A model generated the notes under the pieces. It ran no database searches, was not told where the DNA came from, and worked only from the letters and a program-made list of their open reading frames with translations. From Verrucomicrobiia bacterium (GTDB lineage: Bacteria > Verrucomicrobiota > Verrucomicrobiia > Verrucomicrobiales > Akkermansiaceae): a stretch of DNA of 64,000 bases. Position numbers and translations under genes: made by a program. This document shows, one piece after another, positions 1 to 64,000 of the stretch (the stretch's first letter is position 1; every line of letters begins with the position of its first letter). The stretch spans positions 1 through 64,000 of the forward strand of contig JAUIJD010000019.1 in NCBI GenBank assembly GCA_030431475.1, written 5' to 3'.

Positions 1-53
1 CAATCGAGAGCCCCTCTCCCGAGCCCCGTGAATCGGGACATCCCACGAACACC

Positions 54-485
54 ATGAAGACTTTCTCCGCCAAGCCGTCCGACGTCGAACGCAAGTGGTA
101 CGTGATCGACGCCGAGGACAAGATCCTCGGCCAGGTCGCGGTTGAAGCCGCCCGCCTTCTGCGCGGCAAGCACAAGACGATTTTCACCCCGCACATCGAC
201 ACCGGTGACTTCGTGATCGTGATCAACGCCGACAAGGTGCGCCTCAGCGGCAACAAGGAGCGCGAGAAGATCTACACCAGCTTCAGCGGCTACGTGGGCG
301 GCCAGAAGGTCGAAACGCCCCGCATGGTCCGCAAGCGTCGTCCGGTGCTCCTGGTCGAGCGCGCCGTCAAGGGCATGATCCCCAAGAACCGCCTCGGTCG
401 CGCCCAGCTCGGCAAGCTGAAGGTCTACGCCGGCGGCGAGCACCCCCACGAGGCCCAGCAGCCCGAGGCCTACGAAGTCGCCTGA
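54..485 (+). CDS. rplM: 50S ribosomal protein L13
   Basis: Component of the large ribosomal subunit that binds 23S rRNA early in assembly. The 143-residue product has the normal bacterial length and the family landmarks: W15YVIDA near the N-terminus, LGQVA, a central LLRGKHK, and the C-terminal MIPKNRLGR followed by [17 protein letters not shown]. The ATG at 54 gives the usual MKTFSAKP start. No clear Shine-Dalgarno is visible upstream, which is common in this window. It is followed after 32 bases by rpsI, the near-universal L13-S9 operon, so the two are almost certainly co-transcribed. Confidence 0.98.
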
Positions 486-517
486 TTTTCCCCACTCTCC
501 ATTTCATTCCCATCAAC

Positions 518-919
518 ATGAGCGCAGCAGCCACCCAGACCCTCGCCGCCACCGGCCGTCGCAAGACGGCGGTGGCCCACGTCCGACTCAACGAAGGTTC
601 GGGCAAGATCACCATCAACGGCCGAGGATTCGAGGACTACCTCCCGACCCTGCCGCTGCAGAGCACGGTCCTCGCCCCGTTCCAGACCGCGAACCTGCTG
701 AACCGCTTCGACATGGACGTCACGGTCAAGGGCAGCGGACTTCACGCCCAGGCCGGTGCGATTCGTCACGCGGTGTCCCGTGCCCTCACGGCCTTCGACC
801 CGGAACTGCGCCAGGAGCTCAAGCCCCACGGGTTCCTTCGCCGCGACCCGCGCATGAAGGAGCGGAAGAAGGCCGGCCAGCCGGGTGCCCGCAAGCGCTA
901 CCAGTTCTCCAAGCGCTGA
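518..919 (+). CDS. rpsI: 30S ribosomal protein S9
   Basis: Small-subunit ribosomal protein whose C-terminal tail reaches the P-site tRNA. The 133-residue product shows the family features: ATGRRKTAVA near the start, a central LLNRFDMDVTVKGSGLHAQAGAIRHAVSRAL, and the invariant basic C-terminus ending KRYQFSKR. It lies 32 bases behind rplM in the classic two-gene operon and is followed by a strong intrinsic terminator. The N-terminus is a few residues longer than in E. coli (MSAAATQTLAA), which is ordinary variation. Confidence 0.98.
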   Translation: MSAAATQTLAATGRRKTAVAHVRLNEGSGKITINGRGFEDYLPTLPLQSTVLAPFQTANLLNRFDMDVTVKGSGLHAQAGAIRHAVSRALTAFDPELRQELKPHGFLRRDPRMKERKKAGQPGARKRYQFSKR

Positions 920-941
920 TCCTCCGGGACAGAACCTTTCC

Positions 942-979
942 AAAGACCGCGCGCCATCCCGGCCGCGGTCTTTCTCTTT
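942..979 (+). terminator. Rho-independent terminator of rplM-rpsI
   Basis: A perfect 10-bp stem (AAAGACCGCG at 942-951 with CGCGGTCTTT at 964-973) and a 12-base loop, followed by the T-rich tail CTCTTTG. It begins 22 bases after the rpsI stop and ends the ribosomal-protein transcript before xth. Confidence 0.85.
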
Positions 980-1028
980 GCCCGCCTTTGGCCTTTGGCA
1001 TTGGGTCCGGGAAGTCCAGCCTCCCTCC

Positions 1029-1790
1029 ATGCAACTCATCTCCTGGAACGTCAACGGCATCCGCGCCTGCCTCGGCAAGGGCCTCGGCGACTTCCTTCAA
1101 GCCTCGTCCCCCGACATCCTGTGCCTCCAGGAGACCAAGGCCCGGCCCGAACAGGTTCAGCTGCCTCTCGAGTTCGGCGGCTACGATGCCTTCTGGAATT
1201 CCGCGGACAAGGCGGGCTACTCGGGGGTCGCCGTGTTCTCCCGACGGCCGCCGCGATCGGTCGAGCGCGGCATGGGCCAGCCGGAACACGATGGCGAAGG
1301 ACGGGTCCTGACCCTCGAGTTCGACGACTTCCACCTCGTCAACGTCTACACCCCCAATGCCCAGAACGAGCTGCGCCGCCTCCCCTACCGCATGGAGTGG
1401 GATGTCGCGTTCCGCCGACATCTCGAAAGCCTCCGGACACGCGGCAAACCGGTGATCTTCTGCGGTGACCTCAACGTCGCCCATCGCGAGATTGATCTCG
1501 CCCGACCGGCCCAGAACCGCCGGAGTGCCGGTTTCTCCGACGAGGAGCGCGAGGGATTCTCGGAGCTTCTGGACGCCGGCTTCATCGACAGCTTCCGCCA
1601 CTTCCACCCGGATCTCGAGGGCGCCTATTCGTGGTGGAGCTACCGCGGTGGAGCCCGCACACGGAACGTCGGGTGGCGACTCGACTACTTCGGCGTCGAT
1701 CAGGCCTTGGAGTCCGGGATGAAATCGGCCGCCATCCTTCCGGAAGTGATGGGATCGGACCACTGCCCGGTCTCGCTCACCCTGAAGTAG
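1029..1790 (+). CDS. xth: Exodeoxyribonuclease III (AP endonuclease)
   Basis: Mg-dependent AP endonuclease / 3'-5' exonuclease of base excision repair, exonuclease-endonuclease-phosphatase fold. The 253-residue product carries the full catalytic set: N7 in SWNVNGIR, E35 in LQETK, Y107 in NVYTPN, D147 and N149 in GDLNVAH, D219 in WRLDYF, and D244-H245 in GSDHCP. The ATG at 1029 puts the conserved MQLISWNVNG at the N-terminus; an in-frame extension to 885 would overlap rpsI and the terminator and has no family support. It is convergent with plsC. Confidence 0.95.
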   Translation: MQLISWNVNGIRACLGKGLGDFLQASSPDILCLQETKARPEQVQLPLEFGGYDAFWNSADKAGYSGVAVFSRRPPRSVERGMGQPEHDGEGRVLTLEFDDFHLVNVYTPNAQNELRRLPYRMEWDVAFRRHLESLRTRGKPVIFCGDLNVAHREIDLARPAQNRRSAGFSDEEREGFSELLDAGFIDSFRHFHPDLEGAYSWWSYRGGARTRNVGWRLDYFGVDQALESGMKSAAILPEVMGSDHCPVSLTLK

Positions 1791-1827
1791 CCGCCAGCCG
1801 TCATCTCACGCGAGCGGGAAACCCGGC

Positions 1828-2439
1828 TCAGAGTTCTCCGATCGCGGCCATGATCCGGTCGGCCATCCGCGCGTAGCCGTCCTTCCCGGAGAACTGCTTG
1901 AGCTCGCTCTTGCCGAGCACAATGGGCTCGCCGATGTGGACCTCGATCCGAGCGAAGCGGATCCTCCCACTTCCACGGGGCAGGGCGCGCCGCGCGCCCC
2001 GGATCCGGATCGGCTGGATCGGGACTCCCGCCTTCACCGCAATCAGTCCGACACCCGGCTGAGCTTTCCCGAGCGAACCGTCCATCGTCCTTGCCCCCTC
2101 GGGAAACACCAGCACCCGGTTGCCCTCCTTCAGCCGCCGGATGATGGTCTTGAGGCTGCTCATGTCGGGCTTCTCCTGGTCGACCGGGATCGAATTCCAC
2201 TGACCATAGAGCCACTCGAAGAACCCCTTTTTGAAAAGGGTCTTGCGCGCCAGGAAGTGCATCTCGCTCTCGTAAAGCGTGCCGATCAGCGGAGGGTCGA
2301 GGAAACTCTGATGATTCGCCACGACCAGCACCGGCCCCTTCTCCACCAGCCGCCCCCTCCCGCGGACCCTGAGCCCGAACACCGAGCGGAACGCGCACCG
2401 GAAAATCAGCCAGCCGGTCCAGTAGATCCAGCGCATCAT
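1828..2439 (-). CDS. plsC: 1-acyl-sn-glycerol-3-phosphate acyltransferase
   Basis: Lysophosphatidate acyltransferase that makes phosphatidic acid for membrane lipids. The 203-residue protein has the acyltransferase block I motif H-x4-D (N42-H43 to D48 in ANHQSFLDPP) and block III FPEGAR (112-117), with a hydrophobic N-terminal segment (about residues 4-20) for membrane association. Its ATG overlaps the cmk stop by 4 bases (ATGA), so it is the last gene of tyrA-aroA-cmk-plsC and is probably translationally coupled. The order cmk-plsC is common in many bacteria. Confidence 0.93.
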   Translation of the reverse strand: MMRWIYWTGWLIFRCAFRSVFGLRVRGRGRLVEKGPVLVVANHQSFLDPPLIGTLYESEMHFLARKTLFKKGFFEWLYGQWNSIPVDQEKPDMSSLKTIIRRLKEGNRVLVFPEGARTMDGSLGKAQPGVGLIAVKAGVPIQPIRIRGARRALPRGSGRIRFARIEVHIGEPIVLGKSELKQFSGKDGYARMADRIMAAIGEL

Positions 2440-3095
2440 GGTTGCTTTCGGAGCTCGAGACCCTGCCCTTCCAGCAACGAGACGGCGGCATCGACCCCGC
2501 TCTCGATGGTGTGCTTGGAGGTGTCCAGAATGGCCGCGCCTTCGGCGATCTTCAAGGGAGCCGTCTTGCGGGAACTGTCCTCGCGATCCCGGTCGTGGAC
2601 GGCGTCCACCTCCCCCATCTCCACGCGCCGGTTGGCACGCACGTCGGCGTCGGCATCGATGTAGATCTTGAACGGGGTGTCCGGGAACACCACGGTCCCG
2701 ATGTCCCTTCCCTCCATCACCACATCGGTGAACCCGAGGTAGCTCCGCTGGAGATCCACCAATCGATGCCGAACTTCGGGAATCGCCGCCACGGTCGATA
2801 CCGAGCGGTTCACCGCCTCGCTGCGCAGCTCGGCGCCCGGGCGTTCGCCATCGACCGTGATCGTCGAGACCCGCCCATCGACGCCGCACTCGAGGTCCAT
2901 CCCATCCAGGGCGGCGATCACTGCGGAGGGATTCTTGGGATCCACGCCGAGCTCCAGCACCTTCCAGGTCACCGCCCGGTACATCTCGCCGGAACTCACC
3001 ATGGTCAGCCCGAACCGCTTCGAGAGCTCGCGGGCGAGGGTGCTCTTGCCCGAGGCGGCGGGACCGTCGATGGCGATGGCGATGTGATGGTTCAT
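2436..3095 (-). CDS. cmk: Cytidylate kinase
   Basis: Phosphorylates CMP/dCMP with ATP in pyrimidine salvage. The 219-residue protein has the P-loop GPAASGKST at residues 11-19, the substrate-side segment VSSGEMYRAVTW, and DVVMEGRDIGTVVFPD followed by KIYIDADADVRANRR, all typical of bacterial CMP kinases. It overlaps aroA upstream and plsC downstream by 4 bases each. The aroA-cmk pairing is widely conserved and supports the assignment. Confidence 0.96.
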   Translation of the reverse strand: MNHHIAIAIDGPAASGKSTLARELSKRFGLTMVSSGEMYRAVTWKVLELGVDPKNPSAVIAALDGMDLECGVDGRVSTITVDGERPGAELRSEAVNRSVSTVAAIPEVRHRLVDLQRSYLGFTDVVMEGRDIGTVVFPDTPFKIYIDADADVRANRRVEMGEVDAVHDRDREDSSRKTAPLKIAEGAAILDTSKHTIESGVDAAVSLLEGQGLELRKQP

Positions 3096-4456
3096 GAAAC
3101 GACCGGGACGATGGGAAGTGCGAAGGATTCCGCCCCGCGGCGCTCGGCCACGACGGCGTCAAGTTGCTGCGAAAAGCCCGGATACGAAGTGCGCACGCAG
3201 GCTGTGTCAAGCACCCGCGTCTCTCCCTCCGCGGAAAGCCCGGCAATAGCGAAGGCCATCGCGATGCGGTGGTCCCCGTAGCTCCGGACCTCGGCGCCCC
3301 GCAGCGCCCCGCCCCGGATCTCCATTCCGTCCTCGAACTCGGTGACATCCGCCCCCATCGCCCGCAGGTTCTCGAGGGTCGTCGCAATCCGGTCGGTTTC
3401 CTTCACCCGCAACTCGCGGGCATTCCGGATCGTCGTCGTCCCCTCGGAAAGCGCGGCGGCGACAGCCAGCACCGGGATTTCGTCGATCAGGTTGGGAATC
3501 TCCTCGCGGCGCAACTCCGTGCCCTTGAGGCGGGCGCCGTGGATCTCGACGTCGCCGTAGGCCTCGCCCACCGCCGAGGCGACGGGACGGCGGATGACCG
3601 TGGCCCCCATGCGCTCGATCACATCGAGGATGGCCGTGCGCGTCGGATTCAGGCCGACACGCCGCACCACCAACCGGGCCCCGGGACGGACCGCGGCAGC
3701 CACCACCCAGAAGGCGGCGCTGGAAATGTCACCCGGCACATGGAACTCGCGACCTTCGGGAACCTGGCGGCCCTCGATGGAAATGGCGTTGCCCTCCTCG
3801 GTGATACGCACACCGAAAGCCTCGAACATTCGTTCGGTGTGGTCCCGGGTTGTCGCCGGCTGCACCGCCGTCGTCACCCCATCGCAGAAAAGACCGGCGA
3901 GCAGCACCGCGCTCTTCACCTGAGCGCTCGCGACCGGAAGCTCGTAGCGGATCGGCTGCAGCGAGGACGGATGGATCCGCAGCGGCGCGCAGCCCTCCTT
4001 GTCTCCCAAGGCGTCGATCCTCGCCCCCATCTCACCCAGCGGTCCGGTGATGCGCCCCATCGGGCGGCCGGAAAGCGACGCGTCGCCGAAGAGCTCGGAA
4101 CCGAAGGCCTGCCCCGCCAGCAGACCCGCCAGGAGGCGCATGCCCGTTCCGGAGTTGCCGCAGTCGATCGGCGCCGACGGTGCCGAGAGCGCCATCGCCC
4201 GGCCCTCGATCTCCAGGGAAGTCGGACCGAAGCCTTCCATTTCCTCAAGCACCCGGCACTTCACCCCGCAAGCCTGCATGGCTCCGAGGGTATTCAGGCA
4301 GTCTTCGCTCGGAAGGAATCCGGTGATCGAGGAGGTCCCACGGGCCAGGCCGGCGATCATGGCGGCCCGGTGCGAGATGCTCTTGTCACCCGGAACCTCC
4401 AGGTCGACGTCGAATGTCCCGATCGGGCGGACCTGAAATGCTTCTCCCTCACTCAT
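3092..4456 (-). CDS. aroA: EPSP synthase (3-phosphoshikimate 1-carboxyvinyltransferase), class II type
   Basis: Transfers the enolpyruvyl group of PEP to shikimate 3-phosphate, the sixth step of the shikimate pathway. The 454-residue protein has PGDKSISHR at its N-terminus, GNSGTGMRLL, and GDHRIAMAFAIAGL near its C-terminus. It also shows the four motifs used to define class II enzymes: GDKS, SAQVK, RDHTE and NPTR. I chose the ATG at 4456 (MSEGEAF); a longer in-frame start would lie deep in tyrA. It overlaps the tyrA end by 8 bases and cmk by 4, in one operon. Confidence 0.95.
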   Translation of the reverse strand: MSEGEAFQVRPIGTFDVDLEVPGDKSISHRAAMIAGLARGTSSITGFLPSEDCLNTLGAMQACGVKCRVLEEMEGFGPTSLEIEGRAMALSAPSAPIDCGNSGTGMRLLAGLLAGQAFGSELFGDASLSGRPMGRITGPLGEMGARIDALGDKEGCAPLRIHPSSLQPIRYELPVASAQVKSAVLLAGLFCDGVTTAVQPATTRDHTERMFEAFGVRITEEGNAISIEGRQVPEGREFHVPGDISSAAFWVVAAAVRPGARLVVRRVGLNPTRTAILDVIERMGATVIRRPVASAVGEAYGDVEIHGARLKGTELRREEIPNLIDEIPVLAVAAALSEGTTTIRNARELRVKETDRIATTLENLRAMGADVTEFEDGMEIRGGALRGAEVRSYGDHRIAMAFAIAGLSAEGETRVLDTACVRTSYPGFSQQLDAVVAERRGAESFALPIVPVVS

Positions 4457-5318
4457 CGCGTTGATCTTCACGAATGGCGGTCGCCGCCGCGTGCCTGTCA
4501 CGCGCGAGCTCCAGCCATCGACGGAGCGCTTCATGGTCGCCACGCTCGATGATGGCAAGCATTTCGCTGAGGCTCTCGCGCGCCTCGCGCAGGGGTTCCG
4601 TCAGGGCCCCGGCGTTCTCCATCAGAATCTCGCTCCACATCCCCACCTCGCCGGCCGCGACCCGGGTGGTGTCCCGCAGCCCGCCGCCACCGAACCTCGC
4701 ACCCTCCGGAGGATTCATCGCCACCGATGCCGTCGCCGCCGCCATCACATGGGGCAAATGGCTGATCCTCGCGACCAAGCGATCGTGCTCGGTTGCCCCG
4801 ATCCAATGGACGCGGCAGCCGACGCTTCGCCAGAATGCCTCGAGGCGCCCGCATGCCGGATCGCCCACCCCTTCCTCGTCGGTCAGAAGGCAGGCGGATC
4901 CCTCGAAGAGATCCGCCCGCGCCGCGGCGAAGCCCTGCTGCTCGGAGCCGGCCATCGGATGCCCGCCGATGAAGTCGACACCCGCTTCGCGAGCCATCGG
5001 TCCGAGCGACGCATGGACGGCTGACTTCACACTGCCCACATCCGAAATCGTGACGCCCTCCCCGAGTCCGACCTCCAGCGCCTGCCTCAGGAGGCCGGGC
5101 ATGGCCCCCACCGGCACGCTCAGGAGCACCAGATCCGCCCCGGCCAGCGCGTCGGCCAGATCGGGGGTCGCCCCGTCGATCCCGGCGGCACGAGCCAGAT
5201 CGACGGTTTCCCGTCGTCTCGCCCAGAGCGAGCACGGCACCGAATCCTTCAGCGCGAGTGCCACCGACCCGCCCAGCAAGCCACCTCCGAGAACGGCGAC
5301 CTTGGAATACTTCCTCAC
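4449..5318 (-). CDS. tyrA: Prephenate/arogenate dehydrogenase
   Basis: NAD(P)-dependent dehydrogenase of tyrosine biosynthesis. The 289-residue protein opens with a Rossmann fingerprint (GGGLLGGSVA from residue 11), followed by LVLLSVPVGAMPGLL, DVGSVK and the family signature FIGGHPMAGSEQQG, then LVARISHLPHVMAAA. It lacks a fused chorismate mutase or ACT domain. The start is a GTG at 5318, fixed by the Rossmann strand and by lack of room upstream. It is the first gene of tyrA-aroA-cmk-plsC. Its immediate upstream region is occupied by the terminator of the preceding lipoprotein gene, so its own promoter is not obvious. Confidence 0.93.
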   Translation of the reverse strand: MRKYSKVAVLGGGLLGGSVALALKDSVPCSLWARRRETVDLARAAGIDGATPDLADALAGADLVLLSVPVGAMPGLLRQALEVGLGEGVTISDVGSVKSAVHASLGPMAREAGVDFIGGHPMAGSEQQGFAAARADLFEGSACLLTDEEGVGDPACGRLEAFWRSVGCRVHWIGATEHDRLVARISHLPHVMAAATASVAMNPPEGARFGGGGLRDTTRVAAGEVGMWSEILMENAGALTEPLREARESLSEMLAIIERGDHEALRRWLELARDRHAAATAIREDQRDE

Positions 5319-5322
5319 GGTG

Positions 5323-5359
5323 AAAAAACACGCGAGCCGGACGCAACGGCCCGGCTCGC
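5323..5359 (-). terminator. Rho-independent terminator between lipoprotein gene and tyrA
   Basis: A perfect 9-bp stem (GCGAGCCGG at 5332-5340 with CCGGCTCGC at 5351-5359) with a 10-base loop. On the minus strand it is followed by GTG and then six T at 5328-5323. It lies 28 bases after the stop of the 5388-5819 gene, and the T-run ends only 4 bases before the tyrA GTG. Confidence 0.85.
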
Positions 5360-5387
5360 AAGACGAATTGTCAGAGGAACCGCCGCG

Positions 5388-5819
5388 TCAGGGAACGCGG
5401 AAATACTTCTTCTCCGAAGCCGGATAGGTGGGATCCGCCACCAGGGTGCCGCTCGGGATGTCCTTCACGTCGATGATCTTGTTGTTGAACGGACTGAACA
5501 CGAATCCCGGCTTCCCGGGGACCGGACGCGCCACCTGGGTCGAGGGCTTCGGATCCACAGCCGGCGGATCGGGATCATCCGGCTTCTCGGTGATCATCGG
5601 CCGATCGTCGCCCGACGACCCCGTGCCCCCGGCGAGCGTATCCCCCTCCTGCTCCATCTTTTCCTTCTCCGCCTTCAACTCCGCCTCGGTCTTCCGGGCG
5701 TCGTTGGCCGCCACATCCGGCCCGGGAACCGGCGGCGGATCTTCGGGATACGGAGTACAAGCCGTCGGCACCAGCACGGCGGCCGACGCGAGCAGCGCGG
5801 TCATCAAGAAATGTTTCAT
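5388..5819 (-). CDS. Small acidic/proline-rich lipoprotein, function unknown
   Basis: Predicted secreted lipoprotein of 143 residues that I do not recognise. It has a type II signal peptide with the lipobox VPTAC (C21), then a low-complexity linker rich in P, D, E and K with a short K/E-rich helix (KTEAELKAEKEKMEQEG). The C-terminal segment of about 50 residues (KPGFVFSPFNNKIIDVKDIPSGTLVADP) looks like a small conserved verrucomicrobial module, but this is from memory. The start at 5819 is set by the signal peptide. It is monocistronic, with a terminator directly downstream and a divergent IF-1-like gene upstream. Confidence 0.75.
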   Translation of the reverse strand: MKHFLMTALLASAAVLVPTACTPYPEDPPPVPGPDVAANDARKTEAELKAEKEKMEQEGDTLAGGTGSSGDDRPMITEKPDDPDPPAVDPKPSTQVARPVPGKPGFVFSPFNNKIIDVKDIPSGTLVADPTYPASEKKYFRVP

Positions 5820-5937
5820 CAGTCGATCGTTGGGGTTCCTGTTTCTCCAGCGGAGCCGGGGCGCAGAAATGTTCACACTCCTTCCCCCGAGGTCAAGCCA
5901 AGGCCCCAACCGCTTGCATCCACCCGCCCGGCGTCGG

Positions 5938-6174
5938 ATGCTCCTGCCCGTGTACGAAGCTCCGATCGAAGCCGAAGCCGTTATTGTCAGTGTCCGGAAA
6001 GCCGGCGTCTTCGACGCTCGCCTCCCCAACGGCAAGATCACCTGCGCCCATCTCGCAAAACATCTGAAGGCATCCGCACCCGAGTTCGCGGAAGGCACCC
6101 GGGTCGTGCTCGAACTCACCCCTTTCGATTTCGACGCCGCCCGCATCAGCCGGCGCGCGCGGGCCGCCGGGTAA
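5938..6174 (+). CDS. Translation initiation factor IF-1-like S1/OB-fold protein
   Basis: A 78-residue protein whose body aligns by eye with IF-1: EAEAVIVSVRKAGVFDARLPNG (IF-1: EGKVVEALPNAMFRVELENG), KITCAHLAKHLK (HKVLAHISGKMRK), then RVVLELTPFDFDAARISRR (KVTVELSPYDLTRGRITYR). It should therefore be an OB-fold RNA-binding protein. It differs from housekeeping InfA by a longer N-terminus, the insertion KASAPEFAEG and a basic RRARAAG tail, so it may be a second, specialised copy. Start is ATG 5938; a GTG at 5950 is an alternative. It stands alone, upstream of a structured intergenic region and pyc. Confidence 0.72.
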   Translation: MLLPVYEAPIEAEAVIVSVRKAGVFDARLPNGKITCAHLAKHLKASAPEFAEGTRVVLELTPFDFDAARISRRARAAG

Positions 6175-6199
6175 AAAACAGCCGCCTCATAAAAAAGAA

Positions 6200-6261
6200 G
6201 CGGCCCGGTCGATCATCCTCAGGAAAACCCAAAAACCTAAAGGAACTTTCAACCGGGCCGC
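6200..6261. other. Long-range inverted repeat, candidate structured RNA or atypical terminator
   Basis: A perfect 10-bp inverted repeat (GCGGCCCGGT at 6200-6209, ACCGGGCCGC at 6252-6261) encloses 42 bases. Inside, the minus strand can pair TCCTTTAGG with CCTGAGGA around a T-rich loop. On the minus strand the outer stem is followed by TTCTTTTTT (ending near 6191), as in an intrinsic terminator, yet no minus-strand gene lies upstream of it. It sits between the IF-1-like gene and pyc. Confidence 0.5.
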
Positions 6262-6416
6262 CTACTATTGTCGCGACACCCGGAGGATGGACGTCGAACC
6301 AACGGACGTCAAGCTGAAAAGTGCCTTCCAGTCCTCCAGATTTCCAAGGACGAGCTTCCATTTCGGCACGATTCCCCTTGGCCGCCGCCGAAGGCACCCT
6401 CTAGGAAAGGGCCAGC

Positions 6417-9400
6417 ATGAGTTCCGACAAGCTGATGGCCGCGAATCGCGGCGAGATCGCCATCCGTATTTTTCGCGCCGCCACCGAGCTGAGCCTTCGA
6501 ACGGTCTCCATCTACGCCCAGGAAGACCGCTTCTCGCGCCATCGCTTCAAGGCGGACGAGGCCTACAAACTCGACGAGGAAAAGGGCCCGGTCGGAGCCT
6601 ACCTCGACCCCGAGGGCATCGTCGCGCTGGCCAAGGCGAAGGGCGTCACGCTGATCCACCCGGGCTACGGCTTCCTCTCCGAGAACCCCGACTTCGCCCG
6701 TGCCTGCACACGGGAGGGCATCACCTTCGTCGGTCCGTCGCCGGAATTGCTCGAGCAGATGGGTGACAAGACCGCCGCCCGCGAGCTGGCGAAGCGATTC
6801 GACGTCCCCGTCCTCCCCGGCACCGAGGAGCCGGTCACCGACCCGGCCGAAGCGGCGAAGATCGCCGAGGAGATCGGCTTCCCGCTCATCATCAAGGCCG
6901 CCTTCGGCGGTGGCGGCCGGGGCATGCGCGTCGTCAAGCGGGCGGGCGATCTCCCGGGCCTGCTCGGCGAAGCCCAGAGCGAGGCCGAGAAGGCCTTCGG
7001 AAACCCCGCCGTATTCCTCGAGCGCTACATCCCCCGCGCCAAGCACATCGAGGTCCAGATTCTCGGAGACCGCCACGGCAACGTGGTGCACCTCCACGAA
7101 CGCGACTGCTCGGTGCAACGTCGATACCAGAAAGTGGTCGAGATCGCCCCCTCGGTGGAACTCGATCCCGTGGTCCGCGGCGAACTCTGCGATGCCGCCG
7201 TGCGACTCGCCAAGGGCATCGGCTACAACAATGCCGGCACCGTCGAGTTCCTCTACGACATGGATCGACAGGACTGGTTCTTCATCGAGATGAACCCCCG
7301 CATCCAGGTCGAACACACGGTCACCGAATGCGTCACCGGCATCGACCTCGTCCGCTCGCAGATCCTCGTCGCCGAGGGACACGAACTCCATGGCGACGAG
7401 ATCGGCATCCCGGCCCAGGACGACATCCCCTGCAACGGCTACGCGATCCAGTGCCGGATCACGACCGAAGATCCGGAGCGCCAGTTCGCCCCGGACTACG
7501 GGCGCATCCTCAACTACCGCTCGGCGGCGGGCTTCGGGGTCCGACTCGACGCCGGCTCGGGCGACGCCGGATCCGAGATCACCCCCTTCTACGACTCGAT
7601 GCTGGTGAAGCTCACCACCATGGGCCGGAACTTCGAAACGGCCTGCCAGCGCATGGACCGGGCCCTGCGCGAGTTCCGCATCCGGGGCGTGAAGACCAAC
7701 ATCCCGTTCCTTGAAAACGTCATCGCCGACGAAACCTTTCGCGACGGCCAGGCCCACACCAAGCTGATCGACAGCAAGCCGGAGCTGATGCGCTTCACGG
7801 CACGCCGCGACCGCGCGACCAAGCTGCTCAACTACCTGTCGGACGTCACCATCAACGGCAACCCGACCGCCAAGGGCTGGAAGCCGAAGGAGCCCATCCT
7901 CCTGCCGAGGATCCCCCACCCCCGCCCCGCCGAGGCCTTCACCGGACAGGGTTCGCGCGAACTCCTCCTCGCGAAGGGGCCCGATGACTTCTGTCAGTGG
8001 ATCCTCGACCAGAAGCGCCTCCTGATCACCGACACGTCGATGCGGGACGCCCACCAGTCGCTGATCGCGACGAGGATGCGCACCCGCGACATGCTCAACA
8101 TCGCCGACGCCTACGCGGCCGGCCTCCCCGGGCTCTTCTCGCTGGAGATGTGGGGTGGCGCGACCTTCGACACCGCGATGCGCTTTCTCAAGGAATGCCC
8201 GTGGCAACGCCTCCGGGACCTGCGCGAGCGGGTTCCCAACATCCTCTTCCAGATGCTCTTCCGCGGCTCGAACGCGGTCGGTTATTCCAACTACCCCGAC
8301 AACGTCGTCGCCGGCTTCGTGAAGCACGCGGCGGACTCCGGGATGGACATCTTCCGCATCTTCGACTCGCTCAACTACCTGCCGAACATGCAGGTGGCGA
8401 TGGAGGCCGCCCGCGAGCACGGCCAGGTGCTCTGCGAAGCCGCGGTCTGCTACACCGGCGACATCCTCGACTCGAGCCGCACGAAGTACTCGCTCGACTA
8501 CTACCTCGGAAAGGCCCGGGAGCTCGAGAAGATGGGAGCCCACATCCTGGCGATCAAGGACATGGCCGGGCTCTGCAAACCGCAGGCCGCCTACGATCTG
8601 GTCCACGCGTTGAAGCAGGAGATCGGCATTCCCATCCATTTCCACACCCACGACACCTCGGGACTGAACGCCGCATCGGTCATCGCCGCCGCCCGGGCCG
8701 GTTGCGACATCGTCGACCTCGCCATGGCCTCGATGTCCGGATCGACCTCGCAGCCCAACCTCAACTCGGTCAGCTCGGCCCTCGCCAACTCCGAACTCGA
8801 CCCGGGCCTCGACTTCGACACCCTCAACGAGATCTCCGACTACTGGGAGGAGACCCTGCTCCAGTACGAACCCTTCGACTCCGCCCCGCGCGCCGGCACC
8901 GCCGAGGTCTACGAGCACGAAATGCCGGGCGGCCAGTACACCAATCTCCGCGAGCAGGCCAACGCCATGGGCCTCGGTCATCGCTGGCGCGAGATCGCCC
9001 GCACCTACGCCGAGGTGAACCAACTCTTCGGCGACATCGTCAAGGTCACCCCCTCCTCCAAGGTGGTCGGCGACATGGCGATGTTCCTCATCACCCGCGG
9101 CATCAAGCCGGCCGACGTGCCGAAGCTGAAGCCGGGCTCGATCGACTGGCCCGAGAGCGTGATCGACATGCTTTCCGGCGGACTCGGCCAACCCGACGGT
9201 GGCTGGCCCGCCGACGTGCAGCAGGTCGTCCTCAACGGCCGCCCGGCCACCACCGACCGTCCCGGCGACCTGGCGGAACCCGTCGACCTCTCGAAGGAGG
9301 CGGAGCGCTTCGTGCGCAAGCCGGACCCGAAGGCGGACGACATCGCGAGCCCCGCGGTGCAGGACGCCCTCTACTCCCACCTCATGTATCCGAAGGTCTA

Positions 9401-9890
9401 CGAGGAATTCTGCGCGGTCCGCGACACCTACTACGACCTTAGTGGACTCCCCACCCCCGCCTTCTTCTACGGGCTCGCCCCCGGCGAAGAGGTCGAGGTG
9501 GAGATCGACAAGGGAAAGACCCTGTTCATCAAGCTGGTCTCGATCACCGAGGCCGACTCCCACGGCAACCGCACGCTGTTCTACGAACTCAACGGGATGC
9601 CCCGCGAGTGCTCGGTCGCCGACCGGTCCCTCGGTGGCCAGGCCGGCCCCTCACGAGTGAAGGGCAACACTTCCAAGGCCGAACACGCCTGCGCCCCGAT
9701 GCCGGGCATGGTCACCGATGTCGTCATCTCGCCCGGCCAGGTCGTGGCCGAGGGCGAGAAGCTCGTCGTCCTGGAAGCGATGAAGATGCTCACCACCGTC
9801 AGCGCCGGCAAGGGGGGCACGGTGAAGAAGATCCACGTCACCAAGGGCGATCAGGTCGACAGCGACGACCTCCTCGTCGAGTTGGAATGA
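6417..9890 (+). CDS. pyc: Pyruvate carboxylase
   Basis: Single-chain, biotin-dependent pyruvate carboxylase (1157 residues, the normal length of the alpha4 enzymes) making oxaloacetate for anaplerosis. Domains in order: biotin carboxylase with LIHPGYGFLSEN, ATP-grasp FGGGGRGMRVV and FIEMNPRIQVEHTVTE (about 1-460); carboxyltransferase with TDTSMRDAHQSLIATRMRT and the metal-site HFHTHDTSG (about 530-810); the PYC/OADA region; and a C-terminal biotinyl domain with EAMKM at 1120-1124, K1123 being the biotinylation site. AGGAAAGG at 6403-6410 is a good ribosome-binding site for the ATG at 6417. It appears monocistronic. Confidence 0.97.
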   Translation: MSSDKLMAANRGEIAIRIFRAATELSLRTVSIYAQEDRFSRHRFKADEAYKLDEEKGPVGAYLDPEGIVALAKAKGVTLIHPGYGFLSENPDFARACTREGITFVGPSPELLEQMGDKTAARELAKRFDVPVLPGTEEPVTDPAEAAKIAEEIGFPLIIKAAFGGGGRGMRVVKRAGDLPGLLGEAQSEAEKAFGNPAVFLERYIPRAKHIEVQILGDRHGNVVHLHERDCSVQRRYQKVVEIAPSVELDPVVRGELCDAAVRLAKGIGYNNAGTVEFLYDMDRQDWFFIEMNPRIQVEHTVTECVTGIDLVRSQILVAEGHELHGDEIGIPAQDDIPCNGYAIQCRITTEDPERQFAPDYGRILNYRSAAGFGVRLDAGSGDAGSEITPFYDSMLVKLTTMGRNFETACQRMDRALREFRIRGVKTNIPFLENVIADETFRDGQAHTKLIDSKPELMRFTARRDRATKLLNYLSDVTINGNPTAKGWKPKEPILLPRIPHPRPAEAFTGQGSRELLLAKGPDDFCQWILDQKRLLITDTSMRDAHQSLIATRMRTRDMLNIADAYAAGLPGLFSLEMWGGATFDTAMRFLKECPWQRLRDLRERVPNILFQMLFRGSNAVGYSNYPDNVVAGFVKHAADSGMDIFRIFDSLNYLPNMQVAMEAAREHGQVLCEAAVCYTGDILDSSRTKYSLDYYLGKARELEKMGAHILAIKDMAGLCKPQAAYDLVHALKQEIGIPIHFHTHDTSGLNAASVIAAARAGCDIVDLAMASMSGSTSQPNLNSVSSALANSELDPGLDFDTLNEISDYWEETLLQYEPFDSAPRAGTAEVYEHEMPGGQYTNLREQANAMGLGHRWREIARTYAEVNQLFGDIVKVTPSSKVVGDMAMFLITRGIKPADVPKLKPGSIDWPESVIDMLSGGLGQPDGGWPADVQQVVLNGRPATTDRPGDLAEPVDLSKEAERFVRKPDPKADDIASPAVQDALYSHLMYPKVYEEFCAVRDTYYDLSGLPTPAFFYGLAPGEEVEVEIDKGKTLFIKLVSITEADSHGNRTLFYELNGMPRECSVADRSLGGQAGPSRVKGNTSKAEHACAPMPGMVTDVVISPGQVVAEGEKLVVLEAMKMLTTVSAGKGGTVKKIHVTKGDQVDSDDLLVELE

Positions 9891-10007
9891 GCCTTCGCCG
9901 CCCGCAAGCCGGCTCCCCCGCGACCCGGCCTGCCATGAGCCCGACGGGCCCGCCGGACGCGGCCTGAATCCGCGACACCCCATCATCGATGGACGGGAGA
10001 CCCGCGC

Positions 10008-11591
10008 CTATTCGTCGTCCAGCAGCGACTCGATCCTGCCGCGCCGGGCCAGTCGTCGACTCCAGAGCCGCGAGTGCCCCCGGAGCTTTTTCAAGGCCCC
10101 GGGCTGCATGCGGGAGATCCGGCGCACCGTGGCGGCATGCGGCACCACCTTCGGTGCCCGATCCTTGCTGCGCGATCGCTTCGACTTCCGGGCTTCCTCC
10201 TTCGACGAACCGACAGCCTTCTTCGCCGCCTTTTTCGCCGCCTTCTTGGCGGGAGCCGACTTCTTGGCCGACCCGCCCGGATGTCGTTTCTTGGGCAGCA
10301 CCAGTGCCCCGTCGGCAAACAACAGCACGTGCCCCTGGGTCAGCAACCAGAAGAGATCGACCAGCCATTCCTTCGGCGGCTCCTCGGTGCCCTCGGGCAG
10401 GAGGGCCTTCCACAGGTCCTCGAGCTTCGAATCCGGATGAGCATCCAGCCAGCGGACGATGGCGGACGGACGCTCCGACAGCTCCTCAAAGCTCACCAGC
10501 GGATGCGGGCGCGCCGGACCGCAGTAGAGCTTGCCCTGCTTCTTGAAGATCGCGAGATGGTCGGACTCCAGCATGTGGCAGATCGAGGGGATGATCATCG
10601 CCGGATGCCTCCGGGCGTGCGACCCGGCGAGCTTGATCGAAGCCAGCAACCTCTCGGACACATGCCGCGCCGGCACGTCTCCGGGCAACTCGGTCTCATG
10701 CACCTCCTCGAACACTTCGTCGAAGAGGCGGGTGGAGAAGTCCCGTTCGATCTCCGGACGCTCGAAGGTCCACGAATCGTCGTCCCCTCCCTTCGGCCGC
10801 CAGCGTTGACGCACCTTCATCGACTCGAGCCACTCGTTCACGGCCTCCTCGCCGCGCTCGGTCCGCACCTTCGCGGCGTAGCGTTCGAAGGGCATGCTTG
10901 AAAAGCGCTCCCGATGAAGACGGCGCAGGTTCGCCTGGTAGCTGTGGAAGTTCGGAGGCCCCAGCCACTCGCCGGAAATGCCGCAGCGCGCGACGACCTG
11001 GAAATTGCCGGCCGGAGGCTCGGTTTCGGTTTCGTCGGTCTCGTAGAAGTCCGCGAACCGCTCCGACTGCATGAAGTGAGCGACCGCCTCGTCCCGGGTG
11101 AGGAACAGACTGGCATCGAGCTTGCCCCGGTAGAAGGCAGGACGCTCGGCATCGAGCTTGATCTGGAGCCGATACCGCTCGCGACCGGCGAGAAACAACT
11201 GCGCCACATCGAAGAGCGAATAGACCCGCGCCCGATGCTGGATCTCCTTCACGATCAAATGCACTGCTTCCTCGGTGGGCAGCACGGTGATCTTCACGCC
11301 GTCGGCCGGCGCCGGCAGATCACGGGGAGCGCGCCCCCCGTCGCCGCGACGCCCCCGACCGCCGTCACGGCGGCCCTGACGATGGTCGCCCCGGCCTCCG
11401 CCGCGTTGCCCGCCGCCTCCGTCGCCCCGACGGTCGCCCCCGTCCCGGCGACCCCCTCCACGGCGCCCTTTCGGACCCTTGTCGCCCGGGTGATCGGCGT
11501 ACTTCTTCTTCGATTCGTCGCCACGTGCCCACGCGGGACCGAGATCGAAGGCGGAGAGGAGATCTTTCGACGGATCCGATGAGTCGCTCAC
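10008..11591 (-). CDS. RG/GR-rich and lysine-rich protein of unknown function, possible RNA-binding
   Basis: I do not recognise this 527-residue protein. It has three parts: a disordered N-terminus (about 27-90) of RGG, GDRRG and GGRGD repeats; a long, mostly helical globular core (about 95-430) with segments such as LPTEEAVHLIVKEIQHRARVYSLFDVAQLFL and HPAMIIPSICHMLESDHLAIF; and a basic C-terminus (about 435-500) of KKAAKK repeats like those of histone H1. Both tails predict nucleic-acid binding. The core could include winged-helix-like segments, but that is a guess. Start is GTG 11589-11591. It ends convergent with pyc and precedes waaA by 49 bases on the same strand, in reverse order. Confidence 0.75.
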   Translation of the reverse strand: MSDSSDPSKDLLSAFDLGPAWARGDESKKKYADHPGDKGPKGRRGGGRRDGGDRRGDGGGGQRGGGRGDHRQGRRDGGRGRRGDGGRAPRDLPAPADGVKITVLPTEEAVHLIVKEIQHRARVYSLFDVAQLFLAGRERYRLQIKLDAERPAFYRGKLDASLFLTRDEAVAHFMQSERFADFYETDETETEPPAGNFQVVARCGISGEWLGPPNFHSYQANLRRLHRERFSSMPFERYAAKVRTERGEEAVNEWLESMKVRQRWRPKGGDDDSWTFERPEIERDFSTRLFDEVFEEVHETELPGDVPARHVSERLLASIKLAGSHARRHPAMIIPSICHMLESDHLAIFKKQGKLYCGPARPHPLVSFEELSERPSAIVRWLDAHPDSKLEDLWKALLPEGTEEPPKEWLVDLFWLLTQGHVLLFADGALVLPKKRHPGGSAKKSAPAKKAAKKAAKKAVGSSKEEARKSKRSRSKDRAPKVVPHAATVRRISRMQPGALKKLRGHSRLWSRRLARRGRIESLLDDE

Positions 11592-11640
11592 ACGGAAATC
11601 TCTAGCGCGTTTCCGCCCCGAAATGAAAGCGGCGATTGCA

Positions 11641-12918
11641 TCAATCCTGCCAACGATGGGGGAGCTCGTCCTCCAGCCATTCGATCACTCGTCCCACCGC
11701 CCCCGCATGCCGCTGCAGAATCTTCCGAGCGATCTCGGGGTCGGGCTTCCGGTGCCCCTCGAGCAGCTCGACGAGCGCCTTCCGGAGCCGGCCCCCGTCC
11801 TCCACCCGCCACGCCGCCCCCATGTCGACGAGACGGCCGGCGAGAGGCTCGAAATTCTCCATGTGGGGCCCGAACAGCAGCGGCTTCCCCGCCTGGATTG
11901 CCTCGGCGGGGTTCTGCCCACCCACCGCGAGAAAGCTCTTTCCGATCACCACCACGTCGGCGTGCGCGGTCCAATCCCGGAGCTCACCGGTCGAATCCAC
12001 CAACAGCACGACCCGCCCGCCCCCGTCCGGCGACTCGAATCCCGAGCGCAGCACGACGCGGAACCCGGCATCCTCGAGCATCACCTTCACCGAGGCGCGG
12101 CGCTCGGCATGGCGTGGCACCACCAGCGGAAATCCGCCGGCCTCGGCCACCGCCGACGCAATCAATGGCTCCTCGCCCGCATGAGTGCTCGCCGCCACCA
12201 CCACCGGCCTCCCCCCGCGACACCGTTCGATCATCCGCTCAAACTCGGGGCGTGGTTGCGGCTTGGGACCATCTCCCGGATCGAATTTCAGACTCCCCGT
12301 GCAACGGACCCGCTCCTCCGGCACGCCGAGATGCTGCCAGATTGCGGCATCCTCCTCTTCCTGGACGGCCACCCGGTCGAGCCGCGAGAAGACCGGACGG
12401 ACCCAGGAGGCCAGCTTTTCATAGCGTCGCCGGGATCGGGGCGACATCCGGGCATTCACCAAAGAGACGGGGATTCGCCGACGTTCAGCTTCCACCATCA
12501 GGTTGGGCCACATCTCCCCTTCGACCAGCACCACGCGGCAGGGCTCGAAGCGATCGAGATACCGCCTCACACAGATTCTCAGATCGACCGGCTGATAGAC
12601 CACCCGCAGCCGCTCGTCCTCCCGCGGAAGGGCGACCTGGTGACCGGTCGCCGTCGCGACCGCCAGCACGAACGACTGCCCGGGATCCCGCCGGCGCCAT
12701 GAATCGATCAACTTCAGCGCCAGCATCGCCTCCCCGACGCTCACCGCATGGACGTGAATCGCCCCGCAGGGCTCGAACTCGGCGGCGCGTCGATACCAGC
12801 CGAAACGCTCCAGCAGCCCGCTGCCGAAGCCTCCGCGGCGGCCCATCTTGATCACCCACCCCGGCAAGGCCACGCCGAGATAGAGCGGCAGCAGCAGGCG
12901 GTAGAGGATCAGGGCCAT
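11641..12918 (-). CDS. waaA: 3-deoxy-D-manno-octulosonic acid (Kdo) transferase
   Basis: GT30 glycosyltransferase that adds Kdo to lipid A precursor at the inner membrane. The 425-residue protein has the N-terminal anchor typical of the family (LILYRLLLPLYLGVALPGWVIKM), the GERFG-like FGWYRR, IHVHAVSVGEAMLALKLI, VLVEGEMWPNLM, SLVNARMSPRSRRRY, and the C-terminal AVGGQNPAEAIQAGKPLLFGPHMENF (the HNPLEP-type motif, here QNPAEA). The ATG at 12918 is set by MALILYRLL. It is 10 bases after rsmD and closes the cluster from 15632. It implies an LPS-bearing outer membrane. Confidence 0.93.
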   Translation of the reverse strand: MALILYRLLLPLYLGVALPGWVIKMGRRGGFGSGLLERFGWYRRAAEFEPCGAIHVHAVSVGEAMLALKLIDSWRRRDPGQSFVLAVATATGHQVALPREDERLRVVYQPVDLRICVRRYLDRFEPCRVVLVEGEMWPNLMVEAERRRIPVSLVNARMSPRSRRRYEKLASWVRPVFSRLDRVAVQEEEDAAIWQHLGVPEERVRCTGSLKFDPGDGPKPQPRPEFERMIERCRGGRPVVVAASTHAGEEPLIASAVAEAGGFPLVVPRHAERRASVKVMLEDAGFRVVLRSGFESPDGGGRVVLLVDSTGELRDWTAHADVVVIGKSFLAVGGQNPAEAIQAGKPLLFGPHMENFEPLAGRLVDMGAAWRVEDGGRLRKALVELLEGHRKPDPEIARKILQRHAGAVGRVIEWLEDELPHRWQD

Positions 12919-12928
12919 CCGCGGCAGG

Positions 12929-13486
12929 CTAGGAAGCCCCCTGCGGAGCGTAAAGCAGGATGGCACTGCCGCCGTAGCTGCGATGCTCCAGCAACTCGTA
13001 GTCCGCCGATGACGGGGGCTCGGCATCCGACGACTGCTCGAGCAGAAGCAGGCCGTCATCGGCCAGCACACCGCGGAGCGATTCGGATCCCAAGAGCTCC
13101 GCCACATGATCGCGATCGAGCACCGACCGGGCATACGGAGGATCGGCGAAAACCAGATCGTAGGCACCCCGCTCACGCCGAAGCCATCCATGCACGTCGG
13201 CCCGCACGACCCGGCCGCCTTCGAGACCGGTCGCCCTGAGATTTTCGCCCAGCACCCGCTCGGCGGCACGGTTCTCGTCGACGAAGACGCACGACGCCGC
13301 GCCCCGGCTCAGAGCCTCGAGACCCAGCGCGCCCGAGCCCGCGAAAAGATCCAGCACCCTCGCACCCTCGACGCGCTCGCCCAGCATCGAGAACAAGGCC
13401 TGCCGGACGAAATCCGTGGTCGGGCGTGTCACCCCCTTCGGCACCTTGATCGCCCGCCGTCCCGCCTTTCCCGCGATGATTCTCAC
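12929..13486 (-). CDS. rsmD: 16S rRNA (guanine(966)-N(2))-methyltransferase
   Basis: SAM-dependent N2-methylation of G966 in 16S rRNA. The 185-residue protein has MRIIAGKAGRR and RPTTDFVRQALFSML at the N-terminus, SAM motif I DLFAGSGALGLEALSRG (from residue 46) and the amino-methyltransferase motif DPPY (115-118). The start is GTG at 13486. It is 6 bases downstream of the AsmA-like gene and 10 bases upstream of waaA, so all three are co-transcribed. Confidence 0.94.
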   Translation of the reverse strand: MRIIAGKAGRRAIKVPKGVTRPTTDFVRQALFSMLGERVEGARVLDLFAGSGALGLEALSRGAASCVFVDENRAAERVLGENLRATGLEGGRVVRADVHGWLRRERGAYDLVFADPPYARSVLDRDHVAELLGSESLRGVLADDGLLLLEQSSDAEPPSSADYELLEHRSYGGSAILLYAPQGAS

Positions 13487-13492
13487 CGCCCC

Positions 13493-14893
13493 CTACCTGC
13501 CAACCCCGGTCCCGTTTCGCAAGCGCTCGCTCCACTCTTCGAAAGCAAGACGCTCTCCCCCGTCACCCAGCTCCACCCACCAGCGACCGTCCTCGTCGGA
13601 CCAGACCGTCACGTCGGCATAGACCGGTGAGCCCGGTGCCAGAGGCCGCCACGCGACAGGGCCGATGCGAGTGCCGACAACCGCCGCATGCGCTTCCGGC
13701 AAACTCACCCGTGCCACCAAGGCCCCGCTGCCTTTGCCAAGCCAGCCGTTCCCCTGAAGCGAGACAGGTTCCCCCATCAGACGAAATCCGGGGCAGCGGA
13801 TTCGCCCGCGGGACAGCAGCACCTGGCCGCTCGCCGCGTCGAAAACCCACTCTCCCCAACCCTCCCGCCAAAGCCCGAGCCCCGCCCCCTTGGCCTCGGC
13901 TCGAGCCGTCCAGGTCGATGGATACGCGAGCCATCCGAAGCCTTCCACCCTCATCACCGACGGCGCCATCTCGCCTCCCAAGCCAGAATCAAAACGCCAC
14001 TCAAGCGGACTCGAGATGCTGATTGAAGCTTTTGTTTGAATAGGCAGTCCAGAAGTCACTCTGATCTTTGCTTCTACGTGGGTCACATGGTTTTCTCCCG
14101 CAACTTTCAGAACCACATCCGCGATGCGATCTGGCGACTTCTTGAGCCGCATTGAAACAGTTGATTTACCATCGACCAGCAGGCTGGAATCGGCGACGCC
14201 GGTGATGGTTCCGGTTCCCGAGCCAAGCAAGGGCACGGCCCCGTTGAACCCTTCGCATTGCAGCCACTCGCCCGGCAGCCCGAATCCCACGATCCGGAAT
14301 CCGCCGCCCCGGACGGTCAGCCAGCTCACCTCCCCGGCCGGGGACGGCTCCCCTTCTAATGGGACTTGAGACGACGGGACTCCGTCACCCTGAACGCCCG
14401 GACCGGGGGCAGGTGACGGCCGTCCGGCCGAACCGGGAGACGAGATCGTTTCCGCCTCCCCGCCATCAGCCGCCGCGATGACAGGCGGCTCGGGCGCCGC
14501 CTGCAGCGCCGTCGATGCGATCGAGAGCAGAAGTTCCGCATCGAGCTCCAGTTCGGGACCGATCAGCTCGGCGCCACGAATCGTCCGCCGGCCCCGGAGC
14601 CAGGCGCTGTAGTCCGGCCAGACGCGGGCTTCCTCGACGGTGATCAGCGGCCTCTCGTCGAGCCCGTCCGGCTTGGCGACCGTCAACCCATGAACCACCG
14701 CACCTCCCCACGGCGACCACGACAGCCGCTCGATGTGCGTCTCGAGCCCCAGACGTGCCTCGACCTTCGAGGCCACCCGGCGGCACGCCCACGGCGTCGA
14801 CAGCACCCACTGCAGCAGCCCGAACAGGCCTGCGAAGAGCCCCAAGGCTGCAAGCAACCAGAAACGCCAGCGCCGCCGAGGTTTCCGCCGCAT
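13493..14893 (-). CDS. AsmA-like membrane-anchored envelope protein
   Basis: A 466-residue protein with a basic N-terminus and one signal anchor (about 8-30, WRFWLLAALGLFAGLFGLLQWVL), then a periplasmic domain. The first part, LGLETHIERLSWSPWGGAVVHGLTVAKPDG, resembles the start of AsmA/translocase-like proteins, where a beta-taco fold holds or moves lipids. A P/S/G-rich linker (about 130-190) precedes a second beta-rich half. The ATG at 14893 is preferred over 14941 because it has GGAG upstream and does not overlap the previous gene. A stretch near 14020-14190 has clearly lower GC than the rest, with the frame intact. The AsmA assignment is by pattern only. Confidence 0.6.
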   Translation of the reverse strand: MRRKPRRRWRFWLLAALGLFAGLFGLLQWVLSTPWACRRVASKVEARLGLETHIERLSWSPWGGAVVHGLTVAKPDGLDERPLITVEEARVWPDYSAWLRGRRTIRGAELIGPELELDAELLLSIASTALQAAPEPPVIAAADGGEAETISSPGSAGRPSPAPGPGVQGDGVPSSQVPLEGEPSPAGEVSWLTVRGGGFRIVGFGLPGEWLQCEGFNGAVPLLGSGTGTITGVADSSLLVDGKSTVSMRLKKSPDRIADVVLKVAGENHVTHVEAKIRVTSGLPIQTKASISISSPLEWRFDSGLGGEMAPSVMRVEGFGWLAYPSTWTARAEAKGAGLGLWREGWGEWVFDAASGQVLLSRGRIRCPGFRLMGEPVSLQGNGWLGKGSGALVARVSLPEAHAAVVGTRIGPVAWRPLAPGSPVYADVTVWSDEDGRWWVELGDGGERLAFEEWSERLRNGTGVGR

Positions 14894-14903
14894 GTCTCCG
14901 CCC

Positions 14904-15632
14904 TTACTTCGCCGGCGGCGTTTTGAGAATACCCGCCTCACCCATCGGATAGCGGATCACGAGGCTCTTGTCGTAGAGGCGCGTTCCCTCCGAGGAGACC
15001 TCCTGCATGCGATAGATGAGCAGACCGAACTTTCCGTCGCCGGTCTTGCCGATCGCGAAGTTCTCCTTGGTCTTTCCGAGACTCGTCTCTTCCTCAAGCT
15101 TCCACTCGTGGCCGGTCCAGGCTCCGAGGATGCTGTTCTTGTCGGCATCGACGTCGTCGAGACGCTCAAGCGTCCCGTTCGGCGATACGAAGATGTCCTT
15201 CTCCGGGTCGTACTTGAGGGTCGAAATCGGGCTCGATCCCCCGCCCGGCACCGCGGCGTTGATATTCCAGCGACCGTCACCCGCCTTCTTGAGCTGGAGG
15301 ATCACCGGATCCACCGATTTGAACTCCCGCTTCGACCACAGATCCAGGTATTCCTTGTACTGTTCCTCGGTCAGTCCGAGCTTCGGATCGTAGGGCAGCG
15401 GGACGCCCGGCGACGCCTTCTTGGAATGCTCCGCAAACCAGTCGGGATCCTTCTGGGCGGCCTGCTCGACCATCGCGACGTACTTGTCGAGCTCGGCCGG
15501 CGGCACCACCACGGTCGTCGCACCTTTCACGAGCTTGCCTTCGGGCAGGTAGTCGAGCGTCTTCGGCACCTCGGCTCCGGCGAAGCAGGCGAGGGACAGG
15601 ACGGCGCATGCGGAAACAGTCGAAATTTTCAT
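14904..15632 (-). CDS. Secreted protein of unknown function
   Basis: A 242-residue protein with a signal peptide (MKISTVSACAVLSLACFAGA). The mature part is soluble and mixed alpha/beta, with EYLDLWSKREFKSVDPVILQLKKAGDGRWNINAAVPGG and LKYDPEKDIFVSPNGTLERLDDVDADKNSILGAWTGHEWKLEEE, and ends in a segment resembling a ligand-sensing strand (FGLLIYRMQEVSSEGTRLYDKSLVIRYP). I recognise no domain. It is 10 bases upstream of the AsmA-like gene and is likely the first gene of the waaA cluster, suggesting an envelope role (inference). Confidence 0.72.
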   Translation of the reverse strand: MKISTVSACAVLSLACFAGAEVPKTLDYLPEGKLVKGATTVVVPPAELDKYVAMVEQAAQKDPDWFAEHSKKASPGVPLPYDPKLGLTEEQYKEYLDLWSKREFKSVDPVILQLKKAGDGRWNINAAVPGGGSSPISTLKYDPEKDIFVSPNGTLERLDDVDADKNSILGAWTGHEWKLEEETSLGKTKENFAIGKTGDGKFGLLIYRMQEVSSEGTRLYDKSLVIRYPMGEAGILKTPPAK

Positions 15633-15691
15633 GAGACGGCCCAGAGGCTGCGTCGCCCCCCGGCGAAACACAAGCGGCAATCAGACGCGCC

Positions 15692-16627
15692 TCACCGCCT
15701 CAGGAAATCCTCGATTTCCGCCGTCAGAACCTGCGGCTGCTCCTCCGGAACGGAGTGTCCGCTGTCCTCGATCACCGCCAGGCGAGTCCGTGCGGGAGCT
15801 CCCTCGAGGCCGACCCGGAGACTCTCTAGCGGGACGACCTCGTCCTGGCGGGACCCGACCACCAGCAGCGGCTGGTCCAGATCCTCGAGGCGCACCCGCT
15901 GCTCGCCAAGCGTCTCGAGGGAATCCCCGAAGCCGCGGTAGGCCCGGCCCAGCCCTTCGACCAGGAGGCGCCGTTGATACTCGGCGATCACCTCGCGGGT
16001 GAGCACCTCCTTGCGATGGTAGGCCCTCGACAGCAGCGCGGCGAAGCGGTCCTCGTCGGAAACGAGCAGGCGGAACCCCGGATACACCGCCTCCCGCAGC
16101 AGCCCCGAACGGATGAAGCCGGCAGGGGCGACGTCCATGTTGAGAGCCGGACTGACCAGCACCAGCCGGCGCACCCGGCGCGGATGCTCGGCCGCCAGTC
16201 GCATCGCGAGATAGCCCCCGTAGGAATGCCCAACCACGTCGGCCTCGCGGATCCCGAGGTGATCCATCGTTCCCCGGACGAGATCCACCTGACCCTCCAG
16301 CGAGTAGGCCGAGGCCTCTTTCGGCCGCTCGGTGAAACCGAACCCGTTGAGATCCAGGGCCACCACCCGCCGCGAGCGGCCCAGCCGGGGCCCGAGTTCA
16401 CGGAACCCGTAGGTCGAGGAACCGAGACCGTGAAGCAGGACCACGGGACGACCTCCCTCGCCCCATTGCTCGATGTGGACCCGCTGCCCATCGATTTCGA
16501 TCAGGTTGCCCGCCGGGACCTCCGCGATCACCGCGTCGTAGTCCTCAAGCGGCGCGCACGACGCCACCAGCCCGGGCAGCAGCCAGGAGGTGATCCGCCG
16601 CCAGTATGCCTTGCGCCAACCATTCAT
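15692..16627 (-). CDS. Alpha/beta-hydrolase lipoprotein
   Basis: A 311-residue alpha/beta-hydrolase fold enzyme with a lipoprotein-type signal (VASC, C24), so it should act in the periplasm or at the outer membrane. Visible features are the oxyanion strand VVLLHGLGSS, the nucleophile elbow GHSYGG (S135), a probable acid D262 in GSRQDEVVP, and H291 in EDSGHSVPEE. The mid-domain cap is short and helical. The substrate cannot be read from sequence; epoxide-hydrolase/haloperoxidase-like esterases are the nearest types. It lies 59 bases upstream of the 15632 gene on the same strand. Confidence 0.83.
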   Translation of the reverse strand: MNGWRKAYWRRITSWLLPGLVASCAPLEDYDAVIAEVPAGNLIEIDGQRVHIEQWGEGGRPVVLLHGLGSSTYGFRELGPRLGRSRRVVALDLNGFGFTERPKEASAYSLEGQVDLVRGTMDHLGIREADVVGHSYGGYLAMRLAAEHPRRVRRLVLVSPALNMDVAPAGFIRSGLLREAVYPGFRLLVSDEDRFAALLSRAYHRKEVLTREVIAEYQRRLLVEGLGRAYRGFGDSLETLGEQRVRLEDLDQPLLVVGSRQDEVVPLESLRVGLEGAPARTRLAVIEDSGHSVPEEQPQVLTAEIEDFLRR

Positions 16628-16676
16628 CCGGGCCGCACCGACGGCGGCATCCCGCCGCGCGCAAGTGATTTGAGCC

Positions 16677-17264
16677 TCACCGGTCCCGGGCGCCACACTT
16701 CGGAAGGCTCGCCGAGCGCCGATACCACTCCGGTTTGAATCCCTGGCCGAGCCGGGTCGCGCCCCGAAGTTCGAGCTTGAGTTTGCGGCGGTTGAAATCG
16801 TCTTCCTCGTCCATCTTCACACTCATGTCCGCCCGGCCGATCAGGCGAACCGGACGCTGCGCTTTCGCCGCTTCCCGCAAGGCCTTCACCAAGCGGTCGC
16901 TGGCGACCCGGGGCGACATCTTCACCACATGGCGCCGGCGGACCGTCCGGTCCTCCTCGGTCACGGGAAAGACGATCTCCTCGCACTCCAGATCCGCGAG
17001 CACCCGATACCTGCCGTCGGCCCCCGCGCACTCGAGCTGGAACGACGGCCGGCGCAGGGTGACCCGCTTCACTCCGGAATTCTCCAGCGTGAGCTCCAGA
17101 CGGCCTCCGCCTTCCGGGCCGAAGTGCACCTTGTCGATCGACTTCAGCGTGATCCGCCGCTCGATCCCGTAGGGCTTGGCCATCACGCTCACCAGAGGAT
17201 CGTGGATCTTCACCTGCCCCATCAACGGGAGCGGCGCGAGGACGAGGAGGAAACGCGCGAACAT
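16677..17264 (-). CDS. Secreted protein of unknown function (beta-rich)
   Basis: A 195-residue protein with a short signal peptide (MFARFLLVLAPLPLMGQ). The mature region is rich in alternating strands (GGGRLELTLENSGVKRVTLRRPSFQLECAG, RVLADLECEEIVFPV) and resembles LEA-2/immunoglobulin-like 'water stress' folds, but this is a guess. The ATG at 17264 is set by the signal peptide. It precedes the hydrolase gene by 49 bases on the same strand and is divergent from the YHYH gene across a 126-base region containing A/T-rich stretches that may hold both promoters. Confidence 0.65.
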   Translation of the reverse strand: MFARFLLVLAPLPLMGQVKIHDPLVSVMAKPYGIERRITLKSIDKVHFGPEGGGRLELTLENSGVKRVTLRRPSFQLECAGADGRYRVLADLECEEIVFPVTEEDRTVRRRHVVKMSPRVASDRLVKALREAAKAQRPVRLIGRADMSVKMDEEDDFNRRKLKLELRGATRLGQGFKPEWYRRSASLPKCGARDR

Positions 17265-17390
17265 CTCCCACCGTTGAAGCGCAATCCCGAGAGGGAAAGG
17301 GCGGATTTGTGGAGATTTCGACCCATTTCTTTTTCCATCCCTTTTCCCACTCCACATCTGATCTTTACACAAGCGGGCTCTCCTCGGGCC

Positions 17391-18371
17391 ATGAAAGCGC
17401 TGATTCCCCTCATCCTGCTGCTCCCGCTCGGCGCCCACCCGAATCACCCGGCCTCGGTTCACAACGCCGAGCTCGATCTCGTCAAGGCCCACCGCAGCAC
17501 CCCCGAAGACAACGAGGTCACGATCACCGTCGCCGGCGACCGCCGGGTGATCACCTCCAACGGCATGCCCGATCACGACACCGGCCGATTTCCCAACCGC
17601 CGGAATCCGAACGCCATCACCGAGCAGGAGTACTCCTTCTCGATTCCGGTCGAGCCCGAGGCGAACGATCGCGCCGCGGAGGTGGGACACAACCTGTTCG
17701 GGGTCGCGCTCAACGGCGTGGTGTTCGACCCGGCGACCGCGGAGTACTACCGCAACCAGCGGGGCTCCGAGTGGAACTACGAAGCGCTCTCCGGCGCGGT
17801 GGACCTCGGGCTCGACGATCACCACGCCCACGTCCAACCCACCGGCGCCTATCACTACCACGGACTCCCCACCGGACTCTTCCTCCGGCTCTCCGGTCGC
17901 CGCAAGGAAATGACCCTCATCGGCTGGGCGGCCGACGGCTTCCCGATCTACGGGCTCTACGGATACGCCGAGGCCGACGACGCTTCGAGCGGGGTCAAGC
18001 TGCTCCGGACCAGCTACCGCCTCAAGCAGGGTCCGCGCGAAGGACGAGGCAGCCCGCCCGGCAACCACGACGGCAGCTACACCTCGGACTACGAATATGT
18101 CGAAGGTCACGGCGATCTCGACGAGTGCAACGGCCGTTTCGGCGTCACGCCGGAGTTTCCGAAGGGCAGCTACCACTACGTCCTCACCAAGGACTACCCC
18201 TTCATTCCCCGACTCTTCCGTGGCACTCCCGACCCCTCCTTCGCCAAGCTCCCCCCGGCGGTGAACCGAGGCGGGAGGCCCGGAGAAAATCGCGGAGGGG
18301 ACGCGTTCCCGCCGCCCCCCGACGGGCCGCCCCCTCCCCACCGCGGCGGTCCTCCCCCGCCGAGGCGTTGA
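17391..18371 (+). CDS. YHYH domain-containing secreted protein
   Basis: A 326-residue exported protein with a short signal peptide (MKALIPLILLLPLGA). It carries the YHYH domain: NGMPDHDTGRFPNRRNPN, HNLFGVALNGVVFDP, LGLDDHHAHVQPTGAYHYHGLP, IGWAADGFPIYG, then LDECNGRFGVTPEFP and GSYHYVLTKDYPFIPR. The two histidine/tyrosine motifs suggest metal binding; the biochemical role of the family is unknown. The tail (about 285-326) is a disordered proline-rich segment (PPPPDGPPPPHRGG) of the kind used to span or attach to the wall or outer membrane. The next gene starts 41 bases downstream and may be co-transcribed. Confidence 0.88.
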   Translation: MKALIPLILLLPLGAHPNHPASVHNAELDLVKAHRSTPEDNEVTITVAGDRRVITSNGMPDHDTGRFPNRRNPNAITEQEYSFSIPVEPEANDRAAEVGHNLFGVALNGVVFDPATAEYYRNQRGSEWNYEALSGAVDLGLDDHHAHVQPTGAYHYHGLPTGLFLRLSGRRKEMTLIGWAADGFPIYGLYGYAEADDASSGVKLLRTSYRLKQGPREGRGSPPGNHDGSYTSDYEYVEGHGDLDECNGRFGVTPEFPKGSYHYVLTKDYPFIPRLFRGTPDPSFAKLPPAVNRGGRPGENRGGDAFPPPPDGPPPPHRGGPPPPRR

Positions 18372-18412
18372 TCCGGTTTTGCCTTCCCGGCCATCCGGGG
18401 CGAGTCTGCGCC

Positions 18413-19366
18413 ATGCGCTGGCCGACCCTCACGCTCTGCCTCTGCCTGATCTCCTGCTCGGCGACCGGCAGGGGCGGGGCGCTGCACCACCCCGGACTCC
18501 GACTCGCCGAGCTCGCCCGCGAGGCCGACGGCTCCGGCGCGCTTTTCACCAGCTATCGCTCCGACGGCCCGGTGCGCTGGAATCAGTCCTGGCCCTGGAA
18601 ACTCGATCTCTCCGGCGTCGCCTGGGACAAGCCGAACACGGCGACCGCGATCACCCCCCGGCACGTGGTCATGGCGGCCCACTTCATCCGCAAGCCCGGG
18701 CATGAACTCGTCTTCCACGACCGCACCGGACGCCGCCACGCACGGCTCGTCGAAACCGTGGTGAAACTGCGCGACCGCGGCCTGCCATCGGACGTCGCCA
18801 TCGGCCTTCTCGACCAGCCGCTCCCCGCCTCGGTGCGATGCTATCCCCTTCCCGAACCTGCGGCCGATGAAGGAGCTTCGCTTGTCGGCGCGACGGTTCT
18901 CGTAACCGAACAGAAGCGGGCCCTCTACTTCCACCGGGTCGCGGGCATCCGTCGAAACCACTTCCGGATGTCGTTCGACCGGGAGCTCCCCGAGACCCGC
19001 CGCAAGGCGCTCATCGTCGGAGACTCCGGCCATCCCTCGTTCATCCTGAGCAGGGGCGAACTGCTCCTGGTGGAAACCCATACCGGAGGCGGGGGGGGAT
19101 CGGGGCCGTTCTACGGATCGGCCGAGATCCAGGCAAAACTGCGCGAGGTCCTCCGTGAACTCGACCCGGCCCACACCTTCCGCACCGTCGGCGTCGACCG
19201 GACCACGCTCGACGATGCCGCCGACGGCCGGGCCTCCACCCCGCCCTCGCAACCCGTAACGCCCGGCCCGTCGCCATCACCTGCGACCCCTCCCGCGCCA
19301 GCCGTCCCGGCCCCGGGAGCCCCCCGCCAGCCGCGACCGCGGGTTGTACGGCCACCCGGCGACTGA
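18413..19366 (+). CDS. Trypsin-like serine protease lipoprotein with proline-rich tail
   Basis: A 317-residue lipoprotein (lipobox LISC, C15) whose core fits a chymotrypsin fold: ITPRHVVMAAHF gives a His-loop (H90), LPSDVAIGLLD gives the aspartate (D127), and VGDSGHPSF gives the GDSG serine loop (S205). Spacing 90/127/205 is normal for a compact S1 peptidase. There is no propeptide or PDZ domain. The C-terminus (about 265-317) is a disordered P/A/T-rich tail. The start at 18413 is fixed by the lipoprotein signal. It follows the YHYH gene by 41 bases, and both end in proline-rich tails. The protease call rests on three motifs seen by eye. Confidence 0.7.
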   Translation: MRWPTLTLCLCLISCSATGRGGALHHPGLRLAELAREADGSGALFTSYRSDGPVRWNQSWPWKLDLSGVAWDKPNTATAITPRHVVMAAHFIRKPGHELVFHDRTGRRHARLVETVVKLRDRGLPSDVAIGLLDQPLPASVRCYPLPEPAADEGASLVGATVLVTEQKRALYFHRVAGIRRNHFRMSFDRELPETRRKALIVGDSGHPSFILSRGELLLVETHTGGGGGSGPFYGSAEIQAKLREVLRELDPAHTFRTVGVDRTTLDDAADGRASTPPSQPVTPGPSPSPATPPAPAVPAPGAPRQPRPRVVRPPGD

Positions 19367-19406
19367 GACAGGCCGCCCGACGACCTCCCCCCACGCGGCC
19401 GGGGGC

Positions 19407-20276
19407 CTACTTCGCCACCTCGACCTCGTAGTCGCCCAGCGCCCACTGGATGCCGGCGAGGTAGTGGCGCAGCACCTTCGGATGCCAGTAGATGTGGTGG
19501 TTGTGGCCGAGGGAACAGTAGAAGACCCGGCCCTCGCCCCAATGTCGCGCCCAGGCGACACCGAAGTCGTTGTCGGTGCGCTTGATCCCCTTCACCTCAG
19601 CGCTCTTGTCCTTGTCGAGACGCAGCAGCATGTCGACCTTCGAGGAGTCGTAGGGATCCTTGAGCTGATAGATCTCCTCTTTGAACTCCAGCGGCTCGCC
19701 GGCGAACATCGCGGCCAGCGGGTGCTCCTCCTTCCCCGGCTCGACGAAGACGTGCACCTCCGTGCCGGCACGCCAAGGGTGGCCATCGAAGTAGCCGTTG
19801 ATCATCTCGCCGTATTCCGGCCAGTTGTAGAAGGTATCGGTCGCGGCATGGATGCCGACGAAGCCCTTCCCGCCCTTCACGAACTTCATCAGGCTGTCCT
19901 GAAGCCGCTTCTCGTCCTCCGCGCCCTCGAACGCGTTCTGCGTCGTGCTGAGGAAGAGGATGGCGTCGAACTCGTCGATCTTCCCGGGTTCGAAGTTCGC
20001 GAGATCATCGCTGATCACCGCTTCGAAGGCACCGGTCTTCTCGCCCATTTCCTCCAGGGCGACCTTCCCCGTCGCGATTGACTGGTGGCGGAACCCCGCG
20101 GTCCGGGAGAACACCAGCAGCTTCCGCTTCTGCTTCGGCTTGGCGTAGGCCTCGTCGGGCAGCGCTTCCCCGATCTTCTCGTGGGCGCCGGCCGGGGGCG
20201 TTTCCTTCTTCGGCGAGGCCGCGATCAGCCCGGCGATCACGCACAGGGCCAGGGGAATGGACAGGGTCGGTTTCAT
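19407..20276 (-). CDS. ThuA domain protein (trehalose-utilisation type)
   Basis: A 289-residue secreted protein (signal MKPTLSIPLALCVIAGLIAAS) with a ThuA-like class I glutamine-amidotransferase fold: KLLVFSRTAGFRHQSI, DAILFLSTTQNAFEG, KGFVGIHAATDTFYNWPEYGEMINGYFDGHP, and the C-terminal GEGRVFYCSLGHNHHIYWHP. ThuA proteins occur with sugar oxidoreductases and are linked to 3-keto-disaccharide metabolism. Here it is the last gene of a three-gene operon (TIM barrel, Gfo/Idh/MocA, ThuA), 4 bases after the oxidoreductase, which fits that role. Confidence 0.92.
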   Translation of the reverse strand: MKPTLSIPLALCVIAGLIAASPKKETPPAGAHEKIGEALPDEAYAKPKQKRKLLVFSRTAGFRHQSIATGKVALEEMGEKTGAFEAVISDDLANFEPGKIDEFDAILFLSTTQNAFEGAEDEKRLQDSLMKFVKGGKGFVGIHAATDTFYNWPEYGEMINGYFDGHPWRAGTEVHVFVEPGKEEHPLAAMFAGEPLEFKEEIYQLKDPYDSSKVDMLLRLDKDKSAEVKGIKRTDNDFGVAWARHWGEGRVFYCSLGHNHHIYWHPKVLRHYLAGIQWALGDYEVEVAK

Positions 20277-20280
20277 GGGA

Positions 20281-21447
20281 TCAGCAATCGAGAGGGGTCC
20301 AGGCCGCGTTGGCTTTCGATGAGGCGACCACCGCCTCGATGAAGGCCATCCCGCGGATGCCGTCGTCGATCTTCGGGTAGTCCGTCGACTGGGTGTCAGG
20401 CTCGGTGCCGTCGATCACGGCGCGGATGTGATTGGCGAAATTGAGGTAGATGTTGGCGAAGGCCTCGAGATAACCCTCGGGGTGCGAGGGCGGCGTGCGC
20501 GAAGCGGACGCGGCGCTTTCACACAGGTAGCCGTTGCCGGTGCGATAGACCTGCATCGGCTCCTCAAGCCACTTCACGAGGAGCGTGTTCGGCTCGTTCT
20601 GGTGCCACTCGAGCCCCCCCTTCTCGCCATAGACGCGGAGGTTGAGGTTGTTCTCCTCGCCGACGCTGATCTGCGACGCGTGCAGCACCCCCTTCGCTCC
20701 TCCTTCGAAGCGAAGCAGCAAGTTGCCGTCGTCATCCAGCGCCCGGCCGGGAACGAAGGCCGTGATGTCCGCCGCGAGTTCGGAAATCTTCAGCCCGGTG
20801 ACGTACTCGGCCAGGTTCTCGGCGTGCGTTCCGATGTCGCCGATGCAGCCGGCCGCGCCGGACTTGGTCGGATCGGTCCGCCAGGCAGCCTGCTTGAGAT
20901 CGGTGTCCTCGAGCTTCGTCGCCAGCCAGCCCTGCGGATACTCCACCACCACCTTGCGGATCGTCCCGAGCTTGCCGGATGCGACCATTTCACGGGCCTG
21001 CTTCACCATCGGATAGCCGGTGTAGTTGTGGGTCAGGCCATAGAGCCGGCCGCTCTTCCCGATCACCTCCTTCAGTGCCTTCGCCTCGGCGAGGTCGAAG
21101 GTCGCGGGCTTGTCCGAAAGGACGTGGAAACCCGCCTCCAAAGCCGCCTTGGCGGCCGGAAAGTGGACGTGGTTGGGCGTCACGATGGCGACGAAATCCA
21201 TGCGCTCGCCCTCCGGCAGCGCGGCTTCCTTCTCCATCATTTCCTCGTAGCTCCCGTAGCAACGTTCCGGCGGCAGATGGAGGTCGGCGCCCGAGGCCTT
21301 GGCACGTTCGGGGTCGGAGGAAAACGCGCCGCAGACCAGTTCACACTGGCCGTCGATGGCGGCGGCGATGCGGTGGACGGCTCCGATGAAGGCCCCGCGG
21401 CCTCCACCCACCATCCCGTAGCGGATCTTTCGATTGGATGCGGACAT
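20281..21447 (-). CDS. Gfo/Idh/MocA family oxidoreductase
   Basis: NAD(P)-dependent sugar oxidoreductase of 388 residues. It has the N-terminal Rossmann signature [42 protein letters not shown] (the family E/D-K-P lysine motif, here DKP) and a C-terminal alpha/beta dimerisation domain. No signal peptide is visible, so it is cytoplasmic. It lies between a TIM-barrel isomerase (6 bases upstream) and ThuA (4 bases downstream). Such modules oxidise or reduce sugar C3/C2 positions, but the substrate cannot be told. Confidence 0.93.
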
Positions 21448-21453
21448 GTCGAA

Positions 21454-22506
<1,053 letters not shown>

Positions 22507-22580
22507 GATGTTCTGGATTCTTCGGCAGGCTAACGGCCCACCTTTCACCGAATCCATCGCAAAATGCGTCCCCGTCTTCC

Positions 22581-23381
22581 TCAAGGCGCCTCAAGCGTCG
22601 CCTCGAAGGCGGCCCGGAGCCGCTCCGTCACGCGTCGATCGGCAAAGGCCCGGTCGTCCCAGTTCGAGACGGGCATCACGCCACGGGTGGCCGACGTGAG
22701 AAAGAATTCGTCCGTTGCCCGCGCATCATCGAGGGGGAGCACGACTTCGCGAACGGCGATGCCGGCTCCTTCCGCCAGCTCCATCACCCGCCGCCGGGCG
22801 GTGCCCGGCAGGCAGCCCGAGGCGACCGGAGGCGTCAGCAGCACACCTTTCGAAACCGCGAACACATTGGCCGTCGCCGCCTCGCACCAGTTCCCGCGCG
22901 TGTTCGGAAAAACCAGCTCGTCCACCCCCGCGCGCCGCGCGTGATCGAGCCCGATCAGGCTTTCGGCGTAGCTCGTGCATTTCACTCCGGCCAGCGGAGA
23001 CCCCTCGTTCCGCGGCCACGGCGAGGTGACCACCGACACCGAGTCCGGCAGCGGCCCCATCGCCTCCACCGCCATCACGGTCGCCGGACGTCCGCCCGCG
23101 AGCTCGCGCAGCCCGCCCGCGCCCGCCGTGCGCATGATCCTCACCCGGGTGCGGGGAGCCGCCAGGTCCGCCAGCACCGGGTCCAACGCCGCCCGAATCC
23201 CGTCGGCATCCGGAGCCTCGATCCCCAAGCGCGCGCACCCGGTCGCGAGCCGCTCGAAATGCAGATCCGGGCGGATCAAGCGACCATCGACCGCCAGCAT
23301 CGTCTCGAAAACACCGAGTCCGTGGGTGAAGGCACGATCGTCCTCCAGGCGTCGTTCCCCCTCCAGCAACCAGCACTTCAT
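22581..23381 (-). CDS. Aminotransferase class IV (4-amino-4-deoxychorismate lyase-like)
   Basis: A 266-residue PLP enzyme of fold type IV. It shows the family layout: [30 protein letters not shown] at the N-terminus, the PLP-lysine region [27 protein letters not shown] (Lys in VKC), [17 protein letters not shown] and the [16 protein letters not shown] phosphate-binding turn. Its short length and the GLGVFET motif favour aminodeoxychorismate lyase (PabC, folate synthesis), but D-amino-acid or branched-chain aminotransferase activity cannot be excluded. The ATG at 23381 overlaps the argA stop (ATGA). It is the last gene of the lnt operon. Confidence 0.85.
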
Positions 23382-24457
23382 GACCAATCGCGGACAAAGA
23401 CCCTCGAGTCGCGACCGCTTTCCTCCAGCTGCCGCCGGCGACTGTCCGGCAGATCCGCGACGCCGCCCTCCCGGTATCCAAGTCGATCGCGGAAGAACTC
23501 CGCCGAGCGATTGGTGAGCGCGAACACCCGCTCCAGCGCGCGCTCACGGGCCACCGCTTCCGCCTGCCTCACCAACTCGACCCCGTAGCCCCGCCCTTCA
23601 TGGGCCATCTTCACGTAGAGACACGCCACCTCACCGACACCGTCCGGATACGGATGAAGCGCGACACAACCGACCACGTTGCCGTCGATCGTCATCACCA
23701 GATAATCGTCCAGCCGCTCGATGATGTCCTCGTAGTTCCTCGGGACGAGCTTTGTCCGCCGCACCACGCGGCCGATCATCCCGAGCAGTTCCGGGATGTC
23801 CTCGTCTCGCAGGGCACGAATCTCGCGGTAGGCGTCGGCGTGCACCATCGTCCCCACCCCTTCGTTGGAAAACAGCTCGTCCACGAGCACCCCCTGGCGC
23901 CGGCCGTTGAGCACATGCACCCGCGGCACGCCCCGCCGGCACGCCTCCGCCGCTGCCTTGAGCAGGTCGCCGTTGCTCACGCTCGACCGCTCGAGCCACC
24001 CCTCGGTCTCCGACGCCGCCACGGCGGGCACCGGCTCGCCATCGACGAGAATCGCCTCCTCGAGAAGCGCGATCAGCTTCACCGCCCCGATCCCCAGCGT
24101 GAAATCGACCACCTGCGGATCGAGCGGGTCGTTCGAGGAGGCGTCGGCCACCACCGTCTGACCCCGCCCGAGGATGGCCTTTGCTTCCGCCAGCGACGCC
24201 GGGTCGCCGAGCGGAGCCGAAAGCCGGGCCGCCTTGATTTCACACTCGAGCGTCCAGTCGTAGAGGTCCTTCAGATCGCCCCCGAGCACACCGAGCACCA
24301 GCTTCACGCCCACCGATTCCAGCGCGGCCAGATCGAGCAGGGTCTCGGCCACCGCCGGCTCCGGCAGAAGCCCGGCCTCGATGAGCACGACGAACACCTT
24401 TCCGCGGAATTGCGGAACATACTGGAGGACGGCTCTGACATCACCCTGTGCGGCCAC
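23378..24457 (-). CDS. argA: Amino-acid N-acetyltransferase (ArgA-type N-acetylglutamate synthase)
   Basis: First step of arginine synthesis, acetyl-CoA plus glutamate. The 359-residue protein has the two-domain ArgA layout: an N-terminal amino-acid-kinase-like domain (about 1-200, FRGKVFVVLIEAGLL to RVHVLNGRRQGVLVDELFSNEGVGTMV, the linker also seen in E. coli ArgA) and a C-terminal GNAT domain (about 215-359) with VACLYVKMAHEGRGYGVELVRQAEAVAR as the acetyl-CoA loop. The AAK domain is shortened compared with E. coli (443 residues) and lacks obvious kinase glycine loops, as expected for a regulatory arginine-binding domain. The start is GTG 24457. Confidence 0.88.
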   Translation of the reverse strand: MAAQGDVRAVLQYVPQFRGKVFVVLIEAGLLPEPAVAETLLDLAALESVGVKLVLGVLGGDLKDLYDWTLECEIKAARLSAPLGDPASLAEAKAILGRGQTVVADASSNDPLDPQVVDFTLGIGAVKLIALLEEAILVDGEPVPAVAASETEGWLERSSVSNGDLLKAAAEACRRGVPRVHVLNGRRQGVLVDELFSNEGVGTMVHADAYREIRALRDEDIPELLGMIGRVVRRTKLVPRNYEDIIERLDDYLVMTIDGNVVGCVALHPYPDGVGEVACLYVKMAHEGRGYGVELVRQAEAVARERALERVFALTNRSAEFFRDRLGYREGGVADLPDSRRRQLEESGRDSRVFVRDWS

Positions 24458-24466
24458 GCCGAATCT

Positions 24467-24961
24467 CTAGCAACCCCGCTCCCGCCGCGCAAGCGGAGCG
24501 GCGCCCCGCACGAACATCACGCCGATGAAGTGGAGGATCGGACAGGTCAGCAGCACCCCGTAGCCGGGACCGAGACGGTAGTAGTCGAGGCCCAGCTCAT
24601 CCCAGACGCTCCAGCTCAGGTAGCCCACGATCCCGACCATCGCCACCGCACTGCAGCCGCAGGTCAACCACCACAGCAGCCGACTGGCCGCAAGCCATCG
24701 CACCAGGAAGGGGGAGGCCACCACCAGCAGCACCATCAGGTGGATCGCCGCCCACAGAACCGCCTGCATGCCGAACCAATCCAGATTCGCGAAGTCCCCC
24801 ACTCCCGACCACCAGACTCTCCAGATCTCCCAGCCACGGAAGTCATCCCACTCGCCGCTCCAACCGAAGCTCTCGAACACCAGGAAGTGGAAACCCGCCA
24901 AGCACACCAGCGCCGCCAGAAAACAGCCGCGCGCGATCCGGTCCGTCCAGCGCTCGTTCAT
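24467..24961 (-). CDS. Small integral membrane protein of unknown function
   Basis: A 164-residue protein with about four hydrophobic helices: GCFLAALVCLAGFHFLVF, AVLWAAIHLMVLLVVASPFLV, LLWWLTCGCSAVAMVGIVGYL and GVLLTCPILHFIGVMFVRG. It is very rich in tryptophan and I recognise no family. Its ATG at 24961 overlaps the lnt stop by 4 bases (an in-frame ATG at 24982 is possible), and it ends 9 bases before argA, so it is locked into the lnt-argA-aminotransferase operon. Confidence 0.75.
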   Translation of the reverse strand: MNERWTDRIARGCFLAALVCLAGFHFLVFESFGWSGEWDDFRGWEIWRVWWSGVGDFANLDWFGMQAVLWAAIHLMVLLVVASPFLVRWLAASRLLWWLTCGCSAVAMVGIVGYLSWSVWDELGLDYYRLGPGYGVLLTCPILHFIGVMFVRGAAPLARRERGC

Positions 24962-26742
24962 CGTCTCCTCCCGATCCGCCATCCCATTCCGAGCCCGGCG
25001 AGTCCCAGCCCGATCACCCCCCAGTCCCCGATCACCGCATACAGCGAAAGCCCCGGACGATCGGGAATCACCACCTCCGCCAGCAGCCAGCCGCGGGTGA
25101 GGTGGCTCCCCGCCTCATCCCTCAGCTCCTGCCGCTCGCCGGTGTCCGGGTGGGCCGTCGACCCCAGCGGATTCACCGCCGCGCTGACCCCGGTATTCGC
25201 GCAGCGCACCATCGGGCGCCGCAGTTCGATGGCCCGGAAACGCGAGTTTGCGAAATGCTGGGCGGCCGCCGCGCTGTTCTTGAACCACCCGTCATTGGTC
25301 ACGTTCAGGATCAGCTGGGGACCGTCCCGGACGAACCGCCGCATCAGGCGAGGCACCGTGTCCTCGAAACACACCGTGGGGATCACCCCGACCTCGCGAC
25401 CGTCGACCTCCACCTCCAGCGGATCGAAGGCCTCGCCCTTCGCGAACGCGCCCCCGTACTGCGCGCCCGACTGCTGCTCGTAGATTCTGCGCAGGAAGGG
25501 CAACTCCTCGGCCAAAGGGATGTATTCGCCGAAAATCACCAGGTGATGCTTGCGGAAGGTCTGCAACTCGCCTTCGGGATCGAACATGACGAGAGAGTTC
25601 CAGAGACGCCCGCCATCCTTCTCCACGAGCGCGTCCCCGAGTCGCTCCCCCTCGACCTCGTTGAGCCCCATCACCAGCGTGAACTCGCCCTCCGCCATCA
25701 CCCGCTCCATGGTCTCCAGATTCTGTCCCCAGGTGCCCCAGCCTCCGTCATCGGTCCGCAGCACCCGGCCCACCAGGGCCGATTCCGGCCACATGATCCA
25801 GTCCGGCGTCGAAAGCTCCAGCGATCCGCCATCGACCATGGCCTCGTCGATCCGGGCCGCATCCCGCGCCACCAGCTCCCGCAGCGCCTGAAGCGTCTCC
25901 TCCTCGTAGCCGAAATGAATCTCTTCCGGCGACCAGAGGCGCCTCGCCGCCTCCTGCGGGATGTTCAACTGCACCAGCAGCACCTTGAGGCGGGCCCCGT
26001 CGCGCGACGACAGGCTGCTGATACGCCAGACCCCGTAGCAGAAGGCCAGCGCCACCAGCACCGCCGCCACCCCGAAGTCGACCCGCAGCCCCCGGCGTCT
26101 GCCCCGGGCCTGATCGAACAAGCGCCGGCCCACCTGCAGCAACACCGCCTGGAGAAACACCGGCAGAAAGGCCAGTCCGCAGATGCCCAGCAGATCCGCC
26201 GACTGGGCCATCACCGGCGTCTCGTGGAAGGCCACTCCCAGCGTATTCCAGCCGAAACCGGTGAAAACCCACCCGCGAAGCCACTCGCCACCGCACCAGA
26301 AACCCGCCACCGCAAATGCGAAACCCATCGACAGCAGCGAGTCACGCAGCGGCCCGCCGCCGCTTCCCGACTTCTCTCGGACCTTCCTCGCGATCCGGTC
26401 TTCCTCCGCCACCCCGCGCTCCCGCCAGGGATTCCCCCAGGTCGCGGCGAACATTCCCCACAGCGCGGGATAGAGCGCCAGGTAGCACGCGACCACGAGC
26501 CAGCCCACCCACGACACCTCGCTGAGCCAGTGGAGGCTGATGAGAAAGCAAGCCGCCCCCGCCAGCCAACCGTATCCGAATCCCTTCCAGCCGGCCCGCC
26601 TTCCCCCGAGGGTCCACAGTGCGGCGAGGAGCGGCAGCATCACCACCCAGACCAATCCACCGAGATCGAAGGGCGGCACCAGCAGCGCCATGCCGGCGCC
26701 CGACGCCAGCACCGCGCCCCACCTTGAAAGCATCGAGCGCAT
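24958..26742 (-). CDS. lnt: Apolipoprotein N-acyltransferase
   Basis: Adds the third acyl chain to the N-terminal cysteine of lipoproteins at the inner membrane. The 594-residue protein has an N-terminal multi-helix membrane domain (about 10-240) and a C-terminal nitrilase-fold domain. The catalytic triad is visible: E320 in IMWPESALVG, K398 in FRKHHLVIFGEYIPL and C458 in VIPTVCFED. It is longer than E. coli Lnt (512) because of inserts around 105-130 and 295-345. Start ATG 26742; a GTG three bases upstream is possible. The many lipoproteins in this window fit a full Lgt/Lsp/Lnt pathway. A REPIN-like repeat occupies its upstream region. Confidence 0.95.
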   Translation of the reverse strand: MRSMLSRWGAVLASGAGMALLVPPFDLGGLVWVVMLPLLAALWTLGGRRAGWKGFGYGWLAGAACFLISLHWLSEVSWVGWLVVACYLALYPALWGMFAATWGNPWRERGVAEEDRIARKVREKSGSGGGPLRDSLLSMGFAFAVAGFWCGGEWLRGWVFTGFGWNTLGVAFHETPVMAQSADLLGICGLAFLPVFLQAVLLQVGRRLFDQARGRRRGLRVDFGVAAVLVALAFCYGVWRISSLSSRDGARLKVLLVQLNIPQEAARRLWSPEEIHFGYEEETLQALRELVARDAARIDEAMVDGGSLELSTPDWIMWPESALVGRVLRTDDGGWGTWGQNLETMERVMAEGEFTLVMGLNEVEGERLGDALVEKDGGRLWNSLVMFDPEGELQTFRKHHLVIFGEYIPLAEELPFLRRIYEQQSGAQYGGAFAKGEAFDPLEVEVDGREVGVIPTVCFEDTVPRLMRRFVRDGPQLILNVTNDGWFKNSAAAAQHFANSRFRAIELRRPMVRCANTGVSAAVNPLGSTAHPDTGERQELRDEAGSHLTRGWLLAEVVIPDRPGLSLYAVIGDWGVIGLGLAGLGMGWRIGRRR

Positions 26743-26744
26743 CA

Positions 26745-26890
26745 CTTTGGAGTGCGGGGGCTTGCCCCCGCTTTTGAACCATCGGACACGCCCGCCACCT
26801 CACCACGCGACGCCAAGCCCCCCCGGCCCCGCGCCCAACCCGCTCGCAAGCTCGCCCTCCAAAGCGGGGGCGAGCCCCCGCACTCCAAAG
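26745..26890. repeat. REPIN-like element: two palindromic repeats in inverted orientation
   Basis: Left copy CTTTGGAGTGCGGGGGCTTG... at 26745-26776 and right copy at 26861-26890 are reverse complements of each other (29 of 30 positions), separated by about 85 bases. Each contains its own palindrome, GCGGGGGC-TT-GCCCCCGC at 26754-26771 on the left and the CG-loop version on the right. The whole 146-base unit can form one long hairpin with hairpin tips. It fills the gap between the stop of the mutase gene (26897) and the start of lnt (26742). A related element lies at 45829-45957. Confidence 0.8.
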
Positions 26891-26896
26891 ACCCAC

Positions 26897-28828
26897 TCAT
26901 CCCATCCGCTCGTTGGCATCGGCCTCGATCGCGCTCCACAGCGCATCGAGCGACGACGACACCTTCGACTTCGAAGCCGCGAGGTCGTCCGCCGGACCGT
27001 CCTTGCCGAACAGGTAGAACTTGATCTTCGGCTCGGTGCCGGAAGGCCGCACCGCGAACGAACGTCCGTCCGCCAGGTCGACGAAGATCATCTTCTCCTT
27101 CGGCAGCTCGTCGCCCTCCTCGTCGAAAAGGTCCTGATTCGCGAAGTCGCGCACCCGATCGATCGCGGTGCCGTCGAGCTCCGTGGGCGGTGCTTCCGAA
27201 TACGAGGTTGCGAGCGCCTGGATCTTCGCGGCGCCGTCCGCGCCCTCCATCACCATCGCCTGACCCCGCTCCTCATGATAGCCGAACTCGGTGTAGATCG
27301 TGTCCAGCAGGTCCGGCAGTGTCGTGCCCACCGACTTCGCATACGCCGCCACCTCGGCGAACATCACGGCGGCCCCGTTGGCATCCTTGTCGCGGACGAA
27401 GTCGCAGCCGAGATAGCCATAGCTCTCCTCGCCGCCGAAGAGGAAGAACCGGGAATACTCGAGCCGGAGCTTGCGCGTCGTGTCCTCGTCGAGATCCCGG
27501 TAGTCGCCTCCTTTCTTGTCGGCCGGGATCGCCCCCTCGTACTTGCCGAGCTTGGAGGCGATGTACTTGAACCCGGTCAGCGTGTTGACCACGCCCAGTC
27601 CGAACTTCGCCGCGATCGCGCTCTGCAGCTCGGTCGTCACGTAGGTCTTCACGATCACCGCACGGGCCCGGGTCGTGTCGTTGAGCCATCCGATGTCGAA
27701 GGCGGTCTTCGAGCGATACCAGCACATCAGCGAACCGATCTGGTTTCCTGTGAGAAGCCGCATCTCGCCCTTGCCGTCGCGGGCCACCACGCCCATCCGG
27801 TCGCTGTCGGGATCGGTGCCGATCACGATCTCGGCACCCTCCTCCTCGGCCTGGGCCACCGCCATCTCCAGCGCCGCCGCATTCTCCGGGTTCGGCGACT
27901 TCACCGTCGGAAACCGGCCGTCCCGCACGTCCTGCCCGGCCACCGTCGACACCTCGAAACCCAGCTCGCGGAGCATCGGCACCGTGATGTGCCCGCCGGT
28001 GCCGTGGAGGTTGGTGAAGACCACCTTCGCCGATCCCCCCTCGAGCAACTGCGGCTGCATCAGCAGCGACTTCAGCTTGTCCATGTAGCGGCGATCCATC
28101 TCCTCACCGAGGATCGTCACACTCCCCCGCTCCGGCTCGGGCAGAGGCTCGTAGACCTCGCTCTCGATGGCGTTGACCGCATTGATGATGCCCGAAGCGT
28201 GCGGCTCGACGATCTGCGCGCCGTCGTTGAAGTAGGCCTTGAAACCGTTGTCGTGCGAAGGGTTGTGACTGGCGGTCAGCACCACCCCGGCATCCGCCCG
28301 AAGCTCGCGGACCGCGAAGGACAGCTGCGGCGTCGAACGCGCGTCCTCGAACAGGAACGCATCTCCTCCGAGGTCGGCGGTGACCCGGGCGCAGAACTCC
28401 GCGAAGTCGCGCGAGAAGTGCCGCGTGTCGTGGGCGAAGACCAGCTTCGGTTTCCGTCCCTCGCCGACCGCCGTCCGGGCATACTCGACCAGCCCCCGGA
28501 CCGCCCGGGAGACGTTGAAGAAGTTCATCGTCGCGGTGCCGACGCAGGGATGCTCCGGGCGCTCGTTGGGCCCACCCGCGCCCTGCTCGACGCTCGTCAC
28601 CACCCGTCCGATCGTGCGTCCGCGCAGTCCGCCGGTGCCGAAGGCCAGCGTCTTGAAGAAGCGGTCGTTCAGCTCCTGCCACTCCCCCTTCTCGGCCAGC
28701 TCGCGGATCGCCGTCCCGGCCAGCGGACCGGAGGCGCCGGCCAACAGGAGGTCAATGTTCTCGCGGGAGCTCTTCAGGAGATGGCCGGCGGCGGCCGCTT
28801 GGTCGAGTAGGGCTGACAAGTCGCTCAT
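26897..28828 (-). CDS. Phosphomannomutase/phosphoglucomutase
   Basis: Alpha-D-phosphohexomutase interconverting hexose 1- and 6-phosphates. The 643-residue protein has the active-site phosphoserine loop GVVLTASHNPSHDNGFK, the metal loop IVIGTDPDSDRMGVV, the sugar-binding FFLFGGEESYGYLG and the phosphate-binding C-terminal RPSGTEPKIKFYLFG. The long N-terminus and TGGLRGRTIGRV segment place it with the large PGM2/PgcA-like subfamily. Start ATG 28828 is chosen; an in-frame ATG at 28852 is nearly as good and would approach the divergent methyltransferase start. Confidence 0.93.
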   Translation of the reverse strand: MSDLSALLDQAAAAGHLLKSSRENIDLLLAGASGPLAGTAIRELAEKGEWQELNDRFFKTLAFGTGGLRGRTIGRVVTSVEQGAGGPNERPEHPCVGTATMNFFNVSRAVRGLVEYARTAVGEGRKPKLVFAHDTRHFSRDFAEFCARVTADLGGDAFLFEDARSTPQLSFAVRELRADAGVVLTASHNPSHDNGFKAYFNDGAQIVEPHASGIINAVNAIESEVYEPLPEPERGSVTILGEEMDRRYMDKLKSLLMQPQLLEGGSAKVVFTNLHGTGGHITVPMLRELGFEVSTVAGQDVRDGRFPTVKSPNPENAAALEMAVAQAEEEGAEIVIGTDPDSDRMGVVARDGKGEMRLLTGNQIGSLMCWYRSKTAFDIGWLNDTTRARAVIVKTYVTTELQSAIAAKFGLGVVNTLTGFKYIASKLGKYEGAIPADKKGGDYRDLDEDTTRKLRLEYSRFFLFGGEESYGYLGCDFVRDKDANGAAVMFAEVAAYAKSVGTTLPDLLDTIYTEFGYHEERGQAMVMEGADGAAKIQALATSYSEAPPTELDGTAIDRVRDFANQDLFDEEGDELPKEKMIFVDLADGRSFAVRPSGTEPKIKFYLFGKDGPADDLAASKSKVSSSLDALWSAIEADANERMG

Positions 28829-28859
28829 TTCGCGCTGGATGCTAGCGCGCATCTCCGCC

Positions 28860-29768
28860 ATGGCAATGCCCCCCATGCGACATCTCCTCCAGCAGGCCGT
28901 CGATCGGCGTCAGTCCCTCCCCGACGGGGAGACCGACGCCTTCCGGGTGTTCGACGGCGCCGGCGACGGGCTCGACGGGCTCGAGATCGACGCCTTCGCC
29001 GGTCGCTGGCTGGTTTCCACCCGCGACGCCGCCATCCCCGGAGGAATGCTCGACGCCCTGCGCGACACCGGGCGAACCCTCTACCACAAGCGCCTCGACC
29101 AGCATCAGAAGGAATCGCCCGCCCATCTCTCGGGTCCCCCGTGCACCGAGCCCTTCGTGATCCGCGAGAACGGCCTGCTCTTCGAAGTGTCCTTCTCCTC
29201 CGGCTACTCGCAGGGGATCTTCCTCGACCAGCGGGACAACCGCCGCTGGCTCATCGATGCCACCACGCCCGGCACCACGCTGCTCAATACCTTCGCCTAC
29301 ACCGGCGCCTTCTCCGTCGCCGCCGCCGTCCCGGGGGCGATCACCACCACGCTCGATCTTTCCCAGCCGTATCTCGACTGGGCCCGGCGGAACCTCGAAC
29401 TCAACGGCATCGACCCGGACGGTCACTATTTCTGCAAGGGCGACACCTTCCACTGGCTCCGCCGCTTCGCCAAGCAGGGCCGCCGCTTCGACACCATCGT
29501 CCTCGATCCCCCGACCTTCTCCCGCGACAGGGACGGTCGGGTCTTCCGCGTCGAGAAGGACTACGGCCGCCTGGCCGCCCTCGCCGAACGATGCCTTGCC
29601 GCCGACGGGACCATCCTCGCCTGCACGAACTGCCGACAACTCGACGTCGCGGGTTTCCGCCGCCAGTTGTCCGACGCGCTCCCCCCGGGATTCCGGATCG
29701 AAGCGCTTCCGATGCCGCCGGACTTCACCGGAGAACCCTATCTCAAGTCCCTGCGGCTGAGCCGCTGA
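28860..29768 (+). CDS. Class I SAM-dependent rRNA methyltransferase (RlmI-like)
   Basis: A 302-residue methyltransferase related to RlmI/RlmK 23S rRNA (cytosine-C5) enzymes: the RlmI-type beta-hairpin region LLFEVSFSSGYSQGIFLDQRDNRRWL, SAM motif I NTFAYTGAFSVAAA, TTLDLSQPYLDWARRNLELNG, then FDTIVLDPPTFSR and ILACTNCRQL. It lacks the N-terminal PUA domain of E. coli RlmI, so the target RNA is uncertain. ATGs at 28860, 28866 and 28875 are all possible. It is divergent from the mutase gene and ends only 3 bases from the convergent lipoprotein gene. Confidence 0.88.
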   Translation: MAMPPMRHLLQQAVDRRQSLPDGETDAFRVFDGAGDGLDGLEIDAFAGRWLVSTRDAAIPGGMLDALRDTGRTLYHKRLDQHQKESPAHLSGPPCTEPFVIRENGLLFEVSFSSGYSQGIFLDQRDNRRWLIDATTPGTTLLNTFAYTGAFSVAAAVPGAITTTLDLSQPYLDWARRNLELNGIDPDGHYFCKGDTFHWLRRFAKQGRRFDTIVLDPPTFSRDRDGRVFRVEKDYGRLAALAERCLAADGTILACTNCRQLDVAGFRRQLSDALPPGFRIEALPMPPDFTGEPYLKSLRLSR

Positions 29769-29771
29769 GGA

Positions 29772-30227
29772 TCACTTCGCCGGAAGCAGCCAGACGCCCT
29801 GGTGGTAGGACTTCCCGGTGGCGTCCTCGAACACCTGCAGGTAGGCGCGCGTGAAGCCGCGCTTCTGCATCTTCAGGTCGATTTGATAGAACTCCTCGGT
29901 GGTCAGCCCCCAGAACACGCCCCACTCCTTGTTGGCGCTGGCGTCGAACTTCTTCAGCACGTGGCGATACTGGTGGAAGCCCCCGTTGTTGCGCCCCTCG
30001 ACGTAGGCGAAATAAGTCCCGTCCGCCCGGCCGTCGTACACCACCTGCTGGTCCGCCTTGCTCATCCACGGAGAGAAATCCGAGTCGGAGAACTCCCCAT
30101 CCTTCAAGCTGCTGTATCCACTGCTCATGACTTCATTCGTTGCCGGACCGGCTCCGCCTCCGTTCTTCGTGCACGACACCATCAGAGTGCCCGCCAACAG
30201 ACCCGCGATCATCCAGCCGATTTTCAT
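29772..30227 (-). CDS. Small lipoprotein of unknown function
   Basis: A 151-residue protein with a lipoprotein-type signal (AGTLMVSC, C19). The mature part is unrecognised: a G/S-rich linker, then a compact domain with VVYDGRADGTYFAYVEGRNNGGFHQYRHVLKKFDA and GVFWGLTTEEFYQIDLKMQKRGFTRAYLQVFEDATGKSYHQGVWLLP. The second half resembles the YHQGVWL-type ends of beta-propeller-like 'polyglycine hydrolase' repeats (RYSAVWV... motif), which is only a resemblance. Start 30227 is set by the signal. It is followed 81 bases upstream on its strand by ispE. Confidence 0.7.
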   Translation of the reverse strand: MKIGWMIAGLLAGTLMVSCTKNGGGAGPATNEVMSSGYSSLKDGEFSDSDFSPWMSKADQQVVYDGRADGTYFAYVEGRNNGGFHQYRHVLKKFDASANKEWGVFWGLTTEEFYQIDLKMQKRGFTRAYLQVFEDATGKSYHQGVWLLPAK

Positions 30228-30308
30228 GCCCCACGGGATAGGGAGCAATCCCATTCCTGACAAGCCGCAAGCGTCGCCCCCGCCCCAAAGCCGTGACATG
30301 CCCGGGGA

Positions 30309-31157
30309 TCAGCCCTCCGCCGCGCGACTCGCCGCCGCCTCACCACTCCACGCCCACAGCGTCGGATCCAGCTCCGCCCGTGCTGCACCGATCAGCGCCT
30401 CCGCCGACCCCGGCTCCCGAAGTACGGCGAACATCGTGGATCCCGAACCGCTCATCAGCGCCCCCGCGACCTCCGGGCGAGCCCTCAGCCATTCCTTCAT
30501 CTCGGCGAGAAAGACGTATTTGGAGAACACCGGACGCTCGAGATCATTGACCAGCTCGCCCCACGCGAAGCCCTGAGGTTCGTAGTCCACCCCCGCCAGC
30601 GCGGGCGCATCCCCCCACCGCCCGTAGGCCTCCGGCGTCGACACCCCGAAGGCCGGCTTGAGCAACACCACCGGGAGCGGCGGCAGCTCCGGCCCCGTCT
30701 CAAGACGCTCGCCCCGCCCCGCCACCCGGGCCACGGGAGGACCGATGAAGAACGGGATGTCGGAGCCGATCGAAGCCGCCAGCTCCGCCAACCGGCCGGT
30801 TCCGAGGCCGGTCTCGAAATGATCGTCCAGCGCCCGGAGCATGGAGGCGGCGTCGCTGCTACCACCTCCCAGGCCCGCGCCGTGCGGGATGACCTTCTCC
30901 AGGCGGATCCGCAGCCGATCCGCCCTTCCCGTCGCCTCGCGGAAGATCCGGAGCGCCTTCAGCACCAGATTCGAGTCGTCCACCGGCACCCCCGGCGTGT
31001 CGCACTCGAAGCCATCCGCTTCCGCCGCGCCGATCTCGATCCGGTCGCACAGCCCCGGCAGGGCGACCATCACCGACTCGATGTCGTGAAACCCGTCCTT
31101 CCGCCGCCGCAGGACCCGCAGGGAAAGATTCAGCTTGGCCGGCGCCTCGATGATCAC
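30309..31157 (-). CDS. ispE: 4-diphosphocytidyl-2-C-methyl-D-erythritol kinase
   Basis: GHMP kinase of the MEP isoprenoid pathway. The 282-residue protein has the N-terminal EAPAKLNLSLRVLRRRKDGFHDIESVMV, the GHMP ATP loop PHGAGLGGGSSDAAS at 91-105, and the C-terminal substrate loop GALMSGSGSTMFAVL. Length is standard. The start is GTG at 31157, preceded by pgeF with a 7-base gap, so the two form an operon. Confidence 0.94.
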   Translation of the reverse strand: MIIEAPAKLNLSLRVLRRRKDGFHDIESVMVALPGLCDRIEIGAAEADGFECDTPGVPVDDSNLVLKALRIFREATGRADRLRIRLEKVIPHGAGLGGGSSDAASMLRALDDHFETGLGTGRLAELAASIGSDIPFFIGPPVARVAGRGERLETGPELPPLPVVLLKPAFGVSTPEAYGRWGDAPALAGVDYEPQGFAWGELVNDLERPVFSKYVFLAEMKEWLRARPEVAGALMSGSGSTMFAVLREPGSAEALIGAARAELDPTLWAWSGEAAASRAAEG

Positions 31158-31164
31158 GGCCCGA

Positions 31165-31866
31165 TCATGCCGCCCCGTCCCGCATGATCAACGCCAACAT
31201 GCGACCCGTCCGCCCCTTCTCCATGCGATAGCTGTACCATCGGTCCAGGTCGGCCGCGGTGTCGAAGCCCGCATCGTGATAGGTACCCACTCCCAGCGCC
31301 GCGGCCTGCCGACCGATCTCCGCCGCGAAGTCCACCTCGTAGTGCGGTGGGCGGATGCACGGTCCCAGCACCACCACCACATCGGACGCCCGGGTCCCGA
31401 AGGCCCCCGCCATCGCCTCCACCCCGGCCTTGAGAATGTTCCCCTCCGTTCCCTTCTTCCCCGAGTGCAGCAATCCGACCACTCCGGTCGCCCGGTCCGC
31501 CAGCCAGATCGGCCCGCAATCGGCAACGTAAATCCCCAGCACCTGGCCCACCTCTCCGGTCACCAGGCCGTCGACACCCGAGACCATCGATGCCGGAGCC
31601 AACGGGACGCGCGACGCTGTCGCGCCCGCCTCACCCGTCACATCCGCCCCACTCGACACCACCGCCACCTGGTTCCCATGCACCTGCTCGGCGCGCCACC
31701 AGTCGGGCTGCCCGAATGCCTCCCGCACCCGCGCCTCGTGATTCGGCCGCAGGCGCTCGAGCACCTCGTCCCGCTCACCGTTCACCGCCACCCCGGGCAC
31801 CCGCTCGATAAAGTCCACCTTGAGCCCCGCCATCTCGTGCAGCGGCTCCAGAAAATCATGTGACAT
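31165..31866 (-). CDS. pgeF: Purine nucleoside phosphorylase / laccase-domain protein (YfiH family)
   Basis: Member of the Cu-oxidase_4/YfiH family. Characterised members are Zn-dependent purine nucleoside phosphorylases/adenosine deaminases, and YfiH also acts in peptidoglycan-precursor editing. The 233-residue protein shows the conserved metal ligands H63 in EQVHGN, C117 in VADCGP and H134 in LLHSGKKG, with VDGLVTGEVGQVLGIYVADC between them. The more usual HAGWRG motif is replaced by HSGKKG, a variant seen in some verrucomicrobial members. Start 31866 is chosen because the extension to 31959 has no conserved sequence. Operon with ispE. Confidence 0.88.
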   Translation of the reverse strand: MSHDFLEPLHEMAGLKVDFIERVPGVAVNGERDEVLERLRPNHEARVREAFGQPDWWRAEQVHGNQVAVVSSGADVTGEAGATASRVPLAPASMVSGVDGLVTGEVGQVLGIYVADCGPIWLADRATGVVGLLHSGKKGTEGNILKAGVEAMAGAFGTRASDVVVVLGPCIRPPHYEVDFAAEIGRQAAALGVGTYHDAGFDTAADLDRWYSYRMEKGRTGRMLALIMRDGAA

Positions 31867-31984
31867 GCCCCAGCCTCCCCCGCTGCGCGCGCGTGCCAAG
31901 TGTAGAGTTTCCGAGCCGGAATCGGAGAGCACGCCCAGCCGGGCGGCGGCCACTCGCACTCAGAACGCCCCGATCCGACCTCCC

Positions 31985-32029
31985 AAAAAGAGAGCGCCCC
32001 CGTCACAGCACTGAAGTGACGAGGGCGCT
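31985..32029 (-). terminator. Rho-independent terminator of marR
   Basis: A 14-bp stem with one mismatch (AGCGCCCcCGTCAC at 31993-32006, GTGACGaGGGCGCT at 32016-32029) and a 9-base loop, followed on the minus strand by CTCTTTTT at 31992-31985. It lies 42 bases after the marR stop. Confidence 0.88.
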
Positions 32030-32071
32030 TGGAATTCGCCTGATATCGGGGGGATGTCTAGCAACAGCGGC

Positions 32072-32533
32072 TCACGCCATCTCGCGGCCCTCGAGGGCGC
32101 GCTTGGTATGTTCGACCGATTCCACCTGATCCTCGTCCATCTCGGAGAGGAGTCCGGCGAGATCCGTCGCGATTTCCTTCCGCATTTTCGAGACAAGTTC
32201 GACACCCTTCTGAGTGATTCGAACCATGATCTTGCGTCGGTCTTCGGCGGCGTGAACACGCTCCACATACCCCAGTTTTTCCAAACGATCGACGAGGCCG
32301 GTGGCCGCGGCGGTCGAGTGACCCATCTTCTTCGCGATATCCGACATCGTCAGATATTCCTCGCTCGAAAGGTAGGCCAGTAGGAAGAATTGAGGGAATG
32401 ATACGTTGCCTTTGTTGAGTTTGGTCGAGAGGTTCAGGATGCAGCTGCGCTGCGTGAACAGGACGAAGTCAGCAAGACGATCCGCATCGGCGTGCAGCGA
32501 AGAGCCTTTGGGGCTCGGGGTGCTCAGTTTCAT
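32072..32533 (-). CDS. MarR-family transcriptional regulator
   Basis: A 153-residue winged-helix repressor/activator. It has the MarR layout: an N-terminal dimerisation helix, GNVSFPQFFLLAYLSSEEYLTMSDIAKKMGHSTAAATGLVDRLEKLGYVERVHAAEDRRKIMVRITQKG (recognition helix STAAATGLVDRLEKLG, wing AEDRRKIMV), then C-terminal dimer helices. No neighbouring efflux or catabolic gene is divergent from it. It seems monocistronic, with its own terminator and an AT-rich leader containing a palindrome that could be an autoregulatory operator. Confidence 0.9.
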   Translation of the reverse strand: MKLSTPSPKGSSLHADADRLADFVLFTQRSCILNLSTKLNKGNVSFPQFFLLAYLSSEEYLTMSDIAKKMGHSTAAATGLVDRLEKLGYVERVHAAEDRRKIMVRITQKGVELVSKMRKEIATDLAGLLSEMDEDQVESVEHTKRALEGREMA

Positions 32534-32548
32534 GGCTGGTTTTAGTGT

Positions 32549-32566
32549 TCATGTTTCGGGACATGT
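32549..32566. promoter_or_regulatory. Candidate MarR operator palindrome
   Basis: TCATGTTTCGGGACATGT contains the inverted repeat CATGT / ACATG with a 6-base centre (32550-32565), located 17-32 bases upstream of the marR start codon, between the candidate promoter and the ATG. MarR proteins often bind such short palindromes to repress their own gene. No binding evidence exists. Confidence 0.4.
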
Positions 32567-32592
32567 AAGGGAGCACAGCCTTTGCGGGGAGA

Positions 32593-32622
32593 AAGCTAGC
32601 AATCCCCCCTGACCTTAAGCAA
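32593..32622 (-). promoter_or_regulatory. Candidate sigma-70 promoter for marR
   Basis: On the minus strand TTGCTT (32622-32617) and TAGCTT (32598-32593) are spaced by 18 bases within one of the most AT-rich intergenic stretches of the window. This would give a leader of roughly 50 bases containing the CATGT/ACATG palindrome. Confidence 0.4.
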
Positions 32623-32669
32623 GACCAAATTGTAAAAAAACCGCCACCTATCTGGGTTTCCTTTTAAAA

Positions 32670-33047
32670 TCAGGGGCTGGAGGGCGAAACTTTTTCATCA
32701 ACCGGGGCTTCCACGACCTCTTCTTCGGGTGTCGGGCGCGCGAAAACCGCATCGCCCACCTCCACGGTCCCTCCCTTGACGTCGGCGGCGGCGTAGCGGC
32801 CGGCCCTCTCCCCGGTGATCACCAGGCTGGCCGCCCGGTCCTCTTCGCCGCGGGTGGTCAGGATCAGACCCTCGCCCAGCTTCAGGTCGTCGAAGCCCTG
32901 GACCAGCACGAAGCCGTCGGCCCCGTGCACCGAGGCGACCCGCCCGACCAGCCGCGGACCTTCCGGCTCGGGCTCCGATTCCTCCTCCGAGAACCAGCCG
33001 CAGGCGGAAAGGGCAAGGCAGAGCATGGGGATGACAAGTCGTAGCAT
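32670..33047 (-). CDS. Small lipoprotein of unknown function
   Basis: A 125-residue lipoprotein with a clear lipobox (LSAC, C16), an acidic linker (EEESEPEPEG), then a small beta-rich domain LVGRVASVHGADGFVLVQGFDDLKLGEGLILTTRGEEDRAASLVITGERAGRYAAADVKGGTVEVGDAVFARP. The latter resembles the FlgT/CsgG-associated or 'hypothetical with SH3-like barrel' domains that carry a G-x-V..GD.V pattern. The function is unknown. ATG 33047 is chosen because it gives a compact signal peptide. It is followed by the marR promoter region. Confidence 0.72.
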   Translation of the reverse strand: MLRLVIPMLCLALSACGWFSEEESEPEPEGPRLVGRVASVHGADGFVLVQGFDDLKLGEGLILTTRGEEDRAASLVITGERAGRYAAADVKGGTVEVGDAVFARPTPEEEVVEAPVDEKVSPSSP

Positions 33048-33286
33048 CAGGACACCAAGCGACACCGATTCCGCCTCCGGTTCAAGCGACGCGTGCTGCC
33101 GCGCTCAGCGGCGGGTGTGTCGTCGCCCCCGTCACGACCGCTCCCTCCTGATCCGGAGGTCCCGCCGCCCGAGAGTCCGGGATTCGGGGGGGCGTGATCC
33201 GGCGCCTCGTCATCCGTGCACAATTTTCCTCGCGGGCGATTGACCTCCCCGCCTCCCTGTGTTCAACCTCCCGCCGACCCGCACCC

Positions 33287-33376
33287 GGACCGGTGGCTGA
33301 GTGGTCGAAAGCGCTCCCCTGCTAAGGGAGTATACCGGAAACGGTATCGAGGGTTCGAATCCCTCCCGGTCCGCCA
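33287..33376 (+). tRNA. tRNA-Ser(GCT)
   Basis: A 90-base class II tRNA with CCA encoded. Acceptor stem GGACCGG pairs with CCGGTCC and the discriminator is G. The D-arm is GTGGCTGAGTGGTCGAAAGC, the anticodon stem CTCCC/GGGAG encloses the loop CTGCTAA (anticodon GCT, reading AGC/AGU), there is a long variable arm TATACCGGAAACGGTATC, and the T-arm is GAGGGTTCGAATCCCTC. Its 3' CCA begins a 13-bp hairpin. The last 19 bases recur exactly at 33547-33565. Confidence 0.97.
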
Positions 33377-33415
33377 CGACCCGACCTCAGCTTGCTGGGG
33401 TCGGGTCGTGGCGTT
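33374..33415 (+). terminator. Terminator hairpin beginning at the tRNA-Ser CCA
   Basis: A perfect 13-bp stem (CCACGACCCGACC at 33374-33386 with GGTCGGGTCGTGG at 33399-33411) with a 12-base loop, followed by CGTTTT. The left arm uses the encoded CCA end of the tRNA, so the hairpin and the mature tRNA 3' end are mutually exclusive in the precursor. Confidence 0.7.
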
Positions 33416-33440
33416 TTCGGGGTGGGCGGAGATCGCTGGC

Positions 33441-33885
33441 GAGCGAAGCGAGGCCGGGTTTGAATTCAGGAAGCCGACCCTGTCGGCGGCATCCGCCCGG
33501 TGCCCGGCGGGCACCCAAACTGGAATGGCCAGAGCGGAGCGGCGGCAATCCCTCCCGGTCCGCCAGACCCCTGTCCAACTCGTTGGACAGGGGTCTGGCG
33601 GTTCTGGGCGGGAGGCAGTCCCTACCGAAGCAACGCGAAGGAGGGTTTGAAAACAGGAAGCCGATCCTATCGGCGGCATCCTCCTGCGATCCCGCATCCG
33701 CGGGAGAGCCAAACTGGTTTGGCGTGAGGAGCGCAGCGACGAGGGCAATTCAGGAAGCCGATTCTATCGGCGGCATCCTCCCGGTGCCCGGCGGGGCACC
33801 CAAACTGGAATGGCTTGTCCGCCGTAGCTCGAAGGGCGAAGGAGGAAGCGGCGGCAATCCCTTCCGCTCCTCACCCGCCATCACC
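33441..33885. repeat. Structured repeat array downstream of tRNA-Ser with tRNA 3'-end copies
   Basis: Three related units. Core copies lie at about 33460-33529, 33647-33723 and 33746-33814, sharing CAGGAAGCCGA..(C/T)CT(G/A)TCGGCGGCATCC, then a small hairpin (GGTGCCC/GGGCACC, or CCCGC/GCGGG in copy 2), then CAAACTGGAATGGC. Copy 1 leads into AGCGGCGGC followed by an exact 19-base copy of the tRNA-Ser 3' end (33547-33565), which opens a 20-bp perfect palindrome (33560-33601). Copy 3 ends in AGCGGCGGC and a degraded tRNA end (from 33856). No credible gene lies here. The array explains the otherwise empty 33377-33870. Confidence 0.85.
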
Positions 33886-34242
33886 CGGCACCTTCTTGGC
33901 AGCCGCCAGCAGTGCCTTGAGCACCTTCCTTGCTTCCGCCCGCGACTCGAAACGAAGGATGTGACGCACACTCCGCGAGGCCGGCGCTCCCCGGTGATCC
34001 ACCGGCTCCACTTCCGCCGTCCGGATCACGATGGCCGCTCCGCCTTCCGGATCATCCCCCCACCCCTGCATTTCAATCGAGGTCACGTGGGCGACCGCCA
34101 GAAAGCGATCGACGTCGTGGTGTTCGCCGCTCTCCCTCAGGTGAATGAACCCCTCCGGAGGATCGGACACCATTTTCAGTGCATCGCCCGCCAGGGGAAA
34201 GACCAGGGATGAGGCAAGAATCAGGGAACGAAGCGTGCGCAT
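33871..34242 (-). CDS. Small secreted protein of unknown function
   Basis: A 123-residue protein with a signal peptide (MRTLRSLILASSLVFPLAGDA). The mature region has LKMVSDPPEGFIHLRESGEHHDVDRFLAVAHVTSIEMQGW followed by IVIRTAEVEPVDHRG and a basic helix RFESRAEARKVLKALLAAAKKV, which looks like a small PH-like or MoaE-like alpha/beta unit. I do not recognise it. The start at 34242 follows the signal; an in-frame extension to 34467 is not supported. Its 3' end abuts the tRNA-Ser repeat array. Confidence 0.62.
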   Translation of the reverse strand: MRTLRSLILASSLVFPLAGDALKMVSDPPEGFIHLRESGEHHDVDRFLAVAHVTSIEMQGWGDDPEGGAAIVIRTAEVEPVDHRGAPASRSVRHILRFESRAEARKVLKALLAAAKKVPGDGG

Positions 34243-34473
34243 GAGGCGTTTGGGGTGAGGGTCTGCATCACGCCGAGATGTCACGCGGCCCGGCGTGGAA
34301 GCGCTGCCGGCCCGGCCCTCACGGCGGTCCAATGCCCTACCCTTCTGCCTATTTCGCCACAAGATGCTTCGCCACAAGACCGCGGGACCGAACCGCCTCG
34401 CGCCGACCGGAGCTTGACCGCCGGTTGTCGTCTCCGCTTGGTATGGACCATCCTTTCTCCATCCCATCGTTCC

Positions 34474-36363
34474 ATGAAGCAGCTCCCCCTCGCGATCATC
34501 GCCTCCCTCCTCTTCCCCGCCCCGCTCTCCGCCGAACTGACGATTCCCGAGTCCGCGCCAGCCGGGAGTGCGATCGAGGTGTCGTGGAGCGATACCTCGG
34601 CCAAGGGCCGCGTGCGCTTCCTCGACCCTGCCGGCAAGCCCTGGCAGGGCGCCCCCTACGCCTACCTGCGCGATGGCAAGGCGACGCTGAAGGCGCCGGC
34701 GAAACCGGGTGACTATCAGATCGGCTTCCAGCCGGACCAGGAAGTGACCGAGTCCGAGCCGATCCGGATCACCGCCGTCACCGCCACCCTTTCCGCGCCT
34801 GAAGTCGTCGAGATCAACGAGGGCTTTGGCGTCACCTGGACGGGCCCGGCCTACCAGCAGGACCGGATCCGCATCGTCCGGGGCGACGGCTCCTCGCTGC
34901 CGGGAGGCGCCTACGCTTATCCTTCCAACGCCAAGGGCAAGCCGGTCCAGCTCAAGGCGCCGGTCGAGGCCGGCACCTACCGCCTCATCTATCAGATGGA
35001 TGGCGAAACGCTCGCCAGCCGCGAACTCCGGGTCGGTGGCACCGAGGCCGAGGTGATCGCCTCACCGACCGTCCAGGCCGGCGGCGACCTTGAGGTCTTC
35101 TGGAGCGGACCCGACAACCGACAGGACTACGTCGCGCTGATCCCGGCCGGAGCGGAATCGCGACCATCCTCGGCCAGCTACGCCTACACCGGCAACAGCA
35201 CCGCAAGGGCGGTGATGTTGGTCGCGCCGGAGAAGCTCGGCGCATACGAGGTGGCTTATTTCACCGGCGGCAAGGTGCTCGCGCGGCAGGCGATCGAGGT
35301 CGTCCCGGTCTCGGCCACGCTCGAGGCTCCCGAGGCAGTCGTCGCAACGCTGCATTTCGAGATCGTGTGGACCGGCCCGGGCAACCGACAAGACCGCATC
35401 GTGATGGTCGGCCGCGGCTCCGCTGACGACGCCCCACCGGCGGCGACCACCTACATCGACCCCACGGAAGACGTCGTAACGATGGAAGCAACCGTCGATC
35501 CCGGCCCCTACGAGCTGCGCTACCGCACGAGGAAAGGCGCGGTGCTCGCGACACGGCCGATCGAGGTGCGACCCGCTCCGGTCGACCCCGGCAGCCTGCG
35601 TGTGCGCCTCGGCGAAAGCTCGGTGATCGGCGCCCAATCGGCGGTCGAGATCATCCTCGACGCCTCCGGCAGCATGCTCCAGCGGCAGGACGGGCGACGC
35701 CGCATTGAGGTCGCCCGCGAGTCGTTGCTGGCGTTGCTCGACGACGTGCTGCCGGCGGGCACGCCCTTCGCGCTGCGGGTCTTCGGCCACAAGGAGGCCG
35801 ACCGCTGCCGCACCGACCTGGAGATCCCGCTCGGCCCCCTCGACCCCGACACCGCGCGGGCGAAGATTTCCTCGATCCAGGCGATGAACCTCGCCAAGAC
35901 CCCGATCGCCGCCTCGCTGGCGGAGGTGCCGAACGACCTCCCCGGCGTGACCGGCGAGCGGGTCGTGATCCTGGTGACGGACGGCGAGGAGACCTGCGAC
36001 GGCGATCCCACGCTGGCGATTCGCCGCCTGCGCGAGGACGGCACCGACCTGCGGGTGAACATCGTCGGCTACTCGATCGACGACGAGGCGCTGCGCGAGA
36101 CCTTCAAGAGCTGGGCGGCGCTCGGCAAAGGCCGCTACTTCAACGCCCCCGGGGCCGAGGAGCTGGCGAAGGCCTTCCGCGAGGCGCTCGACATCCCGTA
36201 TGAAGTGCTCGACGGCGACCAGCTCGTCGCCCGGGGGATGACGGGTGCAAGCACCCTTGAGCTCCCGCCCGGCGACTACACCCTGCGCTTCCCCCGCGAC
36301 GGCGAGCCGCAGACCCGTCCGTTCACGATCCACTCCAAGGAACGCACCGAGCTGCAACTCTGA
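34474..36363 (+). CDS. VWA-domain protein with four Ig-like N-terminal repeats
   Basis: A 629-residue secreted protein (signal MKQLPLAIIASLLFPAPLSA). Residues about 22-370 are four tandem beta-sandwich repeats of about 85-95 residues, each with a VxWxGP..RQDRI-type motif: VSWSDTSAKGRVRFL, VTWTGPAYQQDRIRIV, VFWSGPDNRQDYVALI and VWTGPGNRQDRIVMV. The von Willebrand A domain follows with the MIDAS motif DASGS (D396, S398, S400) and TDGEETCDGD. The C-terminus (about 575-629) is another small beta domain. VWA proteins bind ligands through a divalent metal; the target here is unknown. A lone gene, divergent from 33871-34242. Confidence 0.88.
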   Translation: MKQLPLAIIASLLFPAPLSAELTIPESAPAGSAIEVSWSDTSAKGRVRFLDPAGKPWQGAPYAYLRDGKATLKAPAKPGDYQIGFQPDQEVTESEPIRITAVTATLSAPEVVEINEGFGVTWTGPAYQQDRIRIVRGDGSSLPGGAYAYPSNAKGKPVQLKAPVEAGTYRLIYQMDGETLASRELRVGGTEAEVIASPTVQAGGDLEVFWSGPDNRQDYVALIPAGAESRPSSASYAYTGNSTARAVMLVAPEKLGAYEVAYFTGGKVLARQAIEVVPVSATLEAPEAVVATLHFEIVWTGPGNRQDRIVMVGRGSADDAPPAATTYIDPTEDVVTMEATVDPGPYELRYRTRKGAVLATRPIEVRPAPVDPGSLRVRLGESSVIGAQSAVEIILDASGSMLQRQDGRRRIEVARESLLALLDDVLPAGTPFALRVFGHKEADRCRTDLEIPLGPLDPDTARAKISSIQAMNLAKTPIAASLAEVPNDLPGVTGERVVILVTDGEETCDGDPTLAIRRLREDGTDLRVNIVGYSIDDEALRETFKSWAALGKGRYFNAPGAEELAKAFREALDIPYEVLDGDQLVARGMTGASTLELPPGDYTLRFPRDGEPQTRPFTIHSKERTELQL

Positions 36364-36420
36364 GTCGACCCGGGACCATCCGACCTTGACCTGTCTCCGT
36401 CACCCCACAGCTTCGAAGTC

Positions 36421-37353
36421 ATGGACACGCGATGCTCCACTCGTCCGGGACGCGAGGCCATCCAGAGCCACGCCTGGCGCCCCCTGGCGATGCTCTCCGG
36501 GCTCCTGGTTTCGATCGTGACCGGATGCGGGGATGATTCTCGTCCGGCATCTTCCGAATCCGGCGACGCCACCGAAGCCACCTCGAACCATGCGACCCCG
36601 CCATCCGCGGGCGACCTCCAGCGGAAGCTGATGTGGCCGGAGGAAGTCCGGGAGCTTCCGGTGAAAGTCGCCCACAACCGCCACTATCGCCGATATGCCT
36701 TCGGCGCCGAAGCACTCGATTTGAATGCCTACATCCGCATCCATCTCGACCGCTTCGTTCTCCCCGAACACGACGCCGACGTTCAGGAAGTCTGGAGGGT
36801 CTCGGCCGCCAGCGGAACATCCCCAGCCCAGACGGCGTCGGAGCATCTCACAGAGTTTTATCCGGACCTGGAAGGTGACGACCGGAAGGCGCGCGAAGCC
36901 GACCTCGCCGAAAAGGTCGAGACCATCCGCCGCTACGCCCGGGCGCTCCGGGACTACGAACAGGTGGCATTCACCGAGACCGCGTTGCGCAAAGCCTTCG
37001 TCATTTCCAACAAGGCCGAGGACCGTGCTCTCCAGGAGAAGCTCATGGACGAATTCTACCCGGCTCAGCTCGAAGCCGGCTGGACGCCCTACGGCGCTGC
37101 CATGAGGATGATGGTGGCCTACATCGGGGAGAGGGACCGACGCCACGGCGTCGACTCCGAGGAATCGAAGGGCCCGGATTTTGAAGCCGGGAACCTGGAG
37201 GCGGTGCGTTGGGACACCCACTTTCGCAACAAGCTCATCGATGCCGAGACCCGCAGGATCATCTTTCCTACCGGCAGCCGTCACGCCCGCTTCCCCATCG
37301 AGCGCAGGACCGCGATCGAGCAGGCCCTGCGCGATGCCTCCACGACCCCCTGA
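36421..37353 (+). CDS. Lipoprotein of unknown function
   Basis: A 310-residue predicted lipoprotein (lipobox VTGC, C36) with an unusually long basic N-terminus; an ATG at 36490 would shorten it but leave a very short signal. The mature protein is helical: a low-complexity linker (38-62), then YAFGAEALDLNAYIRIHLDRFVLPEHDADVQEVWRVSAASGTSPAQTASEHLTEFYPDLEGDD and ARALRDYEQVAFTETALRKAFVISNKAEDRALQEKLMDEFYPAQ. I know no domain. It is 4 bases upstream of the Sel1 lipoprotein gene, so the two are co-expressed. Confidence 0.7.
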   Translation: MDTRCSTRPGREAIQSHAWRPLAMLSGLLVSIVTGCGDDSRPASSESGDATEATSNHATPPSAGDLQRKLMWPEEVRELPVKVAHNRHYRRYAFGAEALDLNAYIRIHLDRFVLPEHDADVQEVWRVSAASGTSPAQTASEHLTEFYPDLEGDDRKAREADLAEKVETIRRYARALRDYEQVAFTETALRKAFVISNKAEDRALQEKLMDEFYPAQLEAGWTPYGAAMRMMVAYIGERDRRHGVDSEESKGPDFEAGNLEAVRWDTHFRNKLIDAETRRIIFPTGSRHARFPIERRTAIEQALRDASTTP

Positions 37354-37357
37354 AAGC

Positions 37358-38761
37358 ATGAACCGTGGTTCCCGGATCGTCCCCTTGTTCGGACTCGTGT
37401 TGTGGTGCCTCACCGGCGCCGGCTGTGACTCGGCCCCCGAGGGGGCGGCGGGTGGCGAAGTCGCCGAGGCGGAGATCGTCCGACTCCACGACGCCGGCAA
37501 TGCCTCCGAACTGATCGACCTCGCGAATCAAGGCAACGTGGACGCGGCGGATGCGGTGCTGCTTCTGGCAGGTCGTCCGGAATCCTCACTCGACGGCAGA
37601 TCGCTCGCCGCAGACTTCATCGCCGCCGCCGAACGCCGCAACGGCCCCCGCGAGCGACTCTTCATCGCAAGGCAACGCCTGACCGGCCGCTGGGTGGAAC
37701 GCGACGCCGACAAGGCGCGGGCGTCGCTGACGAAACTCGCCGATGAGGGTGTCGCCGAGGCCGACGTCTACCTCGGGATGCTCGCCTCCTTCTCCAGCAC
37801 CAGCGACGAAGACACGGCACGCGCGGTGACGCACCTGAGGCGGGCCGCCCAGAACGACGAAGCGTTCGGTCAGTTCCTGCTCGCGGCGCACCTGGAGAAA
37901 GGCGATGGCGTGCCAGCCGATCCGGGCGAAGCGGCCGAATGGTACCGGAAGTCTGCCGATGCGGGAATCCTCCAGGCCCAGCACAACCTCGGCCTGCTCC
38001 ATCTCGAAGGCCGGGGTGTTCCGGCGAGCCCGTTCCGGGCGCAGCGCTGGCTGCGGAAGGCGGCGGACCAGGGCTATCCGCCTTCGTGCCACCGACTCGG
38101 CCGGATGCTCGTCGAGGGGATCGGCGTCAAGAAGGACCCCGAGGCAGGCTTCGCCCAGCTCCGAGCCGCCGCGGATGCCGGGCACATCCCCGCCCTGCTC
38201 TATCTGGGTGACGAATCCCAACGGCAGCAGCTTCATTTCGACGCGTGGCGGCGCTACCAGACCGCGTCGGAAGCCGGCAGTGATCTGGCCAAGCTGCGGA
38301 TGGCAAAAGTGCTCCAGAGCGTGGCCCTCGAGCTTCCGGGAGGACGCCGCGGCAGCAAGTTCGACTCCATCATCACCAACGCCGGAAAGCACATGGGCGT
38401 CGGCACCTACCGCGAGGCGATGGATCTCGCCGGCGAATTGATCGCCTCCGTGAGCGACAGCGACCAGGCCGGAATTTCGGGTCTCGCCCGTCGCATGGAA
38501 ACCGGCCATCGCAACCTGCAGCGCAACCGCGACCGGCTCGGCGTCGCAGTCCGGGAACACGAAGCCGCCACGGCCGGCGAGGTTTTCCTCGGCACGGTGG
38601 TCGCCGTCTATGCCATCAAGGTCGCCCTCGACGCGGCGCTTCCCGACTCGGTCAAGGAGCACTGGGGACAATCGACCTCCTCCGGCTACGATCCCTACAA
38701 CAGCCGACAATCGGAGATCCTGAACCGCTGCGCCAGGGACCTCGCCGGCACCTGGGATTGA
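37358..38761 (+). CDS. Sel1-repeat (tetratricopeptide-like) protein
   Basis: A 467-residue exported protein with a signal of lipoprotein character (TGAGC, C23, a weak lipobox). It contains about four Sel1-like repeats between residues 110 and 285, for example AEWYRKSADAGILQAQHNLGLLHLEGRGVP and AQRWLRKAADQGYPPSCHRLGRMLVEGIGVKKDPEAGFAQLRAAADAGH. These build a solenoid for protein-protein contacts. The C-terminal part (about 300-467) is helical and includes a hydrophobic segment VFLGTVVAVYAIKVALDAAL. The partner is unknown; the lipoprotein 4 bases upstream is the obvious candidate. Confidence 0.85.
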   Translation: MNRGSRIVPLFGLVLWCLTGAGCDSAPEGAAGGEVAEAEIVRLHDAGNASELIDLANQGNVDAADAVLLLAGRPESSLDGRSLAADFIAAAERRNGPRERLFIARQRLTGRWVERDADKARASLTKLADEGVAEADVYLGMLASFSSTSDEDTARAVTHLRRAAQNDEAFGQFLLAAHLEKGDGVPADPGEAAEWYRKSADAGILQAQHNLGLLHLEGRGVPASPFRAQRWLRKAADQGYPPSCHRLGRMLVEGIGVKKDPEAGFAQLRAAADAGHIPALLYLGDESQRQQLHFDAWRRYQTASEAGSDLAKLRMAKVLQSVALELPGGRRGSKFDSIITNAGKHMGVGTYREAMDLAGELIASVSDSDQAGISGLARRMETGHRNLQRNRDRLGVAVREHEAATAGEVFLGTVVAVYAIKVALDAALPDSVKEHWGQSTSSGYDPYNSRQSEILNRCARDLAGTWD

Positions 38762-39078
38762 TCGAACCGGAACTCAAGGCCGTGCCCCCGCGTGCGGTGA
38801 ACCTTCTTCTCGCCAACCTGGCGGGGAGATCTCGCGGGTCGGCGTCCGACACGCAGATCGGAGCGCCCCGTCCCATCCGGGGCAACGCCGCCTCGGCTCC
38901 ACGAACATCGGCCGTCCTTCGGCAGGAAGAAGCACGGGGGCGAAGGGCACCCGCGGCGCGAACGATGCCCGACCTTGACCTGGCATTGACTGCATCGTAG
39001 AGGTCTGGCAGCTCATTTTTTGCAGCAATTCCGAATCCCTATGGTCTCCGGAAAGCCCATCAGCCCTCCCTTACCCTC
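38762..39078. other. Intergenic region, no gene seen; candidate promoter
   Basis: This stretch holds no convincing gene: short ORFs on both strands lack domain-like composition. Near its end TTGACC (38975-38980) and TAGAGG (38998-39003) with a 17-base spacer form a plausible sigma-70 promoter for the gene at 39079. The string GACCTTGACCT (38971-38981) also recurs in the 36363-36421 gap. Confidence 0.45.
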
Positions 39079-40767
39079 ATGAATCCGAGAATTCTGGCGA
39101 GCGCCCTGCTGCTCGCCCTTCTGTTTGTCCCCTGCCACGGTGCGGAGAACTGGCATGTCTTCACCAGTCAGGGCGGGACGAAGCTCGAGGCGCGCGTGAT
39201 CAACTTTGGCGAGGACCCGATCGAGGGCGAGACGGTGATTTTGGAGCGCAAGTCCGACCGCAAGACCTTCGAGATCGCGCTATCGAGACTGAGCGAGGAC
39301 GACGTCCACTTCCTCAAGAACCACGTACCGGACGACGACGACGAGGACGAGGTCGTCGAACGCGAAAGCTGGGAGGACGAGACGGAGGCGGACGACCGCT
39401 TTGAGCCCCAGAAGAAGCAGCGCGGCTCGGACTTCTACCCCCAGGTCATCAACGCCAAGGGCACCGACATCCAGCCCTTCCCGATGGGGCCGGTCGGGGG
39501 CGTGATGACGGTGAAGATGGGCGACAAGACCGCCGAGGTGACCCAACTCGATTCCCGAGGTCCGGGATCACAGGCGGGCCTTGAGCCGGGCGACCGGATC
39601 GTTGGCGCCAACGGCCGCCGCTTCGAGCCCTTGAGCAAGGACCCCGCGACCGGTGGCGACGGCGTCCCGCGCGATTTCGGCCTCGCCCTGCTCGAAGCCC
39701 AGGCCGGGACCGAGCCGCTCACGCTCGAGGTGCTGCGGGATTCGGAAAACCTGACCATTGAAGTCGAGCTGCCTCGACTGGCCGACTTCGGCGAGGATTT
39801 CCCGGCGGCCTGCGCCCGCTCCGACTACCTCGTCACCGCCGCGGCGGAGTGGCTGGCGCATCAGCACAGCGACCACGGCAATTTTGGTTCCGGCAACGAC
39901 TACACCACCGCCATGGGTGCCCTCGCCCTGCTTTCGACCGGCGACCGACGCTACCGGTCCATCCTGCGGGACTGCGCCCGCCGCTTCGACCGGATGATCG
40001 AGGGCGACGTGCCGAACAGCAACTGGATCGCTTGCGCGATCGGCATCTACCTCGCCGAGTATCACCTTGCGACCGGCGAGCGCGCCGTGCTCGACAGCAT
40101 CGAGAGGATCAGTCGCGAGATGGGCGAGCGGGTGTCCCCCGACAACGGGCGGCTCGGCCACAACGGCAAGCAGCTTCCCTACGACGGCAAGGGGCTGGTC
40201 ATCACGACCGCCCATCTCCACTGGCTCTGGGGACTGGCCCACCGCTGCGGCATTCCGATCGACGAGACGACCTGGAAGCTCTCCTACCGCTCGGTCGAGG
40301 TCTCGATCTCCGGCGACGGCAGCGTCGGCTACAACTTCTCGGCGCGCGGTCCGACCCAGTCGGCCGCCCGCACCGGCTGCATGGCGACCGCCCTCGAGCT
40401 GGCCGAGCGCGAACGCACCGACCTGAGGGGAATGGTTTCGTGGATGGCCGACAACTACAAGCGCTGCTCGAACGGGCACGCGACCACGTCGATGGGACTG
40501 GTGCTCGGCTTCATGGGCAGCACCCAGGGGAAGGACCGCGACCACCGGAAGTGCCTCGACTACTACCGCTGGCTCTTCGCGCTGTGCACGCCCGAGGACG
40601 ACGACCACGGCGTCTTCTACTACTGCAAGCGCGACAACTTCGGCGGCGACGGCTACCTCGGCTACCGCCCGGTGGGCAACTACCAGATGGTCCTGCTGCT
40701 CAACTCGGCCCGCAACGACACCCTGTGGAGCTTCGGCAACCGGACGACCGAGTGGCTTCGCCCGTAG
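39079..40767 (+). CDS. SHD1-PDZ-DUF6288-type secreted protein
   Basis: A 562-residue exported protein (signal MNPRILASALLLALLFVPCHGA). Domains in order: an SHD1/SLA1-like module (about 24-85, WHVFTSQGGTKLEARVINF to SRLSEDDVHFLKNH), very acidic spacers, a PDZ domain (about 140-235, LDSRGPGSQAGLEPGDRIVGANGRRF), and a long alpha-toroid-like C-terminus (about 245-562) with repeated WLAHQHSDHGNFGSGNDYTTAMGALALLSTG, NSNWIACAIGIYLAEYHLATG, DGSVGYNFSARG and GHATTSMGLVLGFMGSTQG motifs. That C-terminus matches the DUF6288 family of Planctomycetes/Verrucomicrobia as I remember it. No catalytic residues are known. It is a single gene with its own candidate promoter. Confidence 0.82.
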   Translation: MNPRILASALLLALLFVPCHGAENWHVFTSQGGTKLEARVINFGEDPIEGETVILERKSDRKTFEIALSRLSEDDVHFLKNHVPDDDDEDEVVERESWEDETEADDRFEPQKKQRGSDFYPQVINAKGTDIQPFPMGPVGGVMTVKMGDKTAEVTQLDSRGPGSQAGLEPGDRIVGANGRRFEPLSKDPATGGDGVPRDFGLALLEAQAGTEPLTLEVLRDSENLTIEVELPRLADFGEDFPAACARSDYLVTAAAEWLAHQHSDHGNFGSGNDYTTAMGALALLSTGDRRYRSILRDCARRFDRMIEGDVPNSNWIACAIGIYLAEYHLATGERAVLDSIERISREMGERVSPDNGRLGHNGKQLPYDGKGLVITTAHLHWLWGLAHRCGIPIDETTWKLSYRSVEVSISGDGSVGYNFSARGPTQSAARTGCMATALELAERERTDLRGMVSWMADNYKRCSNGHATTSMGLVLGFMGSTQGKDRDHRKCLDYYRWLFALCTPEDDDHGVFYYCKRDNFGGDGYLGYRPVGNYQMVLLLNSARNDTLWSFGNRTTEWLRP

Positions 40768-40864
40768 GTCCCGGCGCTTCCGGGCGAAGGGAGCGGAGCC
40801 GGAGGCCGTGCCGACCGGAGGCATCGCGCGCGGAGCTCTCCGGCAGGCGCCTTCCTCAGGGGCG

Positions 40865-42079
40865 CTACTTGCCCACCTTCGGCACCTTCGGCGCACGGAT
40901 GCGGGCCGGGGTGTGGTAGCCGGAGCCGATCAGCGGCCGGGCGTAGGAAATGAAGGTGTCCGTCACGTAGTTGCCGGCCTCGTTGATGAACTCGTCCTCC
41001 ATCGTCCGCGTCTGGGCCGCGACATTCTCGAAGGGCTGGAGGTGGTAGTCGACCGAGTAGTTGCCGGTGCGCTTGATCGCCACCGAGCCGTCGAGGTCGT
41101 GCCACAGCGCGTAGTGCACCGCCTTCTCACCGACCTCGCGGGCCTCCTGCTGGTCGACGTCCGACACACAGCCGGGGAAGCAGCGCTGGACGTAGCCGAA
41201 GGTGTCGGAGCGGACCCGCTTGACCGAGGTCTTCTCCTTCACGGTGTTGACCAGCAGCTCGCCGAGGGCGCCGCCGGAGAGCAGCACGTTGCCGTGGGCG
41301 TCGCGCTCGACCTCCTTCTGCAGGGTCGTGACGATCGGCACGCCGTCCTCGTCGTGAATGCCCTCGCTGACCGCGACCACGCAGCGGCCGTACTTGTCGA
41401 AAACCTCCTGCACGTCGGCGGCGAAGCGCTCGATGCTGAAGACGCGCTCCGGCAGGTAGATGAGGTGCGGGCCGTCGTCGGGGTATTTCTTCGCGATCGC
41501 CGAAGCGGCGGTCAGGAAGCCGGCGTGGCGGCCCATGACGATGCCGATGTAGACGCCCGGCAGCGCCCGGTTGTCGAGGTTGGCGCCGGCGAAGGCGCTG
41601 GCGACGAAGCGGGCGGCCGAACCGTAGCCCGGCGTGTGGTCGTTGCCAGGAAGGTCGTTGTCGATCGTCTTGGGGACGTGGATGCAACGCAGTTCGTAGT
41701 TCGACTTGTCCGCCTCATCATTGACGATGCGGCAGGCGTCCGCCGAGTCGTTGCCGCCGACGTAGAAGAAGTAGCGGATGTTGTGGGCCTTGAGCGTACC
41801 GAACATCCGCCGGCAGTCTTCCTCGGTCGGCTTCATCCGGGTCGAACCGAGCGCCGAGCTGGGGGTCAACGCCACCTCCTCGAGGTTGTGCGTGGTCTCC
41901 TGGGTCAGGTCGAGGAAGTCCTCGTTGAGGATCCCGGCCACGCCGTGGTTGGCGCCGTAGACGCGATTGACCTGGGGAAACTTCCGCGCCTCGAGGGCCA
42001 CGCCGACGATGGATTCATTGATCACGGCGGTCGGTCCGCCGCCCTGCGCGATGAGAACGTTGCCTTCGAGTTTGCTCAT
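40865..42079 (-). CDS. pfp: 6-phosphofructokinase, probably PPi-dependent
   Basis: Phosphorylates fructose 6-phosphate. The 404-residue protein has the N-terminal GGGPTAVINESIVGV, the phosphate-donor site GGNDS (108-112) and VPKTIDNDLPGNDHTPGYGSA (PKTIDND at 136-142), then IGIVMGRHAGFLTAASAIA and LPERVFS. Asp after GGN (the position of Gly104 of E. coli PfkA) and Lys before TIDND are the features that usually mark PPi-dependent enzymes, so it likely works reversibly in glycolysis and gluconeogenesis. It lies 109 bases downstream of the TonB receptor. TTGACG (42120-42115) and TAGGAA (42097-42092) could be a very close promoter. Confidence 0.9.
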   Translation of the reverse strand: MSKLEGNVLIAQGGGPTAVINESIVGVALEARKFPQVNRVYGANHGVAGILNEDFLDLTQETTHNLEEVALTPSSALGSTRMKPTEEDCRRMFGTLKAHNIRYFFYVGGNDSADACRIVNDEADKSNYELRCIHVPKTIDNDLPGNDHTPGYGSAARFVASAFAGANLDNRALPGVYIGIVMGRHAGFLTAASAIAKKYPDDGPHLIYLPERVFSIERFAADVQEVFDKYGRCVVAVSEGIHDEDGVPIVTTLQKEVERDAHGNVLLSGGALGELLVNTVKEKTSVKRVRSDTFGYVQRCFPGCVSDVDQQEAREVGEKAVHYALWHDLDGSVAIKRTGNYSVDYHLQPFENVAAQTRTMEDEFINEAGNYVTDTFISYARPLIGSGYHTPARIRAPKVPKVGK

Positions 42080-42120
42080 GGGTGTGGAGGCTTCCTAGGG
42101 GGCCGGGCAACGACCGTCAA

Positions 42121-42147
42121 CGGGGAGATTCGGTCAAATTCTCCCCG
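42121..42147. other. Hairpin between copper receptor and pfp
   Basis: CGGGGAGA (42121-42128) can pair with TCTCCCCG (42140-42147) across an 11-base loop. There is no T-run on either strand, so it may be a weak terminator, a processing site or a chance palindrome after the receptor gene. Confidence 0.35.
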
Positions 42148-42188
42148 AAGCGGACCGGGACCGCCCGGGCGGCGGCCCCGGAACCGGG

Positions 42189-44228
42189 TCAGAACTCCCA
42201 TCCCACCGAGGTGTAGAAGAAGCGCCCCGCATTCGGGAGGCGCTGTCCGACGGCGACGTCGCTCGCCGCGACGCGGTTGATCCCGCCGGTGTGCTCGGCG
42301 TAGCGCTGGTCGAGCAGGTTCTCGACGCCGGCCTCGATCCGCACGCCATTCCCCCACTCGCGGGCGCCGCGGAGGTGGAAGACGGCGAAGCCGGGGGTCG
42401 TCGGCTCGTTCTGCACCCGCGACACCCGGTTCTGGGCGTCGGCCCACTCGCACTCCAGCGAGGTCTCCCAGCCATCGCGGGTGAAATCGAGCGCGACCAT
42501 GCCGTGCAGGGGCGCGATCCGGTAGAGCGGGTCACCGCTCCCGGCGTCGCGGCCGCGCACCCAGCTGAAGTTGCCCCGGAGCACGAGATGCTCGTGGAGC
42601 TCGGCGTCGAACTCCAGCTCGGCCCCGTAGAGTTCGGCCCGGTCGACATTCTGGAACTGCAGGACCGGGCGCCCCCTCATGTCGAGCCGGGCGATCGGCC
42701 GGCCTTCGATGTAGTCGTCGATGCTCTGATAGAAGGGGGTCAGCGACACCCCCCAGCACTCCCGCCGGTGCTCGATGCCGAGCGACACGAGGAAGGCCGT
42801 CTCCGGATCGAGGGCGGTGTTGCCCAGGTAGGTGCGTCCGTCGGCCAGACCGGCGCTCGCATTCGCGGGGGTCCAGAGGTAGCGCTCGACGAGCGAGGGA
42901 GCGCGGTTCTTCACCCCGACCGCCCACTCGACCCGCGTGTCGTCGCGAACCTGCCACCGGAGCGCCGCCATGACGTCGAGCAGCAGATCCGAGTGGCGCC
43001 GCCTGCCGGCGTTGAAGGCCGCCTGATCGGCCGCGACCATTGGCCCCCCGAAACCGCTCCGCACCGTGCCGGCCCGGGCTTCGACGTAGTCGGCCCGCAA
43101 TCCGAAGAGCCCTTCCCAGCCCGCGCCCCACTCCCCTTCCCACTCACCGAAGAGTCCGTAGCGCTCGCGGCGGTTGTCGCGGAACGTGTCGCGACGCAGG
43201 CCCGCCGCATTGACCTGCTCGGCCTCGAACTCGGCCCGGTGGAGATCGACTCCCGTGCGCCAGCGGCCCGCCTCCACGGGCACTTCGATATTACTAGACA
43301 GGCCGTAGTCCCGGCTCGCGGCCGGCGCCTGCATGCGCATGACCGCCGGGCGCAGGCTGAAGTTGTCCATCAGGTGGTCGATGTCGTGCACGTAGATCCG
43401 CGACTCCAGCGTCCCCCATCCGAGTTCCTCCCGTTGATGCAGTCCGAAGTGCCAGGAGTCGTCGCGCACCATGTCCATCGGCAGCGCCGGCGTCCCGGCG
43501 TCGCGCGTGCGGGAGAGCCCGGCATCCACCGAAACGAAGCCACCCCGCGTGCGGAACGACCCGATCCAGGTGTGGCGCTGCGTTTCAAACCCGCTGGCCC
43601 TCACCGTGCCGCCGGGGAAGTTCAAGTCGCCGGCGTCCATCCAGCTGCCGCGGTACTCACCGCGCAACTGGTCGGTGGCACCGAAAGCCCTCGCCTCGAC
43701 CAGCCATGAATCGTGGTCGCCGCGAAAGCCGGACGTGAGCCCGCCGCCGAAGATCGGCGACGCGCCGTCCGCGAACTCCGGATCCGGACGGCGAACCCGG
43801 ATGGTACCGGCCAGCGAGTCCCCGCCGGCGCTCACCGGGGACAGCCCGGCGAAGAGCTCGACCCGGTCGCCCGCAGCCGCCTGGGCATAGTGCAGGGGTG
43901 GGTCCATGTGATTCGGGCAGGCGGGCGTGATCGTGAGACCGTCGACCCGGATCCGGACCCGATCGCCGGCGAGTCCGCGGATCTGGGCGATCCCGGTCTG
44001 GGGACCGTTGCTCAGGACGGCGACGCCGGCCATGCCGCGCAGCAGGTCGCCGCCCTGCGTGGCCATCGGGCCGCTTCGATCGAGTACGCGCTGGGTTGAC
44101 GTCCGATCGCGGGCCGGGCTGACGCCCTCGACGACCAATGGATCGAGAATGCCGTCGGGCGCCTGACCCGGGGCTGCGATGGCCATGAAGAACAGGGCCC
44201 CGGCAGAGGTTGGATAGAGAGATTTCAT
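42189..44228 (-). CDS. TonB-dependent copper receptor (OprC/NosA family)
   Basis: Outer-membrane beta-barrel receptor of 679 residues: signal peptide, an N-terminal plug (about 40-150, SLAGTIRV) and a barrel ending in F (GWEF). The plug has TITPACPNHMDPPLHYA, with C104 and M108 (CxxxM), and a barrel loop has HDIDHLMDNFSLRP, with H285 and M287 (HxM). In OprC these CxxxM and HxM pairs bind copper, so the ligand set appears intact. No TonB box is obvious. The start at 44228 gives a sound signal peptide; it is preceded by a hairpin-rich leader and by a small CxxC protein gene on the same strand. Function is inferred from the motifs. Confidence 0.9.
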   Translation of the reverse strand: MKSLYPTSAGALFFMAIAAPGQAPDGILDPLVVEGVSPARDRTSTQRVLDRSGPMATQGGDLLRGMAGVAVLSNGPQTGIAQIRGLAGDRVRIRVDGLTITPACPNHMDPPLHYAQAAAGDRVELFAGLSPVSAGGDSLAGTIRVRRPDPEFADGASPIFGGGLTSGFRGDHDSWLVEARAFGATDQLRGEYRGSWMDAGDLNFPGGTVRASGFETQRHTWIGSFRTRGGFVSVDAGLSRTRDAGTPALPMDMVRDDSWHFGLHQREELGWGTLESRIYVHDIDHLMDNFSLRPAVMRMQAPAASRDYGLSSNIEVPVEAGRWRTGVDLHRAEFEAEQVNAAGLRRDTFRDNRRERYGLFGEWEGEWGAGWEGLFGLRADYVEARAGTVRSGFGGPMVAADQAAFNAGRRRHSDLLLDVMAALRWQVRDDTRVEWAVGVKNRAPSLVERYLWTPANASAGLADGRTYLGNTALDPETAFLVSLGIEHRRECWGVSLTPFYQSIDDYIEGRPIARLDMRGRPVLQFQNVDRAELYGAELEFDAELHEHLVLRGNFSWVRGRDAGSGDPLYRIAPLHGMVALDFTRDGWETSLECEWADAQNRVSRVQNEPTTPGFAVFHLRGAREWGNGVRIEAGVENLLDQRYAEHTGGINRVAASDVAVGQRLPNAGRFFYTSVGWEF

Positions 44229-44304
44229 CAAAGTGTGGAAAGACAGGTGAAAGGGACGGTGGAGAGAATTCCGGACACACCGGAGGCAGGGCGACGAGCG
44301 CTGT

Positions 44305-44377
44305 CCCGCGGCCGGCGGAACCCCGGGGGGACCGGCCGCGGGTGCACCGGGTCTCCGGGGGGAACCGGAGAGACCCG
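44305..44377 (-). promoter_or_regulatory. Hairpin-rich 5' leader of the copper receptor gene
   Basis: On the minus strand, going towards the receptor, a stem with a 2-base bulge (44377-44365 with 44358-44348, CGGGT..CCGG type) is followed by a perfect 11-bp stem (CCCGCGGCCGG at 44305-44315, CCGGCCGCGGG at 44332-44342). No T-run follows the second stem. It lies between the CxxC gene (ending 44439) and the receptor start (44228). It could be a terminator/attenuator or an RNA regulatory element. I found no cobalamin-riboswitch box. Confidence 0.5.
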
Positions 44378-44438
44378 ACGCGCGGACCCGGACGTGCCCT
44401 GATCCCCAGGCCACCTCGCGGGTCGAATCATGCTGCGC

Positions 44439-44867
44439 TCAAGCCACGGGGCGAGGCGGCGGGGTCTCCGGCCCATCCGCCGGATCCTCCGGTCGATCCA
44501 TTGCCACCCACCCACCGGCTCTCCTGACCAGGAGGTGGCGATGGGGATCGGGAAGGCTCAAGAACTCGGTCGAGCGCAGGGATTGGCCCAGCGCCTCCAC
44601 GAGACGACGCTGGCTTTGATCGGACGGCCACGCCGGATCCGGCGCCTCGCGCTCCATGTCGCGGACCTTGAGACAGAGTGAGCACGGACGCTCGCCGCTG
44701 AACGTATCGGTCACGCCCTGCACCAGGCCGTCCTCGGCCGTGTAGCGGGCGAGCATGCCCGCCCAGGCGACCACCTGCAGCAAGGCCACCGGACCACCCA
44801 CCAGGTGCAGGCAGCCCAACGCCACGACGAGGTGGCGCCACCAGGCACATTTCCTCAGGTGGGGCAT
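44439..44867 (-). CDS. Small CxxC membrane-anchored protein, possible copper-uptake partner
   Basis: A 142-residue protein with a basic N-terminus, one hydrophobic segment (about 11-36, HLVVALGCLHLVGGPVALLQVVAWAGML), a periplasmic part with CSLCLKV (C..C, residues about 60-63), and a C-terminal histidine and proline stretch. The arrangement of short anchor, CxxC and a neighbouring TonB receptor resembles DUF2946-type proteins that accompany copper receptors, but I cannot confirm the family. ATG 44867 follows GGTGG; upstream it is divergent from kduI by 126 bases. Confidence 0.6.
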   Translation of the reverse strand: MPHLRKCAWWRHLVVALGCLHLVGGPVALLQVVAWAGMLARYTAEDGLVQGVTDTFSGERPCSLCLKVRDMEREAPDPAWPSDQSQRRLVEALGQSLRSTEFLSLPDPHRHLLVRRAGGWVAMDRPEDPADGPETPPPRPVA

Positions 44868-44993
44868 CCGGAGAGGGACATAGGCGGTGGAAGGGAGGCG
44901 GACAAGTCCCGGATGCCCCGCTTTCCCCTTCACACGACCGCCTGCTTCCGTAGGCTCCGGATCTGTCAGACAACTCACCCCTTTCACAGACTC

Positions 44994-45824
44994 ATGGAAC
45001 ACCGCCGCACCGCCGACATCGAAGCCTATCCCATGCTCGACACCACCGAGCTCCGCGACCGATTTCTGGTCGAGGAGCTGTTCGCTCCGGGCGAGATCAA
45101 GCTCCACTACACCGACCTCGACCGCGCCATCGTCGGCTCGGCGGTGCCGCTCGGCGACCCGCTTGATCTCACCGCCGGCGAGGAACTGCGGGCGGACTTC
45201 TTCTGCGAACGGCGCGAGCTCGGGGTGATCAACATCGGGGGCTCCGGCACCATCACCGTCGACGGCACGGACTACCCCGTCGCGAAAACCGAATGCCTCT
45301 ACGTCGGCCGCGGATCGAAGGCCGTCAGCTTCGCCAGCGAATCGTCGACCGACCCGGCGCAGTTCTACCTGCTCAGCTACCCGGCCCATGCCGAGCATCC
45401 GACGACCCACGCGAAGATCGAGGACGCCAACAAGCTCGAGCTCGGCTCCAAGGAGGAGGCCAACGAACGGCACCTCTACCAGTACATCCACGAGAACGGC
45501 ATCCGCTCCTGCCAGTTGGTGATGGGCTTCACCGTGCTCCAGCCCGGCAGCGTGTGGAACACCATGCCGCCGCACACCCACGACCGGCGCAGCGAGGTCT
45601 ACTGCTACTTCGATATCGCCGAGGGGCACCGGGTCGCGCACTTCATGGGCGAACCGGACGAAACCCGCGTCGTCTGGATCTCGGAGAAGAACGCCGTGCT
45701 CTCCCCCTCGTGGTCCATCCACTGTGGCGCCGGCACCGGCAGCTACTCCTTCATTTGGGGAATGGGCGGCGAGAACCAACGCTTCGATGATATGGACGGC
45801 TTCCCGCTCGACGAACTGCGCTGA
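44994..45824 (+). CDS. kduI: 5-dehydro-4-deoxy-D-glucuronate isomerase
   Basis: Converts 5-keto-4-deoxyuronate to 3-deoxy-D-glycero-2,5-hexodiulosonate, downstream of pectin or alginate lyases. The 276-residue protein has the family length (278 in E. coli) and cupin motifs: ELGVINIGGSGTITVDG, NTMPPHTHDRRSEVYCYFD (His/His/Glu metal ligands), and SPSWSIHCGAGTGSYSFIWGMGGEN. ATG 44994 gives MEHRRTADIEAYPML, close to the family N-terminus. It starts the uronate operon kduI-dctPQM-kduD, with a REPIN-like element in the kduI-dctP gap. Confidence 0.95.
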   Translation: MEHRRTADIEAYPMLDTTELRDRFLVEELFAPGEIKLHYTDLDRAIVGSAVPLGDPLDLTAGEELRADFFCERRELGVINIGGSGTITVDGTDYPVAKTECLYVGRGSKAVSFASESSTDPAQFYLLSYPAHAEHPTTHAKIEDANKLELGSKEEANERHLYQYIHENGIRSCQLVMGFTVLQPGSVWNTMPPHTHDRRSEVYCYFDIAEGHRVAHFMGEPDETRVVWISEKNAVLSPSWSIHCGAGTGSYSFIWGMGGENQRFDDMDGFPLDELR

Positions 45825-45828
45825 GACC

Positions 45829-45957
45829 TTTTGGAGTGCGGAGGCTTGCCTCCGCTTTGCGGCCAGCCGGAGCTAGCTCCGGGCGGAGGCGCGAAACCCA
45901 CCAAGCCGCTTCCCTCCCACCACCTGCCAAAGCAGCGGCCAGCCGCCGCACCTGTAG
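45829..45957. repeat. Second REPIN-like element (diverged) between kduI and dctP
   Basis: The left arm TTTTGGAGTGCGGAGGCTTG... (45829-45859) matches the repeat at 26745, with a compensating change in the palindrome: GCGGAGGC-TT-GCCTCCGC here versus GCGGGGGC-TT-GCCCCCGC there. An extra perfect 16-base palindrome CCGGAGCTAGCTCCGG lies at 45867-45882. The right end AAAGCAGCGGCCAGCCGC... (45929-45957) looks like a degraded inverted partner. It fills almost the whole gap between the kduI stop and dctP start. Confidence 0.65.
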
Positions 45958-45964
45958 AAAACCC

Positions 45965-47014
45965 ATGAAACACAGCAACCTCATCGTCGGCATCCTGATC
46001 GGCCTGGTCGTTGCCGGCGGTCTGTTCGCCTGGCGCGGCGCGGCCGGGCAGAACGCTTCCGACGCCACCGGCGCGACGCCCCGCCGCGAACTCCAGATCG
46101 CCCACGCCCTGCCCACCGGCCACCCGGTCCACCAGGGCATCGAGGCCTTCGCCAAGCGGCTCGAGGCTCTCTCCGGCGGGCGCATCACCTGCACCATCTT
46201 CCCGAGCGGCCAGCGTGGCAGCGAGACCGAATGCCTCGAAAAGCTGCAGACCGGCTCCCTCGACTTCACCAAGACCAGCACCGCCCCGGTGTCGAACTTC
46301 GTGCCCGTCTTCAGCGTCTTTTCGCTCCCGTACCTCTTCAACGACGCCGAGCACTACTGGGACGTCCTTGAAGGTGAGATCGGCCGCGAGATCCTCGACC
46401 GTTCGACCTCGCTCGCCAACGGCCAGCCGAGCGGCATGGTCGCGCTCTGCTACATGGACGCCGGCAGCCGGAACTTCTACTCGAACGCTCCCATCCTCAC
46501 GCCGGCGGACGTCGCCGGAAAGACCATCCGCACGATGCGCGACCCGATCGCCATCGCCATGATCGGCGCGATGGGCGGCAAGGCCGAGCCGATGCCCTTC
46601 GGCGAACTCTACAGCGCGCTGCAGCAGGGCAACGTCGACGGCGCCGAGAACAACCCGCCGTCCTTCGTCGAGTCGCGCCACGTCGAGGTCTGCAAGCAAT
46701 TCACCTTCGACCACCACACCCGCAACCCCGACCTCTTCATCGCCAGCCAGGCGCTCTGGGAGAAGCTCAGCGACCAGGAGAAGGAGTGGGTCCGCACCGC
46801 CGCTTCGGAGGCATCGCGGGTGCAGCGGAAGCTGTGGAAGGACGGCACGCGCCAGGCGCTGAAGACAATGCGCGAGGAAGGGGTCACCATCCACGAGCCG
46901 GACCTCAAGCCCTTCCAGGAGGCGACCGCCCCGGTCATCGAGGAATTCGCCACCGGTGAGGTCGCCGAGCTGGTCGAACGCATCCGCAACGTCGCCGAGG
47001 AAGACACGCCATGA
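45965..47014 (+). CDS. dctP: TRAP transporter solute-binding protein (DctP type)
   Basis: Periplasmic substrate-binding protein of 349 residues with a signal anchor (SNLIVGILIGLVVAGGLFAW). It shows the DctP/TAXI pattern: LQIAHALPTGHPVHQGIEAFAKRLEALSGGRITCTIFPSGQRGSETECLEKLQTGSLDF, then GMVALCYMDAGSRNFYSNAPILTPADVAGKTIRTMRDPIAIAMIGAMGGKAEPMPFGELYSALQQGNVDGAENNP. The arginine in RTMRDP is the usual carboxylate-binding residue, suiting uronate substrates. It overlaps dctQ by 4 bases. Confidence 0.95.
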   Translation: MKHSNLIVGILIGLVVAGGLFAWRGAAGQNASDATGATPRRELQIAHALPTGHPVHQGIEAFAKRLEALSGGRITCTIFPSGQRGSETECLEKLQTGSLDFTKTSTAPVSNFVPVFSVFSLPYLFNDAEHYWDVLEGEIGREILDRSTSLANGQPSGMVALCYMDAGSRNFYSNAPILTPADVAGKTIRTMRDPIAIAMIGAMGGKAEPMPFGELYSALQQGNVDGAENNPPSFVESRHVEVCKQFTFDHHTRNPDLFIASQALWEKLSDQEKEWVRTAASEASRVQRKLWKDGTRQALKTMREEGVTIHEPDLKPFQEATAPVIEEFATGEVAELVERIRNVAEEDTP

Positions 47015-47523
47015 ACCGGTTGCGCCACCTTCTCGCCGCCGTCCTGCGCTGGCTCTGCGCCACCAGCCTCTTCGCGCTGCTGGTCATCGTGCTGCTCGGC
47101 ATCCTCAGCAAGAAGACCCCGCTCTTCAACCTGAGCTGGACCAGTGAGAGCGCCGAGCTGCTGCTCAGCTGGACCGTCATGCTCGGTGCCGCGCTGGCCT
47201 ATCTCGAGAACGCCCACCTCGGGGTCGACATCCTCACGTCCAAGCTCAACCCGTATGCCCGGAAGGTCGCCGCGGTGTTCGTCGCACTGGTGGTGTTCCT
47301 CTTCGCCGCCGGCGTCATGACCTGGGGCGGCTGGCAGCTCTTCATCCAGCGCTACCAGATGGGCCAGACCATGGCCTCGCTGCCATTCCTCCGGGCATGG
47401 TTCTACTTCTCGCTGCCGATCAGCGGCGTCCTCATCTGCCTCTTCTCCCTCGACAACCTCCGCCTCGCCCTCGCCGGCGCCCCGCAGGAGTCCACCGAAA
47501 CCCCCACCGAGGTCGAATCATGA
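47011..47523 (+). CDS. dctQ: TRAP transporter small permease (DctQ)
   Basis: A 170-residue, four-helix small subunit (about 15-35, 50-68, 85-108 and 128-152) with the typical LLLSWTVMLGAALAYLENAHLGVDIL. It overlaps dctP upstream and dctM downstream by 4 bases each. It joins DctM in a Na+/solute symporter that receives uronate from DctP. Confidence 0.93.
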   Translation: MNRLRHLLAAVLRWLCATSLFALLVIVLLGILSKKTPLFNLSWTSESAELLLSWTVMLGAALAYLENAHLGVDILTSKLNPYARKVAAVFVALVVFLFAAGVMTWGGWQLFIQRYQMGQTMASLPFLRAWFYFSLPISGVLICLFSLDNLRLALAGAPQESTETPTEVES

Positions 47524-48812
47524 GCATCGGACTGCTGATCCTCATCGTCGTCTTCGTCGGGCTGCTGCTGCTCGACACCCCCATCGCCTTCGTCGTCGGC
47601 GCCGCCACGGTGCTCGCCGCGCTGGCCATCGGCTCCCCCAACAGCGCCTCGGTGGTCGCCAGCGACATGGCCAACTCGGTCTCGTCCTTCGCGTTGCTCG
47701 CCATCCCCTTCTTCATCCTCGCCGGGGAATTGATGGGCGCCGGGGGCCTGGCTCGAAGACTGATCCGCTTCGCCGCCGCCCTGATCGGCAAGCTCCCCGG
47801 CGGGCTGGCCATCGTCAACACGGTCACCTGCATGCTCTTCGGCGCCATCTCCGGCTCCGCGGCCGCCGCGATCTCGTCGATCGGCAACACGCTCATCCCG
47901 GAGATGAACCGCCAGGGCTACCCGAAGGACTTCAACGTCTCGGTCACCGTCTCCGGCGCCATCACCGGCCTGCTGATCCCGCCGAGCAACGTGATGATTG
48001 TCTTCGCCGTGGTCGCCTCCGTCTCGGTCGCCGACCTGTTCCTCGCCGGCGTGCTGCCCGGCATCCTGATGGGGCTCTGCGTGATCGGCGTCTGCGTGGT
48101 GCTCAGCGCCAGGCACGGCTACGGCCGCGGCGCCGCCATCGAGACCCCGCCGCCGCTCGGCCAGAGTTTCCTCGGGGCCTTCCCCAGCCTGCTGCTGGTG
48201 GTCATCGTCCTCGGCGGGATCTTCGGCGGATGGTTCACCGCCACCGAAGCCTCGGCCGTGGCGGTCGTGTGGGCCTTCCTGCTCAGCGTGATCTTCTACC
48301 GCGAGGTGAAACTCACCGAGCTCTGGGGCATCCTCGGCCGCTCGGCCCGCACCACCGCGATGGTGCTGCTGCTGGTCGCCACCAGCTCGGCGATGAGCAA
48401 GTTCCTCACCACCGAGCAGGTTCCGCAGATGGTCAGCGACGCCCTGCTGGGGATGTCGAGCAACCCGCTGGTCATCCTGCTGACCATCAACCTCGCGCTG
48501 CTGATGGTCGGCACCTTCATGGACATGACTCCGGCGATCCTGATCTTCACCCCCATCCTGCTGCCGGTCGGCATCGACCTGGGCATGGATCCGATCCATT
48601 TCGGGATCATCATGATCACCAACCTCTCGATCGGCCTCTGCACGCCCCCGGTCGGGACCTGCCTGTTCATCGGGTGCGGCGTCGGCAAGGCCAAGATCGC
48701 CCCGGTCTCGCGGCAGATGCTGCCCTTCTACGCCGGACTCTTCATCGCGCTCATCCTCATCACCTACATCCCCATCATCTCCACCTGGCTTCCCGACCTG
48801 ATCAACCAATGA
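47520..48812 (+). CDS. dctM: TRAP transporter large permease (DctM)
   Basis: A 430-residue membrane protein with about 12 helices and DctM landmarks: LLDTPIAFVVGAATVLAAL, FFILAGELMGAGGLARRLIRF, LFGAISGSAAAAISSIGNTLIPEM, ITGLLIPPSNVMIVFAVV, FTATEASAVAVVWAFLL, MDMTPAILIFTPILLPVGI and the C-terminal LCTPPVGTCLFIGCGVGKAKI. It forms the transport channel with DctQ. It overlaps kduD by 4 bases. Confidence 0.96.
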   Translation: MSIGLLILIVVFVGLLLLDTPIAFVVGAATVLAALAIGSPNSASVVASDMANSVSSFALLAIPFFILAGELMGAGGLARRLIRFAAALIGKLPGGLAIVNTVTCMLFGAISGSAAAAISSIGNTLIPEMNRQGYPKDFNVSVTVSGAITGLLIPPSNVMIVFAVVASVSVADLFLAGVLPGILMGLCVIGVCVVLSARHGYGRGAAIETPPPLGQSFLGAFPSLLLVVIVLGGIFGGWFTATEASAVAVVWAFLLSVIFYREVKLTELWGILGRSARTTAMVLLLVATSSAMSKFLTTEQVPQMVSDALLGMSSNPLVILLTINLALLMVGTFMDMTPAILIFTPILLPVGIDLGMDPIHFGIIMITNLSIGLCTPPVGTCLFIGCGVGKAKIAPVSRQMLPFYAGLFIALILITYIPIISTWLPDLINQ

Positions 48813-49561
48813 ACCTCTTCGACCTCTCCGGAAAAACCGCCCTCGTCACCGGCTGCAAACGCGGCATCGGCTTTGCCATGGCCGAGGGACTCGCCAAGGC
48901 GGGAGCCGACATCATCGGCGTCTCCGCCAGCCTCGAAACCGAAGGCAGCGCCATCGGTGAAGCGGTCACCGCCCTCGGCCGCCGCTTCACCGCCCATCAG
49001 TGCGACTTTTCCGACCGCGCCGCGATCTACGACTTCGTGGGCAAGCTCGACGTCACTCCGGACATCCTCGTCAACAACGCCGGCACCATCCTGCGCAAGC
49101 CGGCCGCCGAGCATCCCGACGACTACTGGGACAAGGTCATCGAGGTGAACCTGAACGCCCAGTTCGTGCTCTCCCGCGAGATCGGCGCGAAGATGATCAA
49201 GCGTGGCTCGGGGAAGATCATCTTCACCGCCTCGCTGCTGACCTTCCAGGGCGGCATCACGGTGCCGGGCTACGCGGCGTCGAAGGGCGGCATCGGCCAG
49301 CTCACCAAGGCGCTCGCCAACGAATGGGCGTCGAAGGGCGTGAACGTCAACGCCATCGCCCCCGGGTACATCGCCACCGACAACACCGAGGCGCTGCGCA
49401 ACGACCCGGTGCGCTCCGAACAGATCCTCGCCCGCATCCCGGCCGGGCGCTGGGGCGACCCGCAGGACTTCGTCGGCCCGACCGTCTTCCTCGCCTCCGA
49501 CGCCGCCGGCTACGTCCACGGCGAGACCCTCGTGGTCGATGGCGGCTGGATGGGCCGCTGA
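48809..49561 (+). CDS. kduD: 2-deoxy-D-gluconate 3-dehydrogenase / KduD short-chain dehydrogenase
   Basis: NAD-dependent SDR, 250 residues, with TGCKRGIG (14-21) as the coenzyme loop, NNAG (89-92), catalytic S142 and YxxxK (Y155, K159) in GYAASKGG, and the family ending FLASDAAGYVHGETLVVDGGW. It interconverts 3-deoxy-hexodiulosonate and 2-keto-3-deoxygluconate, the step after KduI. Its place at the end of kduI-dctPQM-kduD makes the assignment firm. KdgK/KdgA, needed for the final steps, are not in this window. Confidence 0.94.
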   Translation: MNLFDLSGKTALVTGCKRGIGFAMAEGLAKAGADIIGVSASLETEGSAIGEAVTALGRRFTAHQCDFSDRAAIYDFVGKLDVTPDILVNNAGTILRKPAAEHPDDYWDKVIEVNLNAQFVLSREIGAKMIKRGSGKIIFTASLLTFQGGITVPGYAASKGGIGQLTKALANEWASKGVNVNAIAPGYIATDNTEALRNDPVRSEQILARIPAGRWGDPQDFVGPTVFLASDAAGYVHGETLVVDGGWMGR

Positions 49562-49590
49562 GCCCCCACCCGCCTCCGGAAGGGATCAGG

Positions 49591-49618
49591 GGACGGCCGA
49601 TTCGGAGATCGGCGGTCC
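49591..49618 (+). terminator. Hairpin after kduD, probable terminator
   Basis: GGACGGCCGAT (49591-49601) pairs with ATCGGCGGTCC (49608-49618) with one mismatch and a 6-base loop, 30 bases after the kduD stop. No T-run follows, so termination would be weak or factor-dependent. Confidence 0.4.
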
Positions 49619-49663
49619 TCGGTCCCGTGCCCCGGCAGCTCACCCCGCTCGGCTTGGCCCGGC

Positions 49664-50446
49664 CTACGGCTGATCATCCTCCACCATGGAGCCCGCCGGC
49701 CGCACCAGCGAGCGGTTCGGACGGTCGAGATCCACGATCAGCACGATCACCAGCGAGAAGGCGACGATCAGCGCCGTGCTGGCCAGACGGCTGCGCCGTC
49801 CGTGCAGGCCGGAGTTCACCCCGATCATGGCCGTCACCAGGGTCACGAGGAAAAAGAGGGTGAACCAGAGAACTCCCGGAAACCGGTTGGAGAAGGCCTT
49901 GGCCCGCCGTGCCGCATCGTTGTCGATCAGCTGGTTCAAGGTCGTCAGGTAGAGGTTGAGCGAAGCATCCCCGCTTTCCTTCCGAAGCCGGACCGCCGGC
50001 TTCCACAAGGCGTTCTGGATCTCCGTCGAGCGCTTCAGGACCGCCCCGATCTTCTGCGGATCCTTCTCGCCGGCCGCCCCGGCCCGGATGCCCACGTACT
50101 CGCGGATGAGCTCCCGCGCTTTCCCGGCTTCCTCATGGGGAAGAAGGTCGGTGCGCAGCATCAGGGTCGCGGCGTGCTTGGCATCCGTCAGCGCCAGCCC
50201 GCGAAGGTCGGAATAGCGCTTGGTGGCCATGGAGAAGGTGAAGCCGAGAATGAAGGCCATCAGCCCGATCAGGGCGGTGGTCACGGATGCCTCCATCGGG
50301 TGCTTGCTCAAGCCCCGCTCCCCGGCCTTCCCCGAAAGCCACAGGCCGAACCGGTAGCCAAGCTCGATGACGAGGGAAAGAGCGGCGACCAACAACAATC
50401 CGAACAAGGGCGAGGGAATAAAATCCAGCGTCTCCACGCTCACCAT
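49664..50446 (-). CDS. Bestrophin-like/DUF4239-type membrane protein
   Basis: A 260-residue membrane protein. Two N-terminal helices (about 8-28 and 50-75, VTTALIGLMAFILGFTFSMATKRYSDLRGLALTDAKHAATLMLR) are followed by a helical cytoplasmic stretch and two C-terminal helices (VLWFTLFFLVTLVTAMIGVNS, LASTALIVAFSLVIVLIVDLDRP). The RGLALTDA-type helix and the LDRPNRSLVR end are typical of the DUF4239 (bestrophin-like) family. A channel role is only suggested by the name. ATG 50446 is chosen; it is convergent with kduD and divergent from msrB. Confidence 0.8.
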   Translation of the reverse strand: MVSVETLDFIPSPLFGLLLVAALSLVIELGYRFGLWLSGKAGERGLSKHPMEASVTTALIGLMAFILGFTFSMATKRYSDLRGLALTDAKHAATLMLRTDLLPHEEAGKARELIREYVGIRAGAAGEKDPQKIGAVLKRSTEIQNALWKPAVRLRKESGDASLNLYLTTLNQLIDNDAARRAKAFSNRFPGVLWFTLFFLVTLVTAMIGVNSGLHGRRSRLASTALIVAFSLVIVLIVDLDRPNRSLVRPAGSMVEDDQP

Positions 50447-50525
50447 CAAAGGCGCTGGGCTATTGCCGAACAAGCCCGGAGGCGATGTCCCTTGCGCCGA
50501 TGCCCACCACCTCTAACGTCATCCC

Positions 50526-51080
50526 ATGAAAGCCGTCGCCCTCCTCACCGCGCTCAGCCTCTGCGCATGCGCCGACAACTCCGCCGAAAAGCCCATGGAA
50601 ACCTCCGAACAATCTCCCGAACCGCCGACCACGCCGGTCGAGAAATCCGATGCCGAGTGGAAGAAAGAGCTGACTCCCGAGCAGTACCATGTCCTGAGGG
50701 AGGCCGGCACCGAACGGCCCAACGGCGAGGTCTACAAGCAGTTCAAGAAGCAGGGCGGCGGCACCTACTACTGCGCCGGTTGCGATGCCGAGCTGTTCTC
50801 CTCCAAGGAGAAGTTCGATTCCGGCTGCGGCTGGCCGTCCTTCTACGACCCGTCGAAAGCGAAGAACGTCAAGACCTCCACCGACTACAAGCTCGGCTAT
50901 GCCCGCACCGAGGTGCTTTGCGCGGTCTGCGACGGTCACCTCGGCCACGTCTTCACCGGCGAGGGCTACGACACACCGACCGACAAGCGCTATTGCATCA
51001 ACGGCGTGGCGCTGAAGTTTGTTCCCGAAGGCGCCAAGACCGACGCCAAGCCTGCTCCGAAGCCCGAGAACGATGGTTAA
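50526..51080 (+). CDS. msrB: Peptide-methionine (R)-S-oxide reductase, exported lipoprotein
   Basis: Reduces methionine-R-sulfoxide. The 184-residue protein has a signal with a lipobox (LCAC, C15) and an acidic linker, then the SelR fold: YYCAGC (C83, C86) and LCAVC (C132, C135) as zinc ligands, SGCGWPSFYDPSK, GHLGHVF and the catalytic RYCING (C157; the usual RYCIN followed by S is G here). The lipoprotein signal makes it an extracytoplasmic repair enzyme needing an exported electron donor, which is not seen in this window. ATG 50526. Confidence 0.92.
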   Translation: MKAVALLTALSLCACADNSAEKPMETSEQSPEPPTTPVEKSDAEWKKELTPEQYHVLREAGTERPNGEVYKQFKKQGGGTYYCAGCDAELFSSKEKFDSGCGWPSFYDPSKAKNVKTSTDYKLGYARTEVLCAVCDGHLGHVFTGEGYDTPTDKRYCINGVALKFVPEGAKTDAKPAPKPENDG

Positions 51081-51279
51081 GAATCATTGATTTCTCGTGA
51101 AATTGCGTATTTCAGCAAAAATAGCTTCGGTTTTTCAAAAGATATGCGAGGTGTCTCCGTCGTGGTGGCGGTAGATTTCGACCGTCAACCATTTCCATGA
51201 TCCGTTCGGCGAGTGTTCGCCATGGTGAGTTTCCGGGGGGAGACCGCCAGGGTTTCCCGGGCGGATCGGGACAAACTGG

Positions 51280-51321
51280 AAGGCGCGGGTTGTGAATCCG
51301 GGGGGATCCAACCCGCGCCTT
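51280..51321. terminator. Bidirectional hairpin between msrB and the isomerase gene
   Basis: A perfect 12-bp stem (AAGGCGCGGGTT at 51280-51291, AACCCGCGCCTT at 51310-51321) continues inwards with two bulges to a GGGG loop. It lies 15 bases from the 3' end of the minus-strand isomerase gene at 51336 and about 200 bases after msrB, which it faces convergently, so it may end both transcripts. The only T-run is short (CTT). Confidence 0.6.
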
Positions 51322-51335
51322 GCCATGTACGGGGA

Positions 51336-52154
51336 TCACCCCTCCGCCGAAGCGGCATCGACGCGATGAAGGCGCTCCGCGGCCCGTCGAGGATTCGCCC
51401 CCAGCGGCAGGCACTCGGCGCCGAGCGGCAGCGTGTAGCCGATCTCCCTCACCTTGCGGAAGACTTCGGCATAATTGACCTCACCGGTTCCCGGTTCGTG
51501 GCGGGCCGGGGAGTCGGCGAACTGGACGTAGCCGATCCACTCCCGCCCCTTCTCCAGTCCAGTGATGAGATTGCCCTCGTATCGCTGCATGTGGAACAGG
51601 TCCCAGTTGAGCTTCACCCGCTCCGAGCCGACCGCCTGGCAGATCGCGATTCCATCGTCGCTGCCGTAGAGACAGTGCGCCGGGTGGTTGTACGGATTCA
51701 TCGGTTCGACGATCGCCGTCATGCCGTGCTTCTCGAGCACCGGGACCGCGGCCTTCAGCTTCTCGATCACCGCCGCGTGCATGCGGTCCTTCGTCAGGCC
51801 CTTGATGTCGTCGCCGGCGACAACGCAGAACCGGTCGCAGCCCGGAAGCTGCGGCGCCGCCCCGCAGGCCGCCTCGATCTCGGCGACGAAGCTCTCCACC
51901 GGGAAGTCCGGGTCATTGATCTCCTGCCCGAAGCCCCAGGCGGTGAACTGCGTCGCGGTCATGCCGTGACGCCGCAGTGCCTCGCCGCCGGCCGCCAGAT
52001 CCTTGTCCCGCCAAGTCCACAACTCGATGGCCGGGGAGCCCAGCTCCGCCGCCTGTTCGATCCGCTCGACGAAGTGTCCCTCGAACCACATCTCGATGTT
52101 CACCGCGATCGGCGTGTGCGGCGTGCGCCCCGGCTGGTCGATGCTCGTCTCCAT
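51336..52154 (-). CDS. Hydroxypyruvate isomerase-like sugar isomerase (TIM barrel)
   Basis: A 272-residue xylose-isomerase-type TIM barrel similar to Hyi: VNIEMWFEGHFVERIEQAAELGSPAIELWTWRDKD, IVEPMNPYNHP (metal-ligand Glu), KLNWDLFHMQRYEG, YVQFADSPARHEPGTGEVNYAEVFRKVREIGYTLPLGAE. It should isomerise a small 2-keto sugar or an intermediate of sugar-acid breakdown, cytoplasmic. ATG 52154 gives METSIDQPGR. It is divergent from the Tat-exported oxidoreductase at 52288, across 133 bases. The substrate is unproven. Confidence 0.86.
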   Translation of the reverse strand: METSIDQPGRTPHTPIAVNIEMWFEGHFVERIEQAAELGSPAIELWTWRDKDLAAGGEALRRHGMTATQFTAWGFGQEINDPDFPVESFVAEIEAACGAAPQLPGCDRFCVVAGDDIKGLTKDRMHAAVIEKLKAAVPVLEKHGMTAIVEPMNPYNHPAHCLYGSDDGIAICQAVGSERVKLNWDLFHMQRYEGNLITGLEKGREWIGYVQFADSPARHEPGTGEVNYAEVFRKVREIGYTLPLGAECLPLGANPRRAAERLHRVDAASAEG

Positions 52155-52287
52155 GCCCCCAGCCAAACCCCGGGGTTCCTCCAGCGCACGCCCGAACTCC
52201 GGCAGCCGCGATCCCGGCCCACGCGGAATCCTGATCGTTTCGCCCGCCGGGCACGTAGGAATCCGGGTCGACTTTCCCAATTCCGCC

Positions 52288-53571
52288 ATGAATGCCACGA
52301 CCAGCCGGCGCCGCTTCCTCAAGACCAGCGCCCTGACGCTCGGACTTCCCACCTTCATCCCGGCATCCGCCCTCGGACGCGACGGACATGTCGCGCCGAG
52401 CAACCGCATCGTCCTCGGCGCCATCGGCATCGGTCCGCGGGGTCGCAAGGTGCTGTCGTGCTTCCTCGAGCAAAAGGACGTCCGCTTCGTCGCCATCGCC
52501 GACGTCCAGGCCGATCGCCGCGAGACGGTGCGTCGCATGGCGACGCGAAAATACGGGGTCGAGGACTGCGCCAAGTACCGCGACATGTTCGAGGTCCTCG
52601 ACCGCAAGGATATCGACGCGGTGCTCATCTGCACCGGCGACCACTGGCACGCGCTCGCCTCCATCCTCGCCGCCAAGGCCGGCAAGGACGTCTACTGCGA
52701 GAAGCCCTGCAGCATGACCATCGCCGAGACCCAGGAGCTGGCCGATACCATGAAGCGCTACGGCCGTGTCTTTCAGGCCGGCACCCAGCGGCGCAACGTC
52801 GACAACTTCCGCCATGCGTGCCAGCTCGCCCGCGACGGTCGGCTCGGCCGGATCGAGGCCGTCCACGCCGGCATCCTCCGGCTGCAGGAGAACCACGACT
52901 GGCTTCCCGAGGAACCCGAACCGGATCCCGAACTCATCGACTGGGACCGCTGGCTTGGCCCCGCCCCGTGGCGCCCCTACAACAAGCGCTACGTCGAGGG
53001 ACGCTGGCGCGGGTACTACGATTTCAACGGCGGCGCCACCCTCCCCGAGTGGGGCGCCCACACCATCGACCTCTGCCAGTGGGCCGCCGATGCCGACGAC
53101 ACGGTGCCGATCGAGTACGAGGCCATCGACGATGCCACCATCCACGCCCGCTACGCGGACGGCGTCCGCCTGGTGATGCGCCTGGCCGGCTTCAAGGGCG
53201 AGGGCGACTGGGTCGTGCCCGGAACCTGTCCGGTGCGCTTTGAAGGGGACGAGGGCTGGGTCGAGGCCGCCGACAGCGGACGGATCGCCGCCAGCCCCGG
53301 GGCCCTGATCCGCGGCTTTCCCCAGGATGGCATGGCCGGCACCGATCCCGCCAAGCACGTCCGCGACTTCATCGACGGCGTCAAGTCACGCCGACAACCC
53401 GCCGCCAACGCCGACATCACCCGCCGGGGGCACATCGTGTCCCACGCCGCTTCCATCGCCTGGCGCCTCGGCCGCAAGGTCCGCTTCGATCCCGTGAAGG
53501 AAGTCTTTCTCGATGACGACGAAGCCAACCGCATGGCCCGACGCGCTCGACGCGCCCCGTGGCACGCCTGA
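52288..53571 (+). CDS. Tat-exported Gfo/Idh/MocA family oxidoreductase
   Basis: A 427-residue oxidoreductase with a twin-arginine signal (SRRRFLKTSALTLGLPTFIPASALG). The Rossmann part has LGAIGIGPRGRKVLSCF, CTGDHWHALASILAAKAGKDVYCEKPCSM (E-K-P) and the C-terminal domain has GYYDFNGGATLPEWGAHTIDLCQWAADADD. Secreted members of this kind are very common in Planctomycetes/Verrucomicrobia and act on glycans or glycosides. It is 15 bases upstream of a HEAT-repeat gene, probably co-transcribed, and divergent from the isomerase gene. Confidence 0.9.
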   Translation: MNATTSRRRFLKTSALTLGLPTFIPASALGRDGHVAPSNRIVLGAIGIGPRGRKVLSCFLEQKDVRFVAIADVQADRRETVRRMATRKYGVEDCAKYRDMFEVLDRKDIDAVLICTGDHWHALASILAAKAGKDVYCEKPCSMTIAETQELADTMKRYGRVFQAGTQRRNVDNFRHACQLARDGRLGRIEAVHAGILRLQENHDWLPEEPEPDPELIDWDRWLGPAPWRPYNKRYVEGRWRGYYDFNGGATLPEWGAHTIDLCQWAADADDTVPIEYEAIDDATIHARYADGVRLVMRLAGFKGEGDWVVPGTCPVRFEGDEGWVEAADSGRIAASPGALIRGFPQDGMAGTDPAKHVRDFIDGVKSRRQPAANADITRRGHIVSHAASIAWRLGRKVRFDPVKEVFLDDDEANRMARRARRAPWHA

Positions 53572-53586
53572 CTCCCCTTTCCCGCC

Positions 53587-54153
53587 ATGAACTCCGAACG
53601 CGTTCCCAGCGAGGACTCCCAACTCGCGATCCTCGCCTCCGAGGCCTCGACCCACGACAAGGCCATCGCCTGCCAAAAGCTCGTCTACGTCGCCGGACCG
53701 AAGTCCGTCAAACCCCTCGCCGCCCTGCTCGCCGACGCGGAGCTCGCGGCCTACGCCCGCAGCGGCCTTGAGGCGATCGACGATCCCACCGCATCCCGGG
53801 CCCTGATCGAGGCGCTGCCGAAGCTTGAGGGCCACCGCCTCGCCGGGGCGGTCAACTCACTCGGCGTGCGGCGCGAGGAGGGTGCCGTGGAGGCCCTCCG
53901 CGCACTCGTCGACGATCCCGGGAAGGGTGTCCGAACCGAAGCCATCGCCGCGCTGGGGAAGATCGCGAGCCCCGAGGCGGTGGAGGTGCTGAAACGCCTG
54001 ATCCCCGCCCAGCCGGGAGAATCCAGGGACGCCGCCGGCCACGCCCTGATCGCCGCCGCCGCTCGGCTCGACCCGGAAACCGCCTCCGCCCTGCGGAAGA
54101 TGCTGGCCACGGCTTTCCCGAGCGGCCCGATCCACGACGCCGCGGCACTCTGA
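53587..54153 (+). CDS. HEAT-repeat protein
   Basis: A 188-residue, all-helical protein with about five HEAT/armadillo-like repeats: KAIACQKLVYVAGPKSVKPLAALLADAELAAYARSGLEAIDDPTASRALIEALPKLEG and EGAVEALRALVDDPGKGVRTEAIAALGKIASPEAVEVLKRLI. It has no signal peptide. Such repeats usually scaffold a partner protein, and the exported oxidoreductase 15 bases upstream is the obvious context. Function unknown. Confidence 0.82.
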   Translation: MNSERVPSEDSQLAILASEASTHDKAIACQKLVYVAGPKSVKPLAALLADAELAAYARSGLEAIDDPTASRALIEALPKLEGHRLAGAVNSLGVRREEGAVEALRALVDDPGKGVRTEAIAALGKIASPEAVEVLKRLIPAQPGESRDAAGHALIAAAARLDPETASALRKMLATAFPSGPIHDAAAL

Positions 54154-54271
54154 CCGCTCCCACGAGCGTGGGGGCCCGGCGATGCCTCGCCGCATCTCCA
54201 TCCCCGCTGCATAGGAAACGTTGCTTTGGAGATTGAATCGAGGTCCTCGTGCCCGTGGAATCGCGCCAACC

Positions 54272-55738
54272 ATGAACGTCTTCCTTGCCATCGACCTCGG
54301 CGCCGGCTCCGGCCGCGTGATCGCCGGAGAAGTCGGTTCCGACCGCCTCCAGCTCCAGGAGATCCACCGTTTCGACAACCCCGGCACCGACCTGCCCGGC
54401 GGCTCGTTCTGGAACCTCATCGGACTCTTCCGCGAGATCCAGGAGGGCCTCCGCCTCGCCGCCGAGCGCTACGGAGAGCAGATCGTCGCCATCGGCATCG
54501 ACACCTGGGGCGTCGACTTCGGCCTGCTCGACGCTCAGGGCCGCCTCCTCGGCATGCCCCACCAGTACCGCGACCCGCGCCACGAGGGCATGCCCGAGAT
54601 CCTGCACCGCCTCATGCCCGAAGCGGAGATCTACCGCCACACCGGCCTCACCACCAACTTCTACAACTCCTCGCTTCAGCTCCTCGCCGAGAAAGAGCGC
54701 CGCTCCCCCGCCCTTGAGCATGCCGAGCAGTTGCTCTTCGTCCCCGACCTGCTCGGCTACTGGCTTTCCGGAAAGAAGGCGGTCGAGCGCACCATCGCCT
54801 CGACCTCGCAGCTCGTCGATCCCGGTACCGGCGACTGGTCGTGGGAGGTCATCGACGCCCTCGGCCTGCCGCAGAGGATCTTCGGCGAGATCGTCCCGCC
54901 CGGCACCGTGCTTGGACCGCTGCGCGAGGAAGTCCGCCGGGTCACCGGACTCGGCGAGGTGCCGGTGGTCGCCTCGGCCTGCCACGACACCGCCTCGGCC
55001 GTCGCCGGCATCCCGATGGAGGGCGAGAACCAGCCGTGGCTGTCGTCGGGCACCTGGTCCATCATGGGCCTCGAGACCCGCGAGCCGATCCGCAGCGACG
55101 AGGCCTTCGCCGCCCGCTGCTGCAACGAGCTCGGCGTCGATGGCACCGTGCGCTTCCTGAAGAACATCTCCGGCCTGTGGCTGATCCAGGAGTGCAAACG
55201 CCAGTGGGCGCTGGAGGGCGACGACCTCGACTACGCCGAGCTGGCGAAGCTCGCCGACGAGGCGGAAGCCTTCACCGCCTTCATCGATCCCGACGATCCG
55301 GACTTCGCCGCGCCCGGCGACATGCCGTCCCGCATCGCAAACTACTGCAAACGCCGTGGACAAACCGTCCCGACCACCAAGGGCCAGATCCTGCGCGTCG
55401 CCACCGAGTCGCTGGCGCTGAAGTATCGCGTCATCCTCGAAGGCTTCCGCCGGCTCTCGGGCAGGGACTTCACCCGGCTCCACGTCGGCGGCGGCGGCAT
55501 CCAGAACCGCTCGCTGGCCCAGGCCACCGCCGATGCCTGCGGCGTGGAGGTCCTCGCCGGCCCGGTCGAGGCCACCTCCTGCGGCAACCTCATCACCCAG
55601 ATGATCGCCACCGGCCACCTCCCCGACCTCGCCTCCGGCCGGCGGCTCATCCGCGACTCCTTCGAGTTCACCACCTACACCCCGCGCGACGCCGAGGCCT
55701 GGAACCAGGCCGCCACTCGCTTCAGCGCGATCCTCTGA
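54272..55738 (+). CDS. rhaB: Rhamnulokinase
   Basis: FGGY-family kinase phosphorylating L-rhamnulose. The 488-residue protein matches RhaB: AIDLGAGSGRVIAGE, GIDTWGVDFGLLD, PHQYRDPRHEGM, TNFYNSSLQLLAEK, LLFVPDLLGYWLSGKK, STSQLVDP, ACHDTASAVAGIP, SSGTWSIMGLE and the C-terminal LHVGGGGIQNRSLAQATAD and PVEATSCGNLITQM. No rhaA, rhaD or transporter lies beside it. The ATG at 54272 begins MNVFLAIDLG. Confidence 0.94.
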   Translation: MNVFLAIDLGAGSGRVIAGEVGSDRLQLQEIHRFDNPGTDLPGGSFWNLIGLFREIQEGLRLAAERYGEQIVAIGIDTWGVDFGLLDAQGRLLGMPHQYRDPRHEGMPEILHRLMPEAEIYRHTGLTTNFYNSSLQLLAEKERRSPALEHAEQLLFVPDLLGYWLSGKKAVERTIASTSQLVDPGTGDWSWEVIDALGLPQRIFGEIVPPGTVLGPLREEVRRVTGLGEVPVVASACHDTASAVAGIPMEGENQPWLSSGTWSIMGLETREPIRSDEAFAARCCNELGVDGTVRFLKNISGLWLIQECKRQWALEGDDLDYAELAKLADEAEAFTAFIDPDDPDFAAPGDMPSRIANYCKRRGQTVPTTKGQILRVATESLALKYRVILEGFRRLSGRDFTRLHVGGGGIQNRSLAQATADACGVEVLAGPVEATSCGNLITQMIATGHLPDLASGRRLIRDSFEFTTYTPRDAEAWNQAATRFSAIL

Positions 55739-55814
55739 CCGGACCGCCGGTTTCCCAATCGGCACCTCCACCGTCCCGCCCGCACCGCGTGGGCCCCGCC
55801 GCGCCCGCCCCTCT

Positions 55815-56039
55815 ATGTCCGAGACTCCGCCCCCCATCCCTTCCACCCGCCCGCTCCGGTGCGCCCGTTTCGAGTCGCATCGGAACGGCGCCTTCACGAC
55901 GGGTCGGGACCGCGCCATGATCGAGGACGCCCAGCAGCAGGCCCTCGCGTGGGTCAACGCCCACCCCGACCTCGAAATCGTCTCCGTCGATACCGCCTGC
56001 GGCCGCGTCCTCACCGTCGTCACCGTCTGGCACCGCTGA
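55815..56039 (+). CDS. Small protein of unknown function
   Basis: A 74-residue protein with a natural-looking composition: PLRCARFESHRNGAFTTGRDRAMIEDAQQQALAWVNAHPDLEIVSVDTACGRVLTVVTVWHR. The C-terminal IVSVDTACGRVLTVVTVWHR resembles small conserved bacterial proteins with a short beta-hairpin, but I cannot name the family. Start codon 55815 is an ATG with no clear ribosome-binding site; it follows rhaB by 76 bases. It could be real or a chance ORF. Confidence 0.5.
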   Translation: MSETPPPIPSTRPLRCARFESHRNGAFTTGRDRAMIEDAQQQALAWVNAHPDLEIVSVDTACGRVLTVVTVWHR

Positions 56040-56172
56040 GCGGCGATCGTTCGACCCGGGGCCAGACAAGCTCGGAGCCCCATGAATCCCCCGCTCGGTT
56101 TCCCCCTCCCCTTCGCCACCGGCCTCAAGCCACGATCGCTCCGGCACATCCCGCGCCCTTCCGCGGCATCGG

Positions 56173-57087
56173 CTATCGGTTCGGCTGAAAGTCGATCCAG
56201 CGCGCCTTGTAGAAGCGGGCGCCCGGCAGGGTCCACGAGCGCCCGCCCTCGAGACTCCGGACCGTGTCCGCCCACCAGTTCTCGCTCGCCTGCATCAGCA
56301 GGAATCGTCGGCGGCCGGCATCGGGCGCGAGGCTCTTCACCTTCGTCATCGGACCGGACACCAGCGAGGCGAAGGTCCCGTCCTTCGGATCGAAGCGCCA
56401 GAGGTCGTCCATGTCGGACAGCAGCAGGTTCCTGCCGTCGGCATCCCACACCAGGTCGTGCCCGCCGTGCCTGGGATACGCCCGCGAGCGCTCGGTGACC
56501 GGCAGATCCATCCTCTTGGTCTCCTCCAGCCTTCCCCCCTTCCGGTCGAACTCCAGAAACTTCATCCGCTTGCCGCCGAGGGCCCAGACACCGCCTCGTT
56601 CTTCGTCCCACACCAGCCCATGGGCGTCGATCAACCCAAGGTCCTGCACGCCCTTCAAGCAGCCGTTTTCGGCCGGTGGAAACAGCTGCAGCGTGTCGTC
56701 GGTGCTGGACGCGGTGAGGAGGTAGCCCCCGGGCAGTTCGGCCACCGAATGCGGATTCGATCCGGCCCGACCGTAGGCAATCACCTCGCGTTTCTCGATC
56801 GACAGGACCGCGACCCCTCCCCCCGAGGCCACGGTCAGCACGCGCCCTCCTTCGGCCGGCTTCGCGTCGGAGGGATGCGAGAACCACTTCCGGTGAGCCT
56901 CGGGAATCACCGGGTCCTCCGCGGCCTTCCACTCCCACAACAGGGCGCCGGCATCCCCCCAGTCGATCTCCGGATCCAGGATCACGACCCTCGCCCGAGC
57001 CTGCTCGCACGCCAGCACCGCCCGCCGCGGCTCCGCCGACCCGACCAGCCCGGCGACGAAAAGGAGAATGGCAACCCGTTCCCTCAC
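56173..57087 (-). CDS. Secreted beta-propeller-like protein (DUF6528 type)
   Basis: A 304-residue exported protein (signal RERVAILLFVAGLVGSA) with repeated four-strand units: RVLTVASGGGVAVLSIEKREVIAYGRAGSNPHSVAELPGGYLLTASSTDDTLQLF, HGLVWDEERGGVWALGGKRMKFLEFD, HGGHDLVWDADGRNLLLSDMDDLWRFDPKDGTFA. This gives a five- or six-bladed propeller, matching the DUF6528 family as I remember it. GTG 57087 is preferred (GAAGGGG upstream); it lies 7 bases after the permease stop. It is thus the fourth gene of the ABC operon and may be a binding or enzymatic partner, but no evidence of function is visible. Confidence 0.68.
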   Translation of the reverse strand: MRERVAILLFVAGLVGSAEPRRAVLACEQARARVVILDPEIDWGDAGALLWEWKAAEDPVIPEAHRKWFSHPSDAKPAEGGRVLTVASGGGVAVLSIEKREVIAYGRAGSNPHSVAELPGGYLLTASSTDDTLQLFPPAENGCLKGVQDLGLIDAHGLVWDEERGGVWALGGKRMKFLEFDRKGGRLEETKRMDLPVTERSRAYPRHGGHDLVWDADGRNLLLSDMDDLWRFDPKDGTFASLVSGPMTKVKSLAPDAGRRRFLLMQASENWWADTVRSLEGGRSWTLPGARFYKARWIDFQPNR

Positions 57088-57094
57088 CCCCTTC

Positions 57095-58789
57095 TCACAG
57101 CTTGAACAGTCCACCCTTTTTCCCGCCGAGCGCCGTGGCGCCGACGATGGCGATGCCGAGAAAGACCATCGCCCACGTACCGAGGGCGGCTGCCAGCTCG
57201 TGACCGTTGCCCAGCGTACTGAGCAGCGTGTAGATCGCCTTGGTGATCGGATAGTGGCGCGCCTGCTGGGCGAGGATCAGGCTGTCACTCACCTCGAGCA
57301 TCGCGAAGGCGAAGGCGAGAATCGCCCCGGCCGCGACGTTGGCGCCGATGAGCGGAATGGAGATCCGGCGCAGCGTGCGCCAGGTGCCGGCCCCGAGCGA
57401 GCGGGCCGCCTCCTCCATCGCCGGATTGCTCTGCTGCAGACCAGCCACGGCCGCGCGGACGACATACGGGAGTCGTCGTACTGCATAGGCGGCGATCAGC
57501 AGCAGCGCCGGGCTGCCACCGGCCCCGATCAGAAAGTGCAGTGGCTTGCCTTCCTGCGAAAGCGCCAGATAGCCGAAGGCGAGGACCAACCCCGGCACCG
57601 CGAGCGGCAGCATGACCAGCGCGTCGAGCACGTTGCGGCCCCGGATGTCGCTGCGGACCACCACCCAGGCGATGGCGAGCCCGACGACCACCGCGATCAG
57701 GGTCGCGATCCCGGCGTAGAAAAGGCTGTTCTCGATCGACGGCACCACCAGCGGGTCGCCGAGCGCCTCCTGGAAGTGGGCGATCGTCCAGTGGATCGGC
57801 GTCAGCGAATCATACCAGTTCTCCGAAAAGGCCAGCATGACCACCCCGGCATGCGGGATCGAGGCGACGAGGAAGACCGTGGCGAAGATGATCGCACAGC
57901 CGAGCGAATTGAGTCCGGTGAGCTTCTTCTCCGCATCGCGCCCCTTCGGTCTCGGCTGGGCACCGGAGGTCGAGCGCCCGAACAGGAACTTGGTGAGGAT
58001 GAAGACCAGCGCCGAAATGAGCAGGATCACCGCCACCAGTGCGTAGGGAGCCGGGTTGCCCCCGAGGTCCTTGATCCCGTGGAAGACCTGCACCGGGGCC
58101 ACCCGGCTGTAGTTGAAGACCAGCGGCACGCCGAGTTCGGTGAAGGACCAGATGAAGACAATGGACGAGCCGGCGAAGATGCCCGGCATCGCCAGCGGCA
58201 GGGTCACCCGGAACAGGCGCCTCCCCGGCGGACAACCGAGGTTCTCGGCCGCCTGCTCCATCGCCGGGTCCAGGTTCGCCAGCGATGCGGCGATGTTCAT
58301 GTAGAGGATGGGATAGAGGTGCAGCGCGTTCATCACCACGATGCCCCAGAAGCGGCCCTCGGCGAGCCAGTCCATCCGGTGGTCCGGGTCCATCAGCCCC
58401 ATCTCGATCAGCAGCGAGTTGAGCGATCCGGTCACGCTGAGGATGTGCATCACCCCGATCGCCCCGACGAAGGGCGGAAGCACCAGCGGGATGAGGATCA
58501 GCGCCCCGAGGAGGCGCCGCCCCATGAAGTCGTAGCGATGCGAGAGCAGCGCCAGCGGGAAGGCGATCAGCAGCGTGACGAAGGTGCTGGCAATGCCGAG
58601 CAACAGCGCGTTCCAGAGGCCCTCGACGTAGACCGGATTGCGGAAGACCTCGACGACGAAGGCGAAGGTGAAGCCGCCATCCTTGTCGCGGAACGCCTCC
58701 CCCACCACCGACAGCGCCGGATAGACGAAAAAAAACGCGAACAGCAGGCACACGCCCGTGGTCACCGCCACCGCATTGCCCCGCTTCAC
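57095..58789 (-). CDS. ABC transporter permease, fused two-domain type (FbpB-like)
   Basis: A 564-residue permease made of two homologous binding-protein-dependent halves, each with an EAA-type loop: AAENLGCPPGRRLFRVTLPLAMPG (first half, about 195-220) and EEAARSLGAGTWRTLRRISIPLIGAN (second half). About 12 membrane helices. Such fused permeases belong to iron(III)/phosphonate importers (FbpB, PhnV). The GTG start at 58789 overlaps the binding-protein stop by 4 bases (GTGA). Context shows it works with the genes at 58786 and 60253. Confidence 0.93.
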   Translation of the reverse strand: MKRGNAVAVTTGVCLLFAFFFVYPALSVVGEAFRDKDGGFTFAFVVEVFRNPVYVEGLWNALLLGIASTFVTLLIAFPLALLSHRYDFMGRRLLGALILIPLVLPPFVGAIGVMHILSVTGSLNSLLIEMGLMDPDHRMDWLAEGRFWGIVVMNALHLYPILYMNIAASLANLDPAMEQAAENLGCPPGRRLFRVTLPLAMPGIFAGSSIVFIWSFTELGVPLVFNYSRVAPVQVFHGIKDLGGNPAPYALVAVILLISALVFILTKFLFGRSTSGAQPRPKGRDAEKKLTGLNSLGCAIIFATVFLVASIPHAGVVMLAFSENWYDSLTPIHWTIAHFQEALGDPLVVPSIENSLFYAGIATLIAVVVGLAIAWVVVRSDIRGRNVLDALVMLPLAVPGLVLAFGYLALSQEGKPLHFLIGAGGSPALLLIAAYAVRRLPYVVRAAVAGLQQSNPAMEEAARSLGAGTWRTLRRISIPLIGANVAAGAILAFAFAMLEVSDSLILAQQARHYPITKAIYTLLSTLGNGHELAAALGTWAMVFLGIAIVGATALGGKKGGLFKL

Positions 58790-60249
58790 GGCTGCCCTCC
58801 TTCCGTCGAGACCGCGGCGCGGTAGCGTGCGGCGAAGGCCTTGGAAATGGCGGTCATGGTGCGCGCCACCTCCACCGGATCGTTCCGATCCAGCATGGGC
58901 ACGAGGCCTTCCATCACCGCCTCGTACTCGATTTCATCGATCACGAAGATCGGCGCCGCGTTCCCGCGCCCTTCCACCACCGTCCGGGCCCACGCTTCCT
59001 TGAGCTCGTCGTGCGGGTCCATGCACATCGCGCGGAAGATGACCCGCAGCGCGTCGAAAGCCTTGCCCGTGAGCTCCGGCTGATAGACGAACTCACCGGT
59101 CCGCTCATACGGCAGCGCCTGCGGATCGGTGAAGTGCTGGAGGTGCCCGGTGGTGTAGAGATCCCTCCGCACCGGCAACCGCCGCAGCGCCCGCGCCTTG
59201 GGTCCGCCGGGCACGCCCGGCTTGTAGTTCCACAGGACCTGACCCGTTTCGCTCAGGCAGAAGCGCACGAACTCCTGGGCGATCTCCATGTTCGGCGCCC
59301 CCCGGAACACCGCGATGGAGTCGACGCTGACCGAGGTTCCCCCGACCGGCGACACCCAGTGGAGCCGGCTGGTCCCGTCCTCGTAGCGGACGGCGTCCTC
59401 GAACGAGCGTCCGTAGAAGTCGATGCAGGTCCCGGCCGCCGCGTCGCCCATCGCCACGTCGTAGGGGATCTTGCTTGCCGAGTCGGTGAAGTAGCGGGCG
59501 TTGGCACCGAGCCTCTGGAGCAGGTTCATGCCCCGCCGCCAACCCTCCGCCCGCGATTCCGGGCTGTCGCCCTGCTCGCGGATCACGTCCTGCATCTGCT
59601 CCTGCACCAGCATCTCGAAGGCCTGCGTGACCGAGCTGCTTTTCGTGGGATCGGCCAGGGCGAGCCGCCCGAAGTAGTCCGGCTCCCCGAGATCCTCCCA
59701 CTGCTGCGGTGGCGGCAGGTCGAGCCAGCCGATGGCGTCGCGGTTGTAGACGATGCCGAACTGCGACACGCACACACCGACCCAGCGATGATCCGGATCG
59801 TAGTAGGTCTCGCCCGAAAACCCTTCCGCGATGCGGTCCTCGCCGAACCACTGCGGCTCGGCCTCGAACACCTCCAGCTCGGCGAGCCTGCCCAGCTTCG
59901 CCTGGTCGATGAAATCCTTGGTGCCTCCCCCGAAGAACACATCGAACTCGGTGCCCTCGTTCCCCAGCTCATCGGACGCTCCGAAGGCGCTGGCGATGAG
60001 TCGCTTGATGTCCCCCCCGCCGCCGGGCGCCCGCCAGTCGATGTAGATGCTGCGGCCCGTCTTCTCCTGCCAGTGGGCCGCGAACGCCTCGCCGAACTCG
60101 GAGCGGATCGAATCGTTGTGCGGGGTGATGATCACCAGGCGGTCGTCGCCGGTTCCCGCCTCCGCCACTTCGGTATCGCGACGCAGCACGAGCGGGGCCG
60201 CCACCACGAGGGCCAGCAGCAGAAAGACGGGAATCAGTCGCTTCGCCAT
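58786..60249 (-). CDS. ABC transporter extracellular solute-binding protein
   Basis: A 487-residue periplasmic binding protein with a signal peptide (RLIPVFLLLALVVAAPLVL). It has the two-lobe fold of FbpA/2-aminoethylphosphonate-binding types: RLVIITPHNDSIRSEFGEAFAAHWQEKTGRSIYIDWRAPGGGGDIKRLI, GTEFDVFFGGGTKDFIDQAKLGRL, VGVCVSQFGIVYNRDAIGWLDLPPPQQWEDL. No clear tyrosine iron-binding pair can be assigned by eye, so the ligand is uncertain. It is 3 bases after the ATPase stop. It is longer than FbpA (about 340), because of a C-terminal extension that may bind the propeller protein. Confidence 0.92.
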   Translation of the reverse strand: MAKRLIPVFLLLALVVAAPLVLRRDTEVAEAGTGDDRLVIITPHNDSIRSEFGEAFAAHWQEKTGRSIYIDWRAPGGGGDIKRLIASAFGASDELGNEGTEFDVFFGGGTKDFIDQAKLGRLAELEVFEAEPQWFGEDRIAEGFSGETYYDPDHRWVGVCVSQFGIVYNRDAIGWLDLPPPQQWEDLGEPDYFGRLALADPTKSSSVTQAFEMLVQEQMQDVIREQGDSPESRAEGWRRGMNLLQRLGANARYFTDSASKIPYDVAMGDAAAGTCIDFYGRSFEDAVRYEDGTSRLHWVSPVGGTSVSVDSIAVFRGAPNMEIAQEFVRFCLSETGQVLWNYKPGVPGGPKARALRRLPVRRDLYTTGHLQHFTDPQALPYERTGEFVYQPELTGKAFDALRVIFRAMCMDPHDELKEAWARTVVEGRGNAAPIFVIDEIEYEAVMEGLVPMLDRNDPVEVARTMTAISKAFAARYRAAVSTEGGQP

Positions 60250-60252
60250 GGC

Positions 60253-61329
60253 TCAGGCCTTCATCACCACCACGTCCTCGTGGCGCGATCCGAGTTCCAG
60301 TTCATCGCCGGGTTCGTGCACGACGTCGGGATTCAGCTGCACGACGCTCTGACGTCCGCCACGGGTCTCCACCTCGTACTGGATGCGCTGCCCGAGGTAG
60401 CTGCGTTCAAGCACCTTGCCGGTGGTCCGGTTGCCTCCGCGCACCCCGCCGACCCTCCAGGCCTCCGGACGGATGGAAAGCACCACCTCCTCGCCGCCGC
60501 CGGGCATCCAGTCGGAGTCGGTGAGCTGGCCGACCAGCAGGCCGAGATCCGTTTCCGCCTGGACGTATCCCTGGCGGCTCTCCACCGCGCGCCCCTTGAT
60601 CAGGTTGGTCTCGCCGATGAAGCCGGCCACGAAGGACGTGCGAGGCGACCGATAGACCTCCTGCGGGGTTCCGAGCTGCTCGATGCGGCCGGCGTTCAAG
60701 ACCGCCATCCGGTCGGCCATGGCCAGCGCCTCCTCCTGGTCGTGCGTCACATAGATGGCGGTGAGGCCACCCTCCTTCACGATGCGGCGGATCTCACGAC
60801 GCATCTCAATGCGGAGCTTCGCGTCGAGGTTCGAGAGCGGTTCGTCGAGCAGCAGGCATCGCGGGCGCACCACCAGCGCCCGCGCGAGCGCGACCCGTTG
60901 CTGCTGGCCTCCGGAAAGCTGATCGACCCCCCGGTCCTCCATCCCGGCGAGATGCACGAGGCGCAGCGCCTCCTCCACCCGCTTGCGGACCTCGTCCCTG
61001 GGGACCTTCCGCTCTTCGAGCCCGAACGCCACATTGCGGCCGACGGTGAGGTGCGGCCAGAGCGCGTAGCTCTGAAACACCATCGCCGCCTCCCGCTTGT
61101 GCGGCGGGAGTCCGGTGACCTCGTTCTCTCCGAAGAAGATCCCTCCGGAGGTCGGCTGCTCGAGTCCGGCGATGCACCGGAGCAGGGTCGTCTTGCCACA
61201 GCCCGACGCTCCCAGCAGGAAGAACAACTCACCCGGCGCCACCTCCACGTCCACTCCGTCGAGGGCGGTAACCTCCCCGAAGCGCTTCACGACCGACTCG
61301 GCACGTATCGAATCCATGACCACCGCCAT
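60253..61329 (-). CDS. ABC transporter ATP-binding protein (FbpC/PotA type)
   Basis: A 358-residue ATPase: Walker A GASGCGKTT, Q-loop VFQSYALWPHL, ABC signature LSGGQQQRVALARALV, Walker B CLLLDEPLSNLD and switch His in YVTHDQEEAL. The C-terminal part (about 245-358, AVESRQGYVQAETDLGLLVGQL to SYLGQRIQYEVETRGG) is a TOBE regulatory domain. ATG 61329 has GGAGAG ahead of it; ATG 61317 is also possible. It is the first gene of the operon ATPase, binding protein, permease, propeller. Confidence 0.94.
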   Translation of the reverse strand: MAVVMDSIRAESVVKRFGEVTALDGVDVEVAPGELFFLLGASGCGKTTLLRCIAGLEQPTSGGIFFGENEVTGLPPHKREAAMVFQSYALWPHLTVGRNVAFGLEERKVPRDEVRKRVEEALRLVHLAGMEDRGVDQLSGGQQQRVALARALVVRPRCLLLDEPLSNLDAKLRIEMRREIRRIVKEGGLTAIYVTHDQEEALAMADRMAVLNAGRIEQLGTPQEVYRSPRTSFVAGFIGETNLIKGRAVESRQGYVQAETDLGLLVGQLTDSDWMPGGGEEVVLSIRPEAWRVGGVRGGNRTTGKVLERSYLGQRIQYEVETRGGRQSVVQLNPDVVHEPGDELELGSRHEDVVVMKA

Positions 61330-61403
61330 GCTTGCTCTCCGCGGCTTCGTGGCAAGCCTTCATCCACCGTGGAGAATTTCCGAACAAAACTCCAAAGATT
61401 CTC

Positions 61404-61432
61404 TTGCCAACTCCGGCGATCATTCCTAAATC
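61404..61432 (+). promoter_or_regulatory. Candidate promoter for tRNA-Leu
   Basis: TTGCCA (61404-61409) and TAAATC (61427-61432) with a 17-base spacer lie 26 bases before the tRNA. The -10 match is partial. The region is moderately AT-rich compared with its surroundings. Confidence 0.4.
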
Positions 61433-61457
61433 CGCCGCCCACCACTTTCCCAGACCA

Positions 61458-61542
61458 GCTCGGGTGGCGGAATTGGTAGACGCGCATGACTAAGGATCAT
61501 GTGGGGTAACCCGTGGGGGTTCGATTCCCCCCTCGAGCACCA
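61458..61542 (+). tRNA. tRNA-Leu with anticodon AAG
   Basis: An 85-base class II tRNA with CCA encoded. Acceptor GCTCGGG pairs with CTCGAGC (one G-T pair), discriminator A as in tRNA-Leu. The D-arm is TGGCGGAATTGGTAGACGC, the anticodon stem CATGA/TCATG encloses the loop CTAAGGA, which gives anticodon AAG with T33 and G37, the long variable arm is TGGGGTAACCCGT, and the T-arm is GGGGGTTCGATTCCCCC. AAG would read CUU, and CUC/CUA if A34 is deaminated to inosine. The tRNA is certain; the anticodon is unusual for a bacterium. Confidence 0.95.
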
Positions 61543-61558
61543 TCTGAAAATCCAATCA

Positions 61559-61590
61559 CCCCCGCGGCCGAAAGCCGCGGGGGTTTTTCT
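61559..61590 (+). terminator. Rho-independent terminator of tRNA-Leu
   Basis: A perfect 10-bp GC-rich stem (CCCCCGCGGC at 61559-61568, GCCGCGGGGG at 61574-61583) with a 5-base loop, followed by TTTTTCTTT. It starts 17 bases after the tRNA end. Confidence 0.92.
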
Positions 61591-61737
61591 TTGCCCCGAG
61601 AGTGAATCGAGCGCGGGCGGGCGTCCCCGAGCGCCCTCCCCGGACGTCCCTTTCGCCTTGTTCCTCCCCGTCCCCGGGGAATACTATCCACCGGGGACGG
61701 TCCGTCGCCTCAGCCGGGCGGTCCCTGTCATGTCCCG

Positions 61738-63705
61738 ATGACACGGAATCCAGGCAACGCGCATCCCCAGATGGTGAATTGGTTCACCGCTCTGGCGGGG
61801 GGGATGTTGTGCGCCTCGCAAGCGGCCGAGACGGAGTTCCAGATGTCGCTCGGCCTGCTCCCGGGACCGGAGTCCCACGAGATCTGCTGGAGCACCCGTG
61901 CGGGCTACAACTACGAGTTGCAGGTCAGCGAGGATCTGGGCGCGTGGTCGCCGACCGGGGTGATCGTCGCGGGCGACGGAACCGGAGTGTGCCACCCCGT
62001 TCCGGTGGATGCCCCGCAGCGGTATTTCCGCGTCCGCGAGACCACCGACGCCCACGCCGGCGCCTTCCTCCTGCTTCCCGAGCCCGACACCGAGGTCGAC
62101 CTCCACGAGGGCGTGTGCTTCGCCTTCGATCTCGACGTGCTCGACGCGCTCCCGAGCAAGATCCACATCTATCAGCGGACCGCCGGGACGAGCGACTGGG
62201 AGATCATCGGCACGCTCACCGAATTCACCGAGATCGACGGCATCCGGCTGCTGCGCGGCAGCGCGATCTGGATCGCGCCGAGTCCGGGATGCTACGAGGT
62301 GCAGGCCGCCGTGGTCGATGCCGCCGGCCTGGTGACCGCCACCGCCACCCGCCACGTCGACATCGGACAGAACGAGGCGCCCCAGATCGTCATCACCAGC
62401 GGTCCCGTCTCCCCGTCCGCGAACTCCCAGACGGCCACCTTCGGAACCACGGTCACCGACAGCGAGGACGACATCGCCAAGGTCGAATTCTACGACAACG
62501 GCGAGCTGATCGGGACCGACAAGGTGCCCCCCTATGGCGACGAGATCGTGCCGGTCGGCGGAGGACGAAATTCGCTGTACCGCGGCCTCCACTCGATCAC
62601 CGCCAAGGCCTACGACACCCGGGGCGCGGTCGGCGAGACCGCGCAGGCCTACGAACTGGAGATCACGGGTGGAAACGCCCGCCCCGAACTCACCATCACC
62701 GGCCCCGCGCCCGGCAGCACCATTGCGGTCGGCGATCCCCTCACCCTCCATTTCACCGCCTCGGATCCCGACGGTCCCTCCGACCTCCTGCGGATCGATG
62801 CGGTCGATCTCGCCACGCTCGAGAAGATCTCCGATCAGGTCCCGCCGTTCGACAACCTCACCTTCGACACCACCGGCTGGCAACCCGGCACCCACACGAT
62901 CCGCCTCTACGCCACGGATGTGGGCGGGGCCGAAAGCCGCCCGCGCGAGCTTCAGCTCTATCTCGACGACACCGGCACCGGGCCGACCTTCGCCCGCGAA
63001 CTCGCCCTCCAGATCTCCGATCCCGTCTCCGCCGCCCCGTCGAACGAAAGCTTCACCGGTGTCGAAGCCTCGACCTCGCCCTTCTCCGGAGGCGTCGCCT
63101 CCGGGATGCAGCTCGACGACGGCATCATCCTCACCTCCGGTCTCGCCGAGCTCTGGAACGGCGGGGATGCCTCGGAGGGGGCGAGCGAGTCCCTCGACGC
63201 GGGATTCCAGAACTACCGCGAACCGGGCGATCCCCTGCTGGAGCAGTATGTGGCGGGCTTCGAGACCTTCGATGCCGCCTCGCTCGAGTTCGATGTCTTC
63301 TCGACGAACGGCCAGCTTGAGATCGAGTATCAGTTCGGCTCCGAGGAGTACGACGAGTGGGTCAACAGCTACAACGACGCCTTCCTGATCACGATCAACG
63401 GCGTCGTCTCCTCATTCGTGCCCGACTGCTCCGACATCGTGGCGGTGAGCTCGGTCAATCAGGTCACCCCAGCCAACGAGCACCTCTTCCTCGACGACGA
63501 CGACGACATCCTGCCGCTGGTCGCCGAGCCCAACCACGGCTCGCGGGTGGAGTACGACGGCATGATCGCCCGGCTCCGGGTGTTCGCCTTCGTCACGCCG
63601 AACCAGACCCACCGCGTGCGCCTGGTCATCGGGGACGTCAACGACGACCAGCTCGATTCCGCGCTGATGGTCGGCAGCGTGCTCTCCCGCCCCGCCTTTC
63701 GCTGA
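61738..63705 (+). CDS. Choice-of-anchor L domain surface protein with Ig-like repeats
   Basis: A 655-residue secreted protein. The ATG at 61738 gives an 11-residue leader before MVNWFTALAGGMLCASQAA; ATG 61771 would begin right at the signal. Order: an N-terminal domain with the CWSTRAGYNYELQVSEDLGAW pattern of bacterial surface proteins, two Ig-like units (PQIVITSGPVSPSANSQTATFGTTVTDSEDDIAKVEFYDNGELIGTD and PELTITGPAPGSTIAVGDPLTLHFTASDPDGP), then a C-terminal choice-of-anchor-L domain (ASLEFDVFSTNGQLEIEYQFGSEEYDEWVNSYNDAFLITING and FAFVTPNQTHRVRLVIGDVND). The latter mediates attachment in outer-membrane exported proteins. The ligand is unknown. It is the first gene after the tRNA-Leu terminator. 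Confidence 0.85.
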   Translation: MTRNPGNAHPQMVNWFTALAGGMLCASQAAETEFQMSLGLLPGPESHEICWSTRAGYNYELQVSEDLGAWSPTGVIVAGDGTGVCHPVPVDAPQRYFRVRETTDAHAGAFLLLPEPDTEVDLHEGVCFAFDLDVLDALPSKIHIYQRTAGTSDWEIIGTLTEFTEIDGIRLLRGSAIWIAPSPGCYEVQAAVVDAAGLVTATATRHVDIGQNEAPQIVITSGPVSPSANSQTATFGTTVTDSEDDIAKVEFYDNGELIGTDKVPPYGDEIVPVGGGRNSLYRGLHSITAKAYDTRGAVGETAQAYELEITGGNARPELTITGPAPGSTIAVGDPLTLHFTASDPDGPSDLLRIDAVDLATLEKISDQVPPFDNLTFDTTGWQPGTHTIRLYATDVGGAESRPRELQLYLDDTGTGPTFARELALQISDPVSAAPSNESFTGVEASTSPFSGGVASGMQLDDGIILTSGLAELWNGGDASEGASESLDAGFQNYREPGDPLLEQYVAGFETFDAASLEFDVFSTNGQLEIEYQFGSEEYDEWVNSYNDAFLITINGVVSSFVPDCSDIVAVSSVNQVTPANEHLFLDDDDDILPLVAEPNHGSRVEYDGMIARLRVFAFVTPNQTHRVRLVIGDVNDDQLDSALMVGSVLSRPAFR

Positions 63706-63845
63706 TCGGGAGGGAACACCGCAACCGTCGGTGACATGCTCGTGAGGGAACCGTGGGAAATGGTGACCCACAGCGTCCTTTACACCCTTTCCAGCGGTTG
63801 GCTTGATTGCCCCCACCTGCGAAAATCCATCGACCATCCAAGCCC

Positions 63846-64000
63846 ATGATTACCAGAACCTTGCTCATCGCCTCGGCCGCTGCGCTCGTCCTTTCCAGCT
63901 GCCAGAAATCTGAAACCACCACCTCAACCCCAGAAGACATTCCCGTGGAAAACTTCGGCAAGCTCCCCGACGGTCGCGAGACCAAGCTCTACACCCTGAC
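63846..64000 (+). CDS. Aldose 1-epimerase-like lipoprotein, 5' part (cut by window end)
   Basis: 51 codons are visible. They encode a signal peptide with lipobox LSSC (C19), a T/S-rich linker, then VENFGKLPDGRETKLYTL. The motif FGKLPDGRETKLYTL is the characteristic first strand of galactose mutarotases (aldose 1-epimerases), so this is probably a secreted mutarotase that prepares sugars outside the cytoplasm. The rest lies beyond the window. Confidence 0.75.
   Translation, partial: MITRTLLIASAAALVLSSCQKSETTTSTPEDIPVENFGKLPDGRETKLYTL

Follow-up and report, generated by a model that had tools for sequence, protein, structure and literature searches.

Why should a tRNA gene be followed by repeats that end in copies of its own 3' end? 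The question is raised by a tRNA-Ser(GCU) gene of a Verrucomicrobiia bacterium, located in the window analyzed here (64,000 nucleotides; GenBank assembly GCA_030431475.1, contig JAUIJD010000019.1). The arrangement recalls the 19-bp tRNA-end repeats of the Escherichia coli tyrT locus, for which we know of no explanation since the 1970s. An initial annotation of the locus had compared the two and had proposed, among other readings, a tRNA-3'-end-spreading element or a structured RNA. From our analysis of the sequence, the array probably consists of two tandem units of a divergent, RtT-like mobile tRNA-tail element. This reading builds on the observed anatomy of the units, their tRNA-specific copies and covariation, a link to RtT RNA found by models in both directions, tandem growth and the spread over many tRNAs, as well as on an inner module that lies inside an intron whose relatives are without it. 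A tyrT-like plan is thus found behind many tRNAs in a distant phylum, and the copy, often together with its pairing partner, follows the host tRNA.

The array behind tRNA-Ser(GCU)

The host gene, with its CCA encoded, occupies positions 33287-33376 (ARAGORN; Rfam RF00005, 62.7 bits) and, like all features of the array, lies on the plus strand. As had been noticed at the outset, its last 19 nt (AATCCCTCCCGGTCCGCCA, 33358-33376) recur exactly at 33547-33565, and a degraded copy follows from 33856. The exact match stands, but the copy proper comprises only 17 nt, from T60 to CCA (33549-33565), and the leading AA belongs to the CAA end of the element, because the copy matches only from T60 onward where the host T-loop ends in GAGT (Lys, Asp, Leu). 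The three repeated cores that had been announced were found at 33442, 33629 and 33726. The second of the two long hairpins is the perfect 20-bp structure that had been described (33560-33601), whereas the first is longer than the claimed 13 bp: its arms (33372-33391 and 33394-33413) are 20 nt each and 95% complementary. This first, terminator-like hairpin (33372-33413) directly follows the tRNA, takes in the CCA and is followed by TTTT; it is absent from the list of a simple terminator scan, which requires five T.

Downstream of this hairpin, unit 1 has a degenerate 5' strand of a helix, P1, which is an inverted copy of the tRNA end (33419-33427, according to the alignment with model R2, see below). 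It continues with a T-arm-like motif, GGGTTTGAA (33456-33464), seen as GGGTTYGAA in 25 of 25 rows of alignment A2, which were chosen by this very motif. The inner module X (33465-33548), which contains covarying stems and terminates in CAA, then leads into the exact tRNA copy. The unit is matched by model R1 at 33456-33552, being one of its training units, and by model R2 at 33419-33558, to whose training set it does not belong. Unit 2 carries the T-arm-like motif at 33643-33651 and two tandem copies of module X, both with a CAA end, at 33652-33748 (R1 match 33643-33752, a training unit) and 33749-33857 (R1 match 33743-33861, not a training unit); it ends in the degraded tRNA copy (33858-33870). 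The motifs flanking stem P2 read GGAGATC and TTTGAA in the window. The units are spaced 187 bp apart, and the only reading frames there overlap on both strands. In an Rfam scan of the locus (27 matches at E ≤5), the tRNA alone exceeded its own cut-off and the RtT family, RF00391, was not listed. A BLAST search of the window element against plasmids gave no match, and no unit is visible within 350 nt downstream of the tRNA-Leu gene in the window.

Units that follow their host tRNA

Own-end copies are found behind several tRNAs of this genome. Rfam gave 41 tRNA matches, of which 39 were testable in the loci taken; the last 28 nt of each tRNA were compared with its surroundings, for which a full 1 kb was available downstream of 35 of the 39 and upstream of 32. 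Within 1 kb downstream, a stretch of 15-22 nt from the own 3' end recurs for seven tRNAs (Met, Ser-GCU, Ser-GGA, Asp, Pro-CGG, Arg-TCT and Lys), and for 10 of the 39 the own-end stretch reaches 12 nt. In the upstream control (up to 1 kb), the longest such stretch measures 9 nt and none of the 39 exceeds it, compared with 19 nt downstream in the window. The tRNA-Met case is a member of another array, which bears GIY-YIG genes. The tRNA-Ser(GGA), tRNA-Pro(CGG) and tRNA-Pro(GGG) genes of the genome adjoin the core as well, and each of these units ends in its own tRNA 3' end, with one mismatch for Pro(GGG). Inverted copies were scored within 450 nt downstream of the same 39 tRNAs; since the top scores were 12 (Asp) and 13 (Lys) and the upstream control reached a maximum of 12, this test alone decides nothing.

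Homologous units are widespread in the genus. A pattern search of 38 relatives found the same core, together with the end of the respective tRNA, in other species of the genus. Scanning genome contigs with the core pattern gave 26 stretches, 12 of them fitting genomes of this genus, and among 387 genomes of the phylum the exact pattern was matched in three (G000, G003 and G229, the last outside the family). The covariance model R1, trained on 25 units that had been selected for the motif GGGTTYGAA and applied at E ≤0.01, located the core at 75 places in 16 of 18 genus genomes; 25 of these places are the training units themselves, and seven of the 16 genomes contributed none. The search of relatives that had been suggested for the locus thus returned cores with tRNA ends beside them, the opposite of the outcome that would have refuted the initial reading. 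For 48 of the 74 places examined (G001:C114 was left out), a tRNA was called within 1.2 kb upstream, and for 26 no whole tRNA was called. The hosts comprise 13 isoacceptors: 12 called by script, namely Ser (GCU, GGA, CGA, TGA), Pro (GGG, CGG, TGG), Lys, Asp, Leu(AAG), Val(TAC) and Tyr, and Arg(TCT), recognized by eye at G017:C66. Ten of the 12 called hosts have exact copies, and those of Leu and Ser(TGA) carry at least one mismatch.

The typical order of a unit is best seen in the relatives. From 5' to 3', the host tRNA 3' end is followed by a terminator-like hairpin, the reverse complement of the host T/acceptor 3' strand, GAGAA, the short stem P2, TTYGAA, module X with its hairpins and CAA end, and finally the host tRNA sequence again, from T60 to the 3' end. 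Of the 39 units located at most 130 nt from a tRNA, 25, including that of the window, have a copy that is exact over the tRNA part. When compared with the pool of this genome's tRNAs, the copy matches its own tRNA strictly best in 34 of the 39 and ties in three; the two failures are a tandem unit of G006 that precedes a second module and a Ser(CGA) unit of G016 with a Ser(GCU)-like end. The copy begins directly after CAA at T60 even where the T-stem differs (Pro-TGG, Tyr). In 52 same-tRNA pairs between genomes, which are not independent and exclude pairs with unequal or long tRNA parts, mean identity falls from 0.986 in the tRNA end to 0.865 in the copy, 0.666 in the core and 0.605 in the spacer; against this overall trend, the copy is less conserved in some Ser(CGA) pairs.

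The direct copy is frequently accompanied by a matching inverted one. In many relatives, P1 is predicted to form between the direct copy and an upstream strand that is the reverse complement of the host tRNA 3' half, and the own tRNA is the strictly best match for the inverted strand in 24 of the 39 units, with one tie. The Ser units of this genome are among the failures, and in the window the strand at 33419-33427 fits its own tRNA less well than another (6 vs 10); the window copy is therefore a worn example. The tRNA-Ser(CGA) units illustrate the specificity: in four of seven, one variant (AGAGAG or AGAGTG, as read on the inverted strand) is shared by the tRNA, the copy and the inverted copy. 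The tRNA reads TCCCTCTCTC in G003 and G007 and TCCCACTCTC in G008 and G011, and copy and partner follow each; the units of G013, G014 and G016 show no such fit.

The units also share a fold. For 25 units, RNAalifold returned stem B and stem P5 unaided, with a weak consensus energy of -1.21 kcal/mol. Covariation over B, P5 and further stems was 0.258 in these units, compared with 0.073 in shuffled and at most 0.058 in slid alignments, and the count of further pair types was unremarkable, being reached by 76 of 500 shuffles. With P1 and P2 included, covariation in 27 units was 0.295, compared with 0.123 shuffled and at most 0.087 slid, and was reached by none of 500 shuffles; both structures were drawn from the very alignments that were scored. 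In P1, seven of nine pairs have changed on both sides, in a compensatory manner, among these 27 selected relatives. Of 78 units, 38 met a motif filter of the GAGAA/GAACC type, and the 27 were drawn from these; the covariation support is therefore partly selected, and that for P1 and P2 in R2 is selected. At the level of the fold, the structured RNA that had been envisaged thus finds its counterpart in a conserved, covarying structure. In the structural model, P1 is a mimic of the tRNA acceptor/T-stem helix and would close a four-way junction with P2, B and P5.

Spread, mobility and rival readings

Beyond the genus, matches are fewer. At the level of the order, R1 matched nine of 112 genomes, five of them outside the genus (G274, G284, G031, G423 and G464); three of these have Pro and Ser hosts, and the rest show weaker matches or other contexts. 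At the level of the phylum, R2 matched 11 of 387 genomes, in three genera of the same family and, with one weak match, in another family. Absence at these levels is weak evidence, since the search filters were strict.

Module X itself appears to be a movable part. It occurs in tandem at one and the same junction, and in one genome of another family it lies within a group II intron, where matches to RF02001 adjoin and enter the module. Six related intron loci (G246, G002 twice, G497, G031 and G490) all show a gap of about the module length at one hairpin; five of them align well and G490 poorly, and a further locus, in G449, matched the left part only and was not aligned. The intron that contains the module (L217, G464:C586) holds a second X-like module about 140 nt upstream in the same stretch, and opposite-strand model matches fall in its protein-coding part. 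Elsewhere, a weak X-like match (L206, G017:C77:28664-28745; E 0.0017) is located in ordinary intergenic DNA, where AAAGCTGAAAT flanks it on either side. The tRNA-3'-end-spreading element that had been proposed for the locus thus gains support from the 13 host isoacceptors, the occurrence in two phyla and the empty sites of the inner module.

Direct repeats beside tRNA genes are also left by tyrosine-recombinase islands, so the repeats might be attL and attR scars of integrative elements that have lost their cargo, the short units being mini-islands. Island crossovers often run from the T-loop to the tRNA end, which is the span of the repeats seen here, the direct repeat being the tRNA 3' end. 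When the 26 matches that lack a whole called tRNA were inspected by eye, 10 had a tRNA 3' piece of at least 15 nt upstream and five a shorter one, whereas one had a whole tRNA-Arg, five lay at contig ends and five showed nothing recognizable. We infer that such upstream pieces mark islands that entered the tRNA gene and thereby displaced the unit. In G002, the DNA between tRNA-Ser(GCU) and the displaced unit contains an integrase and a Rep gene, and in G014 a stretch of 4.6 kb separates two similar units (L207, G014:C22:429138-433888); its three large frames have no match in Pfam or NCBIfam that would name them, and the tRNA-end copy may have served an island as its attachment site there. As the origin of the units themselves, however, scars are improbable: the units measure 187 bp and hold no integrase frame, one and the same conserved fold is found with 13 tRNAs, covariation extends to the inverted copy and P5, module X also resides in an intron, and the E. 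coli counterpart is a known RNA.

No candidate for a moving enzyme emerged: 30 proteins from loci near tRNA-less units included no enzyme common to the loci, and GIY-YIG proteins, which have seven matches in the genome, four of them beside tRNAs, were rejected, none being tied to the fold of the element. Their surroundings are of separate note. A small GIY-YIG gene lies between a copy of the 5' half of tRNA-Ser(TGA), extending to the anticodon loop, and the whole tRNA (L147, G000:C106, ~21038-21400). Behind tRNA-Met(CAT), GIY-YIG frames are split by tRNA 3' pieces that begin with CTCATAA, with TCCCGCG-type hairpins inserted (L149/L050, G000:C107, ~147800-148430). Two further genes lie within inverted repeats, one directly 3' of tRNA-Ala(GGC) (L145, C2) and one between tRNA-Tyr and tRNA-Ala(CGC) (L150, C56).

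A regulatory role would place the emphasis on the RNA rather than on movement: since the inverted copy can pair with the direct copy of its unit or, alternatively, with the 3' half of the tRNA itself, the unit might switch folds or serve as a decoy during maturation of that tRNA. The tRNA-specific complementarity in P1 and the better preservation of the copy relative to the rest of the unit would suit such a role, as would the effect of RtT RNAs on the stringent response reported in an earlier study (PMC4986893). We nevertheless regard it as an unlikely account of the array, in which a terminator-like hairpin separates tRNA and unit and the inverted copy is degenerate, and the occurrence of the units is patchy between species. 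A plain neutral tandem duplication of the tRNA tail, which could explain the direct repeats of 53-136 bp that run through the terminator in 12 of the 39 units (those of the window stop at the tRNA end), is very improbable, given that one core recurs behind many tRNAs and also in other families and in enterics, that the stems covary and that empty sites are seen in the introns.

Under the preferred reading of a mobile, RtT-like element, a unit would arise at a tRNA gene by insertion at a point in the T-loop, AA|T, together with a duplication of the tRNA 3' end, and since the insertion would come with this duplication, the tRNA would stay whole. Once transcribed, the unit would presumably be cut out by the enzymes that mature tRNAs, as reported for E. 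coli RtT RNA; because P1 would imitate the acceptor/T helix, the unit RNA, if made, would gain a tRNA-like 3' end. More tentatively, and with considerable doubt, RtT-type elements could form one mobile class in at least two phyla, which inserts into RNA hairpin loops (tRNA T-loops and intron stems) and rebuilds a mimic of the host acceptor helix from inverted and direct copies of the tRNA 3' end; they would be tRNA-parasitic mobile RNAs, with the E. coli tyrT repeats as a fixed example. With the tyrT plan seen behind many tRNAs of a distant phylum, what was a curiosity of E. coli becomes a family, and comparisons and simple deletions offer a way to test its mobility, its processing and its effect on tRNA supply.

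RtT RNA and other known elements

The resemblance of plan between the window array and the tyrT locus runs deeper than had been assumed, and the accompanying statement that the sequences are unrelated finds no support: the AA|T junction is common to both, the helix and the motifs appear to recur in selected Verrucomicrobia units, and models of either side match the other. In E. coli K-12, the repeats of the tyrTV stretch contain GGGGAAGGATGAGAA, AAGGTTCGA or AAGGTTCGG, and TAA ahead of an exact 17-nt tRNA end, three times after tyrV, and the Rfam RtT model (RF00391) already pairs those tRNA-end strands. R2 was built from Verrucomicrobia units only (n = 27), without E. coli and without this genome, and with rough calibration; 12 of the other 14 contig stretches served as background in its search, although they had been fetched for holding the core pattern. 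It recovered each of the four RtT copies present at tyrTV (E 7e-7 to 2e-4), together with both window units (E 7e-8 for unit 1, 0.009 for unit 2), along with a false positive in an apparent ribosomal protein gene of the window (731-844, minus strand; 19.5 bits, E 0.004). In the opposite direction, the best two of 23 listed RF00391 matches in the 18 genus genomes are these elements (E 0.0037 and 0.0059), the remaining 21 do not overlap R1 places, and the model also gives matches at E up to 10 in three unrelated control genomes. When 12 loci that contain units were compared with the whole of Rfam, RtT was listed at E 0.11 in one and at no E ≤0.5 in the other 11. The gathering score of 45 bits is reached in none of the 18 genus genomes, the best match having 28.8 bits, and we therefore call the elements RtT-like rather than members of RF00391 as delimited.

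Enteric bacteria offer a corresponding picture. RtT occurs in 4680 of 5426 E. coli genomes, with between one and nine places per genome. All of eight enteric loci picked from RtT-like BLAST matches have own-end copies, 17-19 nt long, with Pro (4), Lys (2), Arg (1) and Tyr (1) as hosts. Their inverted copies are weaker (scores of 9-11), and none was found at the Providencia Lys locus; a Salmonella record already bears the label RtT RNA beside tRNA-Pro. In Klebsiella aerogenes (L284), four tRNA-Arg(ACG) genes lie within 1.5 kb, with own-end copies between or behind them. The earlier study describes E. coli RtT RNA as a product released when tRNAs are processed and connects it with the stringent response; for Actinobacillus, it locates two RtT RNAs upstream of tRNA genes for Asn and Lys (PMC4986893). 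RtT is also stated to contain a tandem GA motif in another report (PMC7657543), and the loops GGAGC..GCGACC of module X could form such a motif. Among the titles and abstracts searched, none dealt with a helix specific to the tRNA or with Verrucomicrobia RtT, although the original RtT paper may contain an earlier description.

RtT RNA is thus the closest known counterpart. Both elements lie directly 3' of a tRNA, with tandem copies, and their units end in an exact tRNA end beginning with AATCC; the E. coli inverted copy, GGGGAAGGAT, pairs with the tRNA end and is accompanied by GAGAA, P2 and GGTTCGA. The GAGAA and TTCGA flanks of P2 are seen in E. coli and in the A3 units, themselves motif-filtered, and the AA|T junction is common to the E. 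coli repeats and the Verrucomicrobia units. The Verrucomicrobia module X nevertheless differs in sequence and scores below the cut-off, the window has a terminator-like hairpin between tRNA and unit, and far more host tRNAs are used within a single Verrucomicrobia genus. REP/BIME-type palindromic repeats are likewise short, structured and mobile without a convincing ORF, and a 2010 report ties some enteric BIME-containing attenuators to rtT similarity (PMC2965389); the window-type element, in contrast, goes with tRNA tails, and the tRNA end that it carries is specific to the host. Integrative elements that use the tRNA 3' end as attB share the direct repeat, which extends from the T-loop as far as the end of the tRNA, whereas the element of the window, at about 190 bp, has no integrase and possesses a conserved, covarying fold.
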